Source: Arcobacter lacus
GTDB taxonomy: Bacteria; Campylobacterota; Campylobacteria; Campylobacterales; Arcobacteraceae
Assembly (NCBI RefSeq): GCF_003063295.1
Contig: NZ_MUXF01000019.1
Location: 367,919 to 431,918, forward strand
Direction of reading: 5' to 3'
Length of the DNA stretch: 64,000 bases
Every line of letters starts with the position of its first letter. Within the stretch, counting starts at the first letter, position 1. Under the pieces are notes generated by a model. That model made no database searches and was not told where the DNA came from. It saw only the letters and a list, made by a program, of their open reading frames with translations. Shown here piece after piece: positions 1 to 64,000 of the stretch. The translations under genes and the position numbers were made by a program.

Positions 1-619
1 CATGGGGTAAAGAAAATTTAGGTTTAAAAGAAGCAATTACACCTGAACTTTTTTCAACAGTTTCTTTACTTAATATTATTAATAAAGTACAAACACATAA
101 AATAATAAGAATTACAACATAGCACAATACTCTAGGATATGGAGCAAATTCAACTAAAGAACCTGAAACAATTGCACCAATAGTAAGTCCAACCATTGGA
201 GAATTACTTATAACAGCTGAGGGAACCCAATGGGCTAAACTTGCTCCACTATCAGCAATATATGATGTAAGGGCACTTGAAGCCAATCCACAAGCAAATC
301 CTAAAATCAATCGTCCAATGATTAAAGGTGTTGCACTATTTACATCTAACAAAATTACAGTTGCAATAAAAGTAAGTAAAAATATTAATAAAGCAACAGG
401 TTTTCGTCCCAAATGATTTGAAATTCGCCCAAACATTAAAAGAGCTGTAATTGCTCCAACAAAATAAACAACAGCAGTAAGTGCCAAATCATAATATGTT
501 AAACCATCAGATTGCCTATAAATATCATATAAAGGTATTGGAGTAGCAGAAGCTGCAAAAACCATCAAAAATGAAAATGTTGATGCAAAAAAAACTAGCA
601 TCGTATTATCTTTTTTCAA
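1..619 (-). CDS. MFS transporter, N-terminal part (cut by window edge)
   Basis: This is the first 206 codons of a major facilitator superfamily permease; the C-terminal half lies outside the window. The translation is almost wholly hydrophobic segments, and the loop after the second helix reads GRISNHLGRK, a good match to MFS motif A. The start is probably the TTG at 619, which has GGAAAAG upstream; an in-frame ATG lies six codons in. The gene diverges from the alcohol dehydrogenase gene and has the shared AraC-type operator and a TATAAT -10 upstream. The substrate cannot be told from the sequence. An efflux role alongside the oxidoreductases is inference. Confidence 0.85.
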   Translation of the reverse strand, partial: MKKDNTMLVFFASTFSFLMVFAASATPIPLYDIYRQSDGLTYYDLALTAVVYFVGAITALLMFGRISNHLGRKPVALLIFLLTFIATVILLDVNSATPLIIGRLILGFACGLASSALTSYIADSGASLAHWVPSAVISNSPMVGLTIGAIVSGSLVEFAPYPRVLCYVVILIILCVCTLLIILSKETVEKSSGVIASFKPKFSLPH

Positions 620-648
620 TTTCTTTTCCTTATTCAAATATATTTACT

Positions 649-714
649 ATTATAAATTAGTTTAAAATATTAGAATAGAAAGATAGTCCAGATGAATAAC
701 CTAATTCTCTAAAT
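649..714 (-). promoter_or_regulatory. AraC-type operator and promoter of the MFS gene
   Basis: On the minus strand, half-site ATTTAGAGAATTAGG (714-700) is followed 21 bp later by a weaker half-site ATCTGGACTATCTTT (693-679). Then come 24 nt and a TATAAT -10 (654-649). The same layout is found at the promoters of the genes at 826, 3990, 9154 and 9380. Confidence 0.65.
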
Positions 715-726
715 TCATAATTTTTC

Positions 727-793
727 ATTTGTAGAATTTGGTATGTGATTTGTAGAATTTGGTCTTTAAATCTTTTAGTATAACTTTTATAAT
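727..793 (+). promoter_or_regulatory. AraC-type direct-repeat operator and promoter of the alcohol dehydrogenase gene
   Basis: A perfect 16-bp direct repeat, ATTTGTAGAATTTGGT, occurs at 727-742 and 748-763, a period of exactly 21 bp (two helical turns). TATAAT follows at 788-793, 25 nt after the second 15-nt half-site. The position next to the -35 region fits activation by an AraC-family protein. Confidence 0.7.
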
Positions 794-825
794 TCCCTTA
801 CAAAATTATTTGAAGGATTTAAAAT

Positions 826-1965
826 ATGGAATTTTCTTATCATAACCCAACGGGAATAGAATTTGGAAAAGGAAAAATTAAAGAAATAGCTAATCTTATT
901 CCAAAAGATAAAAAAGTATTAGTAGTTTATGGTGGTGGTTCAATTAAGAAAAATGGTGCATATGAGCAAGTTGTAAAAGCTTTAGAAAATCACAAATGGG
1001 TAGAATTTGGTGGAGTTGAAGTAAATCCAACAGTAGAAACTATGAACAAAGCTGTTGAACTTGTAAAAGCTGAAGGTGTAGAATTTATTTTAGCTGTTGG
1101 TGGTGGTTCTGTTATTGATGGTTCAAAATATCTTGCTGCTGCATCATTATATGATGGTGATGGATGGGATTTCTTAGATGGAACTGCAATAGTTGAAAAA
1201 GCTCTTCCAATTGGAGTTATATTAACTTTAGCTGCAACGGGTTCAGAATCAAACAATTTAACTGTTGTTTCAAGAAAAACTACAGATGAAAAAAGAATGT
1301 ATTTTTCAGATCATTCATACCCAAGATTTGCAGTACTTGATCCATCATTTATGGGAACATTAAGTGATAGACAACTTGGAAATGGTTTAGTTGATGCTTT
1401 TGTTCATATTTCTGAGCAATATTTAACTAAAACAAATGATTTATTAGTAAATGATGGTTATGCAGAAACTTTATATAAAGGTTTAGTAACTCTTGCAGAT
1501 AAATGGGAAGAGAGAAGATCATTATGGTGGCAAGAAAATTTAATGCACATTTGTAATCAAGCACTTAACTTCCAACTTGCAAATGGTGTTTGCCAAGATT
1601 GGTCAACACACATTATTGGACACGAATTAACAGCATTCTATGGACTTGATCATGCTAGATCATTAGCAGTTGTTCTTCCACATTTATTAAGAGAAATGAT
1701 AGATGAAAAACAAGAAAAACTAGCACAATTTGGTAAAAATGTATTCGGAATCGAAAATGATAACGAAGCAGTAATTCAAAAAATGGAAAATATATTTGAA
1801 AGTGTTGGTTTACCAACAAAATTAACTGAATATGAAATTGACAATAAAGTTATTGAAAATGTTCATAATGCATTTAAATCTCATGGTTATTTAGAAATTG
1901 GTGAAAATGGAACAGTTACTTTAGATAAAGTAGCTAACATTTTAAATAGATCAATGGTAGCTTAA
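826..1965 (+). CDS. iron-containing alcohol dehydrogenase (YqhD/butanol dehydrogenase type)
   Basis: A 379-residue group III metal-dependent alcohol dehydrogenase; E. coli YqhD, of similar length, is an NADPH-dependent aldehyde reductase. The nucleotide-binding GGGSVIDGSK motif is near residue 92. Metal-ligand candidates are Asp and His in GLVDAFVHISEQ, then the histidines in HIIGHE and GLDHARS. The ATG at 826 follows GAAGGA. It diverges from the MFS gene and faces an AraC regulator, as yqhD lies beside its AraC-type regulator yqhC. Reduction of short-chain or reactive aldehydes is the likely role; the exact substrate is unknown. Confidence 0.9.
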   Translation: MEFSYHNPTGIEFGKGKIKEIANLIPKDKKVLVVYGGGSIKKNGAYEQVVKALENHKWVEFGGVEVNPTVETMNKAVELVKAEGVEFILAVGGGSVIDGSKYLAAASLYDGDGWDFLDGTAIVEKALPIGVILTLAATGSESNNLTVVSRKTTDEKRMYFSDHSYPRFAVLDPSFMGTLSDRQLGNGLVDAFVHISEQYLTKTNDLLVNDGYAETLYKGLVTLADKWEERRSLWWQENLMHICNQALNFQLANGVCQDWSTHIIGHELTAFYGLDHARSLAVVLPHLLREMIDEKQEKLAQFGKNVFGIENDNEAVIQKMENIFESVGLPTKLTEYEIDNKVIENVHNAFKSHGYLEIGENGTVTLDKVANILNRSMVA

Positions 1966-1987
1966 TAGTATTTGTTCTCCTGAATAC

Positions 1988-2854
1988 TTATAAAGAGGCT
2001 TTTGCCTCTTTAGGCGAATATCCAAAATAACTTTTAAAATCTCTACTAAAATGTGAAGGATTATCGTATCCTAACTCATTTGCAACATCAACAGCTTTAT
2101 AATCATATTTTATTAATAAATCTTTTGCTTTCGTTAATCGTATTTTTTTTATATACTGTAAAGGAGTATGTGATGTGATTATTTTAAAATGATTATGAAA
2201 TGAAGAGACACTCATATCACAAATACGAGCTAGTGAATCCATATCTAAACTTTTATTATAATTATCATGGATATGTTTCAAAGCTTTTGCAATTTTAGAT
2301 TCATTATTCTCTTCTAAAAACATTTTATGAAGCATTTGTGCATTTTGACCAATAGCAATTCTATAAAATAACTCTTTTAAAACGCCATCACCTAATATCA
2401 TAGATTCTTCTTTTGATTCTAAAATATCCAATAATTTTTCAGTTGTTTGTTCAATTTTAACAGTAACTTTATCAGAAAAAATACCCATATTATTTAGACT
2501 TTTATTATCAAAAGTTTTTTCTTTTAACTCTTCAATAATATCAACCATCATTTCTCTATCTAATGAAATGATTAGACAAATAAATGGTTCTTCTTGTGTT
2601 GCATAAGTTTCACACTCCAAAGGAAGGGTTGTGGGAACTACTAAATAATTATCACAGTCAAAGGTAAATCGATTGCTTGCAAGATTTGCAATCTTTTTAC
2701 CTTGAAGTACAAGAATTAAACAAACATCATAAATTAAAGGACTTTTAGGTTCATAATTTTTTGTTTTAAATATTTTTACACTTTTTAAATTTGTATCATG
2801 AATACCATTTTCAATCGATAATATTTCTCTATTTTCTATAATGCTTTTTTTCAT
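1988..2854 (-). CDS. AraC-family transcriptional regulator with AraC_N domain
   Basis: A 288-residue regulator with an N-terminal cupin-like AraC_N domain (about 30-180) and a C-terminal double helix-turn-helix (about 190-285), including SLARICDMSVSSFHNHFK and ANELGYDNPSHFSRDFKSYF. It is convergent with the alcohol dehydrogenase gene and lies 50 bp downstream of the Gfo/Idh gene, so it is probably co-transcribed with it. The family and context resemble YqhC. It is the leading candidate for binding the shared direct-repeat operators, though the paralogue at 8237-9154 could do so instead or as well. Confidence 0.9.
   Translation of the reverse strand: MKKSIIENREILSIENGIHDTNLKSVKIFKTKNYEPKSPLIYDVCLILVLQGKKIANLASNRFTFDCDNYLVVPTTLPLECETYATQEEPFICLIISLDREMMVDIIEELKEKTFDNKSLNNMGIFSDKVTVKIEQTTEKLLDILESKEESMILGDGVLKELFYRIAIGQNAQMLHKMFLEENNESKIAKALKHIHDNYNKSLDMDSLARICDMSVSSFHNHFKIITSHTPLQYIKKIRLTKAKDLLIKYDYKAVDVANELGYDNPSHFSRDFKSYFGYSPKEAKASL
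1992..2011. terminator. hairpin between convergent genes
   Basis: AAAGAGGC, a TTTT loop, then GCCTCTTT form a perfect 8-bp stem. It lies inside the last codons of the AraC gene, just past the alcohol dehydrogenase stop. The U-tract is poor on both sides, so termination is only plausible. Confidence 0.4.
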
Positions 2855-2904
2855 TTTTATCTTTATATACTAATTTTTTTGTAATTTTAATATATTTTTA
2901 TATT

Positions 2905-3990
2905 CTAATTCTTTAAAGATGTTTTTTCTATTCTATCAAGTAATTCATGTAATTGAACAGCATCTTCAAAACTTGGAGCAGTTTTAGTGCCATTTTCAAT
3001 ATCATTTGCAATTAATTCATAAATACCAGCTACATTTCTTGGAATAACATATTCTAGTTTTTGATTATATAACTCTTTTGGAATTTCAATAATTTTTAAT
3101 TCTTTTTCTTTATCTGATGTTCCATAAATTCTAAATTCTGCAAATTGCCCATGACCAATATTTCCTTTAACTTGGATATCACCTTTAGTTCCATTAATTT
3201 CCCACAAAAAGTTAGTTCCTTTAGATAATCCACCTCTATAATGTGCACTAAATGCTATTCCATCACCTAATACACCATTTGCCATAATCTGATCTGCTGC
3301 TGTTTGTTCAATAGTTTTATTTAAATCTGTTACTAAAACTTCTTTTCGTCTTGTAATTAATCGACCTGAAATATCTGAAAAATCACCTAATACTTCTTGA
3401 ATACCAGCTAATGTATGTCCAAAAGGTATTGTTAACATTGTAGCACCTTTAGTTTTATCACTTAAATATGTCAATTCTGCAACAGTTTGTTCTCCCCATT
3501 GTCCAGCATCAGCTATTAATGTAGTAGAAAGTACATCTCCAACATATCCATTTTTAATCATTTCTTTTAGATATCCAACTTCAACAGATGTTCTCATTTG
3601 TGTACCAACTGTTGCTAATACACCTTTTTCTTTAGCCAATATAGCTAATTTTTTAGCCTCTTCTAAACCATTTCCCAATGGCCATTCACAATACACATTT
3701 TTACCTGCATTTAAAGCAGCAGAAACTAACTCAAAATGATAAGGCACTTTTACTGTTACAACAACTAAATCAATTTCATCACAAACAACTAAATCTTGAG
3801 GTGTTTTAAAGGCATATTTTAAGTTATATGCTTCAGCAGTTTTTTTAGCACTCTCATATGTTGAATTTGCAACACCTATTACTTCAAATTTATCATTTAA
3901 TGATGCTAAGGCTGGAATATGAGCAATAGAAGCCCAGTGACTATCTGGATTTAATCCAATAAATCCAATTCTAATAAGTTTTTTCATCAT
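2905..3990 (-). CDS. Gfo/Idh/MocA family NAD(P)-dependent oxidoreductase
   Basis: A 361-residue oxidoreductase. The N-terminal Rossmann fold starts with GFIGLNPDSHWASIAHIPAL, the variant glycine motif of Gal80-like members rather than plain GxGxxG. The usual catalytic EKP motif reads CEWPLG, so the lysine is replaced by tryptophan. The C-terminal half is the expected beta-sheet domain (residues about 130-340). Two adjacent ATGs at 3990 and 3987 follow AGGA. It has its own AraC-type operator and is followed by the AraC gene. Substrate unknown; without the lysine it may be a weak enzyme or a binding protein. Confidence 0.85.
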   Translation of the reverse strand: MMKKLIRIGFIGLNPDSHWASIAHIPALASLNDKFEVIGVANSTYESAKKTAEAYNLKYAFKTPQDLVVCDEIDLVVVTVKVPYHFELVSAALNAGKNVYCEWPLGNGLEEAKKLAILAKEKGVLATVGTQMRTSVEVGYLKEMIKNGYVGDVLSTTLIADAGQWGEQTVAELTYLSDKTKGATMLTIPFGHTLAGIQEVLGDFSDISGRLITRRKEVLVTDLNKTIEQTAADQIMANGVLGDGIAFSAHYRGGLSKGTNFLWEINGTKGDIQVKGNIGHGQFAEFRIYGTSDKEKELKIIEIPKELYNQKLEYVIPRNVAGIYELIANDIENGTKTAPSFEDAVQLHELLDRIEKTSLKN

Positions 3991-4020
3991 AATTGTCCTA
4001 AAAAATTTATTTTTAGTTAA

Positions 4021-4086
4021 ATTATAAAATAGTTTAAAAATTTCAAATAGAAAGATAATCCAATTTGATTGTCTAATTCTCTAAAT
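4021..4086 (-). promoter_or_regulatory. AraC-type operator and promoter of the Gfo/Idh-araC unit
   Basis: Minus-strand half-sites ATTTAGAGAATTAGA (4086-4072) and AATTGGATTATCTTT (4065-4051) are 21 bp apart. They are followed by 24 nt and TATAAT (4026-4021). Sequence and geometry match the MFS promoter at 649-714, including a shared TTTAAACTA element just upstream of the -10. Confidence 0.65.
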
Positions 4087-4139
4087 TTTATATTAAAAAA
4101 TACTTTATATCCAAACTTGAATATAAAGTATTTAATAGA

Positions 4140-4883
4140 TTATGCCAAATAAGCTCCACCACACACAGGAAGATAAGTTCCTGTAATATGAGAACTTTCA
4201 TCTTTTACAAAAAATGAGATTGCATTTGCAATATCTTGAGGAATTGCAACTCTACCCATTGGTGTTGTTGATTTTAAGAAATTAATAAATTCTTCTGGTG
4301 CTTCTGAAGTTGCATCTGTTAATACAAGTCCTGGAGCTACAACATTTGAAGTAATTCCATATGCACCTAACTCCTGTGCTAAATATTTATTAAATGAATC
4401 AAGTGAACCTTTTGCACATCCATGAGCGATAAATCTTGGTAAAGGGTCTTCTGAAAGAGTACTTGAAATAAATACTAATCTACCAAATTTTTTCTCTTTC
4501 ATAGAATCTACAGCAAATTTTGCACATACATAAGAAGCATGCATTTCATCATTTAATTTTTGAGAAAACTCTTCCCAAGTTTGCTCTACAAAAGGTTTTG
4601 GAGTAAAATTCATATTTGCATTAGAAACAAGAATATCTACACCACCATGTTTAATATTTATTTCATCAAACATAGTTTTAATTTCATTATCATTTCTAAC
4701 ATCAGCTTTGATACTATAAGCTTCTCCACCATTTGAAGTAATCTCATTTACTAAATCTTGAGCTATTTGAGTACTATTAACATAATTGATAAATACTCTA
4801 TATCCATCTTTAGCTAACAATTTTGCAGTTGCAGCACCAATTCCTCTTGCTCCACCTGTAATTAAAACATTTCTTTTTGTCAT
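4140..4883 (-). CDS. short-chain dehydrogenase/reductase with altered catalytic tyrosine
   Basis: A 247-residue classical SDR with the cofactor motif TGGARGIG (residues 9-16) and the C-terminal GLVLTD and GTYLPVCGG segments of FabG-like enzymes. The active-site motif is unusual: Ser141 and Lys158 are present, but the position of the catalytic tyrosine (YxxxK) is His154, in the run AHGCAK. SD AAAAGG precedes the ATG. It lies 15 bp downstream of the small FAD protein gene and is probably in one operon with it, facing a MarR repressor. Either a variant SDR with a His-Lys pair or a non-catalytic binder. Confidence 0.85.
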   Translation of the reverse strand: MTKRNVLITGGARGIGAATAKLLAKDGYRVFINYVNSTQIAQDLVNEITSNGGEAYSIKADVRNDNEIKTMFDEINIKHGGVDILVSNANMNFTPKPFVEQTWEEFSQKLNDEMHASYVCAKFAVDSMKEKKFGRLVFISSTLSEDPLPRFIAHGCAKGSLDSFNKYLAQELGAYGITSNVVAPGLVLTDATSEAPEEFINFLKSTTPMGRVAIPQDIANAISFFVKDESSHITGTYLPVCGGAYLA

Positions 4884-4898
4884 TTTATATCCTTTTTA

Positions 4899-5498
4899 TT
4901 AGTCTTTTTTTAATACATCATGTATAACTGTATATTTTCCTAACCATAAACTTATAATATCTGTTGCAGTTTGAGCACCATATCCTGCAGCTGAACTAAA
5001 CATTGAAGTTGCACCTGCTGCACAACCTGTTACATATTTACCTTCACTAATTATTCCATCAGTATTTTCAATCATAACCATTCCAGGTCTTGGTGCTCTA
5101 ATATGTCCTATAACTGATGCACCTATTCCTTCAACATCAATTTTTTGCATTCCATTAGCAAATATAATTAAACTTGCTTCAAATTTTTGATTTTCAGTAT
5201 TTACAATAAACTCGCCAACATTTCCAGATACTGAAATAACATTATCACTTTGTAAAGTTATTCCATAAGAAAGAGTTTTTGAAACCATTGATTTTAATAA
5301 TTCAGATCCTTTTGTACCCTCTTTTATACCTGCTACATTATGTAGTTCTGCCATATTTAAATGAGAAGAACCAGCATCTATTACTAAAATATTTTTATTT
5401 GATAATTCTTCTATTTTTAATTTTGCTGATCTTAAAGTTATTGCACAAGATAATCCAGAAACACCACCACCAATAATTATTACATCATACTTATTTAT
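4899..5498 (-). CDS. small FAD-binding protein of thioredoxin-reductase type, apparent ATA start
   Basis: The open frame runs from a stop at 5508-5510 to 4899 and encodes about 199 residues. It begins with a clear FAD Rossmann motif, YDVIIIGGGVSGLSCA, then LVIDAGSS, and ends with VTGCAAGATSMFSS before a helix. The central NAD(P)H domain of thioredoxin reductase is missing, so it is about two thirds of the usual length. No ATG, GTG or TTG precedes the FAD motif in frame; the first in-frame ATG (5354) would delete it. ATA at 5498 sits 5 nt after AAAGGA, and a mini-ORF ATGATGTAA overlaps the start out of frame. A mutated or true non-AUG start is the simplest reading. It probably works with the SDR downstream. 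Confidence 0.65.
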   Translation of the reverse strand: MNKYDVIIIGGGVSGLSCAITLRSAKLKIEELSNKNILVIDAGSSHLNMAELHNVAGIKEGTKGSELLKSMVSKTLSYGITLQSDNVISVSGNVGEFIVNTENQKFEASLIIFANGMQKIDVEGIGASVIGHIRAPRPGMVMIENTDGIISEGKYVTGCAAGATSMFSSAAGYGAQTATDIISLWLGKYTVIHDVLKKD

Positions 5499-5514
5499 TT
5501 TATTCCTTTACAAT

Positions 5515-5541
5515 AATATACTTGTCAAATGCAAGTATATT
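5515..5541. promoter_or_regulatory. palindromic operator 1, MarR-type
   Basis: Perfect inverted repeat: 10-bp arms AATATACTTG / CAAGTATATT around 7 nt. It covers the probable -10 of the leftward FAD-SDR operon. It shares the TACTTG/CAAGTA core with operator 2, 38 bp away. Confidence 0.65.
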
Positions 5542-5554
5542 TTTTTGAAACTTA

Positions 5555-5577
5555 AATACTTGTTAAAGACAAGTATT
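5555..5577. promoter_or_regulatory. palindromic operator 2, MarR-type
   Basis: Perfect inverted repeat: 9-bp arms AATACTTGT / ACAAGTATT around 5 nt. It covers the -35 region of the MarR gene, as expected for autorepression. Confidence 0.65.
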
Positions 5578-5586
5578 ATTTTAATA

Positions 5587-5595
5587 TGATATAAT
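5587..5595 (+). promoter_or_regulatory. extended -10 of the MarR gene, possibly leaderless
   Basis: TGATATAAT is a full extended -10 whose last base is 5595. The ATG begins at 5602, the expected first transcribed base, and there is no Shine-Dalgarno sequence. Confidence 0.5.
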
Positions 5596-5601
5596 TTGTT
5601 T

Positions 5602-6039
5602 ATGGAAAAAGAAAATTTTAATTTACAAAGCTCTTTTGGCTATCACTTTAGTATCATATTTATAAATATAAAAAAATCTATGGAACTGAAGTTAAAGCCA
5701 TACAACATTACTCATTTACAATTTAGTATTCTTATTAATATTTATAAAAACAATGTAACTACGCAAAAAGAGTTATTAAAATATACCTATGGTGATGAAA
5801 CGAGCATTACAAGATTAATTGATAGATTAGAGGTAAAAGGTTATTTACAACGTATTGCTTGCGAAAATGATAAAAGAAAAAAAGAACTAAAACTAACCCA
5901 AAGTGGGATTAATTTAGCTGAAGAAGTTATCTCTTGTGCAAGAGAAGTTAATGCAGAACTTGTTAAAGATATGGATAATGAAGAAGCAAAACAACTTCTT
6001 AATTTACTTCAAAAAGTAAATATAACTTATGATGATTAA
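5602..6039 (+). CDS. MarR-family transcriptional regulator
   Basis: About 145 residues with the MarR winged helix (residues about 30-110): KPYNITHLQFSILINIY, then TTQKELLKYT, DETSITRLIDRLEVKGYLQR and the wing DKRKKELKLTQSG. I chose the ATG at 5602 over an upstream in-frame TTG because the -10 ends at 5595. It diverges from the FAD/SDR operon, with two near-identical palindromes between them, so it most likely represses both itself and that operon. Such regulators often sense electrophiles or oxidants; the signal here is unknown. Confidence 0.9.
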   Translation: MEKENFNLQSSFGYHFSIIFINIKKSMELKLKPYNITHLQFSILINIYKNNVTTQKELLKYTYGDETSITRLIDRLEVKGYLQRIACENDKRKKELKLTQSGINLAEEVISCAREVNAELVKDMDNEEAKQLLNLLQKVNITYDD

Positions 6040-6057
6040 ATAAAAATAAATATTTAC

Positions 6058-6123
6058 TTTTATATTTTTAGGCAATCATTTTGTATTATTGTTCTACTCT
6101 CATTTTTATAATTCTTATATACT
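6058..6123 (+). promoter_or_regulatory. possible weak sixth AraC-type operator and promoter
   Basis: TTTTATATTTTTAGG (6058-6072) and TTTTGTATTATTGTT (6079-6093) have the 21-bp period, then 24 nt to TATACT (6118-6123). The match to the half-site is only about 11 and 9 of 15 in AT-rich DNA, so this rests mainly on geometry. Confidence 0.3.
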
Positions 6124-6202
6124 AATAATAGATTTAATGGCTATTTTATAGCTTTATATAAACAAATAAAAAATAAGTTTTAAAAGAAGGTATAAATTAA
6201 AA

Positions 6203-7063
6203 ATGAAGAATTGTACTAACAACAAAAATATAAATATTATAAAAGATGAAGTTTTTGAAGGTGAAAGACCACTTTTTAAATCTTCATTTACAAATTTAAT
6301 CAATTGCAAATTTACAAAAGGAGAATCTGCATTAAAGTTTGCAAAAGAAGTTAATGCAATAGATTGTGAATTCTCAAGCAAATATCTTTTTTGGCATGAC
6401 ACAAATATAAATATTCAAAAATCTCAATTTTTTGAAGGTGGAAGAGCAAGTATTTGGTATTCAAATGAAATTTTATTAGAAGATTCAAAAGTTGATGCTC
6501 CAAAAATATTTAGAGATGCCAAAAATATTATAATCAAAAATTCTCTTTTAAATACAAATGAAACTTTATGGGATTGTAAAAATATAACTATTAAAAACTC
6601 AAAATTTACTGGAGATTATCTACTTCTTCATAGTAGTGATATTCTACTTGATGATTTCTTTTTAGATGGAAACTATTCATTTCAACATACAAACAACATG
6701 ACTGTAAAAAATGCAAATATAAATTCAAAAGATGCATTTTGGAATAGTGAAAATGTTACTGTTTATGATTCTATAATTGAAGGAGAATATTTAGGTTGGT
6801 ATTCAAAAAATTTAAAATTCGTAAATTGTAAAATTATTGGAACTCAACCTCTTTGTTATATTGATAATCTAATTTTAGAAAATTGTGAGATGATTGATAC
6901 TGATTTAGCATTTGAGTATTCTACATTAACTGCAGATATTACTACATCTATACAAAGTGTAAAAAACCCAATAAGTGGATTTATAAAAGCAAAAAATATA
7001 GAAGAATTAATTTTAGATGATGAAAAAGTTATTCATCAAGAACTTAAAATAATTACAGAATAA
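6203..7063 (+). CDS. DUF3737 family right-handed beta-helix protein
   Basis: A 286-residue protein made of short repeating strands (for example NIIIKNSLL, NITIKNSKF, NMTVKNANI, NVTVYDSII), the pattern of a right-handed parallel beta-helix. It opens with EVFEGERPLFKSSF, typical of DUF3737. There is no signal peptide or membrane segment, so it is probably cytoplasmic. The SD is weak. It is followed after 9 bp by a MalY/PatB aminotransferase, a pairing I recall from other bacteria. Function unknown. Confidence 0.8.
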   Translation: MKNCTNNKNINIIKDEVFEGERPLFKSSFTNLINCKFTKGESALKFAKEVNAIDCEFSSKYLFWHDTNINIQKSQFFEGGRASIWYSNEILLEDSKVDAPKIFRDAKNIIIKNSLLNTNETLWDCKNITIKNSKFTGDYLLLHSSDILLDDFFLDGNYSFQHTNNMTVKNANINSKDAFWNSENVTVYDSIIEGEYLGWYSKNLKFVNCKIIGTQPLCYIDNLILENCEMIDTDLAFEYSTLTADITTSIQSVKNPISGFIKAKNIEELILDDEKVIHQELKIITE

Positions 7064-7072
7064 AGGTCAATA

Positions 7073-8236
7073 ATGAAATACAATTTTGATGAAATTATTA
7101 ATAGAAATAATACCAATAGTTCAAAATGGGATACAACAGAAGATGGAGTACTTCCAATGTGGGTTGCTGATATGGATTTTAAAGTTGCAACTCCTATTAT
7201 TGATTCTATATTAAAAAGAGCACAACATGGAGTTTTTGGATATACAATGATTCCTAAAAGTTATTATGATTCAGAAATTTTATGGTGGGAAAAACGTCAT
7301 AATTTTAAAATAAAAGAGGAATGGATTGAACCAACTGTTGGAGTAATTCCTTCGTTAAGTGCAGTTGTTCAAGCATTTTGCAAAGAAGGAGATAAAGTAC
7401 TTATTCAATCTCCTGTATATAACTATTTTAATTCTTCAATTACAAACAACAAATGTGAAATTGTAGTAAATAATTTACTCTATGATAACAAAAAATATAG
7501 TATTGATTTTAAAGATTTTGAAGAAAAAGTTAAAGATGAAAAAGTAAAACTTTTTATTTTATGTAATCCTCATAATCCAGTTGGTCGAGTTTGGACAAAA
7601 GAAGAACTTACTTTAATGGGAAATTTATGTGTAGAGAACAATGTAATTATTCTTAGTGATGAAATTCATAGAGATTTAGTTTATAGTGATTACAAATATA
7701 CTCCTATTGCATCAATTAGTAAAGAAATTTTAAACCAAAGTATTACTTGTACGGCTCCAAGTAAAACATTTAATCTTGCAGGATTAAAAACTTCTAACAT
7801 AATAGTTGCAAATCAGGAGTTTAAAGCAAAAATCAATCGTTCTTTAAATATAAATGAAACTATTGAGCCAAATGTTTTTGGTATTGAAGCCTTAATAAGT
7901 GCATATACTTTATCAGATAGTTGGTTAGATGAACTTTTAATTTATTTAGAAAAAAATAGAGATTTTGTCATAGAATATATAAATAAAAATATTCCCAAAT
8001 TAGAAGTTATAAAACCAGAAGCAACTTATCTTTTATGGATTGATTGTTCTAAACTTGGTATAAATTCACAAACTTTAGTTGATAAAATTTTAGAAATTGG
8101 AAAATTGCGTATCGCATCAGGTATCACTTATGGAAAAAATGCAAACGATTTTATACGAATAAATATTGCATGCCCTTTAGAGGTAGTAAAAGATGGATTA
8201 GAAAGACTTCATAAAACAATCAAATACCTAGATTAA
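7073..8236 (+). CDS. MalY/PatB-family PLP-dependent C-S lyase/aminotransferase
   Basis: A 387-residue fold-type I PLP enzyme. It has the family start WVADMDFK, the substrate-loop NPHNPVGRVW, SDEIHRDLVY, and the PLP lysine in APSKTFNLAGLKTSN (near residue 233). Family members cleave cystathionine or cysteine conjugates to a thiol, ammonia and pyruvate. The ATG follows AAGG. It forms an operon with the DUF3737 gene and converges on the second AraC regulator; a hairpin covers both stop codons. Confidence 0.9.
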   Translation: MKYNFDEIINRNNTNSSKWDTTEDGVLPMWVADMDFKVATPIIDSILKRAQHGVFGYTMIPKSYYDSEILWWEKRHNFKIKEEWIEPTVGVIPSLSAVVQAFCKEGDKVLIQSPVYNYFNSSITNNKCEIVVNNLLYDNKKYSIDFKDFEEKVKDEKVKLFILCNPHNPVGRVWTKEELTLMGNLCVENNVIILSDEIHRDLVYSDYKYTPIASISKEILNQSITCTAPSKTFNLAGLKTSNIIVANQEFKAKINRSLNINETIEPNVFGIEALISAYTLSDSWLDELLIYLEKNRDFVIEYINKNIPKLEVIKPEATYLLWIDCSKLGINSQTLVDKILEIGKLRIASGITYGKNANDFIRINIACPLEVVKDGLERLHKTIKYLD

Positions 8237-8247
8237 TTAGGTATTTG
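8221..8247. terminator. bidirectional terminator over two convergent stop codons
   Basis: Perfect 10-bp arms CAAATACCTA / TAGGTATTTG with a 7-nt loop, followed by ATTTTT on the plus strand. The hairpin includes the stop codons of both the aminotransferase and AraC genes. Confidence 0.75.
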
Positions 8248-9154
8248 ATTTTTCTCTTAAAAATTCTGCATGAGCTTTTGGAGACATTCCAAACATTCTT
8301 GAATATTCTCTACTAAATTGTGAAGGGGACTCATATCCAACGGCATATGCCACTTCGCTGGCTTCTATATTTTGATTTAAAAGCATTAATTTTGCTTCTT
8401 CAAGTCGAATCTTTTTTTGAAATTGAATAGGAGACATTGAAGTTATAGTTTTAAAATTTTGATATAAAGATGATTCACTCATATCAATCATTTTTGCTAA
8501 TTCTTTTATATTTAGTTTTTCATTGAAATTATCTTTTATTTCTGAAATTACATGTACTATTTTATTTGAAACAGTACCTTCCATTGCAAATTTATTTAGA
8601 AAATATCCGCTTTTATCATTTATCAAAATAAATAAAATCTCTTTTAATACTAAAGGATAAAGATATTCTATCTCTTCTTTTGATTGATTTAGAAGTTTTA
8701 TTAATCTATAAACAGGATCATAAAGTTTTTCATTTAATTCATCAAAAAATAGTCCTTTTTCCGATTTTGCAATCTTTTGCAATTTTTCAGAACTAATATT
8801 TTTAATTACTTCATAAATATCTTCTAAATTGAATTTAATTCTAAAAGATACATAAGGATTTTCTTTATTTACTTCCGATATTTTTACTTTTGCTGGAACA
8901 TGAGTAGAAGATAACAAATAATCTTTTGGACCATAACTATAAAGTTCATTTCCAAATCCAACTGCTTTATTACCTTGTAAAATAATACATAAAGATGGTT
9001 CATAAATAATTGCATTAAACTCTGTAGGTTCAGATGTAAAGTAAAAATCTAAATTAGGAATTTCAGTTTGTAATCCACCTTCAATATCCAATGTAAATTT
9101 TTCTTCTATTAATTTAAGAGTATTAACTCGATAATTTTCTATAATATCTTCCAT
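8237..9154 (-). CDS. second AraC-family regulator with AraC_N domain
   Basis: A 305-residue paralogue of the regulator at 1988-2854. The AraC_N part includes YEPSLCIILQGNKAVGFG (about 51-68), and the C-terminal HTH pair includes ELAKMIDMSESSLYQNFK and EVAYAVGYESPSQFSREYSR. The ATG at 9154 follows AGGA with 7-nt spacing. It diverges from the cupin operon; the region between carries operators on both strands, one in its own promoter, so autoregulation is likely. Confidence 0.9.
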   Translation of the reverse strand: MEDIIENYRVNTLKLIEEKFTLDIEGGLQTEIPNLDFYFTSEPTEFNAIIYEPSLCIILQGNKAVGFGNELYSYGPKDYLLSSTHVPAKVKISEVNKENPYVSFRIKFNLEDIYEVIKNISSEKLQKIAKSEKGLFFDELNEKLYDPVYRLIKLLNQSKEEIEYLYPLVLKEILFILINDKSGYFLNKFAMEGTVSNKIVHVISEIKDNFNEKLNIKELAKMIDMSESSLYQNFKTITSMSPIQFQKKIRLEEAKLMLLNQNIEASEVAYAVGYESPSQFSREYSRMFGMSPKAHAEFLREKSNT

Positions 9155-9187
9155 AATTACATCCTAACTTATTGTATATAATCTAAT

Positions 9188-9253
9188 ATTATATATTAAC
9201 TTTTCAAATTCCAATATAAGTATTCTCTATTTCAATTGCCTAATTCTACAAAA
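9188..9253 (-). promoter_or_regulatory. AraC-type operator and promoter of the second araC gene
   Basis: Minus-strand half-sites TTTTGTAGAATTAGG (9253-9239) and AAATAGAGAATACTT (9232-9218) are 21 bp apart, then 24 nt to TATAAT (9193-9188). Confidence 0.65.
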
Positions 9254-9283
9254 TGAAAATGATTAACTATAAAAAATTTATAG

Positions 9284-9349
9284 ATTTGTAGAAATAGGCA
9301 ACCGATTTATAAAATTGTGCTATTGAGAAATTTGAGTTTTTTATATACT
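9284..9349 (+). promoter_or_regulatory. AraC-type operator and promoter of the cupin operon
   Basis: Plus-strand half-sites ATTTGTAGAAATAGG (9284-9298) and ATTTATAAAATTGTG (9305-9319) are 21 bp apart, then 24 nt to TATACT (9344-9349). The first half-site and its minus-strand counterpart at 9236-9252 form a 17-bp inverted repeat with one mismatch. Confidence 0.7.
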
Positions 9350-9379
9350 AAAAAATAAGATATTTAAAAGGAAAGTATT

Positions 9380-9817
9380 ATGAAATACCTTGATAAAAAT
9401 GAATTTGAAAAAGTAAACATGTTTGGAACTGGTAATCCTAATGTTAATTATGCACAATATTTTATAGGAGATTCTTTTCTAAATTTTTTAGTAAAACCAG
9501 GTGAAACACCAATTTTTATGGCAAATGTTACATTTGAACCTGGATGTAGAAATAATTGGCATATTCATCATGCAAAAACAGGTGGTGGACAAATACTTAT
9601 ATGTACAGCAGGTGAAGGCTGGTATCAAAAAGATGGCGAAGAAGCTGTAAGTTTAAAAGAAGGCTCAGTTGTTTATATTTCAACAGGAGCAAAACATTGG
9701 CATGGTGCAAAAAAAGATAGTTGGTTTAGTCATATTTCTGTGGAAGTTCCAGGAACTGAAACAAGTAATAAATGGTTAGAACCAGTATCTGATGAATACT
9801 ACAATTCACTTAAATAA
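9380..9817 (+). CDS. cupin-domain protein, cytoplasmic copy
   Basis: A 145-residue single cupin. Motif 1 metal ligands are in NNWHIHHAK with a later Gln/Glu, and motif 2 contains GAKHWHGA. The ending WLEPVSDEYYNS matches that of the next gene's product, so the two are paralogues. No signal peptide. ATG follows AAAAGGAAAG. First gene of a three-gene operon. Such cupins are metal-dependent; some close relatives are described as mandelonitrile-lyase-like, but the substrate here is unknown. Confidence 0.85.
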   Translation: MKYLDKNEFEKVNMFGTGNPNVNYAQYFIGDSFLNFLVKPGETPIFMANVTFEPGCRNNWHIHHAKTGGGQILICTAGEGWYQKDGEEAVSLKEGSVVYISTGAKHWHGAKKDSWFSHISVEVPGTETSNKWLEPVSDEYYNSLK

Positions 9818-9829
9818 AAAGGATTAAAT

Positions 9830-10324
9830 ATGAAAGTAATTAAGTTATTTAGCTTTGCAACTATTGTTTTATTAACACAAATTCAAGCAGATGAAGTTAA
9901 ACAAATACAAAATATCTCAAAAGTTGAAGATAGAAAATCTATAGTTGTAAATAAAACAGATTTTAAAAAATATTTCACTGGTGGAGAAGTTAGAATTGAT
10001 CCTCTTTATCCTCAAAAAGATACAAATACACATTCAGGAGCTTATGTAACATTTGAACCAGGAGCACGTTCAAATTGGCATACACATCCAAAAGGTCAAC
10101 ATATAATTGTAACTTCTGGTGTTGGTTATACTCAAACATGGGATGGTAAAAAACAGATAATTAAAGCTGGCGATGTTGTTTGGTGCCCAGATGATGTTAA
10201 ACATTGGCATGGAGCTTCAAAAGATATTGCAATGACTCATTTAGTTATCACAGAAGCTGATGAAAATGGTAAAAATGTACAATGGATGGAACCAGTTAGT
10301 GATGAACAATATAATTCAAATTAA
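9830..10324 (+). CDS. exported cupin, mandelonitrile-lyase-like
   Basis: A 164-residue protein with a signal peptide (residues 1-20, ending TQIQA) followed by a single cupin. GGEVRIDPLYP, SNWHTHPKGQH (two His ligands plus Gln) and KHWHGASKDIAMTH match the bacterial cupin (R)-mandelonitrile-lyase-like family. It starts 12 bp after the first cupin with SD AAAGGA. The signal peptide puts it in the periplasm. Enzyme activity is inferred from family only. Confidence 0.85.
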   Translation: MKVIKLFSFATIVLLTQIQADEVKQIQNISKVEDRKSIVVNKTDFKKYFTGGEVRIDPLYPQKDTNTHSGAYVTFEPGARSNWHTHPKGQHIIVTSGVGYTQTWDGKKQIIKAGDVVWCPDDVKHWHGASKDIAMTHLVITEADENGKNVQWMEPVSDEQYNSN

Positions 10325-10334
10325 AGGATGAAAA

Positions 10335-11039
10335 ATGAAAAAAATTTTATTAACTTTAATTTGTAGTTTATTTACTTTTTTAAATATATCAAATGCAAAG
10401 GAGTTAAATTTGGAATTATTAGATAAAAAAGATGAAAGTATTATAGAAATCTCTGCTTTAACAACAATAGGAGATACTAAAAAATTAGAAATAGCCTTAA
10501 ATAAAGGTTTAAATTATGGCTTAACAAAAAATGAAATAAAAGAAATATTAGTTCAAACTTATGCATATGCAGGATTTCCAAGAAGTTTAGGTGGAATTGG
10601 AACTTTTATGAAAGTTGTAGAAGAAAGAACAAATAAAGGAATAAAAGATGAAATTGGTAAAGAAGCATCACCTATTCCAAATGATTTAAATAAAGATGAA
10701 TATGGTGCAAAAGTAAGAGCAGCACTTGCAGGTCAAGATACTATTCCAAATCCTAGTGGATATCAACTATTTTCACCAATTATTGACACTTTTTTGAAAG
10801 AACATCTGTTTGCAGATATTTTTGCTAGAGATATTTTAACTCATAAACAAAGAGAACTTTCAACTATTTCAGTTTTAGCAACACTAGGAAATGTACATGG
10901 ACCATTAAAGTTTCATCTTCAAGCTTCAATAAATACAGGATGGACAAAAGAACAATTAAAAGAGTTTGTTAAAGTTATTGAAAATTCTTTAGATGAACAA
11001 AAAGCTTTAGAAGTTGAATCTGTTTTAAAATTGATTTAG
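10335..11039 (+). CDS. exported carboxymuconolactone decarboxylase family protein
   Basis: A 234-residue protein with a signal peptide (ending ISNA, about residue 21) and two CMD-like helical repeats. The first includes LNYGLTKNEIKEILVQTYAYAG; the second includes LTHKQRELSTISVLATLG. There is no CxxC pair, so it is not an AhpD-type peroxidase but nearer the PcaC branch. It lies 10 bp after the exported cupin with SD AAAGGA, so these two probably act together in the periplasm. Reaction unknown. Confidence 0.85.
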   Translation: MKKILLTLICSLFTFLNISNAKELNLELLDKKDESIIEISALTTIGDTKKLEIALNKGLNYGLTKNEIKEILVQTYAYAGFPRSLGGIGTFMKVVEERTNKGIKDEIGKEASPIPNDLNKDEYGAKVRAALAGQDTIPNPSGYQLFSPIIDTFLKEHLFADIFARDILTHKQRELSTISVLATLGNVHGPLKFHLQASINTGWTKEQLKEFVKVIENSLDEQKALEVESVLKLI

Positions 11040-11046
11040 TAAGTAA

Positions 11047-11079
11047 TTAGATTTGAAAAACTAAAGTTTCCAAATCTAA
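11047..11079 (+). terminator. long hairpin after the cupin operon
   Basis: TTAGATTTGAAAAACT pairs with AGTTTCCAAATCTAA around 2 nt with one bulge or mismatch. It starts 7 nt after the CMD stop. No U-run follows, so it may stabilise the 3' end rather than end transcription. Confidence 0.45.
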
Positions 11080-11420
11080 GTAAATCTCTATATGAAAACT
11101 TCATATACCTTTTTCGTTTATAAGCGGAAAACCTATTTCTTATTTATCGTATAAAAATTCTATTTAAGTAGTATATTAAATATTTGTTGTGTTGGAAAAC
11201 AAATGATTGTTAATAATATATGAGATTCTGATTAAATTCCAATATTTGGAATTTAATTAAACAATTGTAGTAAGTAGTTTTTACGGTATTGATTACGGTA
11301 TCGAGAAATTTTATAAAATTTTAGGCCCTTAAATAGGCTTTTTAGAATAACTTTTAATGGTGCACATCTCCACCAATTACTCAAAAACATACCTAATGAC
11401 TTTTATTTTACTCTTTTTGA
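11080..11420. other. gene-free AT-rich stretch
   Basis: Part of a 426-bp gap between the CMD gene and the glycosyltransferase island. I see no convincing ORF. It holds a tandem TACGGTAT near 11281-11300 and a weak GCC/GGC stem followed by TTTTT near 11324-11342. In one frame, about 16 sense codons lead into a stop near 11330, perhaps the end of a decayed gene, but I cannot identify it. Confidence 0.5.
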
Positions 11421-11447
11421 TTTTTTTGGGAGTTTCCTCCAAAAAAA
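11421..11447. terminator. bidirectional terminator
   Basis: A T-tract plus GGGAG pairs with CCTCC plus an A-tract around TTT, giving a GC stem with U-runs on either strand. It serves the glycosyltransferase island from the right. Confidence 0.6.
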
Positions 11448-11465
11448 TCTTATTTTATAGATAAT

Positions 11466-14441
11466 CTAGACACTTTTATTTAAAATTTCCATTATTAATT
11501 TTTCTTTTTTTAATTTAATTTTTGAACTTCTTTTAGTACTATTTTCATGTAAATACCAATATTCATATATAAATATAGGTTTTTTAGATAATTCAACTAA
11601 AGGTATCATTGTTCCATAATCTGTACATTCACTAATCCACTCATTATCAATCTTAAAATATTTTTCTTTATCTATTTCATCAAATAATCTTTTTTTAAAA
11701 GCTCTTAAATGTGTCCAAACATTTGAACCAAACTTTTTTCTACAATCTAAATAATCAGGTATATATAATTTAAGTGCTTTATTTGGTCTAAACATTCCAC
11801 CTTGAATTAAGTCATAACCTTTATTAAGTAACTCTTTTAATTCCAATATAATATCCCTATCTATTAAAGCATCATCCAAATCTAAAATCACAATTAATGA
11901 TTCTTTATTAGTACATATATCACTTATTGCTTTTATAAAATTTGGAATGCGCCCCTTATTTTCATAGTTTCTGACAAGAGTAGTTCTATAATTTAGATTA
12001 TCTAATATTGAAGGAATTTTTATTCCTAAATCATTTGAAGCATCATCAATTACAATTATTCCAAAATCTTGATTTGTTTGCATTTTTAGACTTGCAAAAC
12101 ATCTATTTATTTTTTCTTTTGATGTATTACGTCCTTTTATCAAAAATATAATTTCTTCATTTCTATGTTGATAATTCCATAATTCAGGTAATCCCATTAA
12201 ATCCCAATTTTGGAATTGAAAGTTAGGTATTTTTACTTGATTAACTAAATCTTGTATTTCAAAAAACTTATTAATATCTTTTTTCCAATGATTATGGGGA
12301 TGTATATAAAATGTATCAGAGTTACCTCCTCTTAATGTTTTTTTATTGTTTTTTCTTTGTTTAATATGTAAAGCTCTAAACCATGATAATTCTAATTTTT
12401 CATTTTTAACTTCGTTTTCTAAAGGTAATAATCCTTTTATTAAATCTAAATCCAATAAACCACATCTCACTTCCGGGACATACTCTCCAATTGGTGCATC
12501 ATATTTTCTAAAACCTTTTTCAAAAGGTATATTAAATGCTACAGATATAGTATCTTTCTGTTTTATTGCAGTTAACATATCTTTTAAATAGTCATGAGAT
12601 AAATTCTTTTTACCAATTAATATATCAATATCGCATTGTAATAAATATTGTGTCTTAACTTGTTCAAAAGCCCAAATTTGGGGAAAAACTGGTGCATTTT
12701 TATTAGTATGTGTTTCAAAACATTCTAATCCAAACCATTTATTATTAATTTTAATTATTTCATTTTTATCATTTGGAGAAATTAATATTCTGTCAATAAT
12801 ATTTTTTTTCTTCAATTTTTCAGCCAATAAAACTATTCTATTTAAATTAGGTTTTTGATATTGTCTTAAAAAATTGTTTTCACGAGAATCAATTAATAGA
12901 ATTTTTTCAAAAAAACTTCTTGGTATTTCTAAATTAAAAACTATGTGTTTTACTTGTTGTTCTAATATCTCATAATCCATTGCGCACGTTTTTATCATTA
13001 ATGTGCATTTATCTGTTTTTTTGTTTTCAAACAGCTTTTCATTTATTAAAAAAGGTTTTAAATTTGAATTATAATAACTCTTTAATAAATCATTATAAAA
13101 CTCAAAGAATCCTGCGATATTATTAAAAACATCTTCTTGTCTTATATAATTTATATTTTTTCTTCTTTGAAATTCATGGTCATCATAATTTAATGCAGAA
13201 ATACAATATAATCGAGCAGCTGAATCTATAAAATATTTAATATTCATAGAACTTATTGAATTTCCAATATCTATATAAATAAGTTTTTTATTATATATTC
13301 TAAAATTTGAACGTTTTATATTAACACATACTATTTTCTTATTTAAACAATATAACAAAAAATCTTTCGCTTGTTCTATTGTAATTGTTTTACAATCTTC
13401 TGAAGGAAAATATTTATAACTACAAATCCATGATGATTTTGTTTTTATCCAATTTACTTTAGGAATAAATTTATCATTTTCATTTACAATATTATTTATT
13501 TTCTCTATTTGGTTTAAATCAATAGTATCAGGATAAAAATATTTTTTAACTAAATTTTTATTTTTAAAAACTATTCCCTCCATTCCATAGCCTAAAAATT
13601 CATTCTTCTCAAAATCTAAGCTTTTAACTAATAAAAAAGTTTGATATAATCTTTCTCTATTTTTTTGATGAATACTATTTTGTTTATTTTTAATAGAACT
13701 TTTACCACTTAATGAATAATCACAATAACTAAAATTTTCTACAATTACACCATTATCAGAATGAAAAAAAAGAAGTTGAGATACTAACCAATGATCTTCA
13801 GCACTTTTAATATCAGGATATCTAAATCCTGTATTTGCTCTAAGAATTAAATTACAAGAAGGCAATTCATTATATGCATTATTTAAAGCCATATTTTTTA
13901 ATATTTTAATTAAAACATTTTTATTGCTTAACTCTTTTGATGCAAAATTAACTTTTGAGATAAATTTATCTTCTATTTTTAACCTATTTCCACCTAAAAT
14001 AAAATGAATATTTTTATACTCTCCACTTTGACACATTTTAGATAAAGAATTTGTTGAACTAAATACATCATCAGCATCTAATCGAGCAACCCACTTAGGA
14101 CTACTAAAATTTTTATCTACAAAATCTAAAATTGCATTTCTTGATCTAGCTGGACTACCACAATTAGCCCTTAATACTAATATATTATTTAATAATAACT
14201 CATCTTTTACATAAATCATCCAATTATCATTTGATGAATCATCCAAAATCACAACAGCGCATAAATCAAAGATATCTTGATTAATTATACTATTAATACA
14301 TTTTTTTATAGTCTTTGAATTATTATGTAAACTTACACCAACTATAATTTCTTTTTTTAAAATTTCATAGATATTTTTTTCTGATACAATTTTCAGTTCT
14401 TTAGAACTTAATATTTCTTTGGGAATTGGTTCATTCATCAT
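11466..14441 (-). CDS. multidomain glycosyltransferase with embedded kinase-like domain
   Basis: A 991-residue protein with four regions. Residues about 32-265 are a GT2 domain (IIVGVSLHNNSKTI, VVILDDSSND, RLDADD). About 283-420 look like a degenerate protein/LPS-kinase fold: glycine loop LGYGMEG, LVKKYF lysine, VNIKRSNF in place of the catalytic HxDxxxxN, and YIDIGNS as a DFG-like metal site. About 478-750 form a second GT-A-like domain (LLQCDIDILIG). About 762-975 are another GT2 domain (FGIIVIDDASND, VILDLDD). No signal peptide or membrane segment. It begins 3 bp after the radical SAM gene. Each GT is plausible; the whole architecture is unfamiliar to me. Probably builds a surface glycan or modifies a protein (inference). 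Confidence 0.75.
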   Translation of the reverse strand: MMNEPIPKEILSSKELKIVSEKNIYEILKKEIIVGVSLHNNSKTIKKCINSIINQDIFDLCAVVILDDSSNDNWMIYVKDELLLNNILVLRANCGSPARSRNAILDFVDKNFSSPKWVARLDADDVFSSTNSLSKMCQSGEYKNIHFILGGNRLKIEDKFISKVNFASKELSNKNVLIKILKNMALNNAYNELPSCNLILRANTGFRYPDIKSAEDHWLVSQLLFFHSDNGVIVENFSYCDYSLSGKSSIKNKQNSIHQKNRERLYQTFLLVKSLDFEKNEFLGYGMEGIVFKNKNLVKKYFYPDTIDLNQIEKINNIVNENDKFIPKVNWIKTKSSWICSYKYFPSEDCKTITIEQAKDFLLYCLNKKIVCVNIKRSNFRIYNKKLIYIDIGNSISSMNIKYFIDSAARLYCISALNYDDHEFQRRKNINYIRQEDVFNNIAGFFEFYNDLLKSYYNSNLKPFLINEKLFENKKTDKCTLMIKTCAMDYEILEQQVKHIVFNLEIPRSFFEKILLIDSRENNFLRQYQKPNLNRIVLLAEKLKKKNIIDRILISPNDKNEIIKINNKWFGLECFETHTNKNAPVFPQIWAFEQVKTQYLLQCDIDILIGKKNLSHDYLKDMLTAIKQKDTISVAFNIPFEKGFRKYDAPIGEYVPEVRCGLLDLDLIKGLLPLENEVKNEKLELSWFRALHIKQRKNNKKTLRGGNSDTFYIHPHNHWKKDINKFFEIQDLVNQVKIPNFQFQNWDLMGLPELWNYQHRNEEIIFLIKGRNTSKEKINRCFASLKMQTNQDFGIIVIDDASNDLGIKIPSILDNLNYRTTLVRNYENKGRIPNFIKAISDICTNKESLIVILDLDDALIDRDIILELKELLNKGYDLIQGGMFRPNKALKLYIPDYLDCRKKFGSNVWTHLRAFKKRLFDEIDKEKYFKIDNEWISECTDYGTMIPLVELSKKPIFIYEYWYLHENSTKRSSKIKLKKEKLIMEILNKSV

Positions 14442-14444
14442 TAT

Positions 14445-15299
14445 CTATTTTTTCCAATTACTATAAAACAATTTCCAAGTTTCTGAAGTTTCTTGTTCTA
14501 AGATAGGTTTTCTTATATTTTTAGGAATATAGTGACCATCTCTAAATCTTCCACAATATTGACAAAACTCTCTAGCTAAATCTAACATATTATCTGAATT
14601 ATCAGGTAAAGTCTTATAACCTATATTTTTTTTAATTATCCTATCAATTCCTCCTGCAATAGCACATGGATAATATCCCATAGGAGTTAACCCCATACCA
14701 CAATCTTTCATAATAGCACAACCATTTGAATAATCAACAAATATATTTTTCTTTTCATCAATTGGAGCTAAATTAAATGGTCCAAACTCTGGTTGTATTA
14801 TGCTTTCTTTATTTGAATTTTCAACCCATATCTCTTTTGGTATTTGACTTATTATATTATTTACTTTTTTCCCATTTCCATTTGTTACAACCTCTATTAT
14901 AACTTTTTGGTAAAAATTTTTATATCTTAATAATTCATTTATTATTGTAAAAAAATCTGGATGTAATGTAGGCTCTCCACCTAATATTCGAATACGTTTC
15001 CAAAATTTATTAAGATTAATTGATTCATCAACAAAATTTATTATTTTTTCAACTTTTATATGAAGTTTTTCGGGAGCCTGAGCAGAAGAACGATTACAAT
15101 TATTACAATATAAATTACAATGATATGTAATATCTATTTCTATATATTCTCTACTTCTTGTATATTGTGGTCCCCAATATTTAGTTATAAATTTTTGTAT
15201 TCTTAAAAATCTAAAAAGAGAAAAAAATTTATATTTTAATTTTCCTATTAAAATCTTTTTTTCTGAATATCTAGTAGGATTATTAAAACTATTAGACAC
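14445..15299 (-). CDS. radical SAM protein of the glycosyltransferase island
   Basis: A 284-residue radical SAM enzyme. The [4Fe-4S]/SAM motif is CNLYCNNC (about residues 56-63), followed by the GGEP SAM-binding motif in RILGGEPTLHP. The C-terminal part has more cysteines (GCAIMKDCGMG, YYPCAIAGG, FCQYCGRF), suggesting SPASM-like auxiliary clusters. The start is GTG at 15299, preceded by AGGAGA inside the preceding gene and overlapping it by 8 bp, so translation is probably coupled. Substrate unknown; context suggests a sugar or a small glycosylated product. Confidence 0.85.
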   Translation of the reverse strand: MSNSFNNPTRYSEKKILIGKLKYKFFSLFRFLRIQKFITKYWGPQYTRSREYIEIDITYHCNLYCNNCNRSSAQAPEKLHIKVEKIINFVDESINLNKFWKRIRILGGEPTLHPDFFTIINELLRYKNFYQKVIIEVVTNGNGKKVNNIISQIPKEIWVENSNKESIIQPEFGPFNLAPIDEKKNIFVDYSNGCAIMKDCGMGLTPMGYYPCAIAGGIDRIIKKNIGYKTLPDNSDNMLDLAREFCQYCGRFRDGHYIPKNIRKPILEQETSETWKLFYSNWKK

Positions 15300-16131
15300 T
15301 AAAATCTCCTACTAATGTTTTATTTATAGGTATATATTTAATATTTTTTATTTCTATTTCTTTTATTCCAAAACATTTATCTGCTCTTTCAAAAAAAGCT
15401 TTTTCAAGTTCCTTATTAAAAAATTCTTTATAAATATACCAAAACCATTGAAGTCCCAATATTTTAGGATAAGAACGAGGAATTGATAATGAATTTGGAT
15501 CTGATTCATGAAACCAAGTAGAAGTCCATTTGTTAGTATATGCAACATTAAGTCCAGGAATACTTAAAATTCTAAAAGCTAAATCTCTATCATTTGTACT
15601 TAATAATCCATTTCTAAACCCTTTAACTTTTTTCAAAATTTCAAAAGAAACAAAAGTATTAGAACCTTGCCATCCAGGATTTCCAACTAAAAAATCAGAA
15701 GAAAGTAAATTTGTAGGAATTTTTCTTTTAGAGACAATACCTTTTTTAATCATTCTCAAACCTGATATAACTACATCTGCGTTATTATTTTGAATTGCTA
15801 TATCATAATTAACTTTTAAATGTTCAGTATCCCAAGTATCATCATCATCTAATATTGATACATAACCAATAAAATTGACTTTAGATAAATAAAAAAGTCC
15901 TGTATTTAAGCTACCTGCAAGACCTTTTTCATATTTATTATTTAAAATAATATAATTTATATTTTTAAAATAATAATCAATTCTTTTTATATCTATTTTA
16001 GTAAATATTTTTCCATCATTAACTAAAATTAGTATATCAGGTTTTAAAATTTGATTACAAATACTTACAAAACATCTTGAGTATAAAGTTTCTCGTAAAT
16101 TTTGAGTTGTGATAATTACAGATATATTTAT
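15292..16131 (-). CDS. GT2-family glycosyltransferase with apparent ATA start
   Basis: The frame is open from 16131 to 15292 and encodes about 279 residues. The N-terminal GT-A fold is complete: SVIITTQNLRETLYSRCF, ILILVNDG, YEKGLAGSLNTGL and the metal-binding ILDDDDTW. The C-terminal half has GNPGWQGSNTF and NDRDLAFRIL. A stop (TAA) lies four codons upstream of 16131. The first ATG/GTG/TTG in frame is the TTG at 15759, which would remove the catalytic half. ATA at 16131 lies 6 nt after AAGGA, ideal spacing, so ATA is the best start. It precedes the radical SAM gene with an 8-bp overlap. Acceptor unknown. Confidence 0.7.
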   Translation of the reverse strand: MNISVIITTQNLRETLYSRCFVSICNQILKPDILILVNDGKIFTKIDIKRIDYYFKNINYIILNNKYEKGLAGSLNTGLFYLSKVNFIGYVSILDDDDTWDTEHLKVNYDIAIQNNNADVVISGLRMIKKGIVSKRKIPTNLLSSDFLVGNPGWQGSNTFVSFEILKKVKGFRNGLLSTNDRDLAFRILSIPGLNVAYTNKWTSTWFHESDPNSLSIPRSYPKILGLQWFWYIYKEFFNKELEKAFFERADKCFGIKEIEIKNIKYIPINKTLVGDFSV

Positions 16132-16171
16132 CTTTAGTCCTTATTCAGTTATTTATAGGTATTTATATTGG

Positions 16172-16708
16172 TTATTTCTCTTTAAATATTATTTCATTTA
16201 CATCATATTCTTTTAAAGCTTCTGAAATTACTTTTTGAATATTCTTATCATTTAATACATCTTTAACCGACCAAACAAACTTATCATAAGTTAAAGCTGA
16301 TTCTTCTAAACCAACAAATCCTATTTTTACATTACTATTATTTACAGTAGGAGTTAAATTGCATTTATCTTCTAAAGAAGATTTTTTATAATATTCTGGA
16401 TAACAATAATTTACAAGATTTTCAAAGTTATTAATCATTGGAGGAACCCCTGCAGTTTTTGTCAAATAAAAATATTTTATTCCCTCTTTATCAAAAGTTT
16501 GAGCTGCTTTATTAATCATTAAAGCTATATTTTGAACTTCAATGATTTCATCTCCTGAACTTGTTTCAACACTACCATCAAATGAAATATAATCAACTTT
16601 ATTAGTGTTCTTATTTGGATATGCTTTCATTGGTATTTCATTTGGTGCACAAGCTGTAAATAACATTGTTATCAAAGATATACTTACTATATTTATAATT
16701 TTTTTCAT
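16172..16708 (-). CDS. putative lipoprotein
   Basis: A 178-residue protein with a lipoprotein signal (MLFTAC, lipidated Cys near residue 20). The mature part is mixed alpha/beta, has two further cysteines (NYCYPEYY and DKCNLTP), and is not a family I recognise. ATG follows GAGGAAA. It lies 15 bp after the gene at 16724 and 40 bp before the GT2 gene, so read-through into the island is possible. Confidence 0.7.
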   Translation of the reverse strand: MKKIINIVSISLITMLFTACAPNEIPMKAYPNKNTNKVDYISFDGSVETSSGDEIIEVQNIALMINKAAQTFDKEGIKYFYLTKTAGVPPMINNFENLVNYCYPEYYKKSSLEDKCNLTPTVNNSNVKIGFVGLEESALTYDKFVWSVKDVLNDKNIQKVISEALKEYDVNEIIFKEK

Positions 16709-16723
16709 GAATATTTTCCTCTT

Positions 16724-17221
16724 CTACTTAAATAACTTTTTTTGATCATCTGAAGCAATTTGTTTTACTTCATCACTAGTTATTTTATCATTTGAAACGA
16801 CTAATGAACCAATTAATGTAGCTTTTTTATCTTCATTTTCAGCCATAACTAAATAGATATATTCATTATCTTCAACAGCTTTATTATAAGCTCCTATACC
16901 AACCGCTGTTAATATTCCTAAACCAGCAGTAACCAAACCTCCATCTAAATTTCCAGCACTATTGCTAAATGTCCCAGCAGAAGCTTTTGCAATTTCAGTT
17001 GTTGCATCTAGAGTAAAATTAAATGTTTCTCCCATCAATTTGCTTCTAAAAATTTCATTATATTTTTTACTAAATTCTTCTGTTGTTCCACAAAAAATTT
17101 CTTTTGTTTGAGTATTTTTAGACAATTTCAAATCTAGTGTTTTTGCAGAAAAAACTTGTATTTCATTTGCAAATAAACAATTTGCCACCAATGATATACC
17201 TATAAATGATTTTTTTAACAT
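16724..17221 (-). CDS. exported protein of unknown function
   Basis: A 165-residue protein with a signal peptide (ending NCLFA, residue 18). A Gly/Ala-rich hydrophobic stretch (about 95-118, GLVTAGLGILTAVGIGAY) could be a membrane-inserted hairpin. SD GAGGGG is strong. Probably in one operon with the lipoprotein. No family recognised. Confidence 0.65.
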   Translation of the reverse strand: MLKKSFIGISLVANCLFANEIQVFSAKTLDLKLSKNTQTKEIFCGTTEEFSKKYNEIFRSKLMGETFNFTLDATTEIAKASAGTFSNSAGNLDGGLVTAGLGILTAVGIGAYNKAVEDNEYIYLVMAENEDKKATLIGSLVVSNDKITSDEVKQIASDDQKKLFK

Positions 17222-17257
17222 ACTTTTCCCCTCTTTACTAAATATATTTTTATTTTA

Positions 17258-17623
17258 TCAAATTCTTTTAATAAACTTTTTTTCAATCTCTAAATCATTT
17301 AAGTTTGAATTATCTTCATTTATAAATCCAAAGAAATATTTTTCATCTTTATATAAAACTTCAATTACCAAAATGTTATCGTCTTTATGATTTTCTACAA
17401 ACTTTTCTATTGCTTCAAATGCAGAATTTTTCCAGTACTTTTCAATTTCACTATTATTTCCTGCATCAAAAAACATACAATCTTCACACATAGAAAAAAG
17501 ATAATTTCCAGCACCTTCATATATTTCAAAAGAATTATTGTCATTATCTAATTTCTCATTTGTAAATGGGCAATATAAACTAAAATTTCCTATATTTTCA
17601 AGTTTTAATACTAATTTATTCAA
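17258..17623 (-). CDS. small cytoplasmic protein of unknown function
   Basis: A 121-residue acidic protein without signal peptide. Three cysteines (YCPFTNE and CEDCMFF) might bind metal. The start is TTG at 17623 after AAAAGGA, with a TATAAT -10 at 17650-17645. First gene of the leftward group that leads to the glycosyltransferase island. No family recognised. Confidence 0.6.
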   Translation of the reverse strand: MNKLVLKLENIGNFSLYCPFTNEKLDNDNNSFEIYEGAGNYLFSMCEDCMFFDAGNNSEIEKYWKNSAFEAIEKFVENHKDDNILVIEVLYKDEKYFFGFINEDNSNLNDLEIEKKFIKRI

Positions 17624-17729
17624 AAAAATCCTTTTTTTATTGGAATTATACTATATCAATAGCAATTAATTCTAGAAAACTTATATTTATTATCATATAA
17701 TTATAGAAAGGCTCTAACAAGGAAAAAAA

Positions 17730-20003
17730 ATGCTTTTAAAAAAAATTTCCTTAACGACTAGCTATATCATAGCTTTATCAATTTTGATAATTTGGTCAAC
17801 TTTTGCATTTTTCACTATGCATACACTTATATCTTCTCAAGAAATTTATGGAAAACTTATAAATTTAAGTGGAAAACAAAGAATGTTTTCTCAAAAAATT
17901 GCTTTACAAACACATTTGATAATAGAACATCAATCTGACATAAAAAGATTAGTATTTTTGCTTGAATCTATGAAAAATGATTATGATTTTATAAAAAACA
18001 ATTTAACTTCTACAGATTTAGATGATTTTTATTTTAAACAAAATGGCTTAGATGAACAAGTAGAACTTTTTTTTAGATTAGTTGAAGATTTTATAAATAA
18101 ACCAAATTTTGATGATTCAAAAAAAATCACTGAATTTAGTTTTGAATTACTAAAACCTTTACATGATGCAGTTTTTATGTTTGAAAAAGAAAATCAAGAT
18201 ATTGTAAAAAATTTAAAAAATAGAGAATCATATATTTATATAGGAACAATCTTAACTTTAATTTTAGAAGCAATTTTTATAATTTTTCCAATGATTCGTT
18301 CACACACTTCTTATATAGAAAAACTTGAAGATGAAATAATAAAAAGAACAAAAGATATTCAAATTTTTGCAAAAATCTTTGAAAATTCAAAAGAAGGAAT
18401 AATAATAACTGATGCAAGAAAAACTATTTTAAATGTCAATGATGCATTTGTTAATATCACTGGATTTTCAAAGGAAGAAACGATAGGAAAAACGCCTTTT
18501 ATTTTAAACTCTAAAAAACAAAATAGAGAATTTTACAAAAAAATGTGGAAAGATATTCACTCAAAAGGAATTTGGCAAGGTGAAATTATTAATAAAAGAA
18601 AAGATGGTAAAAATATAACTGAATTTTTAACAATTATGAAGTTATATGTTAAAAAAACCATCTATTATGTAAGTATATTTACAGATATTTCTGAAAAATT
18701 TTTAAATCAGCAAATGCTTGAATATTTAGCAACTCATGACAGTTTAACAGGACTTTTAAATAGAAATGAAATTTTATCTAAAATTGATTCTTCTATAAAT
18801 CAAGTTGAAAAAAATAAAAATTTATTAGCTTTAATTTTTATTGATTTAGATGATTTCAAAAAAATAAATGACACAATGGGACATGTAATGGGAGATAAAT
18901 TTTTAATAGATTTATCAACAAAACTCTCTTCTATTTTACAAAAAAAGGATACATTAGCCAGACTTGGTGGTGATGAATTTATCATATTGTTGGAAAATTT
19001 AGAAAAAATAGGTGATGAAAATTCTATTATAGAAAAACTAAAAGATATTTTTTCTAAACCAATTGTCATAGAAGGTAAAGAGTTTGATGTAAGTGCAAGT
19101 ATTGGTGTAGTTTTTTATCCTAATGATAATAGTGACGACTCTTCTTTACAAAATTTACTAAGAAAAGTAGATCTTGCAATGTATAAATCAAAAGAGAATG
19201 GAAAAAATAAAGTTATCTACTATAATAAAGAGTTAGAATCAAAATTTCAAACAAAACTATTATTAGAAAAAGATTTAAAAGAAGCACTAAAAAATAATAA
19301 ATTAGAGTTATGTTTACAAGCAAAAAAGAACTTTCATACAGAAAAAACAAATAGTGCAGAAGCACTTCTTAGATGGAATAATAATGGAGAAAATATATCA
19401 CCTAGTATTTTCATTCCTATTGCCGAAGAGAGTAACTTAATAAAAGAAATTGATGAATGGGTTGTAAATAAAAGCTTAGATTATTTAAAAGATTTGCACT
19501 CTTGTGGTCACCCTACTTTTATAATTGCTTTAAATATATCTGCAAAAACACTTTCAGATAAAAAATTTTTGGATTCTATCTTAAAAAGTATTTTACATAG
19601 TGGTTTAATAAATTTTATTGAAATTGAAATAACAGAAGGTATATTTATAGAAAATCTTGATAGAACTTCAAAAATAATTGAAAAAATGAAATCACAAGGA
19701 ATTTCAATTGCTTTAGATGATTTTGGTACAGGATATTCATCTTTTTCTTATCTACACAAATTATCTTTAAATAAATTAAAAATTGACAAATCTTTTATAA
19801 GTAATCTAAATAATGATTTGAAACAACAAGTTTTAGTTGATTCTATGATATCTTTTTCTAAGAAATTGGGAATTCAAGTAATTGCAGAAGGTATAGAAAC
19901 ATCAGAACAATATGAATGGTTAAAAAAACATAACTGCGACTATGGACAAGGTTATTTATTTAGCAAAGCCGTACCTTTAGATAAATTAAAAGAGCTACTT
20001 TAA
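17730..20003 (+). CDS. PilJ-type sensor, PAS, GGDEF and EAL protein
   Basis: A 757-residue membrane protein. TM1 is about 9-31; then comes a periplasmic PilJ-N-like segment with SGKQRMFSQKIALQ (about 48-61); TM2 is about 170-190. A PAS domain (about 210-320) is followed by GGDEF (about 330-490, ARLGGDEF intact) and EAL (about 505-755, with EALLRW, DDFGTGYSS and AEGIET). Both c-di-GMP catalytic motifs look intact; the inhibitory RxxD site reads QKKD, so product inhibition is probably lost. PilJ-N domains in some relatives sense nitrate/nitrite. TATAAT at 17696-17701 is a likely -10. Confidence 0.9.
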   Translation: MLLKKISLTTSYIIALSILIIWSTFAFFTMHTLISSQEIYGKLINLSGKQRMFSQKIALQTHLIIEHQSDIKRLVFLLESMKNDYDFIKNNLTSTDLDDFYFKQNGLDEQVELFFRLVEDFINKPNFDDSKKITEFSFELLKPLHDAVFMFEKENQDIVKNLKNRESYIYIGTILTLILEAIFIIFPMIRSHTSYIEKLEDEIIKRTKDIQIFAKIFENSKEGIIITDARKTILNVNDAFVNITGFSKEETIGKTPFILNSKKQNREFYKKMWKDIHSKGIWQGEIINKRKDGKNITEFLTIMKLYVKKTIYYVSIFTDISEKFLNQQMLEYLATHDSLTGLLNRNEILSKIDSSINQVEKNKNLLALIFIDLDDFKKINDTMGHVMGDKFLIDLSTKLSSILQKKDTLARLGGDEFIILLENLEKIGDENSIIEKLKDIFSKPIVIEGKEFDVSASIGVVFYPNDNSDDSSLQNLLRKVDLAMYKSKENGKNKVIYYNKELESKFQTKLLLEKDLKEALKNNKLELCLQAKKNFHTEKTNSAEALLRWNNNGENISPSIFIPIAEESNLIKEIDEWVVNKSLDYLKDLHSCGHPTFIIALNISAKTLSDKKFLDSILKSILHSGLINFIEIEITEGIFIENLDRTSKIIEKMKSQGISIALDDFGTGYSSFSYLHKLSLNKLKIDKSFISNLNNDLKQQVLVDSMISFSKKLGIQVIAEGIETSEQYEWLKKHNCDYGQGYLFSKAVPLDKLKELL

Positions 20004-20731
20004 TACAACTTTTATATCATCCATACTCTTAAAATCTATGAACTCGTTTAATAACCCCACGAGTTCAACAACTTCACTATTTTTCATTCTTATACAACCA
20101 CTTGATTCATAACTTCCAATTGTTTTTTCATTGATTGTTCCATGTATTCTAAAAGTCTCTTTTCCATCAACTTTATGAGTTAAATTTATTTTTGCGCTTC
20201 CCATATAGTTTAATTTATCACCTGCTTTTACAACTTTTGGTAAATCAATACCTCTTTTTTTGAAACTTTCTATTGTATCAACAGTTGGATACCAAACAGG
20301 TTTAGTGTGATTGAAGTTATCTGTCCAACTCCTAAAGGTTTTTTAATATCTTTTTTTGCTGTTGAAACTTTATATGTTTTTAGATTTTTAATTTTTTTAT
20401 CATATTTTGCGTTTACTTTCATCAAATTTTTTGAAGAATCAACTTCAATAATCAAACTATCATAAGCTCCCATAGGCGATAACAAATTATCAACTTTTTT
20501 AAAAGTAGAAAGTTTTGGAGTGTATCTAGTTATATCTTTTGTTCCAATAACTGAAAAGTCTTCAAAAAATTTTTCTTCATCAAAAGAGATTTTTTTTATG
20601 TTTATCTGTTCCTTTAAATAATTTGAAGTTTTTATCAAAAACTCTTTTACTTCAAAGATAGAATCTTTTTCACTATTTGCATATAAATAGCTAGAAAAAA
20701 TGATAAAAAATAAAAAAATATTTTTTATCAT
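19995..20731 (-). pseudogene. L,D-transpeptidase broken by a single-base deletion
   Basis: Two adjacent frames make one L,D-transpeptidase. The first (20731-20270) has a signal peptide and reaches KKPLGVGQITSITLN. The second carries PVWYPTVDTIESFKKRG, YMGSAKINLTH, IHGT and the catalytic SSGCIRM. Restoring one C in the AAACC/TG run near 20298-20300 joins the parts as ...TLNPVWYPT..., so the lesion is a one-base loss. The catalytic His and Cys are intact, implying a recent mutation, phase variation or a sequencing error. The family cross-links peptidoglycan or anchors lipoproteins. Its tail overlaps the GGDEF/EAL gene by 9 bp. Confidence 0.8.
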
Positions 20732-20892
20732 TCAGTTGCTTCGTGAATCGATTTTTTTACAGAATGATAAACATCACTTGAAGTATCTTTTGTAGTTTCC
20801 CAAGCTTTGTTACTATCTTGTTTTATTCCTGTCCAAGTCGCACAACCTTGAAAAAAAACTATAAGAATAGTTAATAATATATATTTTATCAT
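20728..20892 (-). CDS. small lipoprotein, 54 residues
   Basis: A short gene with AGGAGAG before the ATG at 20892. The product has a lipoprotein signal (VFFQGC, lipidated Cys near residue 18) and a short polar tail rich in Lys, Asp and Ser, like entericidin-sized lipoproteins. The stop overlaps the L,D-transpeptidase start as ATGA, so the two are translationally coupled. A role at the envelope with the transpeptidase is inference. Confidence 0.6.
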   Translation of the reverse strand: MIKYILLTILIVFFQGCATWTGIKQDSNKAWETTKDTSSDVYHSVKKSIHEATE

Positions 20893-20990
20893 TACTTAAC
20901 TCTCCTGAAAAATAAATTTATATTTATAGTTATACCATTTTTTAATATTAAATAAAATTAAGAATTTTAGGCATTTCATTAATTGGTTTT

Positions 20991-20999
20991 TGGTACAAT
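20991..20999 (+). promoter_or_regulatory. extended -10 of the trans-sulfuration genes
   Basis: TGGTACAAT is an extended -10 with 22 nt to the ATG at 21022; AGGA lies between. Confidence 0.5.
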
Positions 21000-21021
21000 T
21001 GCCAAAAAAATTAGGATTATT

Positions 21022-22173
21022 ATGAGTGAACAAATAGAAACAACATTGAGCCATATTTCAAAATTTGCACCTTTTGAGGATGTTTATGGAGCATCACATT
21101 TTCCTATCTATAATACTGGAACTTTTGATTTAAAAAAACAAAAAGGTGAAAAAATCTATGATTATACAAGAAGTGACAATCCTACAAGAGAAACTTTAGA
21201 AAATCTTTTTACTTATGTTGAAAAAGGTGCTGGTTGCGTTTGTACACATACAGGAATTGCAGCTGTTTCACTTCTATTTGAAACTGTTCTAAAAGCAAAT
21301 GCTTCTGTTTTAGTAGAAGCTGATTGTTATGGTGGAACATTTAGACTTCTTAAAGTTTTTAAAGAAAAGTATAATATTCAAGTTCATTTTGCAAATTTTT
21401 GTGATGAAGATATGGTTGAACATATTTTAAAAACTCATAATATAGACTTAGTTTTATGTGAAAGTCCTACAAATCCTGGATTAAAAATCATTGATTTAGA
21501 AAAAATTGCAACAATATCACATAAATATAACTCTTTATTTGCTGTTGATAATTCACTTGCAACTTTTATAAGCCAAAAACCACTTGAACTTGGAGCTGAT
21601 TTTTCACTATTTTCTACTACAAAATATATAAGTGGTCACGGTAGCGTAGTTGCAGGAGCAATAGTTGCTAAAACAAAAGAGTTAAGTCAACAAATTCACT
21701 ATTATGCAAATGCTTTAGGAAGAAGTCAAAATCCATTTGATGTATTTTTAATAAGCCTTGGTATTCCAACACTAAAAGTTAGAATGAAAGAACATCAAGA
21801 AAACTCTATAGAAATTGCAAAATTTTTAGAAAAACAAGAATATATAATAAAAGTTACGCACCCTGCACTTCCAAGCCATCCACAATATGAGTTAGCAAAA
21901 AAACAAATGGCATTTATTCCTGGAGTTTTTTGTGTAGATTTTAAAAGTGTTGAATTAGCAGAAAAGTTCATAGAAAAAACAAAACTTTTTGGTGAAAAAT
22001 GCTCTTTTGGAAGCCCTGATAGTAGAGTTGAAATTCCTGCAAAAATTTCTCATGCAAGTTTTTCAAAAGAAGAGTTAAAAGCTATTGGAATAAGTGATAG
22101 TACAGTTAGATTTTCTATTGGTTTAGAAAATGTACAAGATTTAATAAAAGATATAGAACAAGCAGTAAGATAA
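21022..22173 (+). CDS. trans-sulfuration PLP enzyme (MetB/MetC family)
   Basis: About 383 residues of the Cys/Met-metabolism PLP family. Markers are YTRSDNPTRETLE, HTGIAAVSLL, CESPTNPGLKIIDLE, AVDNSLATF and the PLP lysine in STTKYISGHGSVVAGA. I take the ATG at 21022, which follows AGGA, over an upstream TTG in the promoter. The second family member begins 1 bp after its stop. It is a cystathionine gamma-synthase, beta-lyase or O-acyl-homoserine sulfhydrylase; sequence alone does not separate these. Confidence 0.85.
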   Translation: MSEQIETTLSHISKFAPFEDVYGASHFPIYNTGTFDLKKQKGEKIYDYTRSDNPTRETLENLFTYVEKGAGCVCTHTGIAAVSLLFETVLKANASVLVEADCYGGTFRLLKVFKEKYNIQVHFANFCDEDMVEHILKTHNIDLVLCESPTNPGLKIIDLEKIATISHKYNSLFAVDNSLATFISQKPLELGADFSLFSTTKYISGHGSVVAGAIVAKTKELSQQIHYYANALGRSQNPFDVFLISLGIPTLKVRMKEHQENSIEIAKFLEKQEYIIKVTHPALPSHPQYELAKKQMAFIPGVFCVDFKSVELAEKFIEKTKLFGEKCSFGSPDSRVEIPAKISHASFSKEELKAIGISDSTVRFSIGLENVQDLIKDIEQAVR

Positions 22174-22174
22174 G

Positions 22175-23671
22175 ATGAATAAAACAATTTTTAATCCCAT
22201 TCCTTGTGGGCAAACTTTACCTTTAAACAATATTCACGCAGTTTCGGTTAGTATGCCAAACTTACAAGATGTGATTGATTATGAAGAACAAACGCCTGAA
22301 ATTTTAGAAAAAATCACAACGGCATATCCTAGATTTATCATTCATCCTTATTTAAAACTTTTAGCTAATTATTTAAAAGAAAAGTACGAAGTTTGTGACA
22401 ACTATGAATTAATCCTTTTAAGTTCACAAAAAGCTGTAAAAGCTGTAAGTTGCAGATATTTTATACATAATAAATTTGAATTTGATGAACCTTTTGGAGT
22501 TATAAAAGTTTTAAAAGGAAGACAATATCAAAAGGTTTTAAAGTTTATTCAACATCTTGGATATAACTTATCTTCGAGATTGGCACAAGATTATTTATAT
22601 AAAGTTGGAGTTATTTCAAAACTTCACGAAGAAGAACTAGAAAGTGAATCAAAAGCGAAAGAAATTCTAGTTTCGAGTCTATCAAAAGCATATAAACAAC
22701 CAGAAAAAAATATATGTTTAAATCCATCTGGAATGAATGCAATGTATTGCGTTTTAAAAGGAATCAAAAATATCCAAGCGAGAAATGGAAGAACTGTTTT
22801 AGTACAACTAGGTTGGTTATATCTTGATACTATGAATATAGTAAATCACTATTTTGAAGAGAGTAAAATTTTCTATGATATTACAAAATTAGATTTACTT
22901 GAAGAGTTTTTAAAAAAAGATGGTTTAAGTGTATCTGCAATAGTTACAGAAATTCCTACAAATCCATTAGTACAAACTGTTGATTTAGAAAAACTGAAAA
23001 CTCTTTGTGATACTTATAATATTCCTTTAGTTATTGATTCTACTTTTGCAACTCCATATAACCTTGATTTAAATCCATATGCTGATATTTATGTAGAATC
23101 TTTGACAAAATTTGCCTGTGGAAATGCTGATGTTTTAATGGGTGCAGTCATTTTGAATCAAAATTCAAAAATTTCACATATCTCTTATGAATTTTTCAAA
23201 CATGCTGATGAACCGTATATAAAAGATATTCAAAGAATTGCTTTTCAAATAAAAGATTATGAAAAAAGAGTTAAAAAAATAAGTCAAAATACAAAACAAT
23301 TAGCTTTTTATTTAGAAAATGCTCCATTTATAGACAAAGTTTTTTATTGTTTAAGTCCAGATTATAAAGATAATTACAAAAAACTTATGATTGATGATAA
23401 TAGTTTATGTGGAATTATCTCAATCACATTTAAAAAAGATTTTCAAAAAGTTTATGATAGTTTAAACTTTCCAAAAGGTCCAAGTTTGGGAACTGAATTT
23501 ACACTTCTGATGCCATATACTTATCTTGCACACTATGATTTAATCTCAAGTGAAAATGGCAAAGAGTTTTTAAAACAGATAAATCTTCCAATAGAACTTT
23601 TAAGAATTTCAGTAGGAATAGAACCAATAGAAGAGATAATAAAAGAGTTTGAAAAGATAAATCAAATCTAA
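22175..23671 (+). CDS. long trans-sulfuration PLP enzyme (cystathionine gamma-synthase-like)
   Basis: A 498-residue enzyme, about 100 residues longer than standard MetB, with an N-terminal extension (1-165) before the PLP domain. The PLP part shows LNPSGMNAMYCVLKGI, EIPTNPLVQTVDLEKL, VIDSTFATPYN and the lysine in ESLTKFACGNADVLMG. The extension and motifs remind me of the long fungal-type cystathionine gamma-synthases. Operon with the gene before it (1 bp gap). The two adjacent enzymes may do successive steps from homoserine ester to homocysteine (inference). Confidence 0.8.
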   Translation: MNKTIFNPIPCGQTLPLNNIHAVSVSMPNLQDVIDYEEQTPEILEKITTAYPRFIIHPYLKLLANYLKEKYEVCDNYELILLSSQKAVKAVSCRYFIHNKFEFDEPFGVIKVLKGRQYQKVLKFIQHLGYNLSSRLAQDYLYKVGVISKLHEEELESESKAKEILVSSLSKAYKQPEKNICLNPSGMNAMYCVLKGIKNIQARNGRTVLVQLGWLYLDTMNIVNHYFEESKIFYDITKLDLLEEFLKKDGLSVSAIVTEIPTNPLVQTVDLEKLKTLCDTYNIPLVIDSTFATPYNLDLNPYADIYVESLTKFACGNADVLMGAVILNQNSKISHISYEFFKHADEPYIKDIQRIAFQIKDYEKRVKKISQNTKQLAFYLENAPFIDKVFYCLSPDYKDNYKKLMIDDNSLCGIISITFKKDFQKVYDSLNFPKGPSLGTEFTLLMPYTYLAHYDLISSENGKEFLKQINLPIELLRISVGIEPIEEIIKEFEKINQI

Positions 23672-23683
23672 TTTATTTATCTT

Positions 23684-24349
23684 CTAAAAAACTAACTTAT
23701 ACCCTACTCCATACTCTGTTAGAAGATATTTGGGATTTGATGCATTGTCTGCTAGTTTTATTCTAATATTTTTAATGTGATAGTCTAAACTTCTATCACT
23801 TTGAATAATCGAAGATAAAAAGTCTAATAAGTTTTCTCTTTTTACTATTTGATTTTTATGTTTTATTAAAAAAGACAAAATCTCAAACTCTGTTTTTGTC
23901 AATTTTAGAGGTTCTTCATTAAATGAAATTACATTATCATTTATTTCAAATGATGATTTTTTTGTAGTATTTGATATAAAATTGGAACTATTTTTTAGTT
24001 GAACCCAAATTCGAGCTTCTAACTCTTCAGGATCAATTGGTTTAACCATATAATCACTTGCACCCAATTTAAAAGCTTGAAGTTTTGTATTTTTATCTGA
24101 ATAAGCACTTAAAACTAAAATAGGAATATTCTTTTTATTTTTATTTACAAATTTTAATACTTCAAAACCATTAAAATCTGGTAAGTTTATATCTAATAAT
24201 ATAATAGAGTATTTATTAAAATTTATGCTAGAAATAGCATCAGTAACTGTGTTCACAATATCGACATTAAAGTCAAATTCTTGTAAAAAATCTCTGATTA
24301 ACAAAGCACTATTATCATCATCTTCTACTAATAAAATTTTATATTCCAT
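23684..24349 (-). CDS. OmpR/PhoB-type response regulator
   Basis: A 221-residue regulator. The receiver (1-118) has acidic EDDD at 9-12, the phospho-acceptor in LLDINLPD and the lysine in YMVKPIDPEE. The C-terminal winged helix contains LTKTEFEILSFLIKHKNQIV, RSLDYHIKNIRIKL and LTEYGVGYKL. ATG at 24349; it diverges from the chemoreceptor gene. No kinase is adjacent; the sensor kinase at 30110-32959 is a possible partner by proximity only. Confidence 0.9.
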   Translation of the reverse strand: MEYKILLVEDDDNSALLIRDFLQEFDFNVDIVNTVTDAISSINFNKYSIILLDINLPDFNGFEVLKFVNKNKKNIPILVLSAYSDKNTKLQAFKLGASDYMVKPIDPEELEARIWVQLKNSSNFISNTTKKSSFEINDNVISFNEEPLKLTKTEFEILSFLIKHKNQIVKRENLLDFLSSIIQSDRSLDYHIKNIRIKLADNASNPKYLLTEYGVGYKLVF

Positions 24350-24356
24350 TTTTATT

Positions 24357-24407
24357 TCCCTCTGATTCCTCAGATTTTACTATTAGTTTACTTACATTTT
24401 AATATTA
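24357..24407 (+). repeat. upstream repeat, copy 1 of the chemoreceptor pair
   Basis: From 24361 to 24407 this matches 26477-26523 at 43 of 47 positions without gaps. It includes the inverted repeat TCTGA-TTCC-TCAGA. It lies 29 bp before the first chemoreceptor ATG and probably holds the promoter. Confidence 0.75.
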
Positions 24408-24435
24408 GAATTAGATTATTTATTTAGGAGAAGAT

Positions 24436-26421
24436 ATGAAAGTATCAAAGAAGTTATTTGCAGGATTTGGAATAATAGTAATGTTAGTTATTGTTCTAGG
24501 TGTAGTATCAACACAAAAGATGTCAACAGTAAATGAACAATCAACAATAATGGCAGATAATTGGATGCCAAGTATAGTAATAACAAATAAAATAAATACA
24601 GCAACGTCAGATTTTAGGATTGTAGAATATGATCATATTTTATCAAAAACAGATGAAGAGATGAGAAGTAATGAACAAAAGATGAAAGAGTTGTTGGATG
24701 TTATAAAAAAAGATTTTGAAATATATGAGAAATTAATCTCTTCAGATAATGAAAAAGCTATGTATGAAGATTTCCAAAAAGAGTTTAATAAATATTTGAA
24801 AATGGATGAGAATTTAATAGCTGTATCAAGAGAAAATAGAACAGATGAAGCAATAAAACTAATCAGAGAAAGTGGTGTTGTTTATGATAACTTTTCTTCA
24901 ATACTATTAAAATTAGTAAACCTAAATGTAGAAGGTGGGAAAAATGCTAGTAAACAAGGAGATGAAATATACTCAAGTGCAAAAATTTTACTTATAACTA
25001 TTATTTCTCTTGTTATCTTGCTTTCAATATTTGTTGCTTTCTTTATTACAAACTCAATCGTTAATTCACTTAAAGATTTACAACAAGGACTATTTAGCTT
25101 CTTTGGATACTTAAATAGAGAAACTTCAAAAGTAGAATTGATAAACCTAAACTCAAAAGATGAGTTTGGAGAAATGGCAAAAGTAGTAAATGAGAATATT
25201 GTAAAAACACAAAAAGGTATTGAAGAAGATAGAAAATTAATAGATGAAACAATATCAGTATTAAGTGAATTTGAACAAGGAGACTTGTGCCAAAGATTAA
25301 ACCTAAATGTTTCAAACCCAGCATTAATGCAGTTAAAAGAAGTTTTAAATAAAATGGCTTCTAATCTAGAAAATAATATAGATAGTGTATTAAAAATATT
25401 AGAACAATACTCTAACTATAACTACCTAAATAAAATAGATAAAAAAGATTTAAAAGAACATTTGTTAAAACTAGCAAATGGTGTAAATACTTTGGGTGAT
25501 TCTATAGCTGAAATGCTAAAAGAGAATAAAGCTAATGGATTAACATTAGATAAAAGCTCAAATGTGTTGCTTTCAAATGTAGATAAATTAAACCTAAGCT
25601 CGAATGAAGCAGCAGCATCTTTAGAAGAAACTGCAGCAGCATTAGAAGAAGTAACTTCAAATGTAAGAAATAATACACAAAATATAGCACAAATGGCAAA
25701 ACTGTCAAGTGAAGTAACAGCTTCAGCTAACCAAGGTGAAAAATTAGCAAATGAAACAACAGTTGCTATGGATGAAATAAATAATCAAGTTAATTTAATA
25801 AATGAAGCAATAGGTGTAATAGATAATATAGCATTCCAAACAAATATCCTTTCTTTAAATGCTGCAGTTGAAGCAGCAACAGCAGGTGAAGCAGGGAAAG
25901 GATTTGCAGTAGTTGCAGGAGAAGTGCGAAACCTAGCATCAAGAAGTGCAGAAGCAGCAAGAGAAATAAAAACAATAGTAGAAAACGCAACAAGTAAAGC
26001 AAATCAAGGAAAAAGTATCGCAACAAATATGATAGAAGGATATAAAGAGTTAAATCAAAATATCTCTCAAACAATAAGCTTGATAAGTGATATACAAAAC
26101 GCAAGTAAAGAACAATTGCTAGGAATTGAACAAATAAATGATGCAGTAACATTATTAGATAGACAAACACAACAAAATGCAATGATAGCAAGTCAAACAC
26201 ATGATGTAGCATTGATAACAGATGAGATATCAAAACTAATAGTAAGTGATGCAGATTCAAAAGAGTTTGAAGGTAAAAATGAAGTAAAAGCGAAAGATAT
26301 AAACGTAGGAACAAATAATAGACAAATACATGAAGTAGAGAAGAAAAAAGTAACAGCAACAAAAAAAGAGACAAATATAACTTCTTCTAAATCTAATGAT
26401 AATGAGTGGGAAAGCTTTTAG
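24436..26421 (+). CDS. methyl-accepting chemotaxis protein
   Basis: A 661-residue chemoreceptor: TM1 about 5-25, periplasmic four-helix ligand domain about 26-180 ([15 protein letters not shown]), TM2 about 182-205, HAMP-like segments to about 350, and the signalling hairpin (about 380-610) with the conserved tip [17 protein letters not shown]. The C-terminus ends in NEWESF, a possible tether for methylation enzymes. SD TAGGAGAAG. The signalling half is nearly identical to the next gene's product, evidence of tandem duplication. Ligand unknown. Confidence 0.92.
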
Positions 26422-26472
26422 GCTTTCTCTTTTCACTTTCTTAAAACTCTTTTTAATATTAATTTTTAATTT

Positions 26473-26523
26473 TTCCTCTGATTCCTCAGATTTCACTATG
26501 AGTTAACTTACATTCTAATATTA
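26473..26523 (+). repeat. upstream repeat, copy 2 of the chemoreceptor pair
   Basis: Second copy of the 47-bp block described at 24357-24407, here 39 bp before the second chemoreceptor ATG. The duplication therefore included the regulatory DNA. Confidence 0.75.
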
Positions 26524-26561
26524 CAATTTCATTAGGAATAATTTAAATTGAAGGGTACAAA

Positions 26562-28424
26562 ATGTTAAAAAGAATCAACACCAAAAAAAAGTTATTTATT
26601 TTCCCAGTCATGTTTATTTTGATTATGTTAATTTCAGGTATTGCATATAATCATTTTAGCAACTTGGAAAACTCTAGAAGTAAAATATCTTTAGAAACAG
26701 AAGAATTTATTCAACAATTACTAAGAGGACGAATCTCTGTATATCAATTTTTAAGAGCTCCAAATATTGAGAATGCACAAAAAGTTAGGGATAACTTTAA
26801 AGTATTGATAGATAATGTATTAAATTTAAAAGAGCAAGTTACAATGGAACAAAATAAAATTCTATGCGATGAAATAGTTACTTATTCAAAAGAATATATT
26901 GCCAATTTTGACCTATTTTCAAATAAATTGATAAATGATTTTAAAAATAATCAATCAGAATCACAAGAAGTTAAATCAATCATAAAAAAAATGGTTGATG
27001 TTGGTATTTTATTAGAAGATAAAATCAATGAAATAAATAAAAGTGCTTTAGAATTAAAACAAGAAGCAAAAAATTTATTCAATACAATTTTAACTTCAAT
27101 TATTGTTTGTTCAATTATCTTTTTTATTTTAATTTCATTATTTATATCTAAAATAATCATTCAATCTTTAGATAATTTTAAAAAAGGATTAATATCATTC
27201 TTTTCATATCTAAATAGAAGTTCAAAAGAAATCTCTTTATTAGATGATACTTCTAAAGATGAATTTGGTGAAATGGCAAAATTTGTTAATGATAATATTA
27301 AACAAATCGAAAAAACTATAAATCAAGATAGTGCACTAATAGAAGATGCAAAAGTTGTAATGACTAGAGTAAATAATGGTTGGTATGGTCAATTTATAGA
27401 AAAATCAACTTCAAATGCCTCTTTAGAAGAGTTTAGAAATAATGTAAATGAAATGATTGAAAGCACAAAAAATAGATTTGAAGAAGTAGATAAAATCTTA
27501 GAAGAGTACTCGAAACTTGATTATAGAAAAGTTTTAAAAATGCATCAAAATGATGAAAAAGGTGGAGTATTTGAAAGGTTAGTAGTAGGAATAAATACTT
27601 TACAAGATTCTATTACTCAAATGTTAATTGATAATAAAACAAATGGATTAACTTTAGATGCAAGTTCAGATATATTGCTTATAAATGTAGACAAATTAAA
27701 CCAAAGTTCAAATGAAGCAGCAGTAAGCTTGGAAGAAACAGCTGCTGCAATCGAAGAGATTACTTCAAATGTTAGAAATAATACAGAAAATATTGCAAAA
27801 ATGGCAAAACTATCTAATGAAGTAACAAAATCTGCAAATGATGGTGAAGAGTTAGCAAATCAAACAACAAACGCGATGGATGAAATAAATAATCAAGTAA
27901 ACCTAATCAATCAAGCAATAAGTGTAATTGATCAAATAGCATTTCAAACAAATATTCTTTCACTTAATGCTGCTGTGGAAGCAGCAACGGCAGGAGAAGC
28001 AGGAAAAGGATTTGCAGTAGTTGCAGCAGAAGTGAGAAACCTAGCATCTAGAAGTGCAGAAGCTGCAAAAGAGATAAAAACAATAGTAGAAAATGCAACT
28101 TCAAAAGCAAACCATGGAAAACAAATAGCAGATGATATGATAAAAGGTTACATATTACTAAATGAAAATATTCAGCATACAATAGAGTTAATAGGTGATA
28201 TTCAAAATGCGTCAAAAGAGCAATTATTAGGAATAGAACAAATAAATGATGCTGTAACCCAATTGGATCAACAAACTCAACAAAATGCGATGGTAGCAGG
28301 ACAAACACATGATGTGGCAAAAATAACAGATGAAATAGCAAAACTTGTCGTAAATAATGCAAATGAAAAAGAGTTTAATGGTAAAAATGACGTTAAAGCT
28401 AGGGAGATAAGAAAAAGGGCATAA
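26562..28424 (+). CDS. methyl-accepting chemotaxis protein, tandem paralogue
   Basis: A 620-residue chemoreceptor with TM1 about 11-30, a divergent periplasmic domain about 31-170, TM2 about 174-197, HAMP-like region and the same signalling hairpin ([17 protein letters not shown]). Compared with its neighbour the sensor half has diverged and the WESF-like tail is absent (ends EIRKRA). SD GAAGGG. One base separates it from the GGDEF/EAL gene, so a chemotaxis receptor and a c-di-GMP enzyme share a transcript. Confidence 0.92.
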
Positions 28425-28425
28425 C

Positions 28426-30090
28426 ATGTTCAATGAAATGGAAACTATTATAGAAAGTACTGGTGCTTTAATTTATGTTATTGATTTATCAAACTATAAA
28501 ATAATTTACGCAAATAAAAAATCAAAAGAAGAATTTGGAGAAATTATTGGTAAAACTTGTTATGAGGTTTTGGAAAAAGATTTAAAAAGTCCTTGTCCTT
28601 TCTGTCCACTTCAACAACAAAAAATAAATTTGATTGATATTCCTATTGGAACAACTTATGAGTGGGAGAATAAAAACTCTATAAATCATAAACATTATTT
28701 GTTTACTGATAAAATAATAGAATGGTCAGATGGAAGAAAAGTCAAAGTACAAATAGGAATAGATATAACTAAACAAAAAGAGTTAGAAAAAGAGATTTCA
28801 CAATTAGCTTATTATGATAGTTTAACAGGTATTCCTAATAGACTATTGTTAAGAGAATTACTTATTCAAATGATAAAAGAGATAAAAAGATTAAACTCTT
28901 ATGGTGCACTTTTGTTTATTGATTTAGACTATTTCAAAATCATAAATGATACTAAAGGACATAATATTGGAGATATTGTTCTAATAGAAACAACAAAAAG
29001 AATTAAAAGTATTTTAAGAGAGAATGATATTGTAGCTAGATTAGGAGGAGATGAATTTATTGTTGCTATGAAGTTTCCTAATAATGATGAAAATTTAGTT
29101 GTAAATTATATAAATGAGATTTCTACTAAACTTCTCAAAGAGATTAGAAAACCATATCTTATTCATGATTTTGATTTTAGATTATCTGCTAGTGTTGGAA
29201 TTGTTTTATTTAGAAATGACTCTTACAGTATAGATGAATTGATGAAATTTGCTGATACAGCTATGTACAATTCAAAAGAAAAAGGAAGAGATAGATTTAG
29301 TTATTTTAATCCAAAGTTACAACAAATAATAGAACAAAAAGCTGATTTAACTCAAAAATTAAGAAATGCAATAGAAAATAAAGAGATGATAATACATTAT
29401 CAACCTCAAATTTCATATGAAAATAATCAAAATAAAATAGTTAGTGTTGAAGCTTTAGTTAGATGGAAAGATGCAAAAAAAGGTTTACTATTCCCTGAAA
29501 AATTTATTTCACTTGCTGATGAAACAAATTTGATTGTACCTTTAGGTGAACTAGTTTTCGAAGAAGTATTAATACAACTAAAACAATGGCAAAATGACCC
29601 TATAAAAAAAGATTGGAAAATATCTATAAATATAAGTTATAAACAATTTCAAGAAAAATCTTTTTATAATTTTTTAAAATCACAAATAGAAAAATATGAA
29701 ATTGAACCAAATAAAATAAAGTTAGAATTAACAGAAAATTTATTGATAAAAAATACCCAAGAAATTTTGGATAAAATAAAACAATTAAATAATTTAGGAA
29801 TAAATCTATCAATTGATGATTTTGGTACAGGTTATTCATCTTTGGCTTATTTAAAACAATTATCAATCAATGAATTAAAAATTGATAAATCCTTTATAAA
29901 AGATTTGCCAAATAATTTGAATGATTCAATTATTGTAGAAACAATATTATCAATAGGAAATAAATTTAATTTAAATGTCGTTGCAGAAGGTGTAGAAACA
30001 CAAGAGCAATATGAGAAACTATTATCTATGGGATGTAAACATTTTCAAGGTTTTTTATTTAAAAAACCTGTTAATGCAAATCTCTTATAA
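28426..30090 (+). CDS. cysteine-containing PAS, GGDEF and EAL protein
   Basis: A 554-residue soluble protein. The PAS domain (1-120) contains GKTCYEVLEKDLKSPCPFCP, a Cys cluster that might bind a cofactor or sense redox state. GGDEF (about 125-285) has the active RLGGDEF and an intact inhibitory RxxD (RENDIVARLGG). EAL (about 300-553) has EALVRW, ELTENLL, DDFGTGYSS and AEGVET. Both activities look possible. It sits between a chemoreceptor and a sensor kinase gene. Confidence 0.9.
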   Translation: MFNEMETIIESTGALIYVIDLSNYKIIYANKKSKEEFGEIIGKTCYEVLEKDLKSPCPFCPLQQQKINLIDIPIGTTYEWENKNSINHKHYLFTDKIIEWSDGRKVKVQIGIDITKQKELEKEISQLAYYDSLTGIPNRLLLRELLIQMIKEIKRLNSYGALLFIDLDYFKIINDTKGHNIGDIVLIETTKRIKSILRENDIVARLGGDEFIVAMKFPNNDENLVVNYINEISTKLLKEIRKPYLIHDFDFRLSASVGIVLFRNDSYSIDELMKFADTAMYNSKEKGRDRFSYFNPKLQQIIEQKADLTQKLRNAIENKEMIIHYQPQISYENNQNKIVSVEALVRWKDAKKGLLFPEKFISLADETNLIVPLGELVFEEVLIQLKQWQNDPIKKDWKISINISYKQFQEKSFYNFLKSQIEKYEIEPNKIKLELTENLLIKNTQEILDKIKQLNNLGINLSIDDFGTGYSSLAYLKQLSINELKIDKSFIKDLPNNLNDSIIVETILSIGNKFNLNVVAEGVETQEQYEKLLSMGCKHFQGFLFKKPVNANLL

Positions 30091-30109
30091 CATAATTTAA
30101 AGGAATATC

Positions 30110-32959
30110 TTGAAAAAAATATCTCTGTTTTTACTATTGATTTCTTTTTTATATTCAAATGAATTAACTCCTGTTTCAGTTCAATTGAAATGGAAACATC
30201 AATTTCAATTTGCAGGATTTTATGTAGCTAAAGAGTTAGGAATTTATGAAAAATATGGTTTAGATGTAAATTTCAAAGAGTTTGATGGAAAATTTGATCC
30301 TTTAAACAAAGTATTAAACAATGAAAATAATTTTGGAGTAGATGATTCATCTTTAATCTATCATAAACTAAATGGTGCTGATATTGTAGCTCTTTTTTCA
30401 ATTTTCAAATCTTCGCCTATTGCTTTATTTAGCCAAAAAGAGTTAGATACATTAAACTCTTTAAATAATAAAAACATAGAGTTTGCTAAAAATGAAATTT
30501 CAAATATGTCAATAAATGCCGTTTTAAAAAGTCAAGATATTCATATAAATGCAAAAGAACACTCTTTATATTCAAAAAGTTTTATAAATAAAGAATCTGA
30601 TGCAATTGTTGGATATCTATCTAATCAAGCCTACCTTTTAGAAAAAGCCAACATCAAATATAATACTTTTCTTCCAAAAGATTATGGATTTGATTTTTAT
30701 GGTGACATGATTTATACTTCAACACAATTTGCAAAACAAAATCCTAAAATCGTAAAAGATTTTATTAAAGCCACAAAAGAAGGTTGGATATACGCTTTTA
30801 ATAATATTCCTTTTAGTGTTGATTTAATCTATACTAAATATAACTCTCAAAAAAAATCAAAAGAGGCTTTAATTTATGAAGCAAATATTTTAAAACATTT
30901 TAGCAGTTATTTAGAAAAAGATTTTGGAACTATTGATAAATCAAAAATCAAAGAGATGGCAAATACAATATCTTTAATCTATCCACAAAAATTTAAAAAT
31001 ATAAATTTGGATGATTTTATTTGGAATGAAAAAAAAGCCTTGAGTGATTTTTATAAAAATCACTATTTAATAGAAAATAAAGAGTTTACGGTTTGTGTTC
31101 AAGATAACTCCTTTCCAATAGATGGAATAGACAATAACAATAATTTAATAGGAATATCCGGAGAAATTTTAAATACTATTGCTCAAAAATTTCAATTTAC
31201 ACTAAAACCAATAAAAATTGATGATTATCAAGAAAATATTCAAAATATTTTAGATGGTAAATGTGATATTGTAACTATCACTGCTGAAGACTCTTATAAA
31301 TATTATAAAATCATGGATAGAAGCAATTTTTATTTAAAATCAAACTTAGTAATTATTACAAAAATAGATAAACCTTTTATTGAAAACAATATCCTTGAAA
31401 ATAAAAAATTTGTTACAAGATATAGTGTATTCAAAGATTATTTAACTTCTCACTATTTAGGAGCAAATGTATTAGTTGAGAATGATTTAAAAAAGATTAT
31501 TTCAATGCTAAAAAATGATGAAATTGATGGTTTTGTAACAGATAATATAACAGTTGATAGATTGATACAAAAGTTTGGATATGGAGAATTTAAGATATCA
31601 GGATTTTTAAATCATATAGACCAAATAAAAGGTGCTTTTGCTATTAAAAAAAGTGAACCTGAATTAAAAGAGATTATAAATCTTGGACTAAGTGATTTTT
31701 CACAAGAAGATATAAAATCAATTGAAGAAAAATACAAAGTTACAAGATATGCCGAAATTATTGATGAAGATTTAATTTGGAAAATATTTTATACATTTTT
31801 ATTTATTTTAATTACTATTCTATTTTTTGTTGTTTTTTTAAAAATAAAAAATGATGAATTAAATGAATGGCTTGATTCTGCAATAGAAGGTATTAGTTTA
31901 TTTGAAAATGGAAAACTTTTAAAAGCAAATAACCAGCTTTTAAAAATATTAGGTTATGACAATTTTAAAGAGATACAAAACAAAACTTATTTTGATTTTG
32001 TTGCACCAAAAGATTATCATATCTTAAAACAAAAATTAAGTGATGACCAAGAACCTTACGAATTAACATTTGTAAAAAAAGATGGTTCATTTATCGATGG
32101 ATTAGTAAAAGGTCATAACATAAAAGGCTCAAACAAAAGAATTAGTACGATTATAGATATTAGTGAATTAAAGAATACTCAAAGAAAATTAGCTGAATTA
32201 AATTTAAATTTAGAAGAGCGAATAAAAGAGGAATTACAAAAAAATCATGAACAAAGAGCAATTATGTTCCAACAAGCAAAACTCGCTGAAATGGGTTCAA
32301 TGATGAATATGATTGCACATCAATGGAGACAACCTCTAAATAATATATCATTAATTGTAAATACAATAATCATAAAACATAAAAAAGAGAATTTATCAAC
32401 TGAAACTTTAGATAATCTAAAAAATAATTTTAAACACCAAATAGATTATTTATCAAGTACAATAGATGATTTCCAAAATTTCTTTAAACCTAAAAAAGAT
32501 AAAGAGTCTTTTTCTTTAAAAGAGACTATTCTCTCTACTTATAGTTTAATACAACCTATATTTGAAAGTAATCACATTAAATTTAATTTTCATTCAGATA
32601 AAACTATTAGTTATTATGGTTATAAAAATGAACTACATCAAGTTATATTAACTATTTTTAATAATTCAATTGATGCATTTAAAGAGAATAACTTTTCAAA
32701 TAAAATGATTGATGTTATTTTAGAAGAAAATGAAAATACTTTAATAATTAAAATAAAAGATAATGCAGGTGGAGTAAATGAGGAACTTTTAGAAAAAATA
32801 TTTGATTTATATTTTTCTACAAAAACTAAAAAAAATGGTACAGGTTTAGGACTTTATATAAGTAAAACGATTATAAATCGGCATTTTAAAGGTGAAATAA
32901 AAGCTTTAAATATAAATAATGGGCTTGAAATAAACATAATTTTTCCAAAAAATCAATAA
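30110..32959 (+). CDS. sensor histidine kinase with two periplasmic solute-binding domains
   Basis: A 949-residue protein: signal peptide (1-16), an NMT1/THI5-like binding domain (about 20-310, SVQLKWKHQFQFAGFYVAKE), then a second, SBP_bac_3-like domain (about 325-545), one TM (about 565-585), PAS (about 592-690), a coiled linker, HisKA with the phospho-acceptor in IAHQWRQPLNN, and HATPase with NNSIDAF, DNAGG and GTGLGLYIS. Start is TTG at 30110 after AAAGGA. The first domain type often binds pyrimidine-like or small organic ligands. No response regulator is adjacent downstream. Confidence 0.9.
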   Translation: MKKISLFLLLISFLYSNELTPVSVQLKWKHQFQFAGFYVAKELGIYEKYGLDVNFKEFDGKFDPLNKVLNNENNFGVDDSSLIYHKLNGADIVALFSIFKSSPIALFSQKELDTLNSLNNKNIEFAKNEISNMSINAVLKSQDIHINAKEHSLYSKSFINKESDAIVGYLSNQAYLLEKANIKYNTFLPKDYGFDFYGDMIYTSTQFAKQNPKIVKDFIKATKEGWIYAFNNIPFSVDLIYTKYNSQKKSKEALIYEANILKHFSSYLEKDFGTIDKSKIKEMANTISLIYPQKFKNINLDDFIWNEKKALSDFYKNHYLIENKEFTVCVQDNSFPIDGIDNNNNLIGISGEILNTIAQKFQFTLKPIKIDDYQENIQNILDGKCDIVTITAEDSYKYYKIMDRSNFYLKSNLVIITKIDKPFIENNILENKKFVTRYSVFKDYLTSHYLGANVLVENDLKKIISMLKNDEIDGFVTDNITVDRLIQKFGYGEFKISGFLNHIDQIKGAFAIKKSEPELKEIINLGLSDFSQEDIKSIEEKYKVTRYAEIIDEDLIWKIFYTFLFILITILFFVVFLKIKNDELNEWLDSAIEGISLFENGKLLKANNQLLKILGYDNFKEIQNKTYFDFVAPKDYHILKQKLSDDQEPYELTFVKKDGSFIDGLVKGHNIKGSNKRISTIIDISELKNTQRKLAELNLNLEERIKEELQKNHEQRAIMFQQAKLAEMGSMMNMIAHQWRQPLNNISLIVNTIIIKHKKENLSTETLDNLKNNFKHQIDYLSSTIDDFQNFFKPKKDKESFSLKETILSTYSLIQPIFESNHIKFNFHSDKTISYYGYKNELHQVILTIFNNSIDAFKENNFSNKMIDVILEENENTLIIKIKDNAGGVNEELLEKIFDLYFSTKTKKNGTGLGLYISKTIINRHFKGEIKALNINNGLEINIIFPKNQ

Positions 32960-33115
32960 AAAATTTTTTGGGAAAAGTGGTATTCAAACAATAAATTAAC
33001 ACTCTCTTTGTAAAATTTTGCAAATGGTTAATCTAGATTAAATAACTTTTAAAACAATCTCATCCTACTAATTTTCTGAGTGTAATATACAAGTTAAAAA
33101 AGTCTAGACCATTTT

Positions 33116-33985
33116 TTATTTATACAACTCTTTATTTGTAAAATAGCAGTTATCTAAAAAAGAGCTATCTAAAATATAAAAAATCACAAATATCATCAAT
33201 AAAAAGACTACTATTCCAAAAATATAACCATTTTTTGAAAAACTTCTAAAAATATTTCTATCTTCAAATTTTTTCTTTATTAAAGATGGTTTATTAAATT
33301 TTAACATCACTTTTTCACAAGCAACTTCACAAAGTCCACATTGAACACATCTTATATCAAAACCAGCTTTTATATCAAGCTCATCAATAGGACAGATTTT
33401 TACACATTTATTACAGTCTATACAACTTTCTTTATCAAAAAACTCAAAAGTTTGTTTATCTTTTTGAGGAAGAATCGCACTTACAAAAAAGTAAGGACAC
33501 AAAATAGAACAATACCAACCACGAAATACTAAAAAGATACTTGTAAATAGAGTTGTTAAAATTCCTACAAAAATTGAAGCTGTATCAAATTTTGTAAAAT
33601 TTAAAACTAAATTAGAAGCTGATGTAAAATATGAAATCGTTGAAAATGCTAAAACAAAAGCAAATAACAAAATTGTAAAAAAAAGAATAAAAGGATTTTT
33701 TATAGATGTAGTTATAAATGTAGCAATAGAAGAAGGACAAAAATATCCACAAAAAAACCTAGAAATAGTAAAATTTAATCCTACTAACAATCCAATAAAT
33801 AAAGAGATAACAATATAAATAAGTTGATGAGTTGAAGCCTCAAAAGCCATAAACAAAAACTCAAATCTATGAAATTCAAAATTAAACATCAAAAAATGAA
33901 TATTATTAAAACTAAGACAAGGAGTTAAAATATATAAACAAAATGTTATAAATAAAGTTGGTGCTAGAACTTGTTTTTTTGCCAT
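33116..33985 (-). CDS. membrane polyferredoxin (NapH/CcoG-like 4Fe-4S protein)
   Basis: A 289-residue inner-membrane protein with about five TM helices. Signature CGYFCP and CSILCP cysteine pairs lie near membrane ends. Two 4Fe-4S motifs follow, CIDCNKCVKICP and CVQCGLCEVACE (about 190-240), then one more TM. Last gene of the four-gene leftward operon; it overlaps the thioredoxin-like gene by 22 bp. Likely moves electrons across or along the membrane, or helps cofactor assembly for the CydA-like proteins upstream (inference). Confidence 0.85.
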   Translation of the reverse strand: MAKKQVLAPTLFITFCLYILTPCLSFNNIHFLMFNFEFHRFEFLFMAFEASTHQLIYIVISLFIGLLVGLNFTISRFFCGYFCPSSIATFITTSIKNPFILFFTILLFAFVLAFSTISYFTSASNLVLNFTKFDTASIFVGILTTLFTSIFLVFRGWYCSILCPYFFVSAILPQKDKQTFEFFDKESCIDCNKCVKICPIDELDIKAGFDIRCVQCGLCEVACEKVMLKFNKPSLIKKKFEDRNIFRSFSKNGYIFGIVVFLLMIFVIFYILDSSFLDNCYFTNKELYK

Positions 33986-34437
33986 AAATCTATCCTTTGT
34001 TCTGGTGGTAAAGTACCATTTTCATATAAACCTTGTTGTAAATTTTTGACAAGTTTTGTCAAAAGTAGTTCATTAAAAGAGTTATATTTTTTTATTACTT
34101 TTAACTCTTTATCAAAAACTAAAATATAAGGAATGCTTTTATCTACGCCAAATTTTTTAGAATCTTCAAAAGAAATAGAATTTGTTTTGAAATTTGAAGT
34201 TTGAGATAATATTTTTGGCACTTCTTCATCAACAAAAAATAAAGTAACAAAAACATCACTATTCTTTTTTGAAAAAGACTCTAAATAATCATTTGTTTTT
34301 TGACAAACAGGACACCAAGAAGTTACAAACGCAACTATATTTATTTTATCTTTTTTTAAAATATCTTCTAAAAAAGGAGCAGCAAATGCCACTCCTTTTA
34401 AAACTATTACTAAAAATAAAAGCCTAAAGACTTTCAT
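33964..34437 (-). CDS. periplasmic thioredoxin-like protein
   Basis: A 157-residue protein with a signal peptide (ending VAFA) and a thioredoxin fold with the active site WCPVC (about residues 41-45). It overlaps the cytochrome gene before it by 1 bp and the polyferredoxin gene after it by 22 bp. A likely role is keeping the CxxCH cysteines of the two cytochrome domains reduced for heme attachment (inference). Confidence 0.8.
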   Translation of the reverse strand: MKVFRLLFLVIVLKGVAFAAPFLEDILKKDKINIVAFVTSWCPVCQKTNDYLESFSKKNSDVFVTLFFVDEEVPKILSQTSNFKTNSISFEDSKKFGVDKSIPYILVFDKELKVIKKYNSFNELLLTKLVKNLQQGLYENGTLPPEQRIDLWQKNKF

Positions 34438-35762
34438 TATTTAGCCTCTTTCAATTCTAAAATCCAAGTTGCTAATTTTTTAGCTTCATCTTCACTTACA
34501 TCTTGAGGTGGCATAGGAATAACATCGTATTTATTCTCACTTCCATTCATCATACTTTTTACTAAAACAGCTACTTCGCTATTTTTAGTTGATACCTCTT
34601 TAAATGAAGGACCTACTAATTTAACATCTACATTATGACAAGAAAAACACCCTTTTGATTCGGCTAAAACAGCTGGATCATTTAAGTCAAGTGCTGGTTT
34701 ATTTGCCATTTCTTCCTTATATTTTTTGTATTCAGTTAAAGAAGCATTCATAAAATCTTCAGTTGCTTGAGCTTGAAGAGCAAGTGGTTCAGCAAAAGAA
34801 ACAACTCTAACACCTTCTCTTGTTGTTGCCATTAAAAAAATCGATAACAATACAAGTGCTACTACTCTAAATGCTGATTGAGAACTTACAACCTCATCTT
34901 TAAATTTACTTAATACATATAAAAATGCAACAATCAATAATAATGAAGCAATAAAAGGTAAATAAATAAATCCTGTGTGCATTAAAGCTTCACTAATTCT
35001 TGCAGTAAATACAAAAGGTAATAGTGGCATTACAACTATATTTAAAGGAGTTGCAAGTAAAAACCATTTTTTACCTTGGCTGATAGAAATTTTCCCTATT
35101 TCAGTATCACCTCTTTTTACCCATCTAGCTCCAATAAATATCATAACAATACCAGTTGCCATAAATGCCGTTAAAAAGAAATTTAAAAGTCTAAATCCAG
35201 TAACTGGAGTAAACATAATTTCCCAAATATTATTTATACTTGCAAAAAGTTCTGGCTGCATATAAAGATTTGTCATTGACATAAATACAAATGGCAATGT
35301 AAAAAATGCTAATACAGCTGATAATCCAATTGCTATATGAAAACCTTTATGATTTTCTAAAGCATGCCAAGAAAATTTATAAGCATAAGATAATAAGAAT
35401 GCAATAATATTTCCATAAATAATATGTAAAATATGCGGACTAATTTTTAAAATTGCTGTATAAAAAAATCCAGTAAAAAGTACAGAAATTACAAGTAATG
35501 GAGCAACTCCCCATAAAGCACCCATATTTTCTGAAACTGTTGTATAGTTTGTCATTCTATAAGCAAACTTATCATAGTTTGAATCTTTTTTAAATACACC
35601 CATAATATTATAAATAACAGAAGCAGTTGAAGCTCCAATTAACATATAAATAAAACAAATATGTACAACAAAAACTATAATTCCTAAAATACTAAAAAAC
35701 TCTAAAGGTAAACCTAAAGTTGGTGTAATTAATGGAATATCAAATGGTAATTTCCAATTCAT
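34437..35762 (-). CDS. CydA-like membrane protein with C-terminal cytochrome c domain
   Basis: A 441-residue protein with about nine TM helices and a C-terminal monoheme cytochrome c domain (CFSCH near residue 364, distal Met in IPMPPQ). Segments such as SENMGALWGVAPLLVISVLF and WHALENHKG resemble the CydA fold of cytochrome bd oxidases, but the classical Q-loop is absent. Its start overlaps the previous gene's stop (4 bp). It is probably the second subunit of a heterodimer with that product, like bd-type enzymes built from two CydA-like chains. Confidence 0.75.
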   Translation of the reverse strand: MNWKLPFDIPLITPTLGLPLEFFSILGIIVFVVHICFIYMLIGASTASVIYNIMGVFKKDSNYDKFAYRMTNYTTVSENMGALWGVAPLLVISVLFTGFFYTAILKISPHILHIIYGNIIAFLLSYAYKFSWHALENHKGFHIAIGLSAVLAFFTLPFVFMSMTNLYMQPELFASINNIWEIMFTPVTGFRLLNFFLTAFMATGIVMIFIGARWVKRGDTEIGKISISQGKKWFLLATPLNIVVMPLLPFVFTARISEALMHTGFIYLPFIASLLLIVAFLYVLSKFKDEVVSSQSAFRVVALVLLSIFLMATTREGVRVVSFAEPLALQAQATEDFMNASLTEYKKYKEEMANKPALDLNDPAVLAESKGCFSCHNVDVKLVGPSFKEVSTKNSEVAVLVKSMMNGSENKYDVIPMPPQDVSEDEAKKLATWILELKEAK

Positions 35763-37159
35763 TTTATAACTCCTTTAGTGTTTAAAGATTTAATATAAGC
35801 TGCTAACGCATCTTTTTCAGCTTCAGTTCCTACAAATGGAGGCATATATGGAGTCCCACCACCTGGAAGATTATTTAATCTATTTCTAATAGCATCATGT
35901 GACCAACCAGTTGTTAAACCTTTTAATCCATTAATACCATTTTGGGTATGACAGATACGACACTCTATTTGATAAATTGATTTACCAACTTCTAAAATAT
36001 TTGATTTATCTTCATTTACAACTTTTTTACTTTCATCTAAGAAAACAGCATGTTTTAAAATTCCCACTTTATTTAAGTATGGAACATCTGTTGTTCTAAT
36101 ACCATTTGAATACATATAGTTATAAATTAAAAAAGGTTTTCGTATAAATTCTCTTACTCTTTCTTCATATCCCCAAAGAACTAAAAATCCAGCAACCATT
36201 AAACTTGCTGCTAAATATGGCATTCTTTTTGGTGAAAAATAAGCGATTATTGTTGTAATTATGATTGAAGCACCAACACCAATAGCCATTAGATACATTA
36301 AATCAAATCTATCTTCAAAAGCTCTTGTCATAACAGCAGTTGGAATCATAGAAAGTGCAGCAGCTGGAATTTCTGTATAATACCAATAACCAAAAATAGC
36401 ACTTATTGGAACAGTTATTAACATAATTGCCGCTAAAAACTTAATAAGTCTAGCTTTTGCTTCTTTATCTTCTTCATTTTTTGAAAAAGTTGCAATTATC
36501 CAAGTCCACATAATAGCAAGTGCTGCTGCAAATGCGATAGATGTAAATGTTCTAAATGCTAAAGAAGGCCACCAAGTTGGATTAAATAAAGCATTATTGT
36601 AATCTACATTTCCCGGATAAACTTCAGGATCTACCCAAGGTTGTCCATCAAAATTTGGAGTTAACATAAATGCTAAAATTGCAGTGATAATAACCATTGT
36701 TAACCATGAAGAAATAGCATAATAAACACCTAATCTTATAGTCTTTTTTCTTCCTTCATCACTTGTTTGATTTTTCTTCCAAGTCATAAACAATAGTAAA
36801 AGAAGTACAACTTCAAAGTTAAATACTATCCACTCAATAAACCATTTCCAAAAGAATACTCTAATTAATCCACCAATTGCATTTGGACTTAAAATATTTG
36901 CATGTATCCACATACCAACACCTGTTAATGCACCAACTGAAGTAGAAACAATAAAAAATACCATAATAACTTTATAAGTTAAATTATAAGCTTGCATATC
37001 GTTTTTCTTATTTGCCCACCAAGCCATAGCAGCAAGAACAACCGAACCTCCAACTGCACCTCCATGAGATACAAAGACATGGATAATTGCATTTATTGCC
37101 ATCAACATTCTTTGCCCTATAAAAGGCATTTCAAATATGGGGTAATCGAACATACCCAA
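35759..37159 (-). CDS. CydA-like oxidase subunit I with C-terminal cytochrome c domain
   Basis: A 466-residue membrane protein. The N-terminal region follows CydA: a heme-ligand histidine candidate in NAIIHVFVSHGG, ALTGVGMW, and the two glutamates in WFIEWIVFNFEVV. WGYEERVREFIRKPFLIYNY stands where CydA has its Arg-Gln-Pro-Trp motif. A monoheme cytochrome c domain (CRICH near residue 401, MPPF near 443) closes the protein. This suggests a bd-family oxidase fed by, or carrying, c-type heme rather than one oxidising quinol through a Q-loop. First gene of the operon. Which electron donor and acceptor it uses is unknown. Confidence 0.8.
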   Translation of the reverse strand: MGMFDYPIFEMPFIGQRMLMAINAIIHVFVSHGGAVGGSVVLAAMAWWANKKNDMQAYNLTYKVIMVFFIVSTSVGALTGVGMWIHANILSPNAIGGLIRVFFWKWFIEWIVFNFEVVLLLLLFMTWKKNQTSDEGRKKTIRLGVYYAISSWLTMVIITAILAFMLTPNFDGQPWVDPEVYPGNVDYNNALFNPTWWPSLAFRTFTSIAFAAALAIMWTWIIATFSKNEEDKEAKARLIKFLAAIMLITVPISAIFGYWYYTEIPAAALSMIPTAVMTRAFEDRFDLMYLMAIGVGASIIITTIIAYFSPKRMPYLAASLMVAGFLVLWGYEERVREFIRKPFLIYNYMYSNGIRTTDVPYLNKVGILKHAVFLDESKKVVNEDKSNILEVGKSIYQIECRICHTQNGINGLKGLTTGWSHDAIRNRLNNLPGGGTPYMPPFVGTEAEKDALAAYIKSLNTKGVIK

Positions 37160-37240
37160 TCCTCCTGTATATTTATTTGCTTAATGCAAACGGTATTTTA
37201 GATATACAGTGTTAATTATTCGTTTGTAGTATTTGATAAA

Positions 37241-37906
37241 TTATATGTTGATTTTGTAGCCACTTACTCGATTTGATAAAATAATATCATTTCCTAAAAG
37301 CTGTCTAATTTTATGAATATGAAAACGAATTACTCCATTTTTACTATCACTACAGGCTGGATATACTTCTTTTTCTAAATCTTCAGAAGAGACAAAAATA
37401 TCTCTAAATTTAAGTAAATAATCTAAAATCAATAAAGGTTTTTCTCCTAAAATAATTTCATCATTATCTACTAAAATTTTTTTATTAAATATCCCATATT
37501 TTATATTTTTCTTTAAAGTTATAAAATCAGAATGAACTTTAAACTGTCTTCTAATAAGTGCTTTTATTCTTAAAATTATTTCATCTTCATCTACATTTCT
37601 TATAACACACTCATCGCAACCTGATATAAAAGATGGTTTTATCATACTTGAAATTGAGGCTATGACCATTTTCATAGTCATATCATGGCACTCATTTAAT
37701 AATTTTATTAATTGAAATCGTGGAATTGCTTTTTCTTCATTTATATTCAATAAATATAAATCATATAAGTTATAATAAATAGATTCTAAAAATTCATCAT
37801 TATTACTACAAATATCTACCAAAAAGTCATTATTTTTTAAAATCTCTATAATTTGAGAAATGGATTTATCATTACTTTCTAAAACTAAAATTCTTATTGC
37901 TTTCAA
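37241..37906 (-). CDS. OmpR-like response regulator with degenerate receiver
   Basis: A 221-residue protein with the layout of OmpR regulators, but the receiver has lost key residues: the phospho-acceptor position is Asn54 in YLLNINEE, the acidic pair reads ESND, and the usual lysine site reads VIRNVD. The C-terminal winged helix is intact (EKPLLILDYLLKFRDIFV, NGVIRFHIHKIRQLL, SNRVSGYKI). It lies 81 bp upstream of the CydA-like operon on the same strand and may regulate it without phosphorylation (inference). Confidence 0.85.
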   Translation of the reverse strand: MKAIRILVLESNDKSISQIIEILKNNDFLVDICSNNDEFLESIYYNLYDLYLLNINEEKAIPRFQLIKLLNECHDMTMKMVIASISSMIKPSFISGCDECVIRNVDEDEIILRIKALIRRQFKVHSDFITLKKNIKYGIFNKKILVDNDEIILGEKPLLILDYLLKFRDIFVSSEDLEKEVYPACSDSKNGVIRFHIHKIRQLLGNDIILSNRVSGYKINI

Positions 37907-38015
37907 TAATTTTCTCCAAAATTTTACATAACCACTAGCATTTTAAAATAAATCTATTAATTATCTGTTAGTTAAGGTTTAGTAGAATCCACAAAAAATG
38001 CATTTTGGAAAAATT

Positions 38016-38570
38016 ATGATAAAACAAGCAAATAAAAATAGTATTACAAATATTTCAACCCTTATTTATGATGCAATTCATGATATTGCAAATACTTTAA
38101 CTGGTGAAAATGAAGATAAAAAAATTTTAGAAACTTTGGATTATTATATAAAAATGGATGTTTGTAGGCTTAGTTATAACAATATTTATACTTATGAAAC
38201 AAATAACCAAATAGTTGGACTTTTATTAGCATACAATTCAAATGATGTAGAAAAACTAGACTCGCCTATGATTGAACATTTAAAAAGAAAAAATATTTTT
38301 TTAGATTCATTTGAAAAAGAGTGTTTTGAAGATGAATTTTATATAGATACAGTTAGTGTAAGTCCTAGCTTTCAAGGAAGAGGAATAGCAAAAGAGTTGT
38401 TTAGTTTTGCCGAACAAAAAGCAAAAGAGTTAGATTTTGAGAAACTCTCACTTTTAGTTGATTTTGAAAATCCAAAAGCAAAAGCTTTGTATGAAAGATT
38501 AGGATTTCAAGATAATGAAATCCTAAAAGTTTCAGGAAGCAACTTCTATCATATGATAAAAGAGATTTAA
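38016..38570 (+). CDS. GNAT-family N-acetyltransferase
   Basis: About 184 residues with the acetyl-CoA loop in VSPSFQGRGIAKELF (Q/RxxGxG/A) and the C-terminal NPKAKALYERLGFQ. I choose the ATG at 38016, which follows GGAA, over the in-frame ATG at 37998, which has no SD. The end overlaps the zinc permease gene end. Acceptor substrate unknown. Confidence 0.85.
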   Translation: MIKQANKNSITNISTLIYDAIHDIANTLTGENEDKKILETLDYYIKMDVCRLSYNNIYTYETNNQIVGLLLAYNSNDVEKLDSPMIEHLKRKNIFLDSFEKECFEDEFYIDTVSVSPSFQGRGIAKELFSFAEQKAKELDFEKLSLLVDFENPKAKALYERLGFQDNEILKVSGSNFYHMIKEI

Positions 38571-40009
38571 AAAATCTTCGAACTCAAAAGTAATAATAAA
38601 GCCAAAATAAACATAAAAATAGGTGCAAGTATCTCTAAAATATTTATAATTTTTGAAGATTTTGAAGACATTTTATGAATACTTACTCCTAAAAATGATG
38701 AAGCAAAAATCACAACAGCCATTCCAAGACTTATACTAATACTTGCTAAAAATACTGCAAAATAAGTTTTTAATAAAAAAGCATAAACAAAAAGTAAAAC
38801 TGTTCCTGGACAAGGAACTATTCCTGCTGTTAAAACAAAAATCAAATCCTGTTTTTTACTTCTTTTTTGAAGTAAAATAGGTTTATTTTGAGTCAATTTC
38901 ACAAAATTTTGATTTTGTGGTTTTATATCAAATTTTGTACTTTTTAACTCTACACTACAAGAGACACAAGAACAAGACTTTTTCTTTACTTTTCTATATA
39001 AAATGTATAAAGCTAAAAACATAATAATAACTGCACTTAAAGCTGTAATATAAGTAACACTATTTTCTATAAAATTATTTAAGACACTTTGAAGTATTAA
39101 AACTGAAATAAGCACTATAATTAAAGCCCCAATTATATGAACAAAAGCGGTAAATAAAGAGATAATAAAAGCTTCAAAATAAGAACTTTTTTGTGAAGAA
39201 AAATATGAAAATGCCAAAGCCTTTCCATGTCCAGGACCAAGAGCGTGAACAACTCCATAAATAAAAGATGCCATAAGTAAAAAAACTAAAGCAATTTTAT
39301 CTCCATTTTCAATATCTACTAAATATTTTTTTATATTATTTGTAAAAACATCTAAAAAATTCTCTTTTTTAGGCTCTTCATAGATTTTCTCTTTCTCTTC
39401 AACTTTTTCTATTTTTGGAACAATGACTTCGTTTTGTATCTCTTGAATTGTTAAACTTGGTGCATTTATAGTATAAGTTACTTCACTTATATTTGTACTT
39501 TTTTTAACTTCGTAAGGAGTATCAAATTTTTGTTTTTCATCTTGAAAGATTATAAAAAAATAACCTTCTTTATCAAATACTCTAATATTTAAAATATTTT
39601 TATCATAAAGTTTGTAGTCTAAAGTAATATTGTAATCAAAATTCAAAATTCCATTTTTAAAACTCATTTTATAATCTTGAACTTCAAAAGGAATACTTTG
39701 TCCATCAATTTTATTATCATAAGATATAGTTGTTAGAAAATTCCTTGGTTCTAAATAGTTTAATAAAGCATCTTCAATAAATTTTAACTCTTTTTTATCA
39801 AAAGTTCCATCTAAATTTAAATCATATATTTGTAATAATTCATCAGAAAATTGTTTTGCAAAACTCCAATTTATGCTTAATGTTTTAATATTTTGATTAT
39901 CTGTTTTTATATGTGTAGAAACATGAGTTCTTGGAGTATAAACTGAACATAAAGAGCATCCAAAAAGGATACTCTTAAAAATCATAAATAGTATAAAAAA
40001 TCTTATCAT
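38567..40009 (-). CDS. DUF1007 plus NicO/RcnA-type metal permease
   Basis: A 480-residue fusion. A signal peptide and a periplasmic DUF1007-like domain (about 20-190, with DLNLDGTFDKKEL resembling an EF-hand) are followed by a six-TM NicO domain (about 240-480) holding the metal signature HALGPGHGKALAF and CPGTVLLF. A cytosolic Cys-rich loop (KKSCSCVSC) may bind metal. It overlaps the znuA-like gene by 4 bp. NicO proteins move Ni, Co or related ions; the pairing with ZnuA and Zur suggests zinc here. Confidence 0.85.
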   Translation of the reverse strand: MIRFFILFMIFKSILFGCSLCSVYTPRTHVSTHIKTDNQNIKTLSINWSFAKQFSDELLQIYDLNLDGTFDKKELKFIEDALLNYLEPRNFLTTISYDNKIDGQSIPFEVQDYKMSFKNGILNFDYNITLDYKLYDKNILNIRVFDKEGYFFIIFQDEKQKFDTPYEVKKSTNISEVTYTINAPSLTIQEIQNEVIVPKIEKVEEKEKIYEEPKKENFLDVFTNNIKKYLVDIENGDKIALVFLLMASFIYGVVHALGPGHGKALAFSYFSSQKSSYFEAFIISLFTAFVHIIGALIIVLISVLILQSVLNNFIENSVTYITALSAVIIMFLALYILYRKVKKKSCSCVSCSVELKSTKFDIKPQNQNFVKLTQNKPILLQKRSKKQDLIFVLTAGIVPCPGTVLLFVYAFLLKTYFAVFLASISISLGMAVVIFASSFLGVSIHKMSSKSSKIINILEILAPIFMFILALLLLLSSKIF

Positions 40010-40923
40010 TTATAACTATTTGCAATCTCTTTTGCTGTTTTTAAAAGGTCATTTTTCCAATTACCACTCAAAGGATCAATAGAAACTACATTTGCACCAA
40101 TACTTTGAGAAATAGTTTTTGCACTTTTTTGTGAAAATTGAGGAGCAACAAACACTATTTTTATATCATGTTTTTTTGCCTCTTCAACAAGTTTTACTAA
40201 CTCATTTGGTTTTGGCTCTTTTCCTTCCATTTCAATAGATATTTGTTCTAAATCATATCTTTTAGCAAAATATCCCCAAGATGGATGAAATACCATAAAA
40301 GCTTTATCTTTATAAGGTGCTAAAATATTTTTTATTTCAGTATCTAAACTATCAAGTTCTTTTACAAATTCTTCATAATTAGCTTTATAAAAATCACTAT
40401 TTTTTTCATCAATTTTTAACATAGCTTCATAAATATTTTTTGCTTGAACTTTTACAGAAATTGGATCTAACCAAGTATGTGGATCTAAACCTGATTCATC
40501 ATGATCAGCATGTTCTTCATGCTCATGTTCATGATGTTCATGATGTGCATGACCTTCATGTTCATCTTCATCCTCTTCATCATGATGTTTATGTGCAACC
40601 ATAGGAATTCTTTCTATTCCAACAGTAGTATCTACAAATAAAGTATCTTTTGCATTTTGTTTAAATTTCTCTATCCACGCTTGTTCACTTGGATCACCAA
40701 CTAAAAAATAAACTTTTGAAGAAGCTAAAGATTTCATCTGAGAAGGTTTTGGTTCAAAGTTATGAGGAGAACTTCCTGGCTTTACCATAACATTTATGTC
40801 AAATTTATCTTTTACTATTTTTTCTACAAAATATTTTTGTGGCAAAATATTTACTGTTAATTGTGGTTTATTTGCATATAAAAATGAAGCAAAAACCAAA
40901 AATAAAACTAAAACTTTTTTCAT
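40006..40923 (-). CDS. znuA: ZnuA-type zinc-binding periplasmic protein
   Basis: A 305-residue cluster A-I solute-binding protein with signal peptide (ending LYA), metal ligand His in GSSPHNFEPKPSQM, a His/Asp/Glu-rich loop (about 110-146) typical of zinc-specific members, DPHTWLDP, and HPSWGYFAKRY. It heads a two-gene operon with the NicO permease; no znuB/znuC lies in the window. The promoter carries a Zur-like palindrome. Confidence 0.9.
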   Translation of the reverse strand: MKKVLVLFLVFASFLYANKPQLTVNILPQKYFVEKIVKDKFDINVMVKPGSSPHNFEPKPSQMKSLASSKVYFLVGDPSEQAWIEKFKQNAKDTLFVDTTVGIERIPMVAHKHHDEEDEDEHEGHAHHEHHEHEHEEHADHDESGLDPHTWLDPISVKVQAKNIYEAMLKIDEKNSDFYKANYEEFVKELDSLDTEIKNILAPYKDKAFMVFHPSWGYFAKRYDLEQISIEMEGKEPKPNELVKLVEEAKKHDIKIVFVAPQFSQKSAKTISQSIGANVVSIDPLSGNWKNDLLKTAKEIANSYK

Positions 40924-40944
40924 TATTATCCTTTATTATTTTTA

Positions 40945-40959
40945 TGCAACTTAGTTGCA
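40945..40959. promoter_or_regulatory. Zur-like box 1 (znuA side)
   Basis: Palindrome TGCAAC-TTA-GTTGCA, 22 bp upstream of the znuA ATG. Confidence 0.65.
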
Positions 40960-40993
40960 ATTAAGTTGAAAGTTTAATCTTTTTAATCTTTAA

Positions 40994-41008
40994 TGCAACT
41001 TAGTTGTA
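40994..41008. promoter_or_regulatory. Zur-like box 2 (zur side)
   Basis: TGCAAC-TTA-GTTGTA, one mismatch from a perfect palindrome and 49 bp from box 1. It lies just upstream of the zur -10 (TGATACAAT, 41030-41038). Confidence 0.65.
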
Positions 41009-41045
41009 AAATGATTTTAAAAAGAATTTTGATACAATATTTTTC

Positions 41046-41420
41046 ATGAATATAATAGACTTTACTCACATAAAACTTACAAATGCAAGGAAAGCAATAT
41101 TAGAGATATTAATAGACTCTAATAAACCCTTATCTTATGAAGATATAAAAGATTTTATATCTATGGACAAAGCAACTTTTTATAGAAACATAGCTATTTT
41201 TGAAGAGGAAAATCTTATAAATTCTTTTGAATCAAATGATAAAAAAAGATATTTTGAAATCAAAAAAAATCAACATTCACATTTTATCTGTACAAACTGT
41301 TCAAAAATTGAATGTATTCATGAAAAATTAAATTTAACACTTCCAGAATACAAAATCGAAAATATTATTATTAAAGGTATTTGTAAAGAGTGTTTAAAAA
41401 AGGAAAAAAATGAAAAATAG
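41046..41420 (+). CDS. Fur-family regulator, probably Zur
   Basis: A 124-residue Fur-family repressor: winged helix (about 10-75, SYEDIKDFISMDKATFYRNIAIFEEENLI) and a metal-binding half with HSHFICTNCSKIECIHE and a final CKEC, giving a Cys4-type structural zinc site. Context (divergent znuA, two matching palindromes) indicates zinc rather than iron sensing. The -10 ends at 41038 and the ATG starts at 41046 with no SD, so the mRNA may be leaderless. Confidence 0.85.
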   Translation: MNIIDFTHIKLTNARKAILEILIDSNKPLSYEDIKDFISMDKATFYRNIAIFEEENLINSFESNDKKRYFEIKKNQHSHFICTNCSKIECIHEKLNLTLPEYKIENIIIKGICKECLKKEKNEK

Positions 41421-42594
41421 CCTATTTTTAATTAAAGACTTTATATCAAAAGAGACTTTAAGTGGATTAATACTTTTTGTAGTAACTGTACTTGCTGTAA
41501 CAATCGCAAATTCAGATTTTGGTCCATATTATTTTGAACTTTTTTCTACACAACTTGGAATTAATTTCGGACAATTAAATGCATCTATGAGTTTACTTCA
41601 TTGGATAAATGATGTTTTAATGGCAATATTCTTTCTTGTTGTTGGATTAGAAATAAAAAGAGAAATGTTAATAGGAGAATTATCTAGTGTAAAAAAAGCA
41701 TCTTTTCCTATAATTGCTGCCATTGGAGGAATGATAGTTCCTGCAATACTTTATATAAGTCTAAATCCTGATCATATAACAGGTTTTGGGGTACCAATGG
41801 CAACAGATATTGCTTTTGCTTTAGGTATTTTGATGCTTTTAGGAAATAAAGTTAATCCTGCAATTAAACTATTTTTGGTAACTCTTGCTGTTGTTGATGA
41901 TTTAGGAGCAATTGTAGTTGTTGCTATTTTTTACACAAATGAACTTCACTTTGAATATTTCTTATATGCTTTTGCAGTTTATTTTATAATTTGGGTTTTG
42001 AACTACAAAAATGTACAAAAATTAACTCCATATATAATTTTAGGAGTTTTTTTATGGATATTTATCCATAAAACAGGTATTCACTCTACAATTGCTGGTG
42101 TTTTATTAGCTTTTGCAATTCCTTTAAATAAAAAAGCCGATTTGGAAGAATCAGTTGAACATTTAAGTGTAGATAATCCTTTAGTAAAATTAGAACATGC
42201 TTTACATAACTTCTCAGCTTTTATTATAATGCCTTTATTTGCATTTGCAAATGCAGGAGTAATAATAGATTTTTCAAATGTTATGGAACATCAATTAATA
42301 GTTTTAGGTGTTGCATTAGGTTTAGTTGTAGGAAAACCAATTGGTATTTTTAGTTTTACATATTTAGCTACAAAATTAAAACTCAGTGTGAAACCAGAAA
42401 ACGTAACTTGGAATGATATATTTGCTGTTGGATTCTTAGGTGGAATTGGATTTACAATGTCTATTTTTATCTCTCATCTTGCATTCAGTGATGAAAATAT
42501 AGTAGGTGCAGTAAAACTTGGAATATTTGCAAGTTCAGTTATAGCTGCATTTATTGGTTCAGTTCTTCTAATTTTAAAAGCAAAGAAAAATTAA
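41410..42594 (+). CDS. nhaA: NhaA-type Na+/H+ antiporter
   Basis: A 394-residue antiporter with about 12 TM helices. The transport aspartates are in VPMATDIAFALGIL and LAVVDDLGAIVV; GIHSTIAGVLLAF and GFLGGIGFTMSIFI are also typical. It starts within the end of the zur gene (11 bp overlap) with SD AAAAGGA, so it is co-transcribed with zur. Confidence 0.95.
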   Translation: MKNSLFLIKDFISKETLSGLILFVVTVLAVTIANSDFGPYYFELFSTQLGINFGQLNASMSLLHWINDVLMAIFFLVVGLEIKREMLIGELSSVKKASFPIIAAIGGMIVPAILYISLNPDHITGFGVPMATDIAFALGILMLLGNKVNPAIKLFLVTLAVVDDLGAIVVVAIFYTNELHFEYFLYAFAVYFIIWVLNYKNVQKLTPYIILGVFLWIFIHKTGIHSTIAGVLLAFAIPLNKKADLEESVEHLSVDNPLVKLEHALHNFSAFIIMPLFAFANAGVIIDFSNVMEHQLIVLGVALGLVVGKPIGIFSFTYLATKLKLSVKPENVTWNDIFAVGFLGGIGFTMSIFISHLAFSDENIVGAVKLGIFASSVIAAFIGSVLLILKAKKN

Positions 42595-42620
42595 AAAAGA
42601 GAATTTTACTTCTCTTTTTT
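42593..42620. terminator. bidirectional terminator
   Basis: Arms AAAAAAGAGAA / TTCTCTTTTTT around TTTTAC between nhaA and the convergent cytochrome peroxidase gene, whose stop codon lies inside it. Confidence 0.7.
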
Positions 42621-43742
42621 CTCTTGTTCCTCTAAAAGATATTCATATTTTTTATCTGTTAAAAGTTTCATAAATGCTACAAGAGCTTCAACTTTTCTAT
42701 CAGTTAATTTATTTGCTTTTAACTCTTCTAAAGAAATATTCTCTTTAACTTCTGGTTCAGCCCAAGTTTTTCCAGTTTCTTGATCAATAGTTCTATCTTT
42801 ATTGTTATATTTATCATAAAACTCTACAACTGTTTTTAAATCTTTAAACACTCCATTATGCATATATGGACCTGTAACTGCAACATTTCTTAAAGTTGGA
42901 ACTTTGTGTTTTCCTTTTTGAGTAACATCTGACACATTTGAATTTGCTAAAAGCCCTTCATCTATTGCTTTTACACCATTTTTTGCTCTTAAATGATGGT
43001 TTTCAGGAGTTCCAATATTGTGGTACTGATAGTTTGTAAAAGTTTCACCCTCTTTATCTTCACCTTTTAAAACGTGACAATTTGCACAAGAATTGTTATT
43101 ATTAGAGAAAAATATAGATTTTCCTAAATCTTCAAGTGGTGTTAAATCATATTCACCTCTTAAATATCTATCATATTTTGAATCAAATGGTGAGAATTCG
43201 TCAGTTCTTTCAAAAGAAGCAATAGCAATAGTCATAGCTTCATAAGCTTTATCATCATTTTTAAAAATATCAGCTCCAAAGATTTTTTTAAACGAATCAA
43301 CATATAGAGTATTCTCTTTTAGTCTATCAACAACTGATTTTTTATTTGGCATTCCCATCTCAATTGGATTTAGTGGTGGACCACCTGCTTGCCCTTCTAA
43401 AGTTGCTTCTCTTCCATCCCAAAATTGTCCACCAACATGTTTTTTTGTTTTTTCATCAAAATGAAACTTTGGAGAAAATTTTGCATAAGATGCTGTTGGA
43501 GCTTGTCTATCACCTAATGATTTTCCATCATCACCAAGTGAAGCCATTTTTTTTACACCATTATCTCTATTATCAGTAAATGCTACATCAGGATTGTGAC
43601 ATGTAGCACAACTTTGAGTTCTATTTTTAGATAAATTTACATCAAAAAATAAAATTCTTCCTAAATCCTCTTTTTTCAAATCTTCTGCTAACAAAGATGA
43701 AAACATCAAACTAACTATTAAAAATAGTTTTAAATTTTTCAT
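42606..43742 (-). CDS. di-heme cytochrome c peroxidase
   Basis: A 378-residue periplasmic protein with a signal peptide and two heme c sites, CATCH (about 42-46) and CANCH (about 220-224), in the CcpA/MauG layout; VAVTGPYMHNGVFKDLKTVVEFY is a family hallmark. Reduces hydrogen peroxide with electrons from cytochrome c. Last gene of the iron-linked leftward operon; its start overlaps the sterol desaturase-type gene by 32 bp. Confidence 0.92.
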   Translation of the reverse strand: MKNLKLFLIVSLMFSSLLAEDLKKEDLGRILFFDVNLSKNRTQSCATCHNPDVAFTDNRDNGVKKMASLGDDGKSLGDRQAPTASYAKFSPKFHFDEKTKKHVGGQFWDGREATLEGQAGGPPLNPIEMGMPNKKSVVDRLKENTLYVDSFKKIFGADIFKNDDKAYEAMTIAIASFERTDEFSPFDSKYDRYLRGEYDLTPLEDLGKSIFFSNNNNSCANCHVLKGEDKEGETFTNYQYHNIGTPENHHLRAKNGVKAIDEGLLANSNVSDVTQKGKHKVPTLRNVAVTGPYMHNGVFKDLKTVVEFYDKYNNKDRTIDQETGKTWAEPEVKENISLEELKANKLTDRKVEALVAFMKLLTDKKYEYLLEEQEKKEK

Positions 43743-44646
43743 TAAATCCCCTCTTTTTTAATAAATTCATAAAAGGTCTAATTATCAAATACTTTAAAGA
43801 CAAATAGTCCTTCATTTGTTCACGTCTTAAACCAAACTTTAAAATTTTAACATCTTTTGATAGAGTTAAACTTCCAAAAATTCTATCCCAAATCGCAATA
43901 TAACCACCATAATTTTTATTAAAATGCTTTTTATCATGATGAATCTGATGTTGTTTAGGTGAAAGTAACCATTTTTCTACAATTCTTCCATAAGACAATG
44001 GGATATGAGAATGTCTAAGATTTGAACCTAATAATGAAAAAATAAATAAAAAAATATTTACTCCAAAAACCATATAAATATCAACTTTTGCACCAAATAA
44101 ATATATAAATATACCAGTTACAAATCCAACACTTAAAGAATATCTAAGTCCAAAAAGAAAATTCTCAACAGGATGAACTCTATAAAATGTTATTGGTGTT
44201 AAAACTTTTGCACTATGGTGAACTTTGTGAAACTCCCATAAAAATGGTATTGTATGCAAAAATCTATGAAGCCAATATCTTGTAAAATCACTTATAACAA
44301 ATATAGAAATTGTGTACATTAGAACTATCTGTTTATAACTAAAAAAAGTATTATCATAATAATCAAAATAAAAATATAACTCTTTATTTATATATAAAGC
44401 AACAGTTTTTGCACTTATAATAAAAGGTACCAGTAAAAATATATTTATAAAATAAGATAAAAAAAAGTAGTAATAATCTAATTTTGCACTTGGATGTAAC
44501 CACAATTTTGAAGAGGTGATTAATCTACTATTTTTTTTAGTAACATAAAAATATACAATTGCCAAAAATATAGAACTAATTATATAAATCCAAAATATTC
44601 TTTTACTTGGATTTATTACATATTCAAGTGCAAAAAAATCATTCAT
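43711..44646 (-). CDS. sterol desaturase/fatty acid hydroxylase superfamily protein
   Basis: A 311-residue membrane protein with about five TM helices and the di-iron histidine boxes HRFLH, HKVHHS and HQIHHDKKH. The family hydroxylates or desaturates lipids using oxygen and two irons. It is unexpected inside an imelysin/di-heme operon, 8 bp after one imelysin gene and overlapping the peroxidase gene. Substrate unknown. Confidence 0.85.
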   Translation of the reverse strand: MNDFFALEYVINPSKRIFWIYIISSIFLAIVYFYVTKKNSRLITSSKLWLHPSAKLDYYYFFLSYFINIFLLVPFIISAKTVALYINKELYFYFDYYDNTFFSYKQIVLMYTISIFVISDFTRYWLHRFLHTIPFLWEFHKVHHSAKVLTPITFYRVHPVENFLFGLRYSLSVGFVTGIFIYLFGAKVDIYMVFGVNIFLFIFSLLGSNLRHSHIPLSYGRIVEKWLLSPKQHQIHHDKKHFNKNYGGYIAIWDRIFGSLTLSKDVKILKFGLRREQMKDYLSLKYLIIRPFMNLLKKRGFNEKFKTIFNS

Positions 44647-44653
44647 TTTTTAA

Positions 44654-45598
44654 TTAATCTCCATCGGCATCTAAAACATTTGCTTTTAGACCTAATTTGT
44701 CAATTAAAGATAAATAGTAAGCATTGTGTAAAGCTCTCGCACTTTCAAATAAATCTTGTGCTTTTGAAAAATCATCTTTTTTTAATTTTGATAATTTTTC
44801 TTTTGTTTCAATTATTTTATCAAGAGCTACTTTTAACTCTTTTTGTGCATTAAGCTTTTTAGATAAAGAAGCAAAATTATAATAGTTTTTATCTTCTAAA
44901 ATCTCTTTTTGCGCATCTAAAATAGCATCAATTGCTGCAAAAGAATTTTGACTTAGAAAATACTCTGCTCTACTGTTATTTGGATCATTCTTGAATTTTG
45001 CAGAAGAACCACTTGCATTACCAATTCTCCACTCTTTTAATCTATAAGTACTTGCAATTAAAGTATTAATAACTATTGCAGTATCAAATTTCTCATCTTT
45101 TGGTTTAGAAGTTAAAAACTCTTCATAAGCACCTTTTATATCTTCTAATTTTGAAATTAATGAATCAATAATAACACCAGCAATCTCTTTTTTTCTTGTA
45201 GTAATCGTTTTCTCACTATATAAAACATATTCTAAAGCATTTACTGTTTTAAATGAATTTTTAAATAGTGCTTTTTTAGGATCATCATTTGAGTCAATCA
45301 CTCTTTGCATTTGTGAATTTAAATCTTCTTTTAAGTTATTAAAAACATCAATATATCTTGGTGTATCTAAATATTCATCATCTAGTTCACCTGCAAAATA
45401 TAGTGCTTCAACTTTTTTCCAGTCTTTTATAAATTTTGTAAAATTTTGATCACTATAATCTGCTTTTAAAGCTTTTGCATCTTTAATTGCTACTTCAACA
45501 TCTGGAATAGACACATTTTTAACAATATTAAAAAGAGCGCTATCTTGCGCAAACATTGCAACACTAAAAAACATTAAAAATAAAAACTTTTTTATCAT
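44654..45598 (-). CDS. imelysin-family periplasmic protein, shorter copy
   Basis: A 314-residue exported protein (signal peptide ending MFA) of the imelysin-like peptidase M75 family. Key segments are KDWKKVEALYFAGE, NALEYVLYS and EWRIGNASGSS. The usual GxHxxE motif is reduced to NALEYVLYS, so the His is missing. It overlaps the preceding gene by 4 bp. Family members are linked to iron uptake; no peptidase activity is implied. Confidence 0.8.
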   Translation of the reverse strand: MIKKFLFLMFFSVAMFAQDSALFNIVKNVSIPDVEVAIKDAKALKADYSDQNFTKFIKDWKKVEALYFAGELDDEYLDTPRYIDVFNNLKEDLNSQMQRVIDSNDDPKKALFKNSFKTVNALEYVLYSEKTITTRKKEIAGVIIDSLISKLEDIKGAYEEFLTSKPKDEKFDTAIVINTLIASTYRLKEWRIGNASGSSAKFKNDPNNSRAEYFLSQNSFAAIDAILDAQKEILEDKNYYNFASLSKKLNAQKELKVALDKIIETKEKLSKLKKDDFSKAQDLFESARALHNAYYLSLIDKLGLKANVLDADGD

Positions 45599-46998
45599 AA
45601 TTCCTCCAAAAATCTAATCAATTTTTCTCTTTTTTCTTTCGGTAAATTCATATAGTTTTCTTTACTATTTTGAGCTTCACCACCATGCCATAAAATCGCT
45701 TCTTGATAACTTCTAGCTCTTCCATCATGTAAAAGCCTCGGATTTTCTTTATTTATTTTTTTATGTAAAGCTAATCCCCATAAAGGAGCTGTTCTCCATT
45801 CACTTTGTGAAGCTAAAAATTCAACTCTTCCATCAGCTAAATCTTCCCCCATATCATGAAGTAAAAAATCAGAATATGGTGAAACTTTAAAACCTTCTTT
45901 TGTTTCAAAACTTATTATATGACATTTTGAACAAGAAATAGCTTCAAATAAAGCTAATCCTTCATTATATTCTTTTGTATTTTTTGGAACATAACTTTTT
46001 ATATTTTTCAAATAAAAAGCAATCGCATCTAATCTTTCATCTGGTAAATCAATACTATCTTTTGCTTTTGGAGCATTGTTACATGCTTCTTCAAAATTTG
46101 TACAGTTTTCATTAGGATTAATTGAAGTTGTCAATCCAATATCATTTGAAGCTGCATTTGCTATTTGTTCTTTTAAGAATGCAACACTTGCTTTCCAAGT
46201 ATATTTTCCTAATTCAGTTTTTTTTGTTATTTTTGAATAAACCCAATTAGCTCGACCTGAAATTCCATCTCCATCTTTATCCTCTATATCTTCATTTGCT
46301 AAAATATCTTCGTCTGAAATTAAAGCAATTAATCCCATTCCATTTAAAGTTTGTGCAATTCTATATGATACATTTGAATCTTTATGTAAATCACCATAAT
46401 TCAAATCTGTCAAATTATATTTTGGTTTAAGTAATATTTGCTTTTCTCCATCTGGAAAAATAATTTCTTTTTCTTCAAAATCAATATTAACCTTTCCTTC
46501 AAAATCAACTCCAAATATACCATTAATTGCCAATTGATTTCCATAAACTGGTTCAGGTACAAAACCTTGATATTTCAAAAATTCTTTATGCTCTAAACTA
46601 TCATTTGATTTTATAGATAATCTTGCTATTAAAGCTCTTGAAGGAAATTTATCTTTTGAAAATAAAGTTCCTCTTCCATTTTTTGGATGACAGCTAATAC
46701 AACTATTTGCATTAAAAAGTGGTCCTAATCCATCTCTCGCAGTTGTAATACTCGGTGCTTCAACCCAAGGTATAGAAAAAAAACTTCTTCCTAACATAAA
46801 CTTATCATATTGCTCATTATTTAACCCTTTTTGAGGAATTGTAAGTAATGAACTATTTTTATTTGTTGATAAAAAATTACTATTGCTATTAACTGCAAAA
46901 AGCCCTGTAGCTAAAATAGCTACAAGGCTTTTTATCAAAACAACTTTTTTTAAAAAATTGTTATTAAATTTTTGTTTCTTCTGGATCTGTAACATCAT
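45595..46998 (-). CDS. di-heme oxidoreductase, DUF1111 (thiol oxidoreductase-like)
   Basis: A 467-residue periplasmic cytochrome. The N-terminal hydrophobic segment (about 16-38) is a signal or anchor. Heme c motifs CISCH (about 98-102) and CSKCH (about 355-359) flank a DUF1111 core (LNGMGLIALI, GRANWVY, HDMGEDLADGR, LHDGRARSYQEAILWHGGEA). It typically pairs with imelysins in iron operons, as here. The start overlaps the preceding imelysin gene by 35 bp. Confidence 0.88.
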   Translation of the reverse strand: MMLQIQKKQKFNNNFLKKVVLIKSLVAILATGLFAVNSNSNFLSTNKNSSLLTIPQKGLNNEQYDKFMLGRSFFSIPWVEAPSITTARDGLGPLFNANSCISCHPKNGRGTLFSKDKFPSRALIARLSIKSNDSLEHKEFLKYQGFVPEPVYGNQLAINGIFGVDFEGKVNIDFEEKEIIFPDGEKQILLKPKYNLTDLNYGDLHKDSNVSYRIAQTLNGMGLIALISDEDILANEDIEDKDGDGISGRANWVYSKITKKTELGKYTWKASVAFLKEQIANAASNDIGLTTSINPNENCTNFEEACNNAPKAKDSIDLPDERLDAIAFYLKNIKSYVPKNTKEYNEGLALFEAISCSKCHIISFETKEGFKVSPYSDFLLHDMGEDLADGRVEFLASQSEWRTAPLWGLALHKKINKENPRLLHDGRARSYQEAILWHGGEAQNSKENYMNLPKEKREKLIRFLEEL

Positions 46999-48319
46999 CT
47001 GTACTTAAATTAATTCCATTTGCTGAAGCAACATTAACCATTTCATCACCAAGTTTTCTCATTTCATTTTTAAGTTTAACTATAACTTTTGATTGTTCAT
47101 TGTCAGGTCTAATTTGATAATCAAAGTGAGCTTCTGTTTTAGCGATTTTATCAATACTTTCAATTTTTTCTTCAATAGAAGACATCAGTTTTTCTATTCT
47201 ATCTTTTGTTTCAGCATCAACAGCATCAAATAAAGACTTTCCATATTTTTTACCATTATAAGTTGCAGTTAAAACATTTTTAAAACCTTCATAATTTTTA
47301 ACTATATCCCTATGAGTATTATCAGAAAAACAAGAGTGCTCATCTTCTTCACTTGGAGTTAATACTGCAACAGCAATTCTTTCATTTGCAAGTTCTGATT
47401 TAATAAATACACCCATTCCTGCAATAATTTGTTTTAATGCCTCTTTTTGATCAATATTTTTCTCTTTATCTTTTCCTTTTAATTTACCTAAAAGTGCTGC
47501 TTGATAAAGACCTTGATTTCCTTTTACTTCTTTTTTCCAAGCACTTGCAACAATTTCTAAATCTTCAACTAATTTTTCAGAACTTGCTTTTAAATAAGCT
47601 AATCTTCTTTGTGCATTTTTATCTGTTGTAAAATCACTTAACGGTCTTTGTCCTGCTACCATTGCACCTTTTGTAACATTATCATCCATAAAGTTTGCAT
47701 AATCTTGATCTTGTCCCCATAATAAAAACTCAATTGCATGGTAACCAGTAGAAACATTTGCTTCTCCACCATTTTCATTTAAATCTGTTAAAGATTCAAC
47801 TGTGATTTTTGTTACATCAACTTCTTTTGAATCTTCACCACCTGGATTAAATTTTCCAACAGTATCGATAATATTTCCAGAAGTTAATTTTCCTTCTGCA
47901 TCTATAGTATAATCAATCATATTTTCATCTAAAGGCCAAGCATTAATTTGTCCTTCTAATGCACCATAAGCATCAGAAACCCATCCCTCTTCAGCATCAA
48001 TTGGTCCATTTGATAATCTGAAAATCTCAGTTGAACCATATGATTCTCTTGATTCTAACCAAGCTTTTTTTGCAGCATCAAAATTTTCTTGTGTTGGTTT
48101 CTTTGCAAATTTGTCAATAGCTACTTTTAAACTTTTTGCATCTTTTAAAGCATTTGTATAATTATCTAGAGCGATATTTGCATAAGCTTCTAAAATAGAA
48201 GCTTGTTTTGAAACTTCAACTTTTTTTGATTCATTATTATTTGTTGCTGCGTAAGAAGTAAGAGCAAGTGATGCTACAACAGAAACAGATAATAAAATTT
48301 TTTTTGTACTTTTAATCAT
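46964..48319 (-). CDS. imelysin-family iron-regulated protein (IrpA-like)
   Basis: A 451-residue exported imelysin with signal peptide (ending TSYA). The family GxHxxE signature is intact in GYHAIEFLLWGQD (about 219-231), and the N-terminal ESRESYGSTEIFRLSNGPID is typical. It is the first gene of a five-gene leftward unit (imelysin, DUF1111, imelysin, desaturase-like, peroxidase) preceded by a Fur-like palindrome. Confidence 0.9.
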   Translation of the reverse strand: MIKSTKKILLSVSVVASLALTSYAATNNNESKKVEVSKQASILEAYANIALDNYTNALKDAKSLKVAIDKFAKKPTQENFDAAKKAWLESRESYGSTEIFRLSNGPIDAEEGWVSDAYGALEGQINAWPLDENMIDYTIDAEGKLTSGNIIDTVGKFNPGGEDSKEVDVTKITVESLTDLNENGGEANVSTGYHAIEFLLWGQDQDYANFMDDNVTKGAMVAGQRPLSDFTTDKNAQRRLAYLKASSEKLVEDLEIVASAWKKEVKGNQGLYQAALLGKLKGKDKEKNIDQKEALKQIIAGMGVFIKSELANERIAVAVLTPSEEDEHSCFSDNTHRDIVKNYEGFKNVLTATYNGKKYGKSLFDAVDAETKDRIEKLMSSIEEKIESIDKIAKTEAHFDYQIRPDNEQSKVIVKLKNEMRKLGDEMVNVASANGINLSTDDVTDPEETKI

Positions 48320-48395
48320 AAACTTTTCCTTTTTTAATATTGATTATTTTCATCTAAAATTAAAGCAAAAAAAAACTTCAATTTCTCTTAAAACC

Positions 48396-48408
48396 GATAA
48401 TAATTATC
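48396..48408. promoter_or_regulatory. Fur-like box
   Basis: GATAATAATTATC is a perfect odd palindrome, extended as ...CATATTA, close to the GATAATGATWATCATTATC Fur consensus. It lies about 77 bp upstream of the irpA-like ATG. Confidence 0.6.
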
Positions 48409-48415
48409 ATATTAA

Positions 48416-50482
48416 TTAGAAAAGTGATTTTATATTTTTTATTAACTCTTTAGTTTCTTCACTATCTTTATTTTTAAGAACTTTATTCAATTTTTCTTCT
48501 ATTTTATCTTTATTATTTTCTATTTTCTTTTTTAAAAAGTTTTTTATATCTAAAGTTATATTTGGTTTATTCATATCTCCTTTTACTAAAATTAAAAATC
48601 TGTTATCTTTAATTTTTGTATCAACTTTTGTATCTATAAAATTTTTTTCAAAATCAAGTAAAGATTCATTTATTTCTATTTGATTATTTTTATTTTTCAT
48701 TGATAAATCTGATATAAACTTTTTATCATCGATTCTACTACTTAAAACTGCTGTTTCATAAATATCTTTTGTTAAATCATATTTTGTCAACTGATTTACA
48801 ACATTTGAAAAGTTATTTGGTAAAAATCTTCCATTTAATAGATTAGCACTTAAAGTACCTTTTTTATCAAGCAAATTATATTTCAAATCTAAATTAGTTT
48901 TTGAATCAAAAATCTCAGGTTGAAATAAAATATAAGAAATTTCTTTTAAATTTGCATCATTTAAATTTAAAGATAAATCATCATTTATCAAATTAAAATT
49001 CATTTGTCCACTTGCTATATCAGAATTTCCATTAACCTTAAGAAAATTATCATTAACTTCAATAATTCCATTTAACTCAAGTATTCCACGCATTTTCATT
49101 TTAGTAAAACTTTCTAAAGTTTCTAAATTTAAAATATTTAAATTGTAATCACTATAAAAGCTGTTTTTTTCAAAATCATAAACTGCTTTTTGCATATTTG
49201 CTTCTGCAATATTAGAATTTATATTTATTTGAGATATTATCTGATTTGGAAGATAAGAACTTTTAATTTCACTTTCAAAAGTAATAGTATCTTTTAAATC
49301 TTTTTTAAAAACAGTATTTACAACTTCATTTATAATTTTTGCATCTGATATTTTTATAATTGAATTTCCATCAAGTTCTTTTAAATCACAATTTTTTATA
49401 TCACTATTGAATTCAAAGTTTCCAACAGCATAAACAGGTTCACTTAACATAAAAAATATTTTTTCTAATTTTGCTTTTTCTATTTTTAAATTTATATTTT
49501 GAATTGTAGAATCTTTGATTTTAAGCTTATAAGTAAACAAACCATCTAATACATCACTACTTCCATCAATTGATATATTTTTATCCTCTTTTAAAATATT
49601 TCCTGCTGTTAAAAATTCTCCTTGAAGTTTTTTTCCAATTAAACCTTCTAATTTTGATAAATTTTTTACATCAATTTTATAATCACTTTGTAATGTATTT
49701 TTTTCAATATCAATTAAAACTTTATTGAAAAAAATATTAGCAATAGAACTTATAACTTCTGATTTTATTTCAACAATATTACCTAACAAAGAAGCATTTA
49801 AATCACCGTCAAAACTAATCTTTGTATTTATTTTTTGATTAAATTCTTTATTGAAAATATCATTATTTAATAAACCTTTTGAAACATTTGCAACTAATAA
49901 TCCATCTAAACTATCTCTATTAATATTTTTTATATTTGCATTTAAATTTAAACTTCCAATAGCATATATTGGTTTATTTATAATGGCTAATAATTCATCA
50001 ATTTTTGCATCTTTCAAATCTAAATAAATATCTTTTAATTTAAAATCAACTAAATTCATATAATATTTTGTTTGTCCACTTGCAATATCTGAAAACCCTT
50101 GAATTATTGATTCAGTTTCATTGCCTTTAAAAATTCCATTTGTAAAAAATGTTCCTTTCAAATCTTCATTTATTAGATTTTTAAAAATTGATAAATCTAC
50201 TATTTTTACATCATATTTTAAATCTACATTTTTTTTAAAAATTGATAAATCACCAGAGATATTTATGTAAGAGTTTTCATTGAGTGTTGCTTCAAAATCA
50301 ACTTTTTTTGTTGTCAAAATAAAATTATTTATTTTAAAATTTAAATCTTTTTGTTCTTCATTCACCCTATTTTCTAGATAAGATGCAACAAATTCATTTC
50401 CTTTTTTCGTAAATAAAATACCATAAACAGACACAACGACAATTGCAATCAAAAAAGTTATAATTAAAATTGATTTTTTCAT
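48416..50482 (-). CDS. AsmA/TamB-like envelope protein with three internal repeats
   Basis: A 688-residue protein with an N-terminal membrane anchor (about 4-24) and a long beta-rich periplasmic part. Three modules of about 180 residues recur, each with a phrase like SDIASGQ (near 131 and 500, SDVLDG between), then a K/N-D-A-(K/N)L line and (I/V)YA(I/V)G. The C-terminal GDMNKPNITLDIKNFLKKKI is the AsmA-family ending. Such proteins are thought to move or organise lipids between membranes. A Lys/Glu-rich tail closes it. Confidence 0.75.
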   Translation of the reverse strand: MKKSILIITFLIAIVVVSVYGILFTKKGNEFVASYLENRVNEEQKDLNFKINNFILTTKKVDFEATLNENSYINISGDLSIFKKNVDLKYDVKIVDLSIFKNLINEDLKGTFFTNGIFKGNETESIIQGFSDIASGQTKYYMNLVDFKLKDIYLDLKDAKIDELLAIINKPIYAIGSLNLNANIKNINRDSLDGLLVANVSKGLLNNDIFNKEFNQKINTKISFDGDLNASLLGNIVEIKSEVISSIANIFFNKVLIDIEKNTLQSDYKIDVKNLSKLEGLIGKKLQGEFLTAGNILKEDKNISIDGSSDVLDGLFTYKLKIKDSTIQNINLKIEKAKLEKIFFMLSEPVYAVGNFEFNSDIKNCDLKELDGNSIIKISDAKIINEVVNTVFKKDLKDTITFESEIKSSYLPNQIISQININSNIAEANMQKAVYDFEKNSFYSDYNLNILNLETLESFTKMKMRGILELNGIIEVNDNFLKVNGNSDIASGQMNFNLINDDLSLNLNDANLKEISYILFQPEIFDSKTNLDLKYNLLDKKGTLSANLLNGRFLPNNFSNVVNQLTKYDLTKDIYETAVLSSRIDDKKFISDLSMKNKNNQIEINESLLDFEKNFIDTKVDTKIKDNRFLILVKGDMNKPNITLDIKNFLKKKIENNKDKIEEKLNKVLKNKDSEETKELIKNIKSLF

Positions 50483-50573
50483 AATAAGCCTTTCTTTCTA
50501 TTGTTGATTATAACAAAAAGTTTTTAAAATAACTTAGATTATAAATTTTAGCTTATTTTTAGTTTTACTTCTT

Positions 50574-50579
50574 TATAAT
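50574..50579 (+). promoter_or_regulatory. atpE promoter -10
   Basis: TATAAT with a leader of roughly 68 nt before the ATG; AAAGGAAAAAG is the SD. Confidence 0.5.
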
Positions 50580-50653
50580 ATTGCCCATCAAAGTATTTAG
50601 TAGGGATACGCAAGCCGAACAGACTTTGTTTAAATTATATAAAGGAAAAAGAA

Positions 50654-50968
50654 ATGAAAAAAATCGTTCTTTTAATGCTAGCTATTGCTGGTATCGCTTT
50701 CGCTGCTGACGAAGCTGTTGTAAATGAAACTTTAAAAGCATACTCTGTTGTTGCTGCTGGAATTGGATTAGGTCTTGCTGCACTTGGTGGTGCTATTGGT
50801 ATGGGTAATACTGCTGCTGCAACTATTGCTGGTACTGCTAGAAACCCAGGTTTAGGTGGAAAATTAATGACTACAATGTTCATTGCTTTAGCGATGATCG
50901 AAGCACAAGTTATTTATGCACTTGTTGTAGCTATGATTGCATTATATGCAAATCCATTTTTAGGGTAA
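50654..50968 (+). CDS. atpE: ATP synthase F0 subunit c
   Basis: A 104-residue proteolipid. Two TM helices are joined by the polar loop ARNPG, with the ion-binding Glu in ALAMIEAQVIYAL. The first about 18 residues (ending AFA) resemble a cleavable signal, longer than the usual 75-85-residue subunit. GC is higher than the surroundings, with codon use of a highly expressed gene. It stands alone with its own promoter and terminator. Confidence 0.95.
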   Translation: MKKIVLLMLAIAGIAFAADEAVVNETLKAYSVVAAGIGLGLAALGGAIGMGNTAAATIAGTARNPGLGGKLMTTMFIALAMIEAQVIYALVVAMIALYANPFLG

Positions 50969-50996
50969 TCTTAAATCAACAGATTTAATAAAACCT

Positions 50997-51032
50997 AAAA
51001 GGGTTGAGAGGTTATCTTCTCAACCCTTTTTT
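50997..51032 (+). terminator. Rho-independent terminator of atpE
   Basis: GGGTTGAGA / TCTCAACCC stem with an 8-nt loop and a T6 tail. Confidence 0.85.
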
Positions 51033-51082
51033 ATATTCTAAATTTTTTTTAAAAGATTTATTTGTAAAATTTCAATATTTAT

Positions 51083-51166
51083 GCGGTTATGGTGGAATGG
51101 TAGACACGCTATCTTGAGGTGGTAGTGGCAACAGCTGTGCGAGTTCAAGTCTCGCTAACCGCACCA
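51083..51166 (+). tRNA. tRNA-Leu (anticodon GAG)
   Basis: Acceptor GCGGTTA / TAACCGC, D-arm GTG..CAC, anticodon stem CTATC / GGTAG with loop TTGAGGT (anticodon GAG), long variable region, T-arm GCGAG-TTCAAGT-CTCGC and encoded CCA. 84 nt. Reads CUC/CUU. Confidence 0.92.
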
Positions 51167-51199
51167 TTAATAAGACTTTATTCTTAAAATATATCTAAA

Positions 51200-51586
51200 T
51201 TATTTATCCAATAAAATATCAGCTTTTGAACGAATAGTTTTTTTATTTAAAAACTCTTTTTCTCTTTGAGTGAATTTTTCTTTTTTGATAGTTTCTTTTT
51301 CTACTATTTTTTCTTTTTTACTACTTCCAGTTTCCTCTTTTTTAAACAAAGTCAAAATAAGATATATAGAAATACCAATATTAAATATTATGATTAACCA
51401 TTTTGAAAGTAAAGCTATTTCTAGGTATTCAAGTTTTTCTTTTAATTTTAAGTATTCTACAATATCTGCATAAATCACATTTGCAAAAAGTACGATAATT
51501 AAAAGCAAGAATATTAAAGTAACTCTTTTTCTAAACTTATATAAGTAGTACCAAAAAACAGCAGATTTTACTTGTTTAAACATCAC
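51200..51586 (-). CDS. small membrane protein of unknown function
   Basis: A 128-residue protein with two TM helices (about 24-42 and 66-85) and a charged, Lys/Glu-rich C-terminal tail. It follows the gene at 51593 by 6 bp in a small leftward unit. No family recognised. Confidence 0.6.
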   Translation of the reverse strand: MMFKQVKSAVFWYYLYKFRKRVTLIFLLLIIVLFANVIYADIVEYLKLKEKLEYLEIALLSKWLIIIFNIGISIYLILTLFKKEETGSSKKEKIVEKETIKKEKFTQREKEFLNKKTIRSKADILLDK

Positions 51587-51592
51587 AAAATC

Positions 51593-51907
51593 CTAAACAA
51601 AAAAGTTTAAACCAAGAGCTGCAAGAGCAACAACTAAAGATTTTGTTTTCAAGTCATCTATAATTTTTCTCTCTTCATCTGCAATAATTATTTCTAAATC
51701 TTCATCACTAAAATCATCAAAAGTTTTATGATTTTCTATTAATCTAGCTTTTGTTGAAAGAATTGCTTTTTCTCTAATTTTTAAATTTATTGCATCTTTT
51801 AATTGCTGGCTTTTTATTTTAGGATAATCAAAAGCTTTTGTTGCATTTTCACTTGCAATATTTATTAATTTATTTGAATTTTCTTTTAATTTATCTTTTA
51901 TTCCCAT
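51593..51907 (-). CDS. small helical protein of unknown function
   Basis: A 104-residue, mostly helical charged protein with a short hydrophobic C-terminus (LVVALAALGLNFFV) that could touch the membrane. It contains an acidic FDDFSDEDLEIIIADEE stretch. Probably co-transcribed with the next gene. No family recognised. Confidence 0.6.
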   Translation of the reverse strand: MGIKDKLKENSNKLINIASENATKAFDYPKIKSQQLKDAINLKIREKAILSTKARLIENHKTFDDFSDEDLEIIIADEERKIIDDLKTKSLVVALAALGLNFFV

Positions 51908-51949
51908 ATTTTTTCCAGTTAAGTTTTATTTATTCTAACATAAAAAAAT

Positions 51950-52063
51950 TTATGACATATATTCCCATCTTGGATAAAGAGTTGTTATAGCTTTTAGATC
52001 TTCAAATTTGAAAACATTAAAAATTCTAAATCTTCCACTACTTAAAATTGCTTTTACTTTCAT
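51950..52063 (-). CDS. possible small protein, 37 residues
   Basis: A short frame with AAGGA seven bases before the ATG at 52063. The product starts MKVKAILSSGRFRIFNVFK and ends RWEYMS. No relatives recognised. The good SD and the otherwise empty gap support it, but its length makes chance possible. Confidence 0.4.
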   Translation of the reverse strand: MKVKAILSSGRFRIFNVFKFEDLKAITTLYPRWEYMS

Positions 52064-52110
52064 TTTAAATCCTTATTTTTATATATAAATATTTTACAAA
52101 AATTCAACTA

Positions 52111-52169
52111 ATACTTTTCTTAATTATATATACTTTTATATACTTTTTAATATATTATGATATACTTTT
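52111..52169 (+). repeat. four direct repeats ATACTTTT upstream of an HTH gene
   Basis: ATACTTTT occurs at 52111, 52130, 52140 and 52162, with spacings of 19, 10 and 22, close to whole helical turns. They fill the promoter region before the gene at 52194 and may be operator repeats. Confidence 0.4.
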
Positions 52170-52193
52170 GGATATTTATTTTCTAGGATACTA

Positions 52194-52412
52194 ATGGATA
52201 AAGAAAATTTTAAATTGTTACTAAAAAAAGCGAATTTCAATAAACGCACTTTTTCAGAATATTTAGGCTTAAAATATCAAAGCGTAAACTCTTGGGGAAA
52301 TAATGGAAGAAATATTCCTTATTGGGTAGAATCATGGTTAAATCTCTACATTGATAATAATCGATGTAAAAAAATCCAAGAAATGCTAAAAGATAGTGGT
52401 ATTTGTAAATAA
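52194..52412 (+). CDS. small helix-turn-helix DNA-binding protein
   Basis: A 72-residue protein with an HTH core (FNKRTFSEYLGLKYQSVNSWG, about 15-35) like phage or Cro-type regulators, followed by a short helical tail. It lies 11 bp upstream of thiD and may be co-transcribed with it. Self-regulation through the upstream repeats is inference. Confidence 0.65.
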   Translation: MDKENFKLLLKKANFNKRTFSEYLGLKYQSVNSWGNNGRNIPYWVESWLNLYIDNNRCKKIQEMLKDSGICK

Positions 52413-52423
52413 AGGTTTAAAAA

Positions 52424-53179
52424 ATGAAAGTTGTTTTAACAATAGCAGGAAGTGATAGTGGTGGAGGTGCTGGTATTCAAGCTGACATAAAAAGTGGATT
52501 TTATCATGGAATTTTTATGACAACAGCAATAACAGCAATAACTGTACAAAATACTCTTGGAGTTACAAATGTAGAAGTTTTAAAACCTAGTTTTGTACAA
52601 GAACAAATATCTAGCGTTTTAGAAGATTTTAAAGTAAATGCTATAAAAATCGGGATGTTAGGTTCAAAAGAGCTTATTTTAAAAGTTCTTGATTGTATAA
52701 AACCTTTATATATTCCTATTGTTTTAGATCCTGTTGCTATTTCAAGAGCTGGTTCTAAACTTATTGATGATGAAGCAGTTGAAACATTAAAAACACTTTT
52801 TAAATATGCTTTTGTAATAACTCCAAATAAATATGAAGCAAAACTATTTTTTGATGTAAACTCAATAGATGATATAAAAAACATAAAACATATACCAACA
52901 AATATTTTATTTAAAAATATGGTTGAAGATAAAAATAAAACAGTAGATATTTTATTAAAAAAAGATGGAACAATTATAAATTTTGAAAGTCCTAGAGCAA
53001 ATGAAGAAAATACTCATGGAACAGGTTGTAGTTTTAGTGCAAGTATTGCTTCTCTTATTGCAAAAGGTGAAACCTTAGAAAATTCAATAAAAATAGCAAA
53101 AAAATATATCTATGAAGCAATAAAACACGCACCAAATTTAGGTAATGGTAATGGTCCAATAAATCATATTTTAAATTAA
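52424..53179 (+). CDS. thiD: hydroxymethylpyrimidine (phosphate) kinase
   Basis: A 251-residue ribokinase-fold kinase with IAGSDSGGGAGIQADIK at the N-terminus, VLDPVAISRAGSKLI, VITPNKYEA and the anion-hole/catalytic HGTGCSFSASIASL near the C-terminus. Phosphorylates HMP and HMP-P in thiamine synthesis. SD AAAGG. Confidence 0.92.
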   Translation: MKVVLTIAGSDSGGGAGIQADIKSGFYHGIFMTTAITAITVQNTLGVTNVEVLKPSFVQEQISSVLEDFKVNAIKIGMLGSKELILKVLDCIKPLYIPIVLDPVAISRAGSKLIDDEAVETLKTLFKYAFVITPNKYEAKLFFDVNSIDDIKNIKHIPTNILFKNMVEDKNKTVDILLKKDGTIINFESPRANEENTHGTGCSFSASIASLIAKGETLENSIKIAKKYIYEAIKHAPNLGNGNGPINHILN

Positions 53180-53252
53180 ATTATAAAAGCCGTAACAAAG
53201 CCTTATTTTAGTATATTACGCGAAAATAATTTATTTTAATATAGGAAAGCTT

Positions 53253-54491
53253 ATGCAAGAGTTTTTACAAGAGGCTAAAAACAGTAGTCGAATTATTGCA
53301 AATCTAGGCTCTGCACAAAAAAATAGAGTTCTAAATGAAATGGCAGATGCTTTAATAGAACACTCTTCTTTCATTCTCTCTCACAATCAAAAAGATATGG
53401 ATGAAGCAAGAGTAAATAACTTAAATGAAGCCTTACAAGATAGACTTCTTCTAACAGAAAAACGAATTCAAGATATGGCAATTGCAATTAGACAAATTGC
53501 ATCACAACAAGACCCTTTAGGTAAAATTTTAGATGGTTGGGTTACAAAAGATGGTTTAAATATTCAAAAAGTATCTATTCCTATTGGAGTAATTGGAATC
53601 ATTTATGAAAGCCGTCCAAATGTTACAAGTGATACTGCTGCACTTTGTTTTAAAAGTGGAAATGTTTGTGTTTTAAAAGGTGGAAAAGAAGCTGAAAACT
53701 CAAACAAAGCAATAGCTACAATTTTAAGAGAAGTACTAAGAAAAAACAATCTTCCTGAATATGCTATTTCATTACTTCCTGATTCAAGTAGAGAAGGTGT
53801 TGCAAAACTAATAAAACAGGACAAATATGTAGATTTAATTGTTCCAAGAGGTGGAGAAGCACTTATTAGATTTGTGAGTGAAAACTCATCAATTCCAGTA
53901 ATTAAACACGATAAAGGAATTTGTCATATTTTTATAGACCAAGATGCGAATATTACAAAAATATTTGACATTGTTGTAAATGCAAAATGCCAAAAACCAA
54001 GTGCTTGTAACTCAATAGAAACTTTATTAATTCATACAAATATTGCAGCATTAATTTTAAGTGGTTTAGTTGAAACTCTTAGTCTTCACGGAACAATCTT
54101 AAAAGGTTGCCCTGAAACTTTACAACACATAAACGCAATTCCTGCAACATTAGAAGATTTTGATACAGAATATTTAGCAAACGTTTTAAACATAAAAATT
54201 GTAGCAAATGTTGATGAAGCAATCACACATATTCAAAGACATGGTTCTGGACACTCTGAATCAATCTTAAGTGAAAACTACACGACAATAAATAAATTTT
54301 TAAGTGAAGTTGATGCTGCTTGTGTTTATGCAAATGCTAGTACAAGATTTACAGATGGTGGAGAGTTTGGACTTGGAGCTGAAGTTGGCATTTCTACAAA
54401 TAAACTTCATTCAAGAGGTCCTATGGGAATAGAAGATTTAACGACATTCAAATACAAAATCTACGGACAAGGTCAAGTAAGAAAAGGATAA
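53253..54491 (+). CDS. proA: gamma-glutamyl phosphate reductase
   Basis: A 412-residue aldehyde-dehydrogenase-fold enzyme of proline synthesis. IGVIYESRPNVTSD, IVPRGGEALI, the catalytic Cys in KCQKPSACNS and GGEFGLGAEVGISTNKLHSRGPMG are ProA landmarks. Reduces glutamyl-5-phosphate with NADPH. ATG follows AGGAAAG. It overlaps the next gene by 1 bp; proB is not in the window. Confidence 0.95.
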   Translation: MQEFLQEAKNSSRIIANLGSAQKNRVLNEMADALIEHSSFILSHNQKDMDEARVNNLNEALQDRLLLTEKRIQDMAIAIRQIASQQDPLGKILDGWVTKDGLNIQKVSIPIGVIGIIYESRPNVTSDTAALCFKSGNVCVLKGGKEAENSNKAIATILREVLRKNNLPEYAISLLPDSSREGVAKLIKQDKYVDLIVPRGGEALIRFVSENSSIPVIKHDKGICHIFIDQDANITKIFDIVVNAKCQKPSACNSIETLLIHTNIAALILSGLVETLSLHGTILKGCPETLQHINAIPATLEDFDTEYLANVLNIKIVANVDEAITHIQRHGSGHSESILSENYTTINKFLSEVDAACVYANASTRFTDGGEFGLGAEVGISTNKLHSRGPMGIEDLTTFKYKIYGQGQVRKG

Positions 54492-56383
54492 TGATGAGAA
54501 ATAAGGTTTTTTTAACATTTTTAAGTGCACTATCAGTGCTGTTTTTTTGGCATTATGTAGGTACAAAAGTTATATTAAAAGATGACTCTTCAAAATCTTT
54601 TTCTAAACTTCAATGTGTCTCTTATGCTCCATTTACAAAAGATGAATCACCATACTCTTTTGAGAAAGGTTTAGTTCTAAAAGAAGAAAATATTAGAAAA
54701 GATTTAGAACTTTTTTCTAAGTATACAAATTGTATTAGAACTTATTCTACTGTTGGATTAGAACTTATTCCTAAAGTTGCAAAAGAGTTAAATATGCAAA
54801 TGTTAATGGGTGCATGGATAGGAAAAAGTGATAAAGATGCAAGAAAAGAAATAGATACTTTAATCCAACTTGCAACTGAATACAAAGACATTGTAAAAGC
54901 AGTAATTGTAGGAAATGAAGTTTTATTAAGAGGTGATTCTTCTGAGCAAAGACTTCACGATTTTATAGTTGAAGTAAAAACTGCACTTCCTGATACTCCT
55001 GTAACTTATGCTGATGTTTGGGAATATTGGCTTAAATATCCAAAAATCAAAGAAGTTACTGATTTTGTAACTATTCATATTTTACCTTATTGGGAAGATG
55101 ATCCACAAAATATACATGATTCAATAGAACACTTAGCAAATGTAAGAATGGAAGTTGAAAAAGAGTTAGGAACTTCAAATATTCTAATTGGGGAGACAGG
55201 TTGGCCAAGCGAAGGAAGAGCAAGAGAAGATGCTATGCCTAGTAAAATAAATCAAGCTATGTTTGTAAGAGATTTTGTAAAATTAGCTGAAGAAAAAAAC
55301 TGGAATTACAATATAATTGAAGCAGTTGATCAACCTTGGAAAAGAGTAAATGAAGGTGCTGTTGGTGGATTCTGGGGATTATTTGACAAAGATAGAGGAG
55401 ATAAAAGTGTATTTAAAGGTGATGTTTCAAACTTCCCAAATTATACATATTTAGCATTTGGTTCACTATTTTTAGTATTAGCTTTCTCTTATACAATGTT
55501 AAGAAAAAAAGTATTTTCAATGACAAAAATAGCTACTTTTACTATTATAAATACTATTTTTGCTATTTTATTTATGCTTCAAGTTGAACAATATCATGTA
55601 ATAACGAGAAACTTCTTTGAGTTTATTTGGGCAATTTTACTTCTTGGAACTCAAATTTTCGTATATTATTTTATGTTAGCATACATCTTAAGAAAAAAAC
55701 AAAGTGATGTAATTCCTTCAATGTTCTTTTATGCATCGGCATTCTTTGCATTTATTATGACTACAAATTTAGCATTTAACGGAAGATATGAAAACTTTGA
55801 AATTTATGGATTTGTAATCTTAGCTGTTTCATTTTTATGGTTATATATTTCAAGATTCAGCCAACTTCAATTTGGTAAATTTGAAAAACTTTTATCTTTA
55901 GTTTTAGTTATAAATACAATTATAGTTTTCTATAACGAAACTTCTTTAAATATTTTTTCAAATATTTGGGTTATTTTATCTTTAATTTTTGCGTTTATCC
56001 TATACAAAGGTACAACAAAAGAGATTAAAATCACAGATTTAAAAGAGATTGTAGTTTATACTTTAATTTTTGCAATTGGTGTTTATCTATTTAAAATAGG
56101 ATTTGTTTCAAATAAAGCTTTAGCAAATGCTTGTAATATTGATTCAAAAGGAATAGCTTGTGGAATAAAAGACTTTATGGGACACTCGATATATTTTGGT
56201 TATGTTGGTTTTGTATCGCTGATTATTTCAATAATAGCTTTAGTTGTAAATACTAAAAAAACAAGTTTAGTTGCTCTATTCTTCGCAGTAGCTTCAACTA
56301 TTCTTTCTAATACATTCTTAGGTGCTGTTTCATTTATAATAGTTGCCTACATTCTTACAAAAGAAAATAAAAAACTAGTTTAA
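54491..56383 (+). CDS. GH17 glycoside hydrolase fused to a multi-pass membrane domain
   Basis: A 630-residue protein: TM1 about 8-24, then a GH17 (beta-1,3-glucanase-like) domain (about 38-310) with VGNEVL (acid/base Glu) and IGETGWPS (nucleophile Glu), then about ten TM helices (about 315-625). It starts at the last base of the proA stop, so expression is coupled. The GH17 domain should face the periplasm. Relatives act on periplasmic or capsular beta-glucans; no glucan synthase lies nearby. Confidence 0.85.
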   Translation: MMRNKVFLTFLSALSVLFFWHYVGTKVILKDDSSKSFSKLQCVSYAPFTKDESPYSFEKGLVLKEENIRKDLELFSKYTNCIRTYSTVGLELIPKVAKELNMQMLMGAWIGKSDKDARKEIDTLIQLATEYKDIVKAVIVGNEVLLRGDSSEQRLHDFIVEVKTALPDTPVTYADVWEYWLKYPKIKEVTDFVTIHILPYWEDDPQNIHDSIEHLANVRMEVEKELGTSNILIGETGWPSEGRAREDAMPSKINQAMFVRDFVKLAEEKNWNYNIIEAVDQPWKRVNEGAVGGFWGLFDKDRGDKSVFKGDVSNFPNYTYLAFGSLFLVLAFSYTMLRKKVFSMTKIATFTIINTIFAILFMLQVEQYHVITRNFFEFIWAILLLGTQIFVYYFMLAYILRKKQSDVIPSMFFYASAFFAFIMTTNLAFNGRYENFEIYGFVILAVSFLWLYISRFSQLQFGKFEKLLSLVLVINTIIVFYNETSLNIFSNIWVILSLIFAFILYKGTTKEIKITDLKEIVVYTLIFAIGVYLFKIGFVSNKALANACNIDSKGIACGIKDFMGHSIYFGYVGFVSLIISIIALVVNTKKTSLVALFFAVASTILSNTFLGAVSFIIVAYILTKENKKLV

Positions 56384-56387
56384 TAAA

Positions 56388-56412
56388 ATAGCTTGAGTTT
56401 TTCTCAAGCTAT
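56388..56412. terminator. bidirectional terminator
   Basis: ATAGCTTGAG / CTCAAGCTAT around TTTTT, between the convergent GH17 gene and the gene at 56412. Confidence 0.75.
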
Positions 56413-57059
56413 TATCTTTTTACAGGATTTGCATATTCTGCTTCATCTTCTCCACCACCAATAATTGCTTCTATTTTTTGTACTGGAAAATTTGGAAGTT
56501 TAAATTTATCATCTTTTATATCAATATTAAAAGTTGCACTTTTTGCCATTTGCATTTGTACAACACCTAAAGACTTACTTATTTGTTTTAAAGGAACACT
56601 ATTGTAAACCCAGATTTTATTTTCACCAAGTTGCCAAACATCACATTTATATCCTAAAATAGTTTCTGTTCCTAAATACTTTGCACCCATTTGAGTAAAA
56701 GTATCACGATTTTTTATATTTTGTACAGGATTATCTTCATCTAAAACTAACTTTTGAGAATAAATCATTTCATCATCAAAATCAGCTGTATATAAAGTAT
56801 CTTTAACTATTTTTGAAATAGTTCTTTCCGTTTCTTGTTCTCCTGCAATAATTTGAGTAGTTTTTTCATCTATTAACTCAACATTACCGAAATCCTTAAA
56901 AATAAGCTTACTTGAGCCATTTATGCTACCATTTGCTTTACCATTATCTCCAACAATTTCATATTCAACAATTCCTGATTTTATCTCATATCTATTTCCT
57001 GCAAATAACTGAGTAAATCCCACTAACAAAAATAAAAAACAAAAATTAACCTTCTTCAC
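56412..57059 (-). CDS. exported protein of unknown function
   Basis: A 215-residue protein with signal peptide (ending LFA). Beta-rich, with GTETILGYKCDVWQ and IWVYNSVPLKQ, features of the DUF4412-like exported family. The C-terminus is acidic (GGGEDEAEYA). Function unknown. Confidence 0.65.
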   Translation of the reverse strand: MKKVNFCFLFLLVGFTQLFAGNRYEIKSGIVEYEIVGDNGKANGSINGSSKLIFKDFGNVELIDEKTTQIIAGEQETERTISKIVKDTLYTADFDDEMIYSQKLVLDEDNPVQNIKNRDTFTQMGAKYLGTETILGYKCDVWQLGENKIWVYNSVPLKQISKSLGVVQMQMAKSATFNIDIKDDKFKLPNFPVQKIEAIIGGGEDEAEYANPVKR

Positions 57060-57179
57060 ACTTTTTCCTTAATTAAACTTATAAAATTATACAAATAATA
57101 ATAAAAATAAGCAATATATTTTATACCACCAAATGAACACTTTTTTTATTTAAAATACAAAAAAATAAAAGGAGTTTTT

Positions 57180-58493
57180 ATGTCTTATTCGAAAAGAAGA
57201 TACTTAGTTTATATTTTAATTACCATTTTTGTACTATTTTCACCATTTATTACAATAAATGATAATCATCTTCTATTATTATCATTTGAAAGATTACAAT
57301 TTCACTTTCTAGGAATTGTTTTTAATGTAAGTGAACTTTATGTTATGCCATTTTTACTAATGTTTTTATTCATTGGTATATTTGCAATGACTTCAATGTT
57401 AGGAAGAATTTGGTGTGGATGGGCATGTCCTCAAACTATTTTTAGAGTAATTTATAGAGATTTAATCGAAAGTACAATTCTAGATTTAAGAAGAATCAAA
57501 AATAAACAAAAAGATATAGATTATTCAAAAAAATCAAATCAATTTAAAAAATATATTTCTTTATTTTTATGGTTGATTATTACTTTAGTTATATCATCGA
57601 ACTTTATGCTTTATTTTGTTCCACCAGAAGATTTTTTTCTTTATTTGCAAGAACCTTTTGAACATAGTTTTATGATTTTATTTATTATAAGTGTTGCACT
57701 ATTTTTAGTTTATGATATCGTTTTTATGAAAGAGAATTTTTGTGTTTATGTTTGTCCTTATTCAAGAATTCAATCTGTTTTATATGATGATAATACAAAA
57801 CAAGTAACTTACAATTTTAATCGTGGTGGAAAAGTTTATCAAGGTGGTATTAAATCAATATTTAAAGAAAAAGAGTGGTCAAATAACGAAGAGTGTACAA
57901 CTTGTGAAGCTTGTGTAAAAATATGTCCAACACATATTGATATAAGAAAAGGTTTACAAGTTGAATGTATAAATTGTCTTGAATGTAGTGATGCTTGTTC
58001 AACTGTTATGGGAAAACTAGGAAAACCAAGCTTAATTAACTGGGGAAGTACAAATAAAGTTATAAATAAACAAAAAGTATCTATTTTTACAAAAAGAAAT
58101 ACTACATATTTTGTTTCACTATTTTTATGTATTTTTCTAGCATTTTATTTTTCTCTTGAAAAAGAAAATTTCTTAGTAAATATAAATAAAACAACTGAAC
58201 TTTATAAAGTAACTGAAGATAAAAAAATAGTAAATAACTATATATTAGGTGTTCATAATACTCAAGATGAAACTTTGACTTTTGACATAAAACTAAATGA
58301 TGATAACTTCAAAATAAAAAGATTTGAGAAGTTTTCACTTGAAGCTGGAAAAAGAGCTAAAAAAGTATTAATTATAGAAAGTGTTAATGATTTAAACAAT
58401 ATAAAAACAAAAAATATACCTATTTTCATAGAGATTTATTCTCAAGAAAAAGATTTTAAAGTTATAAGAAAACTGATTTTTTCAAAACCTTAA
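57180..58493 (+). CDS. ccoG: CcoG, cbb3 oxidase assembly ferredoxin
   Basis: A 437-residue membrane protein with five TM helices, CGWACPQTIF, CVYVCPYSRIQ, two 4Fe-4S motifs CTTCEACVKICP and CINCLECSDACS (about 237-280), and a C-terminal periplasmic Ig-like domain. CcoG is a cupric reductase that supplies Cu(I) to cbb3 cytochrome oxidase. The ccoNOQP genes are not in the window. SD AAAAGGAG. Confidence 0.92.
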   Translation: MSYSKRRYLVYILITIFVLFSPFITINDNHLLLLSFERLQFHFLGIVFNVSELYVMPFLLMFLFIGIFAMTSMLGRIWCGWACPQTIFRVIYRDLIESTILDLRRIKNKQKDIDYSKKSNQFKKYISLFLWLIITLVISSNFMLYFVPPEDFFLYLQEPFEHSFMILFIISVALFLVYDIVFMKENFCVYVCPYSRIQSVLYDDNTKQVTYNFNRGGKVYQGGIKSIFKEKEWSNNEECTTCEACVKICPTHIDIRKGLQVECINCLECSDACSTVMGKLGKPSLINWGSTNKVINKQKVSIFTKRNTTYFVSLFLCIFLAFYFSLEKENFLVNINKTTELYKVTEDKKIVNNYILGVHNTQDETLTFDIKLNDDNFKIKRFEKFSLEAGKRAKKVLIIESVNDLNNIKTKNIPIFIEIYSQEKDFKVIRKLIFSKP

Positions 58494-58526
58494 AAATATA
58501 ATATGGAAATCTTCCATATTATATTT
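58494..58526. terminator. bidirectional terminator
   Basis: Perfect 15-bp arms AAATATAATATGGAA / TTCCATATTATATTT with a 3-nt loop, between ccoG and the gene at 58528. Confidence 0.7.
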
Positions 58527-58527
58527 A

Positions 58528-58797
58528 TTATATTAAACTTGAAAGCCACCCACTAAGTCTTTGTTTTAAATCTTGGCACTCATATTTAGCATCAAATATT
58601 TTTACTTTTATAACTAAATATAAAAAATATATTATGTAAAAAAATAGTGCTATCATACTAATAACAATAGAAATAAATAATCCTATATTAAATAAGTATT
58701 GTAAAAGCATTGCTACAGAATTTAATAAAAAAAGCCCTAAGATTAATATACTAAAAAATTTCAATTCACATTTAAAAAAAGTCTCATTTTTGCTCAT
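58528..58797 (-). CDS. small membrane protein of unknown function
   Basis: An 89-residue protein with two TM helices (about 12-31 and 38-60). It overlaps the gene before it by 14 bp. No family recognised. Confidence 0.55.
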   Translation of the reverse strand: MSKNETFFKCELKFFSILILGLFLLNSVAMLLQYLFNIGLFISIVISMIALFFYIIYFLYLVIKVKIFDAKYECQDLKQRLSGWLSSLI

Positions 58798-59143
58798 TTT
58801 TTGACTCTTTTTTAGATTTAATTAATTTTAATGGGAGAAATAACATAATTAATAACTTTAATAATAAACTTATTATTAATGAATAAATTATAAACTCAAA
58901 CCAAAGAAATTTATAGTACATTCCTATATCATATATAAAAAACAACACTATAAAAAATAACAACGTCATTAAACCAGCCCCACCAGTAGGAAATGAAAAA
59001 ATAAATTCTAACCATTTTGAAAGTCGATATCTACTTCCACAATTAGAACATTTTATTTCATTTGTAAAAGCTAGCCTATACCAATTCTTTAGTTTACTAA
59101 TTTTTGTTCCACATACTTCACATTCTTTAGTCAATAAATCCAT
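58784..59143 (-). CDS. membrane protein with zinc-ribbon N-terminus
   Basis: A 119-residue protein. CEVCGTK and CSNCGSR (about 8-38) form a four-cysteine zinc ribbon, followed by two or three TM helices and a Lys-rich tail. It resembles DUF983-like proteins in layout only. Co-transcribed with the gene at 58528. Confidence 0.6.
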   Translation of the reverse strand: MDLLTKECEVCGTKISKLKNWYRLAFTNEIKCSNCGSRYRLSKWLEFIFSFPTGGAGLMTLLFFIVLFFIYDIGMYYKFLWFEFIIYSLIISLLLKLLIMLFLPLKLIKSKKESKNEQK

Positions 59144-59216
59144 ATTTAATTTGCCTTTGATATTTTGAAATCAATTATCACTTTAGAAGTATAACAAAAA
59201 AATATAATAATTTTTT

Positions 59217-60548
59217 TTAAATAGCTTTTTCTATAAAGATGGAGAATTTAGCTCCATCTTTTATATTTTGAACTTGTAACTTTCCGCCAAAACTCTCTTC
59301 AATTATGATTTTTGATAAATAAAGCCCTATTCCAGTTCCTTCTTCTTTTGTAGAAAAATATGGTTCAAATATTTTTTTTAGATTTTTTGCTTTTATTCCA
59401 CCTGCATTATCTAAAATTTCTATTATAACCTCAGCACTTGAAGATACTACATTTATAGATATTTTTGGATTATGTCTATTTTTTAAAGCATCTATTGAAT
59501 TTGAAATCAAAGATAAAATAACTTGAGACAACTCATTTTTAACTCCAAAGATTTTTATATCTTCGAAAGTCTCAAATCTTAGATTCAAATTTATATTATC
59601 TTTTTGTAAGTCAGGATTTAAAATTGTAAGAGCATTTTGGATTGAGTCTTTTACTAAAAAATCATCTTTTTCTTTCTCTTGTAAATAAAACTCTTTAAAA
59701 TCATCTATTGTTTTTGATAAAAAACTCACCTGTTCATTTGCTTGATTTACCTTTTTATCAAAAAAAATCTTGTCTAATTTTTCACTTTCAAATCTCTTTT
59801 TTAGATTTATCAAAATATATGAAATATTATTTAGTGGTTGCCTAAATTGATGAGTTATATTTGCTATCATTTCACCTGATTTTACAAACTTTGATTGTTG
59901 TAAAATCATCTTTTCAAACTCTTTATTTTGTTTTTTTAAATCATTATATTTATATGCTATTGAGATTGTAAAAAGCATCGCTTCAAGAGCAAATACAACT
60001 AAAACTAAATCAAAATATCCCAAGCCAATATATCTATTTTTAAAATCAAAAATAAAAAGAACTATACAAAATACTGACCAACCTATTACATAAATAAGTG
60101 TCGGTTTAAAACCTTGTTTTAAATTAAAAATTATTGAAATAAATAAAATTGCATAAATAATAGTATAAGGTAAATATTCAAATAAAATATAGTGATAAAA
60201 AGCTGTTAGAATCACAACATTTAATAAAAATGTATTTAAAATCAACTCTTTATAGTTTGAAACTTTTGGTAAAAATTTTCCTTCATAATAATTTACTGCA
60301 AAAATTACTGCAAAAACAGAAGCTAAAACTAAAGAAAATTCTTGAACAAAATAACTAATTTGGTATAACTTACTATATGCAACTATATAAAACAAAGAAA
60401 AAATTTGCATAAAACAATAACTTATATAAAATATCTCTTTTGAATATATATATCTAATTAAGGTATATGCTATTGTCATTATTAAAATACCAAAAGTTAT
60501 ACCATAAAATATAATCTGGTTTATATCAAATTCCAATTTTATACCCAC
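59217..60548 (-). CDS. membrane sensor histidine kinase
   Basis: A 443-residue kinase with seven closely packed TM helices (about 10-205, 7TM-like sensor without a large periplasmic domain), a HisKA domain with the phospho-acceptor in NITHQFRQPLNN (about 230-241) and HATPase with NSIDAL, DNAGG and GTGIGLYLS. Its start overlaps the upstream response regulator gene by 23 bp, so the pair works together. Confidence 0.9.
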   Translation of the reverse strand: MGIKLEFDINQIIFYGITFGILIMTIAYTLIRYIYSKEIFYISYCFMQIFSLFYIVAYSKLYQISYFVQEFSLVLASVFAVIFAVNYYEGKFLPKVSNYKELILNTFLLNVVILTAFYHYILFEYLPYTIIYAILFISIIFNLKQGFKPTLIYVIGWSVFCIVLFIFDFKNRYIGLGYFDLVLVVFALEAMLFTISIAYKYNDLKKQNKEFEKMILQQSKFVKSGEMIANITHQFRQPLNNISYILINLKKRFESEKLDKIFFDKKVNQANEQVSFLSKTIDDFKEFYLQEKEKDDFLVKDSIQNALTILNPDLQKDNINLNLRFETFEDIKIFGVKNELSQVILSLISNSIDALKNRHNPKISINVVSSSAEVIIEILDNAGGIKAKNLKKIFEPYFSTKEEGTGIGLYLSKIIIEESFGGKLQVQNIKDGAKFSIFIEKAI

Positions 60549-61206
60549 TATTTGTAAGATTTTCTATCATATCTTTTTGAAGTTTTGTTTTAACATTTTT
60601 AACTAAAGTCTTTAAAGCATCTTTTGTCATCACACTATCAGACCAAATATAAGACTCAATTTCCTCGTATGTAACATATCTATTTTTATTTTTTATAAGC
60701 AGTTCTAAAAATAAAATCTCTTTTGCTCTTAGTTTAATAAGTTCATTTTTAATAACTAAAGTTTTATTAAAAGTATCAAAATATGAAGTTTCATCAAATT
60801 TTACGATATTTGAAATATCCTCTTCCAATGATTTTATACATAAAAGTAAAGCCTCTTCAAAATCTTTTTCATTTACTGGTTTTACTAAATATTTAACAAG
60901 TTGTAACTCTATTGCTTGGAGTAAATAATCTTTATCGCAAAATGCAGTAATAACTATTATTTGGCATTTTTTATCAATTTGGCGCACTCTTTTTACAAAC
61001 TCCAAACCATTTAATTTTGGCATTTGAATATCTGTTATAATAATTTGTGGTTTATATTTTTCATAAAGTTGTAATGCTGTTATAGCATTTGAAGCTTCAT
61101 AAATAGTATCAAAAAAGTTTTCTAAATATTCAATACCATTTTCTCTTGCTATATCATCATCTTCAACATATAAAACTTTTATATTTTTATTTATATTTTT
61201 TAACAT
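60526..61206 (-). CDS. response regulator with winged-helix output
   Basis: A 226-residue regulator: receiver (1-125) with EDDD, phospho-Asp in IIITDIQMPKLNG and VKYLVKPVNEKD, then an OmpR-like output with LRAKEILFLELLIKNKN, TKDALKTLVKNVKTKL and LTNSGYKI. First gene of the pair with the kinase above; diverges from the phosphomannomutase gene. Confidence 0.9.
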   Translation of the reverse strand: MLKNINKNIKVLYVEDDDIARENGIEYLENFFDTIYEASNAITALQLYEKYKPQIIITDIQMPKLNGLEFVKRVRQIDKKCQIIVITAFCDKDYLLQAIELQLVKYLVKPVNEKDFEEALLLCIKSLEEDISNIVKFDETSYFDTFNKTLVIKNELIKLRAKEILFLELLIKNKNRYVTYEEIESYIWSDSVMTKDALKTLVKNVKTKLQKDMIENLTNSGYKIGI

Positions 61207-61273
61207 TTTGTATTATATCTTATATATGATTATGCTAAAATTCCGCCTATGAAAAAATATTTAGACAGATTAA

Positions 61274-62680
61274 ATGATAAATAAAACAATTTTTAGACAA
61301 TATGATATTCGTGGTATTGTAAATGAGGATTTAACCTATGAAACAGCTAAATTAATTGGTTATTATTTAGGAGTTCATATAAAAGAAAAAGTATCAAAAC
61401 CATATATTGTTGTTGGTTATGATGTAAGAACTCACTCACAAATGCTTTTTGATGGCTTGATTTCAGGACTTAATCTATCAAATTGCAAAGTTTTAAATAT
61501 TGGACTAGTTGCAACTGGAGTAAACTATTTTGCCTCTTTTCAAGAATTTAATATAAATAATGAAAAAATAAAACCAACTGCTTCAATTATGATTACAGGA
61601 AGTCATAATGCCAAAAAATATAATGGTTTTAAAATCACTATAAATAATGAACCATTTTTTGGTGATGAACTAATCTCTTTATATGAAGAAATAGCAAAAA
61701 ATCCAAATATACAAATTCCAGATAATTTTTCTTTTTTTGAACTTGATGCTAAAAATTTATATATAGATTTTATGGTTAATCAGTTTTCACATCTAAAAGA
61801 TTTTAAAATTCCTTTTATTGTTGATTGTGGAAATGGTGTTGCAAACACTGTTTTATGTGACATTTTAGATAAATTAAATCTAAATTATAAAGGAATTCAT
61901 CTAAATCCAGATGGAGAGTTTCCAAATCATCATCCAGACCCAACAAATGAAAAAAATCTAGAAGATTTAAAAGCTCTATTAATTGATGATTACAATTTAG
62001 GTTTTGCCTATGATGGTGATGCAGATAGAATTGCAGTTTTAACTCAAAAATATAATATAAAAGGCGATATGTTAGCCCTACTTTTTTCAAAAACTATGAA
62101 AAATCCAGTAATCATTGGAGAAGTTACATATTCACAAAATATTTTTGAAGAGTTAAATCATGAAGCAAAAACAATTATGAATAAAACTGGTTATTCAAAT
62201 TTAAGACTAAAACTAAAAGAATTAAATGCTGATTTAGCAGCTGAAGTTTCAGGACATATATTCTTCAATGATAGATATTATGGGTATGATGATGCAATTT
62301 ATGCAACATTTAGAGTAATAGAACTTTTGTATGAAGGAATAAATCTAGATATTGAACTAGATAAACTTCCAAAAGTTTATACAAGTTCAAATATAGAAAT
62401 AAATGTAAATGAAAAAGATAAATTTTTAATCATAAAAAAAATTGATGAAAAATTAAAAACTATTCAAAGAGGTTTTCCAATAATCAAAGATATTGTTAAA
62501 ATAGACGGCCTTAGAATAAACTTTGAGTATGGTTTTGCTTTGATTCGTGCTTCAAACACAAATTCTGTAATAGTTACAAAATATGAAGCTACAAGCTACG
62601 CAACAGCTATTAGTTATAAAGTTGCTGTTGAAAATATTTTAAACGAGGTAATAAATGAAATTAATAGCTCTACAAATTAA
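61274..62680 (+). CDS. phosphomannomutase/phosphoglucomutase
   Basis: A 468-residue alpha-D-phosphohexomutase: FRQYDIRGIVNEDL at the start, phosphoserine loop TGSHNAKKYNGFK (about 103-115), Mg loop DGDADR (about 245-250), sugar loop AEVSGHIFF and a C-terminal phosphate loop RASNT. Interconverts hexose 1- and 6-phosphates for LPS and glycan precursors. It overlaps the amidase gene by 26 bp. Confidence 0.92.
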   Translation: MINKTIFRQYDIRGIVNEDLTYETAKLIGYYLGVHIKEKVSKPYIVVGYDVRTHSQMLFDGLISGLNLSNCKVLNIGLVATGVNYFASFQEFNINNEKIKPTASIMITGSHNAKKYNGFKITINNEPFFGDELISLYEEIAKNPNIQIPDNFSFFELDAKNLYIDFMVNQFSHLKDFKIPFIVDCGNGVANTVLCDILDKLNLNYKGIHLNPDGEFPNHHPDPTNEKNLEDLKALLIDDYNLGFAYDGDADRIAVLTQKYNIKGDMLALLFSKTMKNPVIIGEVTYSQNIFEELNHEAKTIMNKTGYSNLRLKLKELNADLAAEVSGHIFFNDRYYGYDDAIYATFRVIELLYEGINLDIELDKLPKVYTSSNIEINVNEKDKFLIIKKIDEKLKTIQRGFPIIKDIVKIDGLRINFEYGFALIRASNTNSVIVTKYEATSYATAISYKVAVENILNEVINEINSSTN

Positions 62681-63380
62681 AACATCAAATAATTTTCAAG
62701 AAAATCTTGATAATTTAAAAGAATTAATAAATTCATGCGAAGAAAACTCTTTAATTTTAGCTCCTGAATTAGCTTTGAGTGGATTTTCTTATGATAGAAT
62801 GGATGAAGCTTCATCTTTTTCAATAAAAGCCATAGAAGAGATAAAAGAATTATCTACAAATAAAATTATTGCACTAACACTTATTATAAAAAAAGATGAA
62901 AACTTTTACAATACCCTAAATATTTTTCATAATCAAAAAATCATTCATACTCAATCAAAATTTAAACTTTTTCCCTTAGGTGATGAATTAACTCATTTCA
63001 AATCTGGAAATTTAGAAGATATTAAAATCATAAATATAAATGGTCTAAAAATTGCAACTTTAATATGCTTTGAACTTAGATTTCCAAAACTTTGGGAAAA
63101 AGTAAAAGGTGCAGATATTATCTTGAATCCTGCGATGTGGGGAATAAAAAGAAAAGACCATTATGAATCTATTTCTAAAGCTTTAGCTTTAGTAAATCAA
63201 TGTTTTGTAATTGCGTGTAATAGTGCAGATGATAATATGGCAAAAGGAAGTGCAATTATTAGTCCATTTGGAAATGTTATAAAAGATGATAACAAAAATA
63301 AAATTGAAACAACTTTTGATATTGAAGAGATAAAAAAAGTAAGGAGATATATTGATATAGGCTTAAATACGACTCTTTAA
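62655..63380 (+). CDS. carbon-nitrogen hydrolase (nitrilase superfamily)
   Basis: A 241-residue amidase fold with the Glu-Lys-Cys triad: E in APELALSGF (about 42), K in SKFKLFP (about 106) and C in LICFELRFPKLW (about 139). SD GAGG lies inside the mutase gene end. Probably hydrolyses a small amide such as an omega-amide; the substrate is not evident. Confidence 0.88.
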   Translation: MKLIALQIKTSNNFQENLDNLKELINSCEENSLILAPELALSGFSYDRMDEASSFSIKAIEEIKELSTNKIIALTLIIKKDENFYNTLNIFHNQKIIHTQSKFKLFPLGDELTHFKSGNLEDIKIININGLKIATLICFELRFPKLWEKVKGADIILNPAMWGIKRKDHYESISKALALVNQCFVIACNSADDNMAKGSAIISPFGNVIKDDNKNKIETTFDIEEIKKVRRYIDIGLNTTL

Positions 63381-63456
63381 AAATTTCTCTACAATTATTA
63401 CACAATTATAAAATATACTCTTATTAATTATATAAAAAATTAAAAGGAGTAAAACA

Positions 63457-63954
63457 TTGAAATTGAAAACTATTCTATTTATTTTTCTATTCATTTTTAA
63501 TGTATTTGCGTCAGCAATCGACATACAAAATTTAACATCACAACAACTTGAAACATTGAAAAAAATTAAAGAAAAAGGTGAAGAACACGATCTTGGATAT
63601 ACTTTAATGGCTATTGCTATAAAAGAATCAAAACTTGGACAATACATGATAAACGACAAAACACATGATTTTGGACTTTATCAGGCAAATATCAAAACAG
63701 TATTAAGTAGACATAACATTACTGATACTGCTTGGAATAGAGATGTTCTTGCATCAAAACTTATTACTGATTTTCAATTCGCTACAAAAAATGCGATTGC
63801 TGAATTGACGTACTGGCAAAAAATCCATAAAAATGACTGGACAAAAGTTTGGGGAAGTTATAATGCTGGCTTCAAATATAATAGTAAAGAAGCAAGGGAT
63901 TACTCTCAAGATATAGCTGCAATTATTAAAGAACTTAAGAAAATCGATGTTTAA
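63457..63954 (+). CDS. exported lytic transglycosylase-like protein
   Basis: A 165-residue protein with signal peptide (ending VFASA) and a compact SLT-like lysozyme fold: catalytic Glu in AIKESKLGQY, DFGLYQAN, and WGSYNAGFKYNSKEARDY. Start is TTG at 63457 after AAAGGAG. Probably cleaves peptidoglycan glycan strands. Confidence 0.8.
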   Translation: MKLKTILFIFLFIFNVFASAIDIQNLTSQQLETLKKIKEKGEEHDLGYTLMAIAIKESKLGQYMINDKTHDFGLYQANIKTVLSRHNITDTAWNRDVLASKLITDFQFATKNAIAELTYWQKIHKNDWTKVWGSYNAGFKYNSKEARDYSQDIAAIIKELKKIDV

Positions 63955-63960
63955 ATTTTA

Positions 63961-63988
63961 AATTAACTGGGAATGATCCTAGTTAATT
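63961..63988 (+). terminator. putative terminator
   Basis: AATTAACTGGGA / TCCTAGTTAATT stem (11 of 12 paired) around ATGA, followed by GCTCTTTT, right after the transglycosylase stop. Confidence 0.6.
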
Positions 63989-64000
63989 GCTCTTTTGATA

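Follow-up and report, generated by a model that had tools for sequence, protein, structure and literature searches.

What could be made by an island that places glycosyltransferases, a radical SAM enzyme and a kinase-like domain side by side? In the window, by which we mean the whole 64,000-nucleotide stretch of Arcobacter lacus DNA analysed here, three packed genes occupy positions 11466-16131 of the minus strand: a GT2 glycosyltransferase gene (GTA, 15292-16131), a gene for a radical SAM protein of 284 residues (14445-15299) and a gene for a 991-residue protein (11466-14441). A preliminary description of this DNA had proposed such a packed trio, and the coordinates and family matches agree with it: GTA passes PF00535 (43.6 bits, cut-off 23.3) and the radical SAM protein passes PF04055 (37.1 bits, cut-off 29.5). 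The tight spacing it described was confirmed as well, as the start of the radical SAM gene (a GTG codon) overlaps the end of the GT2 gene by 8 nt and the 991-residue protein starts 3 nt past the radical SAM stop. In the one annotated record, genes of this kind bear only the names 'glycosyltransferase' and 'radical SAM protein'. The preliminary description knew of no pathway with this combination, and this still holds: no Pfam, NCBIfam or PADLOC model scanned names the six-module set set out below, and the titles, abstract openings and passages among the literature matches listed give no account of it.

The GT2 gene stands as to family, and its start needs correction. Its frame runs from stop to stop over 15292-16140 and contains no ATG, GTG or TTG start before 15759. 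An ATA at 16131-16129 aligns with the ATG start of a relative (L015) at the GT2 N-terminus and is preceded, six nt ahead, by AAGGA. Judging from this alignment, the gene seems to begin at the ATA, as either an unusual start codon or one that has been damaged.

Domain composition of the island

Module profiles, together with an AlphaFold model of residues 276-775, divide the 991-residue protein into GT-A, kinase, GT-A and GT-A domains, which bears out the earlier reading of three GT-A-like domains and one kinase-like domain. All lie on the minus strand: GTB (13623-14366, module profile 285 bits), KIN (13041-13613), GTX (12126-13019) and GTC (11469-12134). Pfam counts two GT2 stretches in this protein and places only the best one, residues 775-910 in GTC (PF00535, 77.3 bits, cut-off 23.3). 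GTB is GT2-like, and its sequence profile (A1) matches GalT1 (5hea) with an E-value of 8.7e-10. On KIN-GTX, PF00535 finds nothing in the window copy and gives matches in 9 of 27 aligned rows (best 4.1e-5). A fold search with the model supports a GT-A fold for GTX, in which residues 476-746 match GnT-I with Z 14.0 (rmsd 3.5, 195 aligned), followed by the glycosyltransferase domains of COLGALT1 (Z 13.1) and LH3 (Z 12.0). These nearest folds are eukaryotic and share 8-13% identity with GTX in the fold alignments; TarP and TarS resemble it in fold too (Z 12.3 and 11.1). To our knowledge, neither TarP, TarS nor GalT1 has a kinase or radical SAM part. In GTA (DDDD), GTB (DADD) and GTX (DxD) the acidic residues of the metal site are conserved to at least 95%; in GTC a single Asp reaches that level.

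Sequence comparison ties KIN to protein kinases of solved structure only weakly (E 0.13 or worse), so a fold comparison was needed. In the model, residues 276-459 match Pim-1 (Z 11.8, rmsd 3.6, 176 aligned), which supports a protein-kinase fold and upholds the proposal that residues 283-420 are kinase-like. The domain had also been called degenerate, rightly so: the Gly loop, Lys, Asn and DFG Asp are kept and the catalytic Asp is Asn, so the window KIN lacks the full set of active-kinase features (Gly loop, Lys, catalytic Asp, Asn and DFG Asp). Across 30 loci the catalytic position is Asp in 20, Asn in nine and Thr in one. Glycan kinases with a protein-kinase fold exist, namely WbdD and POMK, and KIN would resemble them as such a fold within a glycan pathway; we know of no radical SAM part in either.

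Recurrence of the set in bacteria and archaea

A search for radical SAM genes beside multi-glycosyltransferase proteins, a check named in the preliminary description, showed that the set recurs. We mapped 31 GTX-carrying loci, scattered over bacteria and archaea. The six modules are complete in 29 of them, while the other two (L045 and L053) begin at a contig edge. Module order is fixed, save for the position of the radical SAM part, and KIN-GTX-GTC lie in one frame in all 30 loci where KIN is visible. Among the 29 complete loci, the gene cuts differ. Three loci (L051, L057 and L058) have a single frame of 1,583-1,937 residues, the shortest being that of the Porphyromonadaceae locus L057, three separate GTA from the rest, 12 separate GTA-GTB from the rest (L044 and L063 with gapped or broken frames), five have GTA, GTB and the rest apart, and a further five have GTA, the radical SAM part and the rest apart (in L033 with the radical SAM part on the opposite strand). 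The remaining one, archaeal L035, carries two radical SAM copies.

Distances between modules were compared in the 27 loci where every module scored above 150 bits, with a tree of one row per locus. All 15 pairs correlate (r 0.68-0.96, each with 0 of 999 permutations), although fused modules necessarily do so. Taken together, module order, fusions and correlated distances show the four predicted glycosyltransferase domains, the predicted kinase-fold domain and the twitch-type radical SAM part to be an evolutionary unit that holds together whether it is spread over three genes, split over two or fused in one frame. The suggestion that the genes act as a unit is thus strengthened. L035 has one radical SAM station behind the first transferase and another at the end, and each of these copies groups with a different lineage in the radical SAM tree, which omits L029, located on one contig with L015, as well as the rows L046, L060, L064 and L067, which are long or partial. 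More speculatively, the ancestor may have possessed both stations.

The 991-residue protein as query found nothing on genome contigs, and the radical SAM alignment as query found the relatives. Because the loci were gathered through the radical SAM part, their co-occurrence is biased; nine loci have the radical SAM part without the other modules. Within the phylum of the window organism, KIN-GTX is present in five of 397 genomes, and all five are among the six with a radical SAM match below 1e-50; the sixth, G219, stops at a contig edge within GTB. An independent KIN-GTX search of 395 Bacteroidota genomes turned up, apart from its own centre, just one distant KIN, whose protein has no radical SAM part. 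The parts co-occur in 31 loci, more than chance would give.

The radical SAM protein and a possible product

The radical SAM protein has the CX3CX2C motif in 44 of 44 rows, followed by CX17C (44 of 44) and CX2CG (43 of 44). The extra cysteines noticed earlier were borne out: an alignment of 40 rows shows five beyond CX3CX2C to be conserved, of which 194 and 212 are invariant and 200, 246 and 249 occur in at least 90%. In the structural model (pLDDT 92.3), CX17C flanks a hairpin, one Cys before and one after it, and CX2CG lies past the next helix. Cys194, 212, 246 and 249 thus have the twitch topology of a beta-hairpin plus next helix and form a predicted auxiliary cluster site; the same arrangement is given for the BtrN twitch cysteines in a passage of PMC6231123. 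A SPASM domain, for which that passage gives a seven-Cys motif (CX9-15GX4C-gap-CX2CX5CX3C-gap-C), was rejected, since the conserved cysteines after the core are only C-X5-C-X11-C and C-X2-C. Viperin was rejected too (NF038283, 29.1 bits against a cut-off of 180), and the best NCBIfam match, MoaA, is far under its cut-off.

The closest folds are SpeY (Z 14.0, 206 residues) and BtrN (Z 12.2, 183 residues), with the next protein at 10.5, which supports a fold nearest to these sugar and aminocyclitol dehydrogenases. Shared with them are the fold, CX3CX2C and a four-Cys auxiliary site of equal predicted topology. On the other hand, the resemblance in sequence is slight and confined to the core (SpeY 1.3e-5, BtrN 6e-4), where two other radical SAM proteins score better (2e-7 and 9e-7), and the window enzyme's family sits in or beside a multi-glycosyltransferase protein. 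Moreover, a match in fold is no proof that the substrate is a sugar, as the peptide-modifying SuiB (Z 10.5) and viperins (Z 7.8) have the same core. It could be that the radical SAM enzyme modifies a peptide, which the transferases then glycosylate, a glycosylated peptide being one of the products offered earlier; SuiB and the sactipeptide enzymes follow next in fold similarity, and GTX resembles the protein glycosyltransferases COLGALT1 and LH3. Yet SpeY and BtrN rank above those peptide enzymes, and no unexplained frame of at least 60 aa recurs in at least three loci as a precursor peptide candidate, and we consider peptide or protein modification the least probable reading.

The reading we prefer, with confidence that is about evenly balanced, is a self-contained cytoplasmic assembly line for a short oligosaccharide in which one sugar is oxidised by radical chemistry. 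Four transferases would each add one sugar, in order, from nucleotide donors, giving a short non-repeating oligosaccharide on an acceptor, which may be a protein, a lipid or a small molecule. The donors may sometimes derive from uronic acids, given that UDP-glucose dehydrogenase (L035 and L051) and epimerase genes accompany some copies. The radical SAM part would abstract hydrogen from one sugar carbon and pass an electron to its second Fe-S cluster, presumably leaving a keto sugar by analogy with the action of SpeY and BtrN on aminocyclitols. KIN would phosphorylate a sugar in copies retaining the catalytic Asp, and in the window it probably just binds ATP or substrate. With this kinase change and a GT2 gene that has no normal start, the window copy may, on its sequence, lack part of its activity. 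No acceptor gene came to light, and none of the five proteins tested has a 19-residue stretch above 1.6 on the Kyte-Doolittle scale.

If the assembly-line reading is true, the set gives a radical-oxidised oligosaccharide by a recipe that recurs and can be transferred, its one-frame copies hold a whole pathway in one protein, and the uses of twitch radical SAM enzymes extend past antibiotic aminocyclitols. More tentatively, and with clear doubt on our side, it would belong to no known category of system: an assembly line that can be transferred, is in some copies one polypeptide and builds a fixed short glycan without a template. On this tentative reading radical chemistry and a kinase step would be part of the line, and some lineages would add an integrated epimerase, or a step by QueC that attaches an amide, nitrile or deazaguanine group.

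Gene neighbourhoods and the rival readings

Neighbouring frames of at least 60 aa that cluster in at least three loci are only epimerase-like (11 loci, including L050, which has no GTX), QueC-like (nine loci, with merely a short fragment in L054) or a GGDEF gene. In 14 of the 31 loci an epimerase-like part is fused to the set or lies close to it. In five, an NAD-epimerase-like domain is fused between GTA and GTB (Pfam was run on L058 only), and in ten an epimerase-like gene adjoins the set or stands one gene off, L051 having both. QueC accompanies eight of the 31 loci, with Lutibacter and Flavobacterium among the hosts; the linked gene of L057, of the QueC / Cap9 / QatC family, passes PF06508 and TIGR00364. 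QueC does not lie beside the window copy, and a role for it there was dropped, the genome's strongest QueC match being on another contig.

The QueC genes bear on a reading in which the product is a free saccharide: a small oligosaccharide or glycosylated amide would be secreted and act as an antibiotic or a signal. SpeY is an antibiotic pathway enzyme. The same is said of BtrN in a passage of PMC9012708. QueC in the eight loci, along with the AsnB-, M20- and N-acetyltransferase-like genes of a reduced relative, suggests small-molecule tailoring; that relative, however, lacks the radical SAM part, and no transporter or resistance gene recurs, so we regard such a natural product as rather improbable.

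An unusual surface glycan with a radical-modified sugar had been offered as a product. The radical-modified sugar is still favoured, as the radical SAM model is nearest to SpeY and BtrN, but the surface location is weakened: no flippase, polymerase or exporter family was seen in the 12 neighbours scanned, which lie at 5.6 to 22 kb of the window, and none recurs among the relatives' neighbours. Furthermore, neither in the window nor in Salinivibrio does the set lie among glycan genes. In the surface reading, a branch or terminal unit of an LPS, capsule or S-layer glycan would be completed in the cytoplasm and exported by a flippase and a ligase encoded elsewhere in the genome. Surface glycan loci typically contain GT2 domains and epimerase-like genes, GTB matches GalT1, and, judged by eye, L051, L055 and L063 have extra glycosyltransferase-like genes and L057 has an ABC-exporter-like gene about 2 kb beyond. 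In a capsule-associated cluster of Campylobacter jejuni HS:19, a radical SAM gene adjoins a glycosyltransferase gene, according to a passage of PMC8743553. On balance a surface polymer is less likely, and we hold this reading unlikely overall.

The set might instead serve anti-phage defence by making a modified glycan or glycoside. Its distribution is rare and patchy, and in eight of the 31 loci, chosen partly by eye, GmrSD, BREX/PglZ, type I restriction, AbiEi or SNF2/ResIII-helicase genes lie on the same stretch. QueC enzymes are contained in type IV CBASS and qatABCD, as a passage of PMC13279940 states. In a sample of 173 of 223 neighbour proteins, PADLOC families numbered 221 in 88 proteins and 61 in 85. 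The control, 90 proteins out of 162 frames on eight of 15 random Bacteroidota stretches, gave 23 families, but PADLOC families are redundant models and their counts overstate, and the control is small and itself has defence-type matches (TIR, viperin and Pycsar). No PADLOC model fits the set itself: at 0.01 the 991-residue protein and GTA match none, and the radical SAM protein resembles pVip (34 bits) solely within residues 53-142. The Pfam scan of the 12 window neighbours showed no defence gene either. The defence association is only a lead, and we judge this function very unlikely.

As for the setting of the island, its GC content is 23.1% against 25.6% for the window, weak evidence given that 4.7% of same-size windows are equally low. 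Promoter-like sites (63, against 60.4 in shuffles), terminator-like sites (2 against 1.1) and a repeat scan gave nothing clear. An empty-site comparison did not define the borders of the island: among 31 genus genomes, just the one that holds the window has the flanking lipoprotein-like gene, and matches to the other flank elsewhere were only short. No relatives were found in viral contigs, and one, from Salinivibrio kushneri, lies on a plasmid.

Genes and modelled folds of the set

Read in transcription order, three minus-strand genes of the window encode GTA (15292-16131), the radical SAM protein (14445-15299), and, last, a protein of 991 aa (11466-14441). The first two genes overlap by 8 nt, and 3 nt separate the second from the third. 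In the GTA frame the first ATG, GTG or TTG is found only at 15759, none occurring in the 372 nt after an ATA (16131-16129) that lies six nt behind AAGGA and, in the alignment of GTA N-termini, matches the ATG start of the relative at locus L015 (L numbers denote mapped loci of relatives). Apparently, either this ATA is in use as a rare start codon or the start has been lost or decayed. Three small neighbouring genes lie at 16172-17623; a search of 30 further genus genomes with one of them (16172-16708) gave no match. The accessory region therefore extends beyond the set.

The genes were divided into six modules (GTA, GTB, KIN, GTX, GTC, and RSAM), with module profiles built from relatives; the 991 aa protein comprises GTB-KIN-GTX-GTC. 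GTA and GTC exceeded the Pfam GT2 cut-off, GTB was GT2-like (A1 profile against GalT1, E 8.7e-10 across the GTB part), and KIN and GTX of the window had no Pfam match. An AlphaFold model of residues 276-775 of the 991 aa protein (27 aligned rows, pLDDT 89.1, pTM 0.62) contained a first domain with a protein-kinase fold (Pim-1, Z 11.8, 176 residues) and a second with a GT-A fold (GnT-I, Z 14.0, 195 residues; COLGALT1, 13.1; TarP, 12.3). Foldseek alone also ranked protein kinases at the top (E about 1e-5). As both comparisons put protein kinases first, the model bears out the kinase-like domain that the preliminary description had proposed for this protein. The glycine loop, Lys, Asn, and DFG Asp of the KIN module were kept at ≥95% across 30 loci; the catalytic position was Asp in 20, Asn in 9 (window included), and Thr in 1.

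Recurrence and module order

Among 298 genomes of the class, matches at 1e-10 were found for the radical SAM protein in 6 (weak in genome G194) and for the 991 aa protein in 5, the window genome being counted in both. Among 397 genomes of the phylum, KIN-GTX was present in 5, all within the 6 having a radical SAM match below 1e-50; in the sixth, G219, the set is broken off inside GTB by the contig end. Nine further genomes of the phylum matched the radical SAM protein at 5e-11 to 1e-8, and these look like other radical SAM proteins. The protein had no match at 1e-8 among the 16 other genus genomes listed, and 395 Bacteroidota genomes contained no full KIN-GTX beyond the search centre itself. 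The module set is thus rare, with a patchy distribution. When the radical SAM alignment was run against the species-genome collection, at least 39 loci were recovered, a lower bound because the scan works via short patterns. GTX was carried by 31 loci (27 of the 39, the window, and the three Campylobacterota loci L016-L018). The radical SAM protein stood without the other modules in nine loci (L034, L036-L039, L046, L060, L065, and L067), L050 and L064 stop at contig edges, and L029 is G219 counted again.

All six modules were seen in 29 of the 31 loci, and the other two (L045 and L053) begin at a contig edge. The order GTA-GTB-KIN-GTX-GTC-RSAM occurred in 23 of the 29. RSAM was a separate gene in five loci (window, L030-L033), following GTA or, in L033, lying on the opposite strand. 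Module distances over 27 loci correlated in all 15 pairs; fused modules are expected to correlate, and therefore the separate-gene modules are the informative ones. The modules form an evolutionary unit with conserved motifs, and with folds as assigned by model.

The archaeal contig of L035 has RSAM at both places, one fused after GTA and one after GTC. In the tree of 40 rows, the copy after GTA grouped with the window lineage (100/97) and the copy after GTC with those at the C-terminus (100/99). This suggests that two RSAM stations may have existed originally, one being retained per lineage, a reading that is tentative because the first copy has a long branch (1.02). On another archaeal contig (L047), the complete set is followed at 14298-17718 by a broken second partial set made up of a GTX-GTC frame and two fragments of the radical SAM part.

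Radical SAM part and candidate product

All 44 radical SAM rows, of which two are identical, had the motifs CX3CX2C and CX17C, and 43 had CX2CG. In the model of this protein (40 rows, pLDDT 92.3, pTM 0.89), the nearest fold was SpeY (Z 14.0, rmsd 3.3, 206 residues), followed by BtrN (Z 12.2, 183 residues) and then SuiB (Z 10.5). Foldseek returned the same top two, whereas the sequence-profile ranking put two other radical SAM proteins ahead of them, all matches covering the core only. SpeY is a twitch dehydrogenase by the title of its entry, as is BtrN in the accessible parts of PMC6231123 and PMC9012708. The model places the CX17C and CX2CG cysteines before a hairpin, after that hairpin, and after the next helix, an arrangement that fits the four-Cys site described for BtrN in the accessible part of PMC6231123.

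We infer that the four glycosyltransferase domains would carry out ordered sugar transfers, four in all, that the radical SAM part would perform a radical oxidation, and that KIN would add a kinase step, active only in copies keeping the catalytic Asp. Membrane segments were absent from all 5 proteins tested and flippase or polymerase families from the neighbours scanned, which favours a short, cytoplasmic product. This reading is opposed by a radical SAM gene, a possible counterpart, listed for the capsule-associated cluster of C. jejuni HS:19 in the accessible part of PMC8743553, and by further genes that read as glycan- or export-like in single loci (L051, L055, L057, and L063). The module combination was not described among the literature matches listed, from a coverage leaving out most subscription papers and all preprints, nor was the set in the accessible parts of PMC6231123, PMC9012708, PMC7159879, PMC8743553, PMC6423787, and PMC13279940.

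Companion and defence-type genes

In 5 of the 31 loci (L051, L052, L055, L058, and L061; by Pfam on L058 only), GTA and GTB have an epimerase-like domain fused in between, and an epimerase-like gene adjoined the set or lay one gene off in 10 (by Pfam on L016, L035, and L051 only). UDP-glucose dehydrogenase adjoins the set in L035 and L051, and the GTB protein ends in a methyltransferase domain in L040 and, by reading, in L041. QueC stood beside the set in 8 of the 31, six downstream and two upstream (family search on L057). These companions are consistent with the supply of donors and the tailoring of a glycan. Canonical QueC reads YPDC; at this position the set-linked copies (L040-L044, L056, L057, and L059) have FWDC or YWDC, with FGDS in L057, and they retain the P-loop and the CYQP...CGxCLSC tail.

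Defence-type genes, picked by eye, shared the stretch with the set in 8 of the 31 loci: GmrSD (L040, L042, and L052), PglZ or BREX (L041 and L059), type I restriction (L056), AbiEi (L030), and a SNF2/ResIII helicase (L032). With PADLOC, a group of 88 neighbours gave matches to 221 families and another of 85 gave 61, versus 23 for 90 control proteins, the families being redundant and the control small and itself with defence-type hits. A defence association of the set is a lead only.

In Photobacterium and Salinivibrio (L033, 10871-11629; L068, 12880-13650), the radical SAM gene is separated from the convergent GT genes by a hypothetical gene of some 255 aa that lacks a Pfam match. Two families of Campylobacterota have a gene near the set that reads as ilvD-like (L015, 1395-3083; L016, 3134-4882) and may mark a common site of insertion. 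In L017, the set is flanked by copies of a single transposase-like gene (5599-6300 and 12131-12985), and two copies of another lie upstream in L018 (2462-3229 and 5434-6201), the second ending just before GTA. Genome G643 encodes a 937 aa relative (L098, 5475-8288) that has no radical SAM part; its GTA (198 bits) and its KIN (111 bits) enclose a middle stretch that stayed unplaced. The gene of this relative is preceded by a SLOG-cluster-4 gene and followed by M20 peptidase, asparagine-synthase-like, and N-acetyltransferase-like genes. Two copies of a protein of some 120 aa that lacks a Pfam match lie near the L098 system (11224-11583 and 15764-16123), and two lie near the set in L041 (11367-11723 and 14028-14378).
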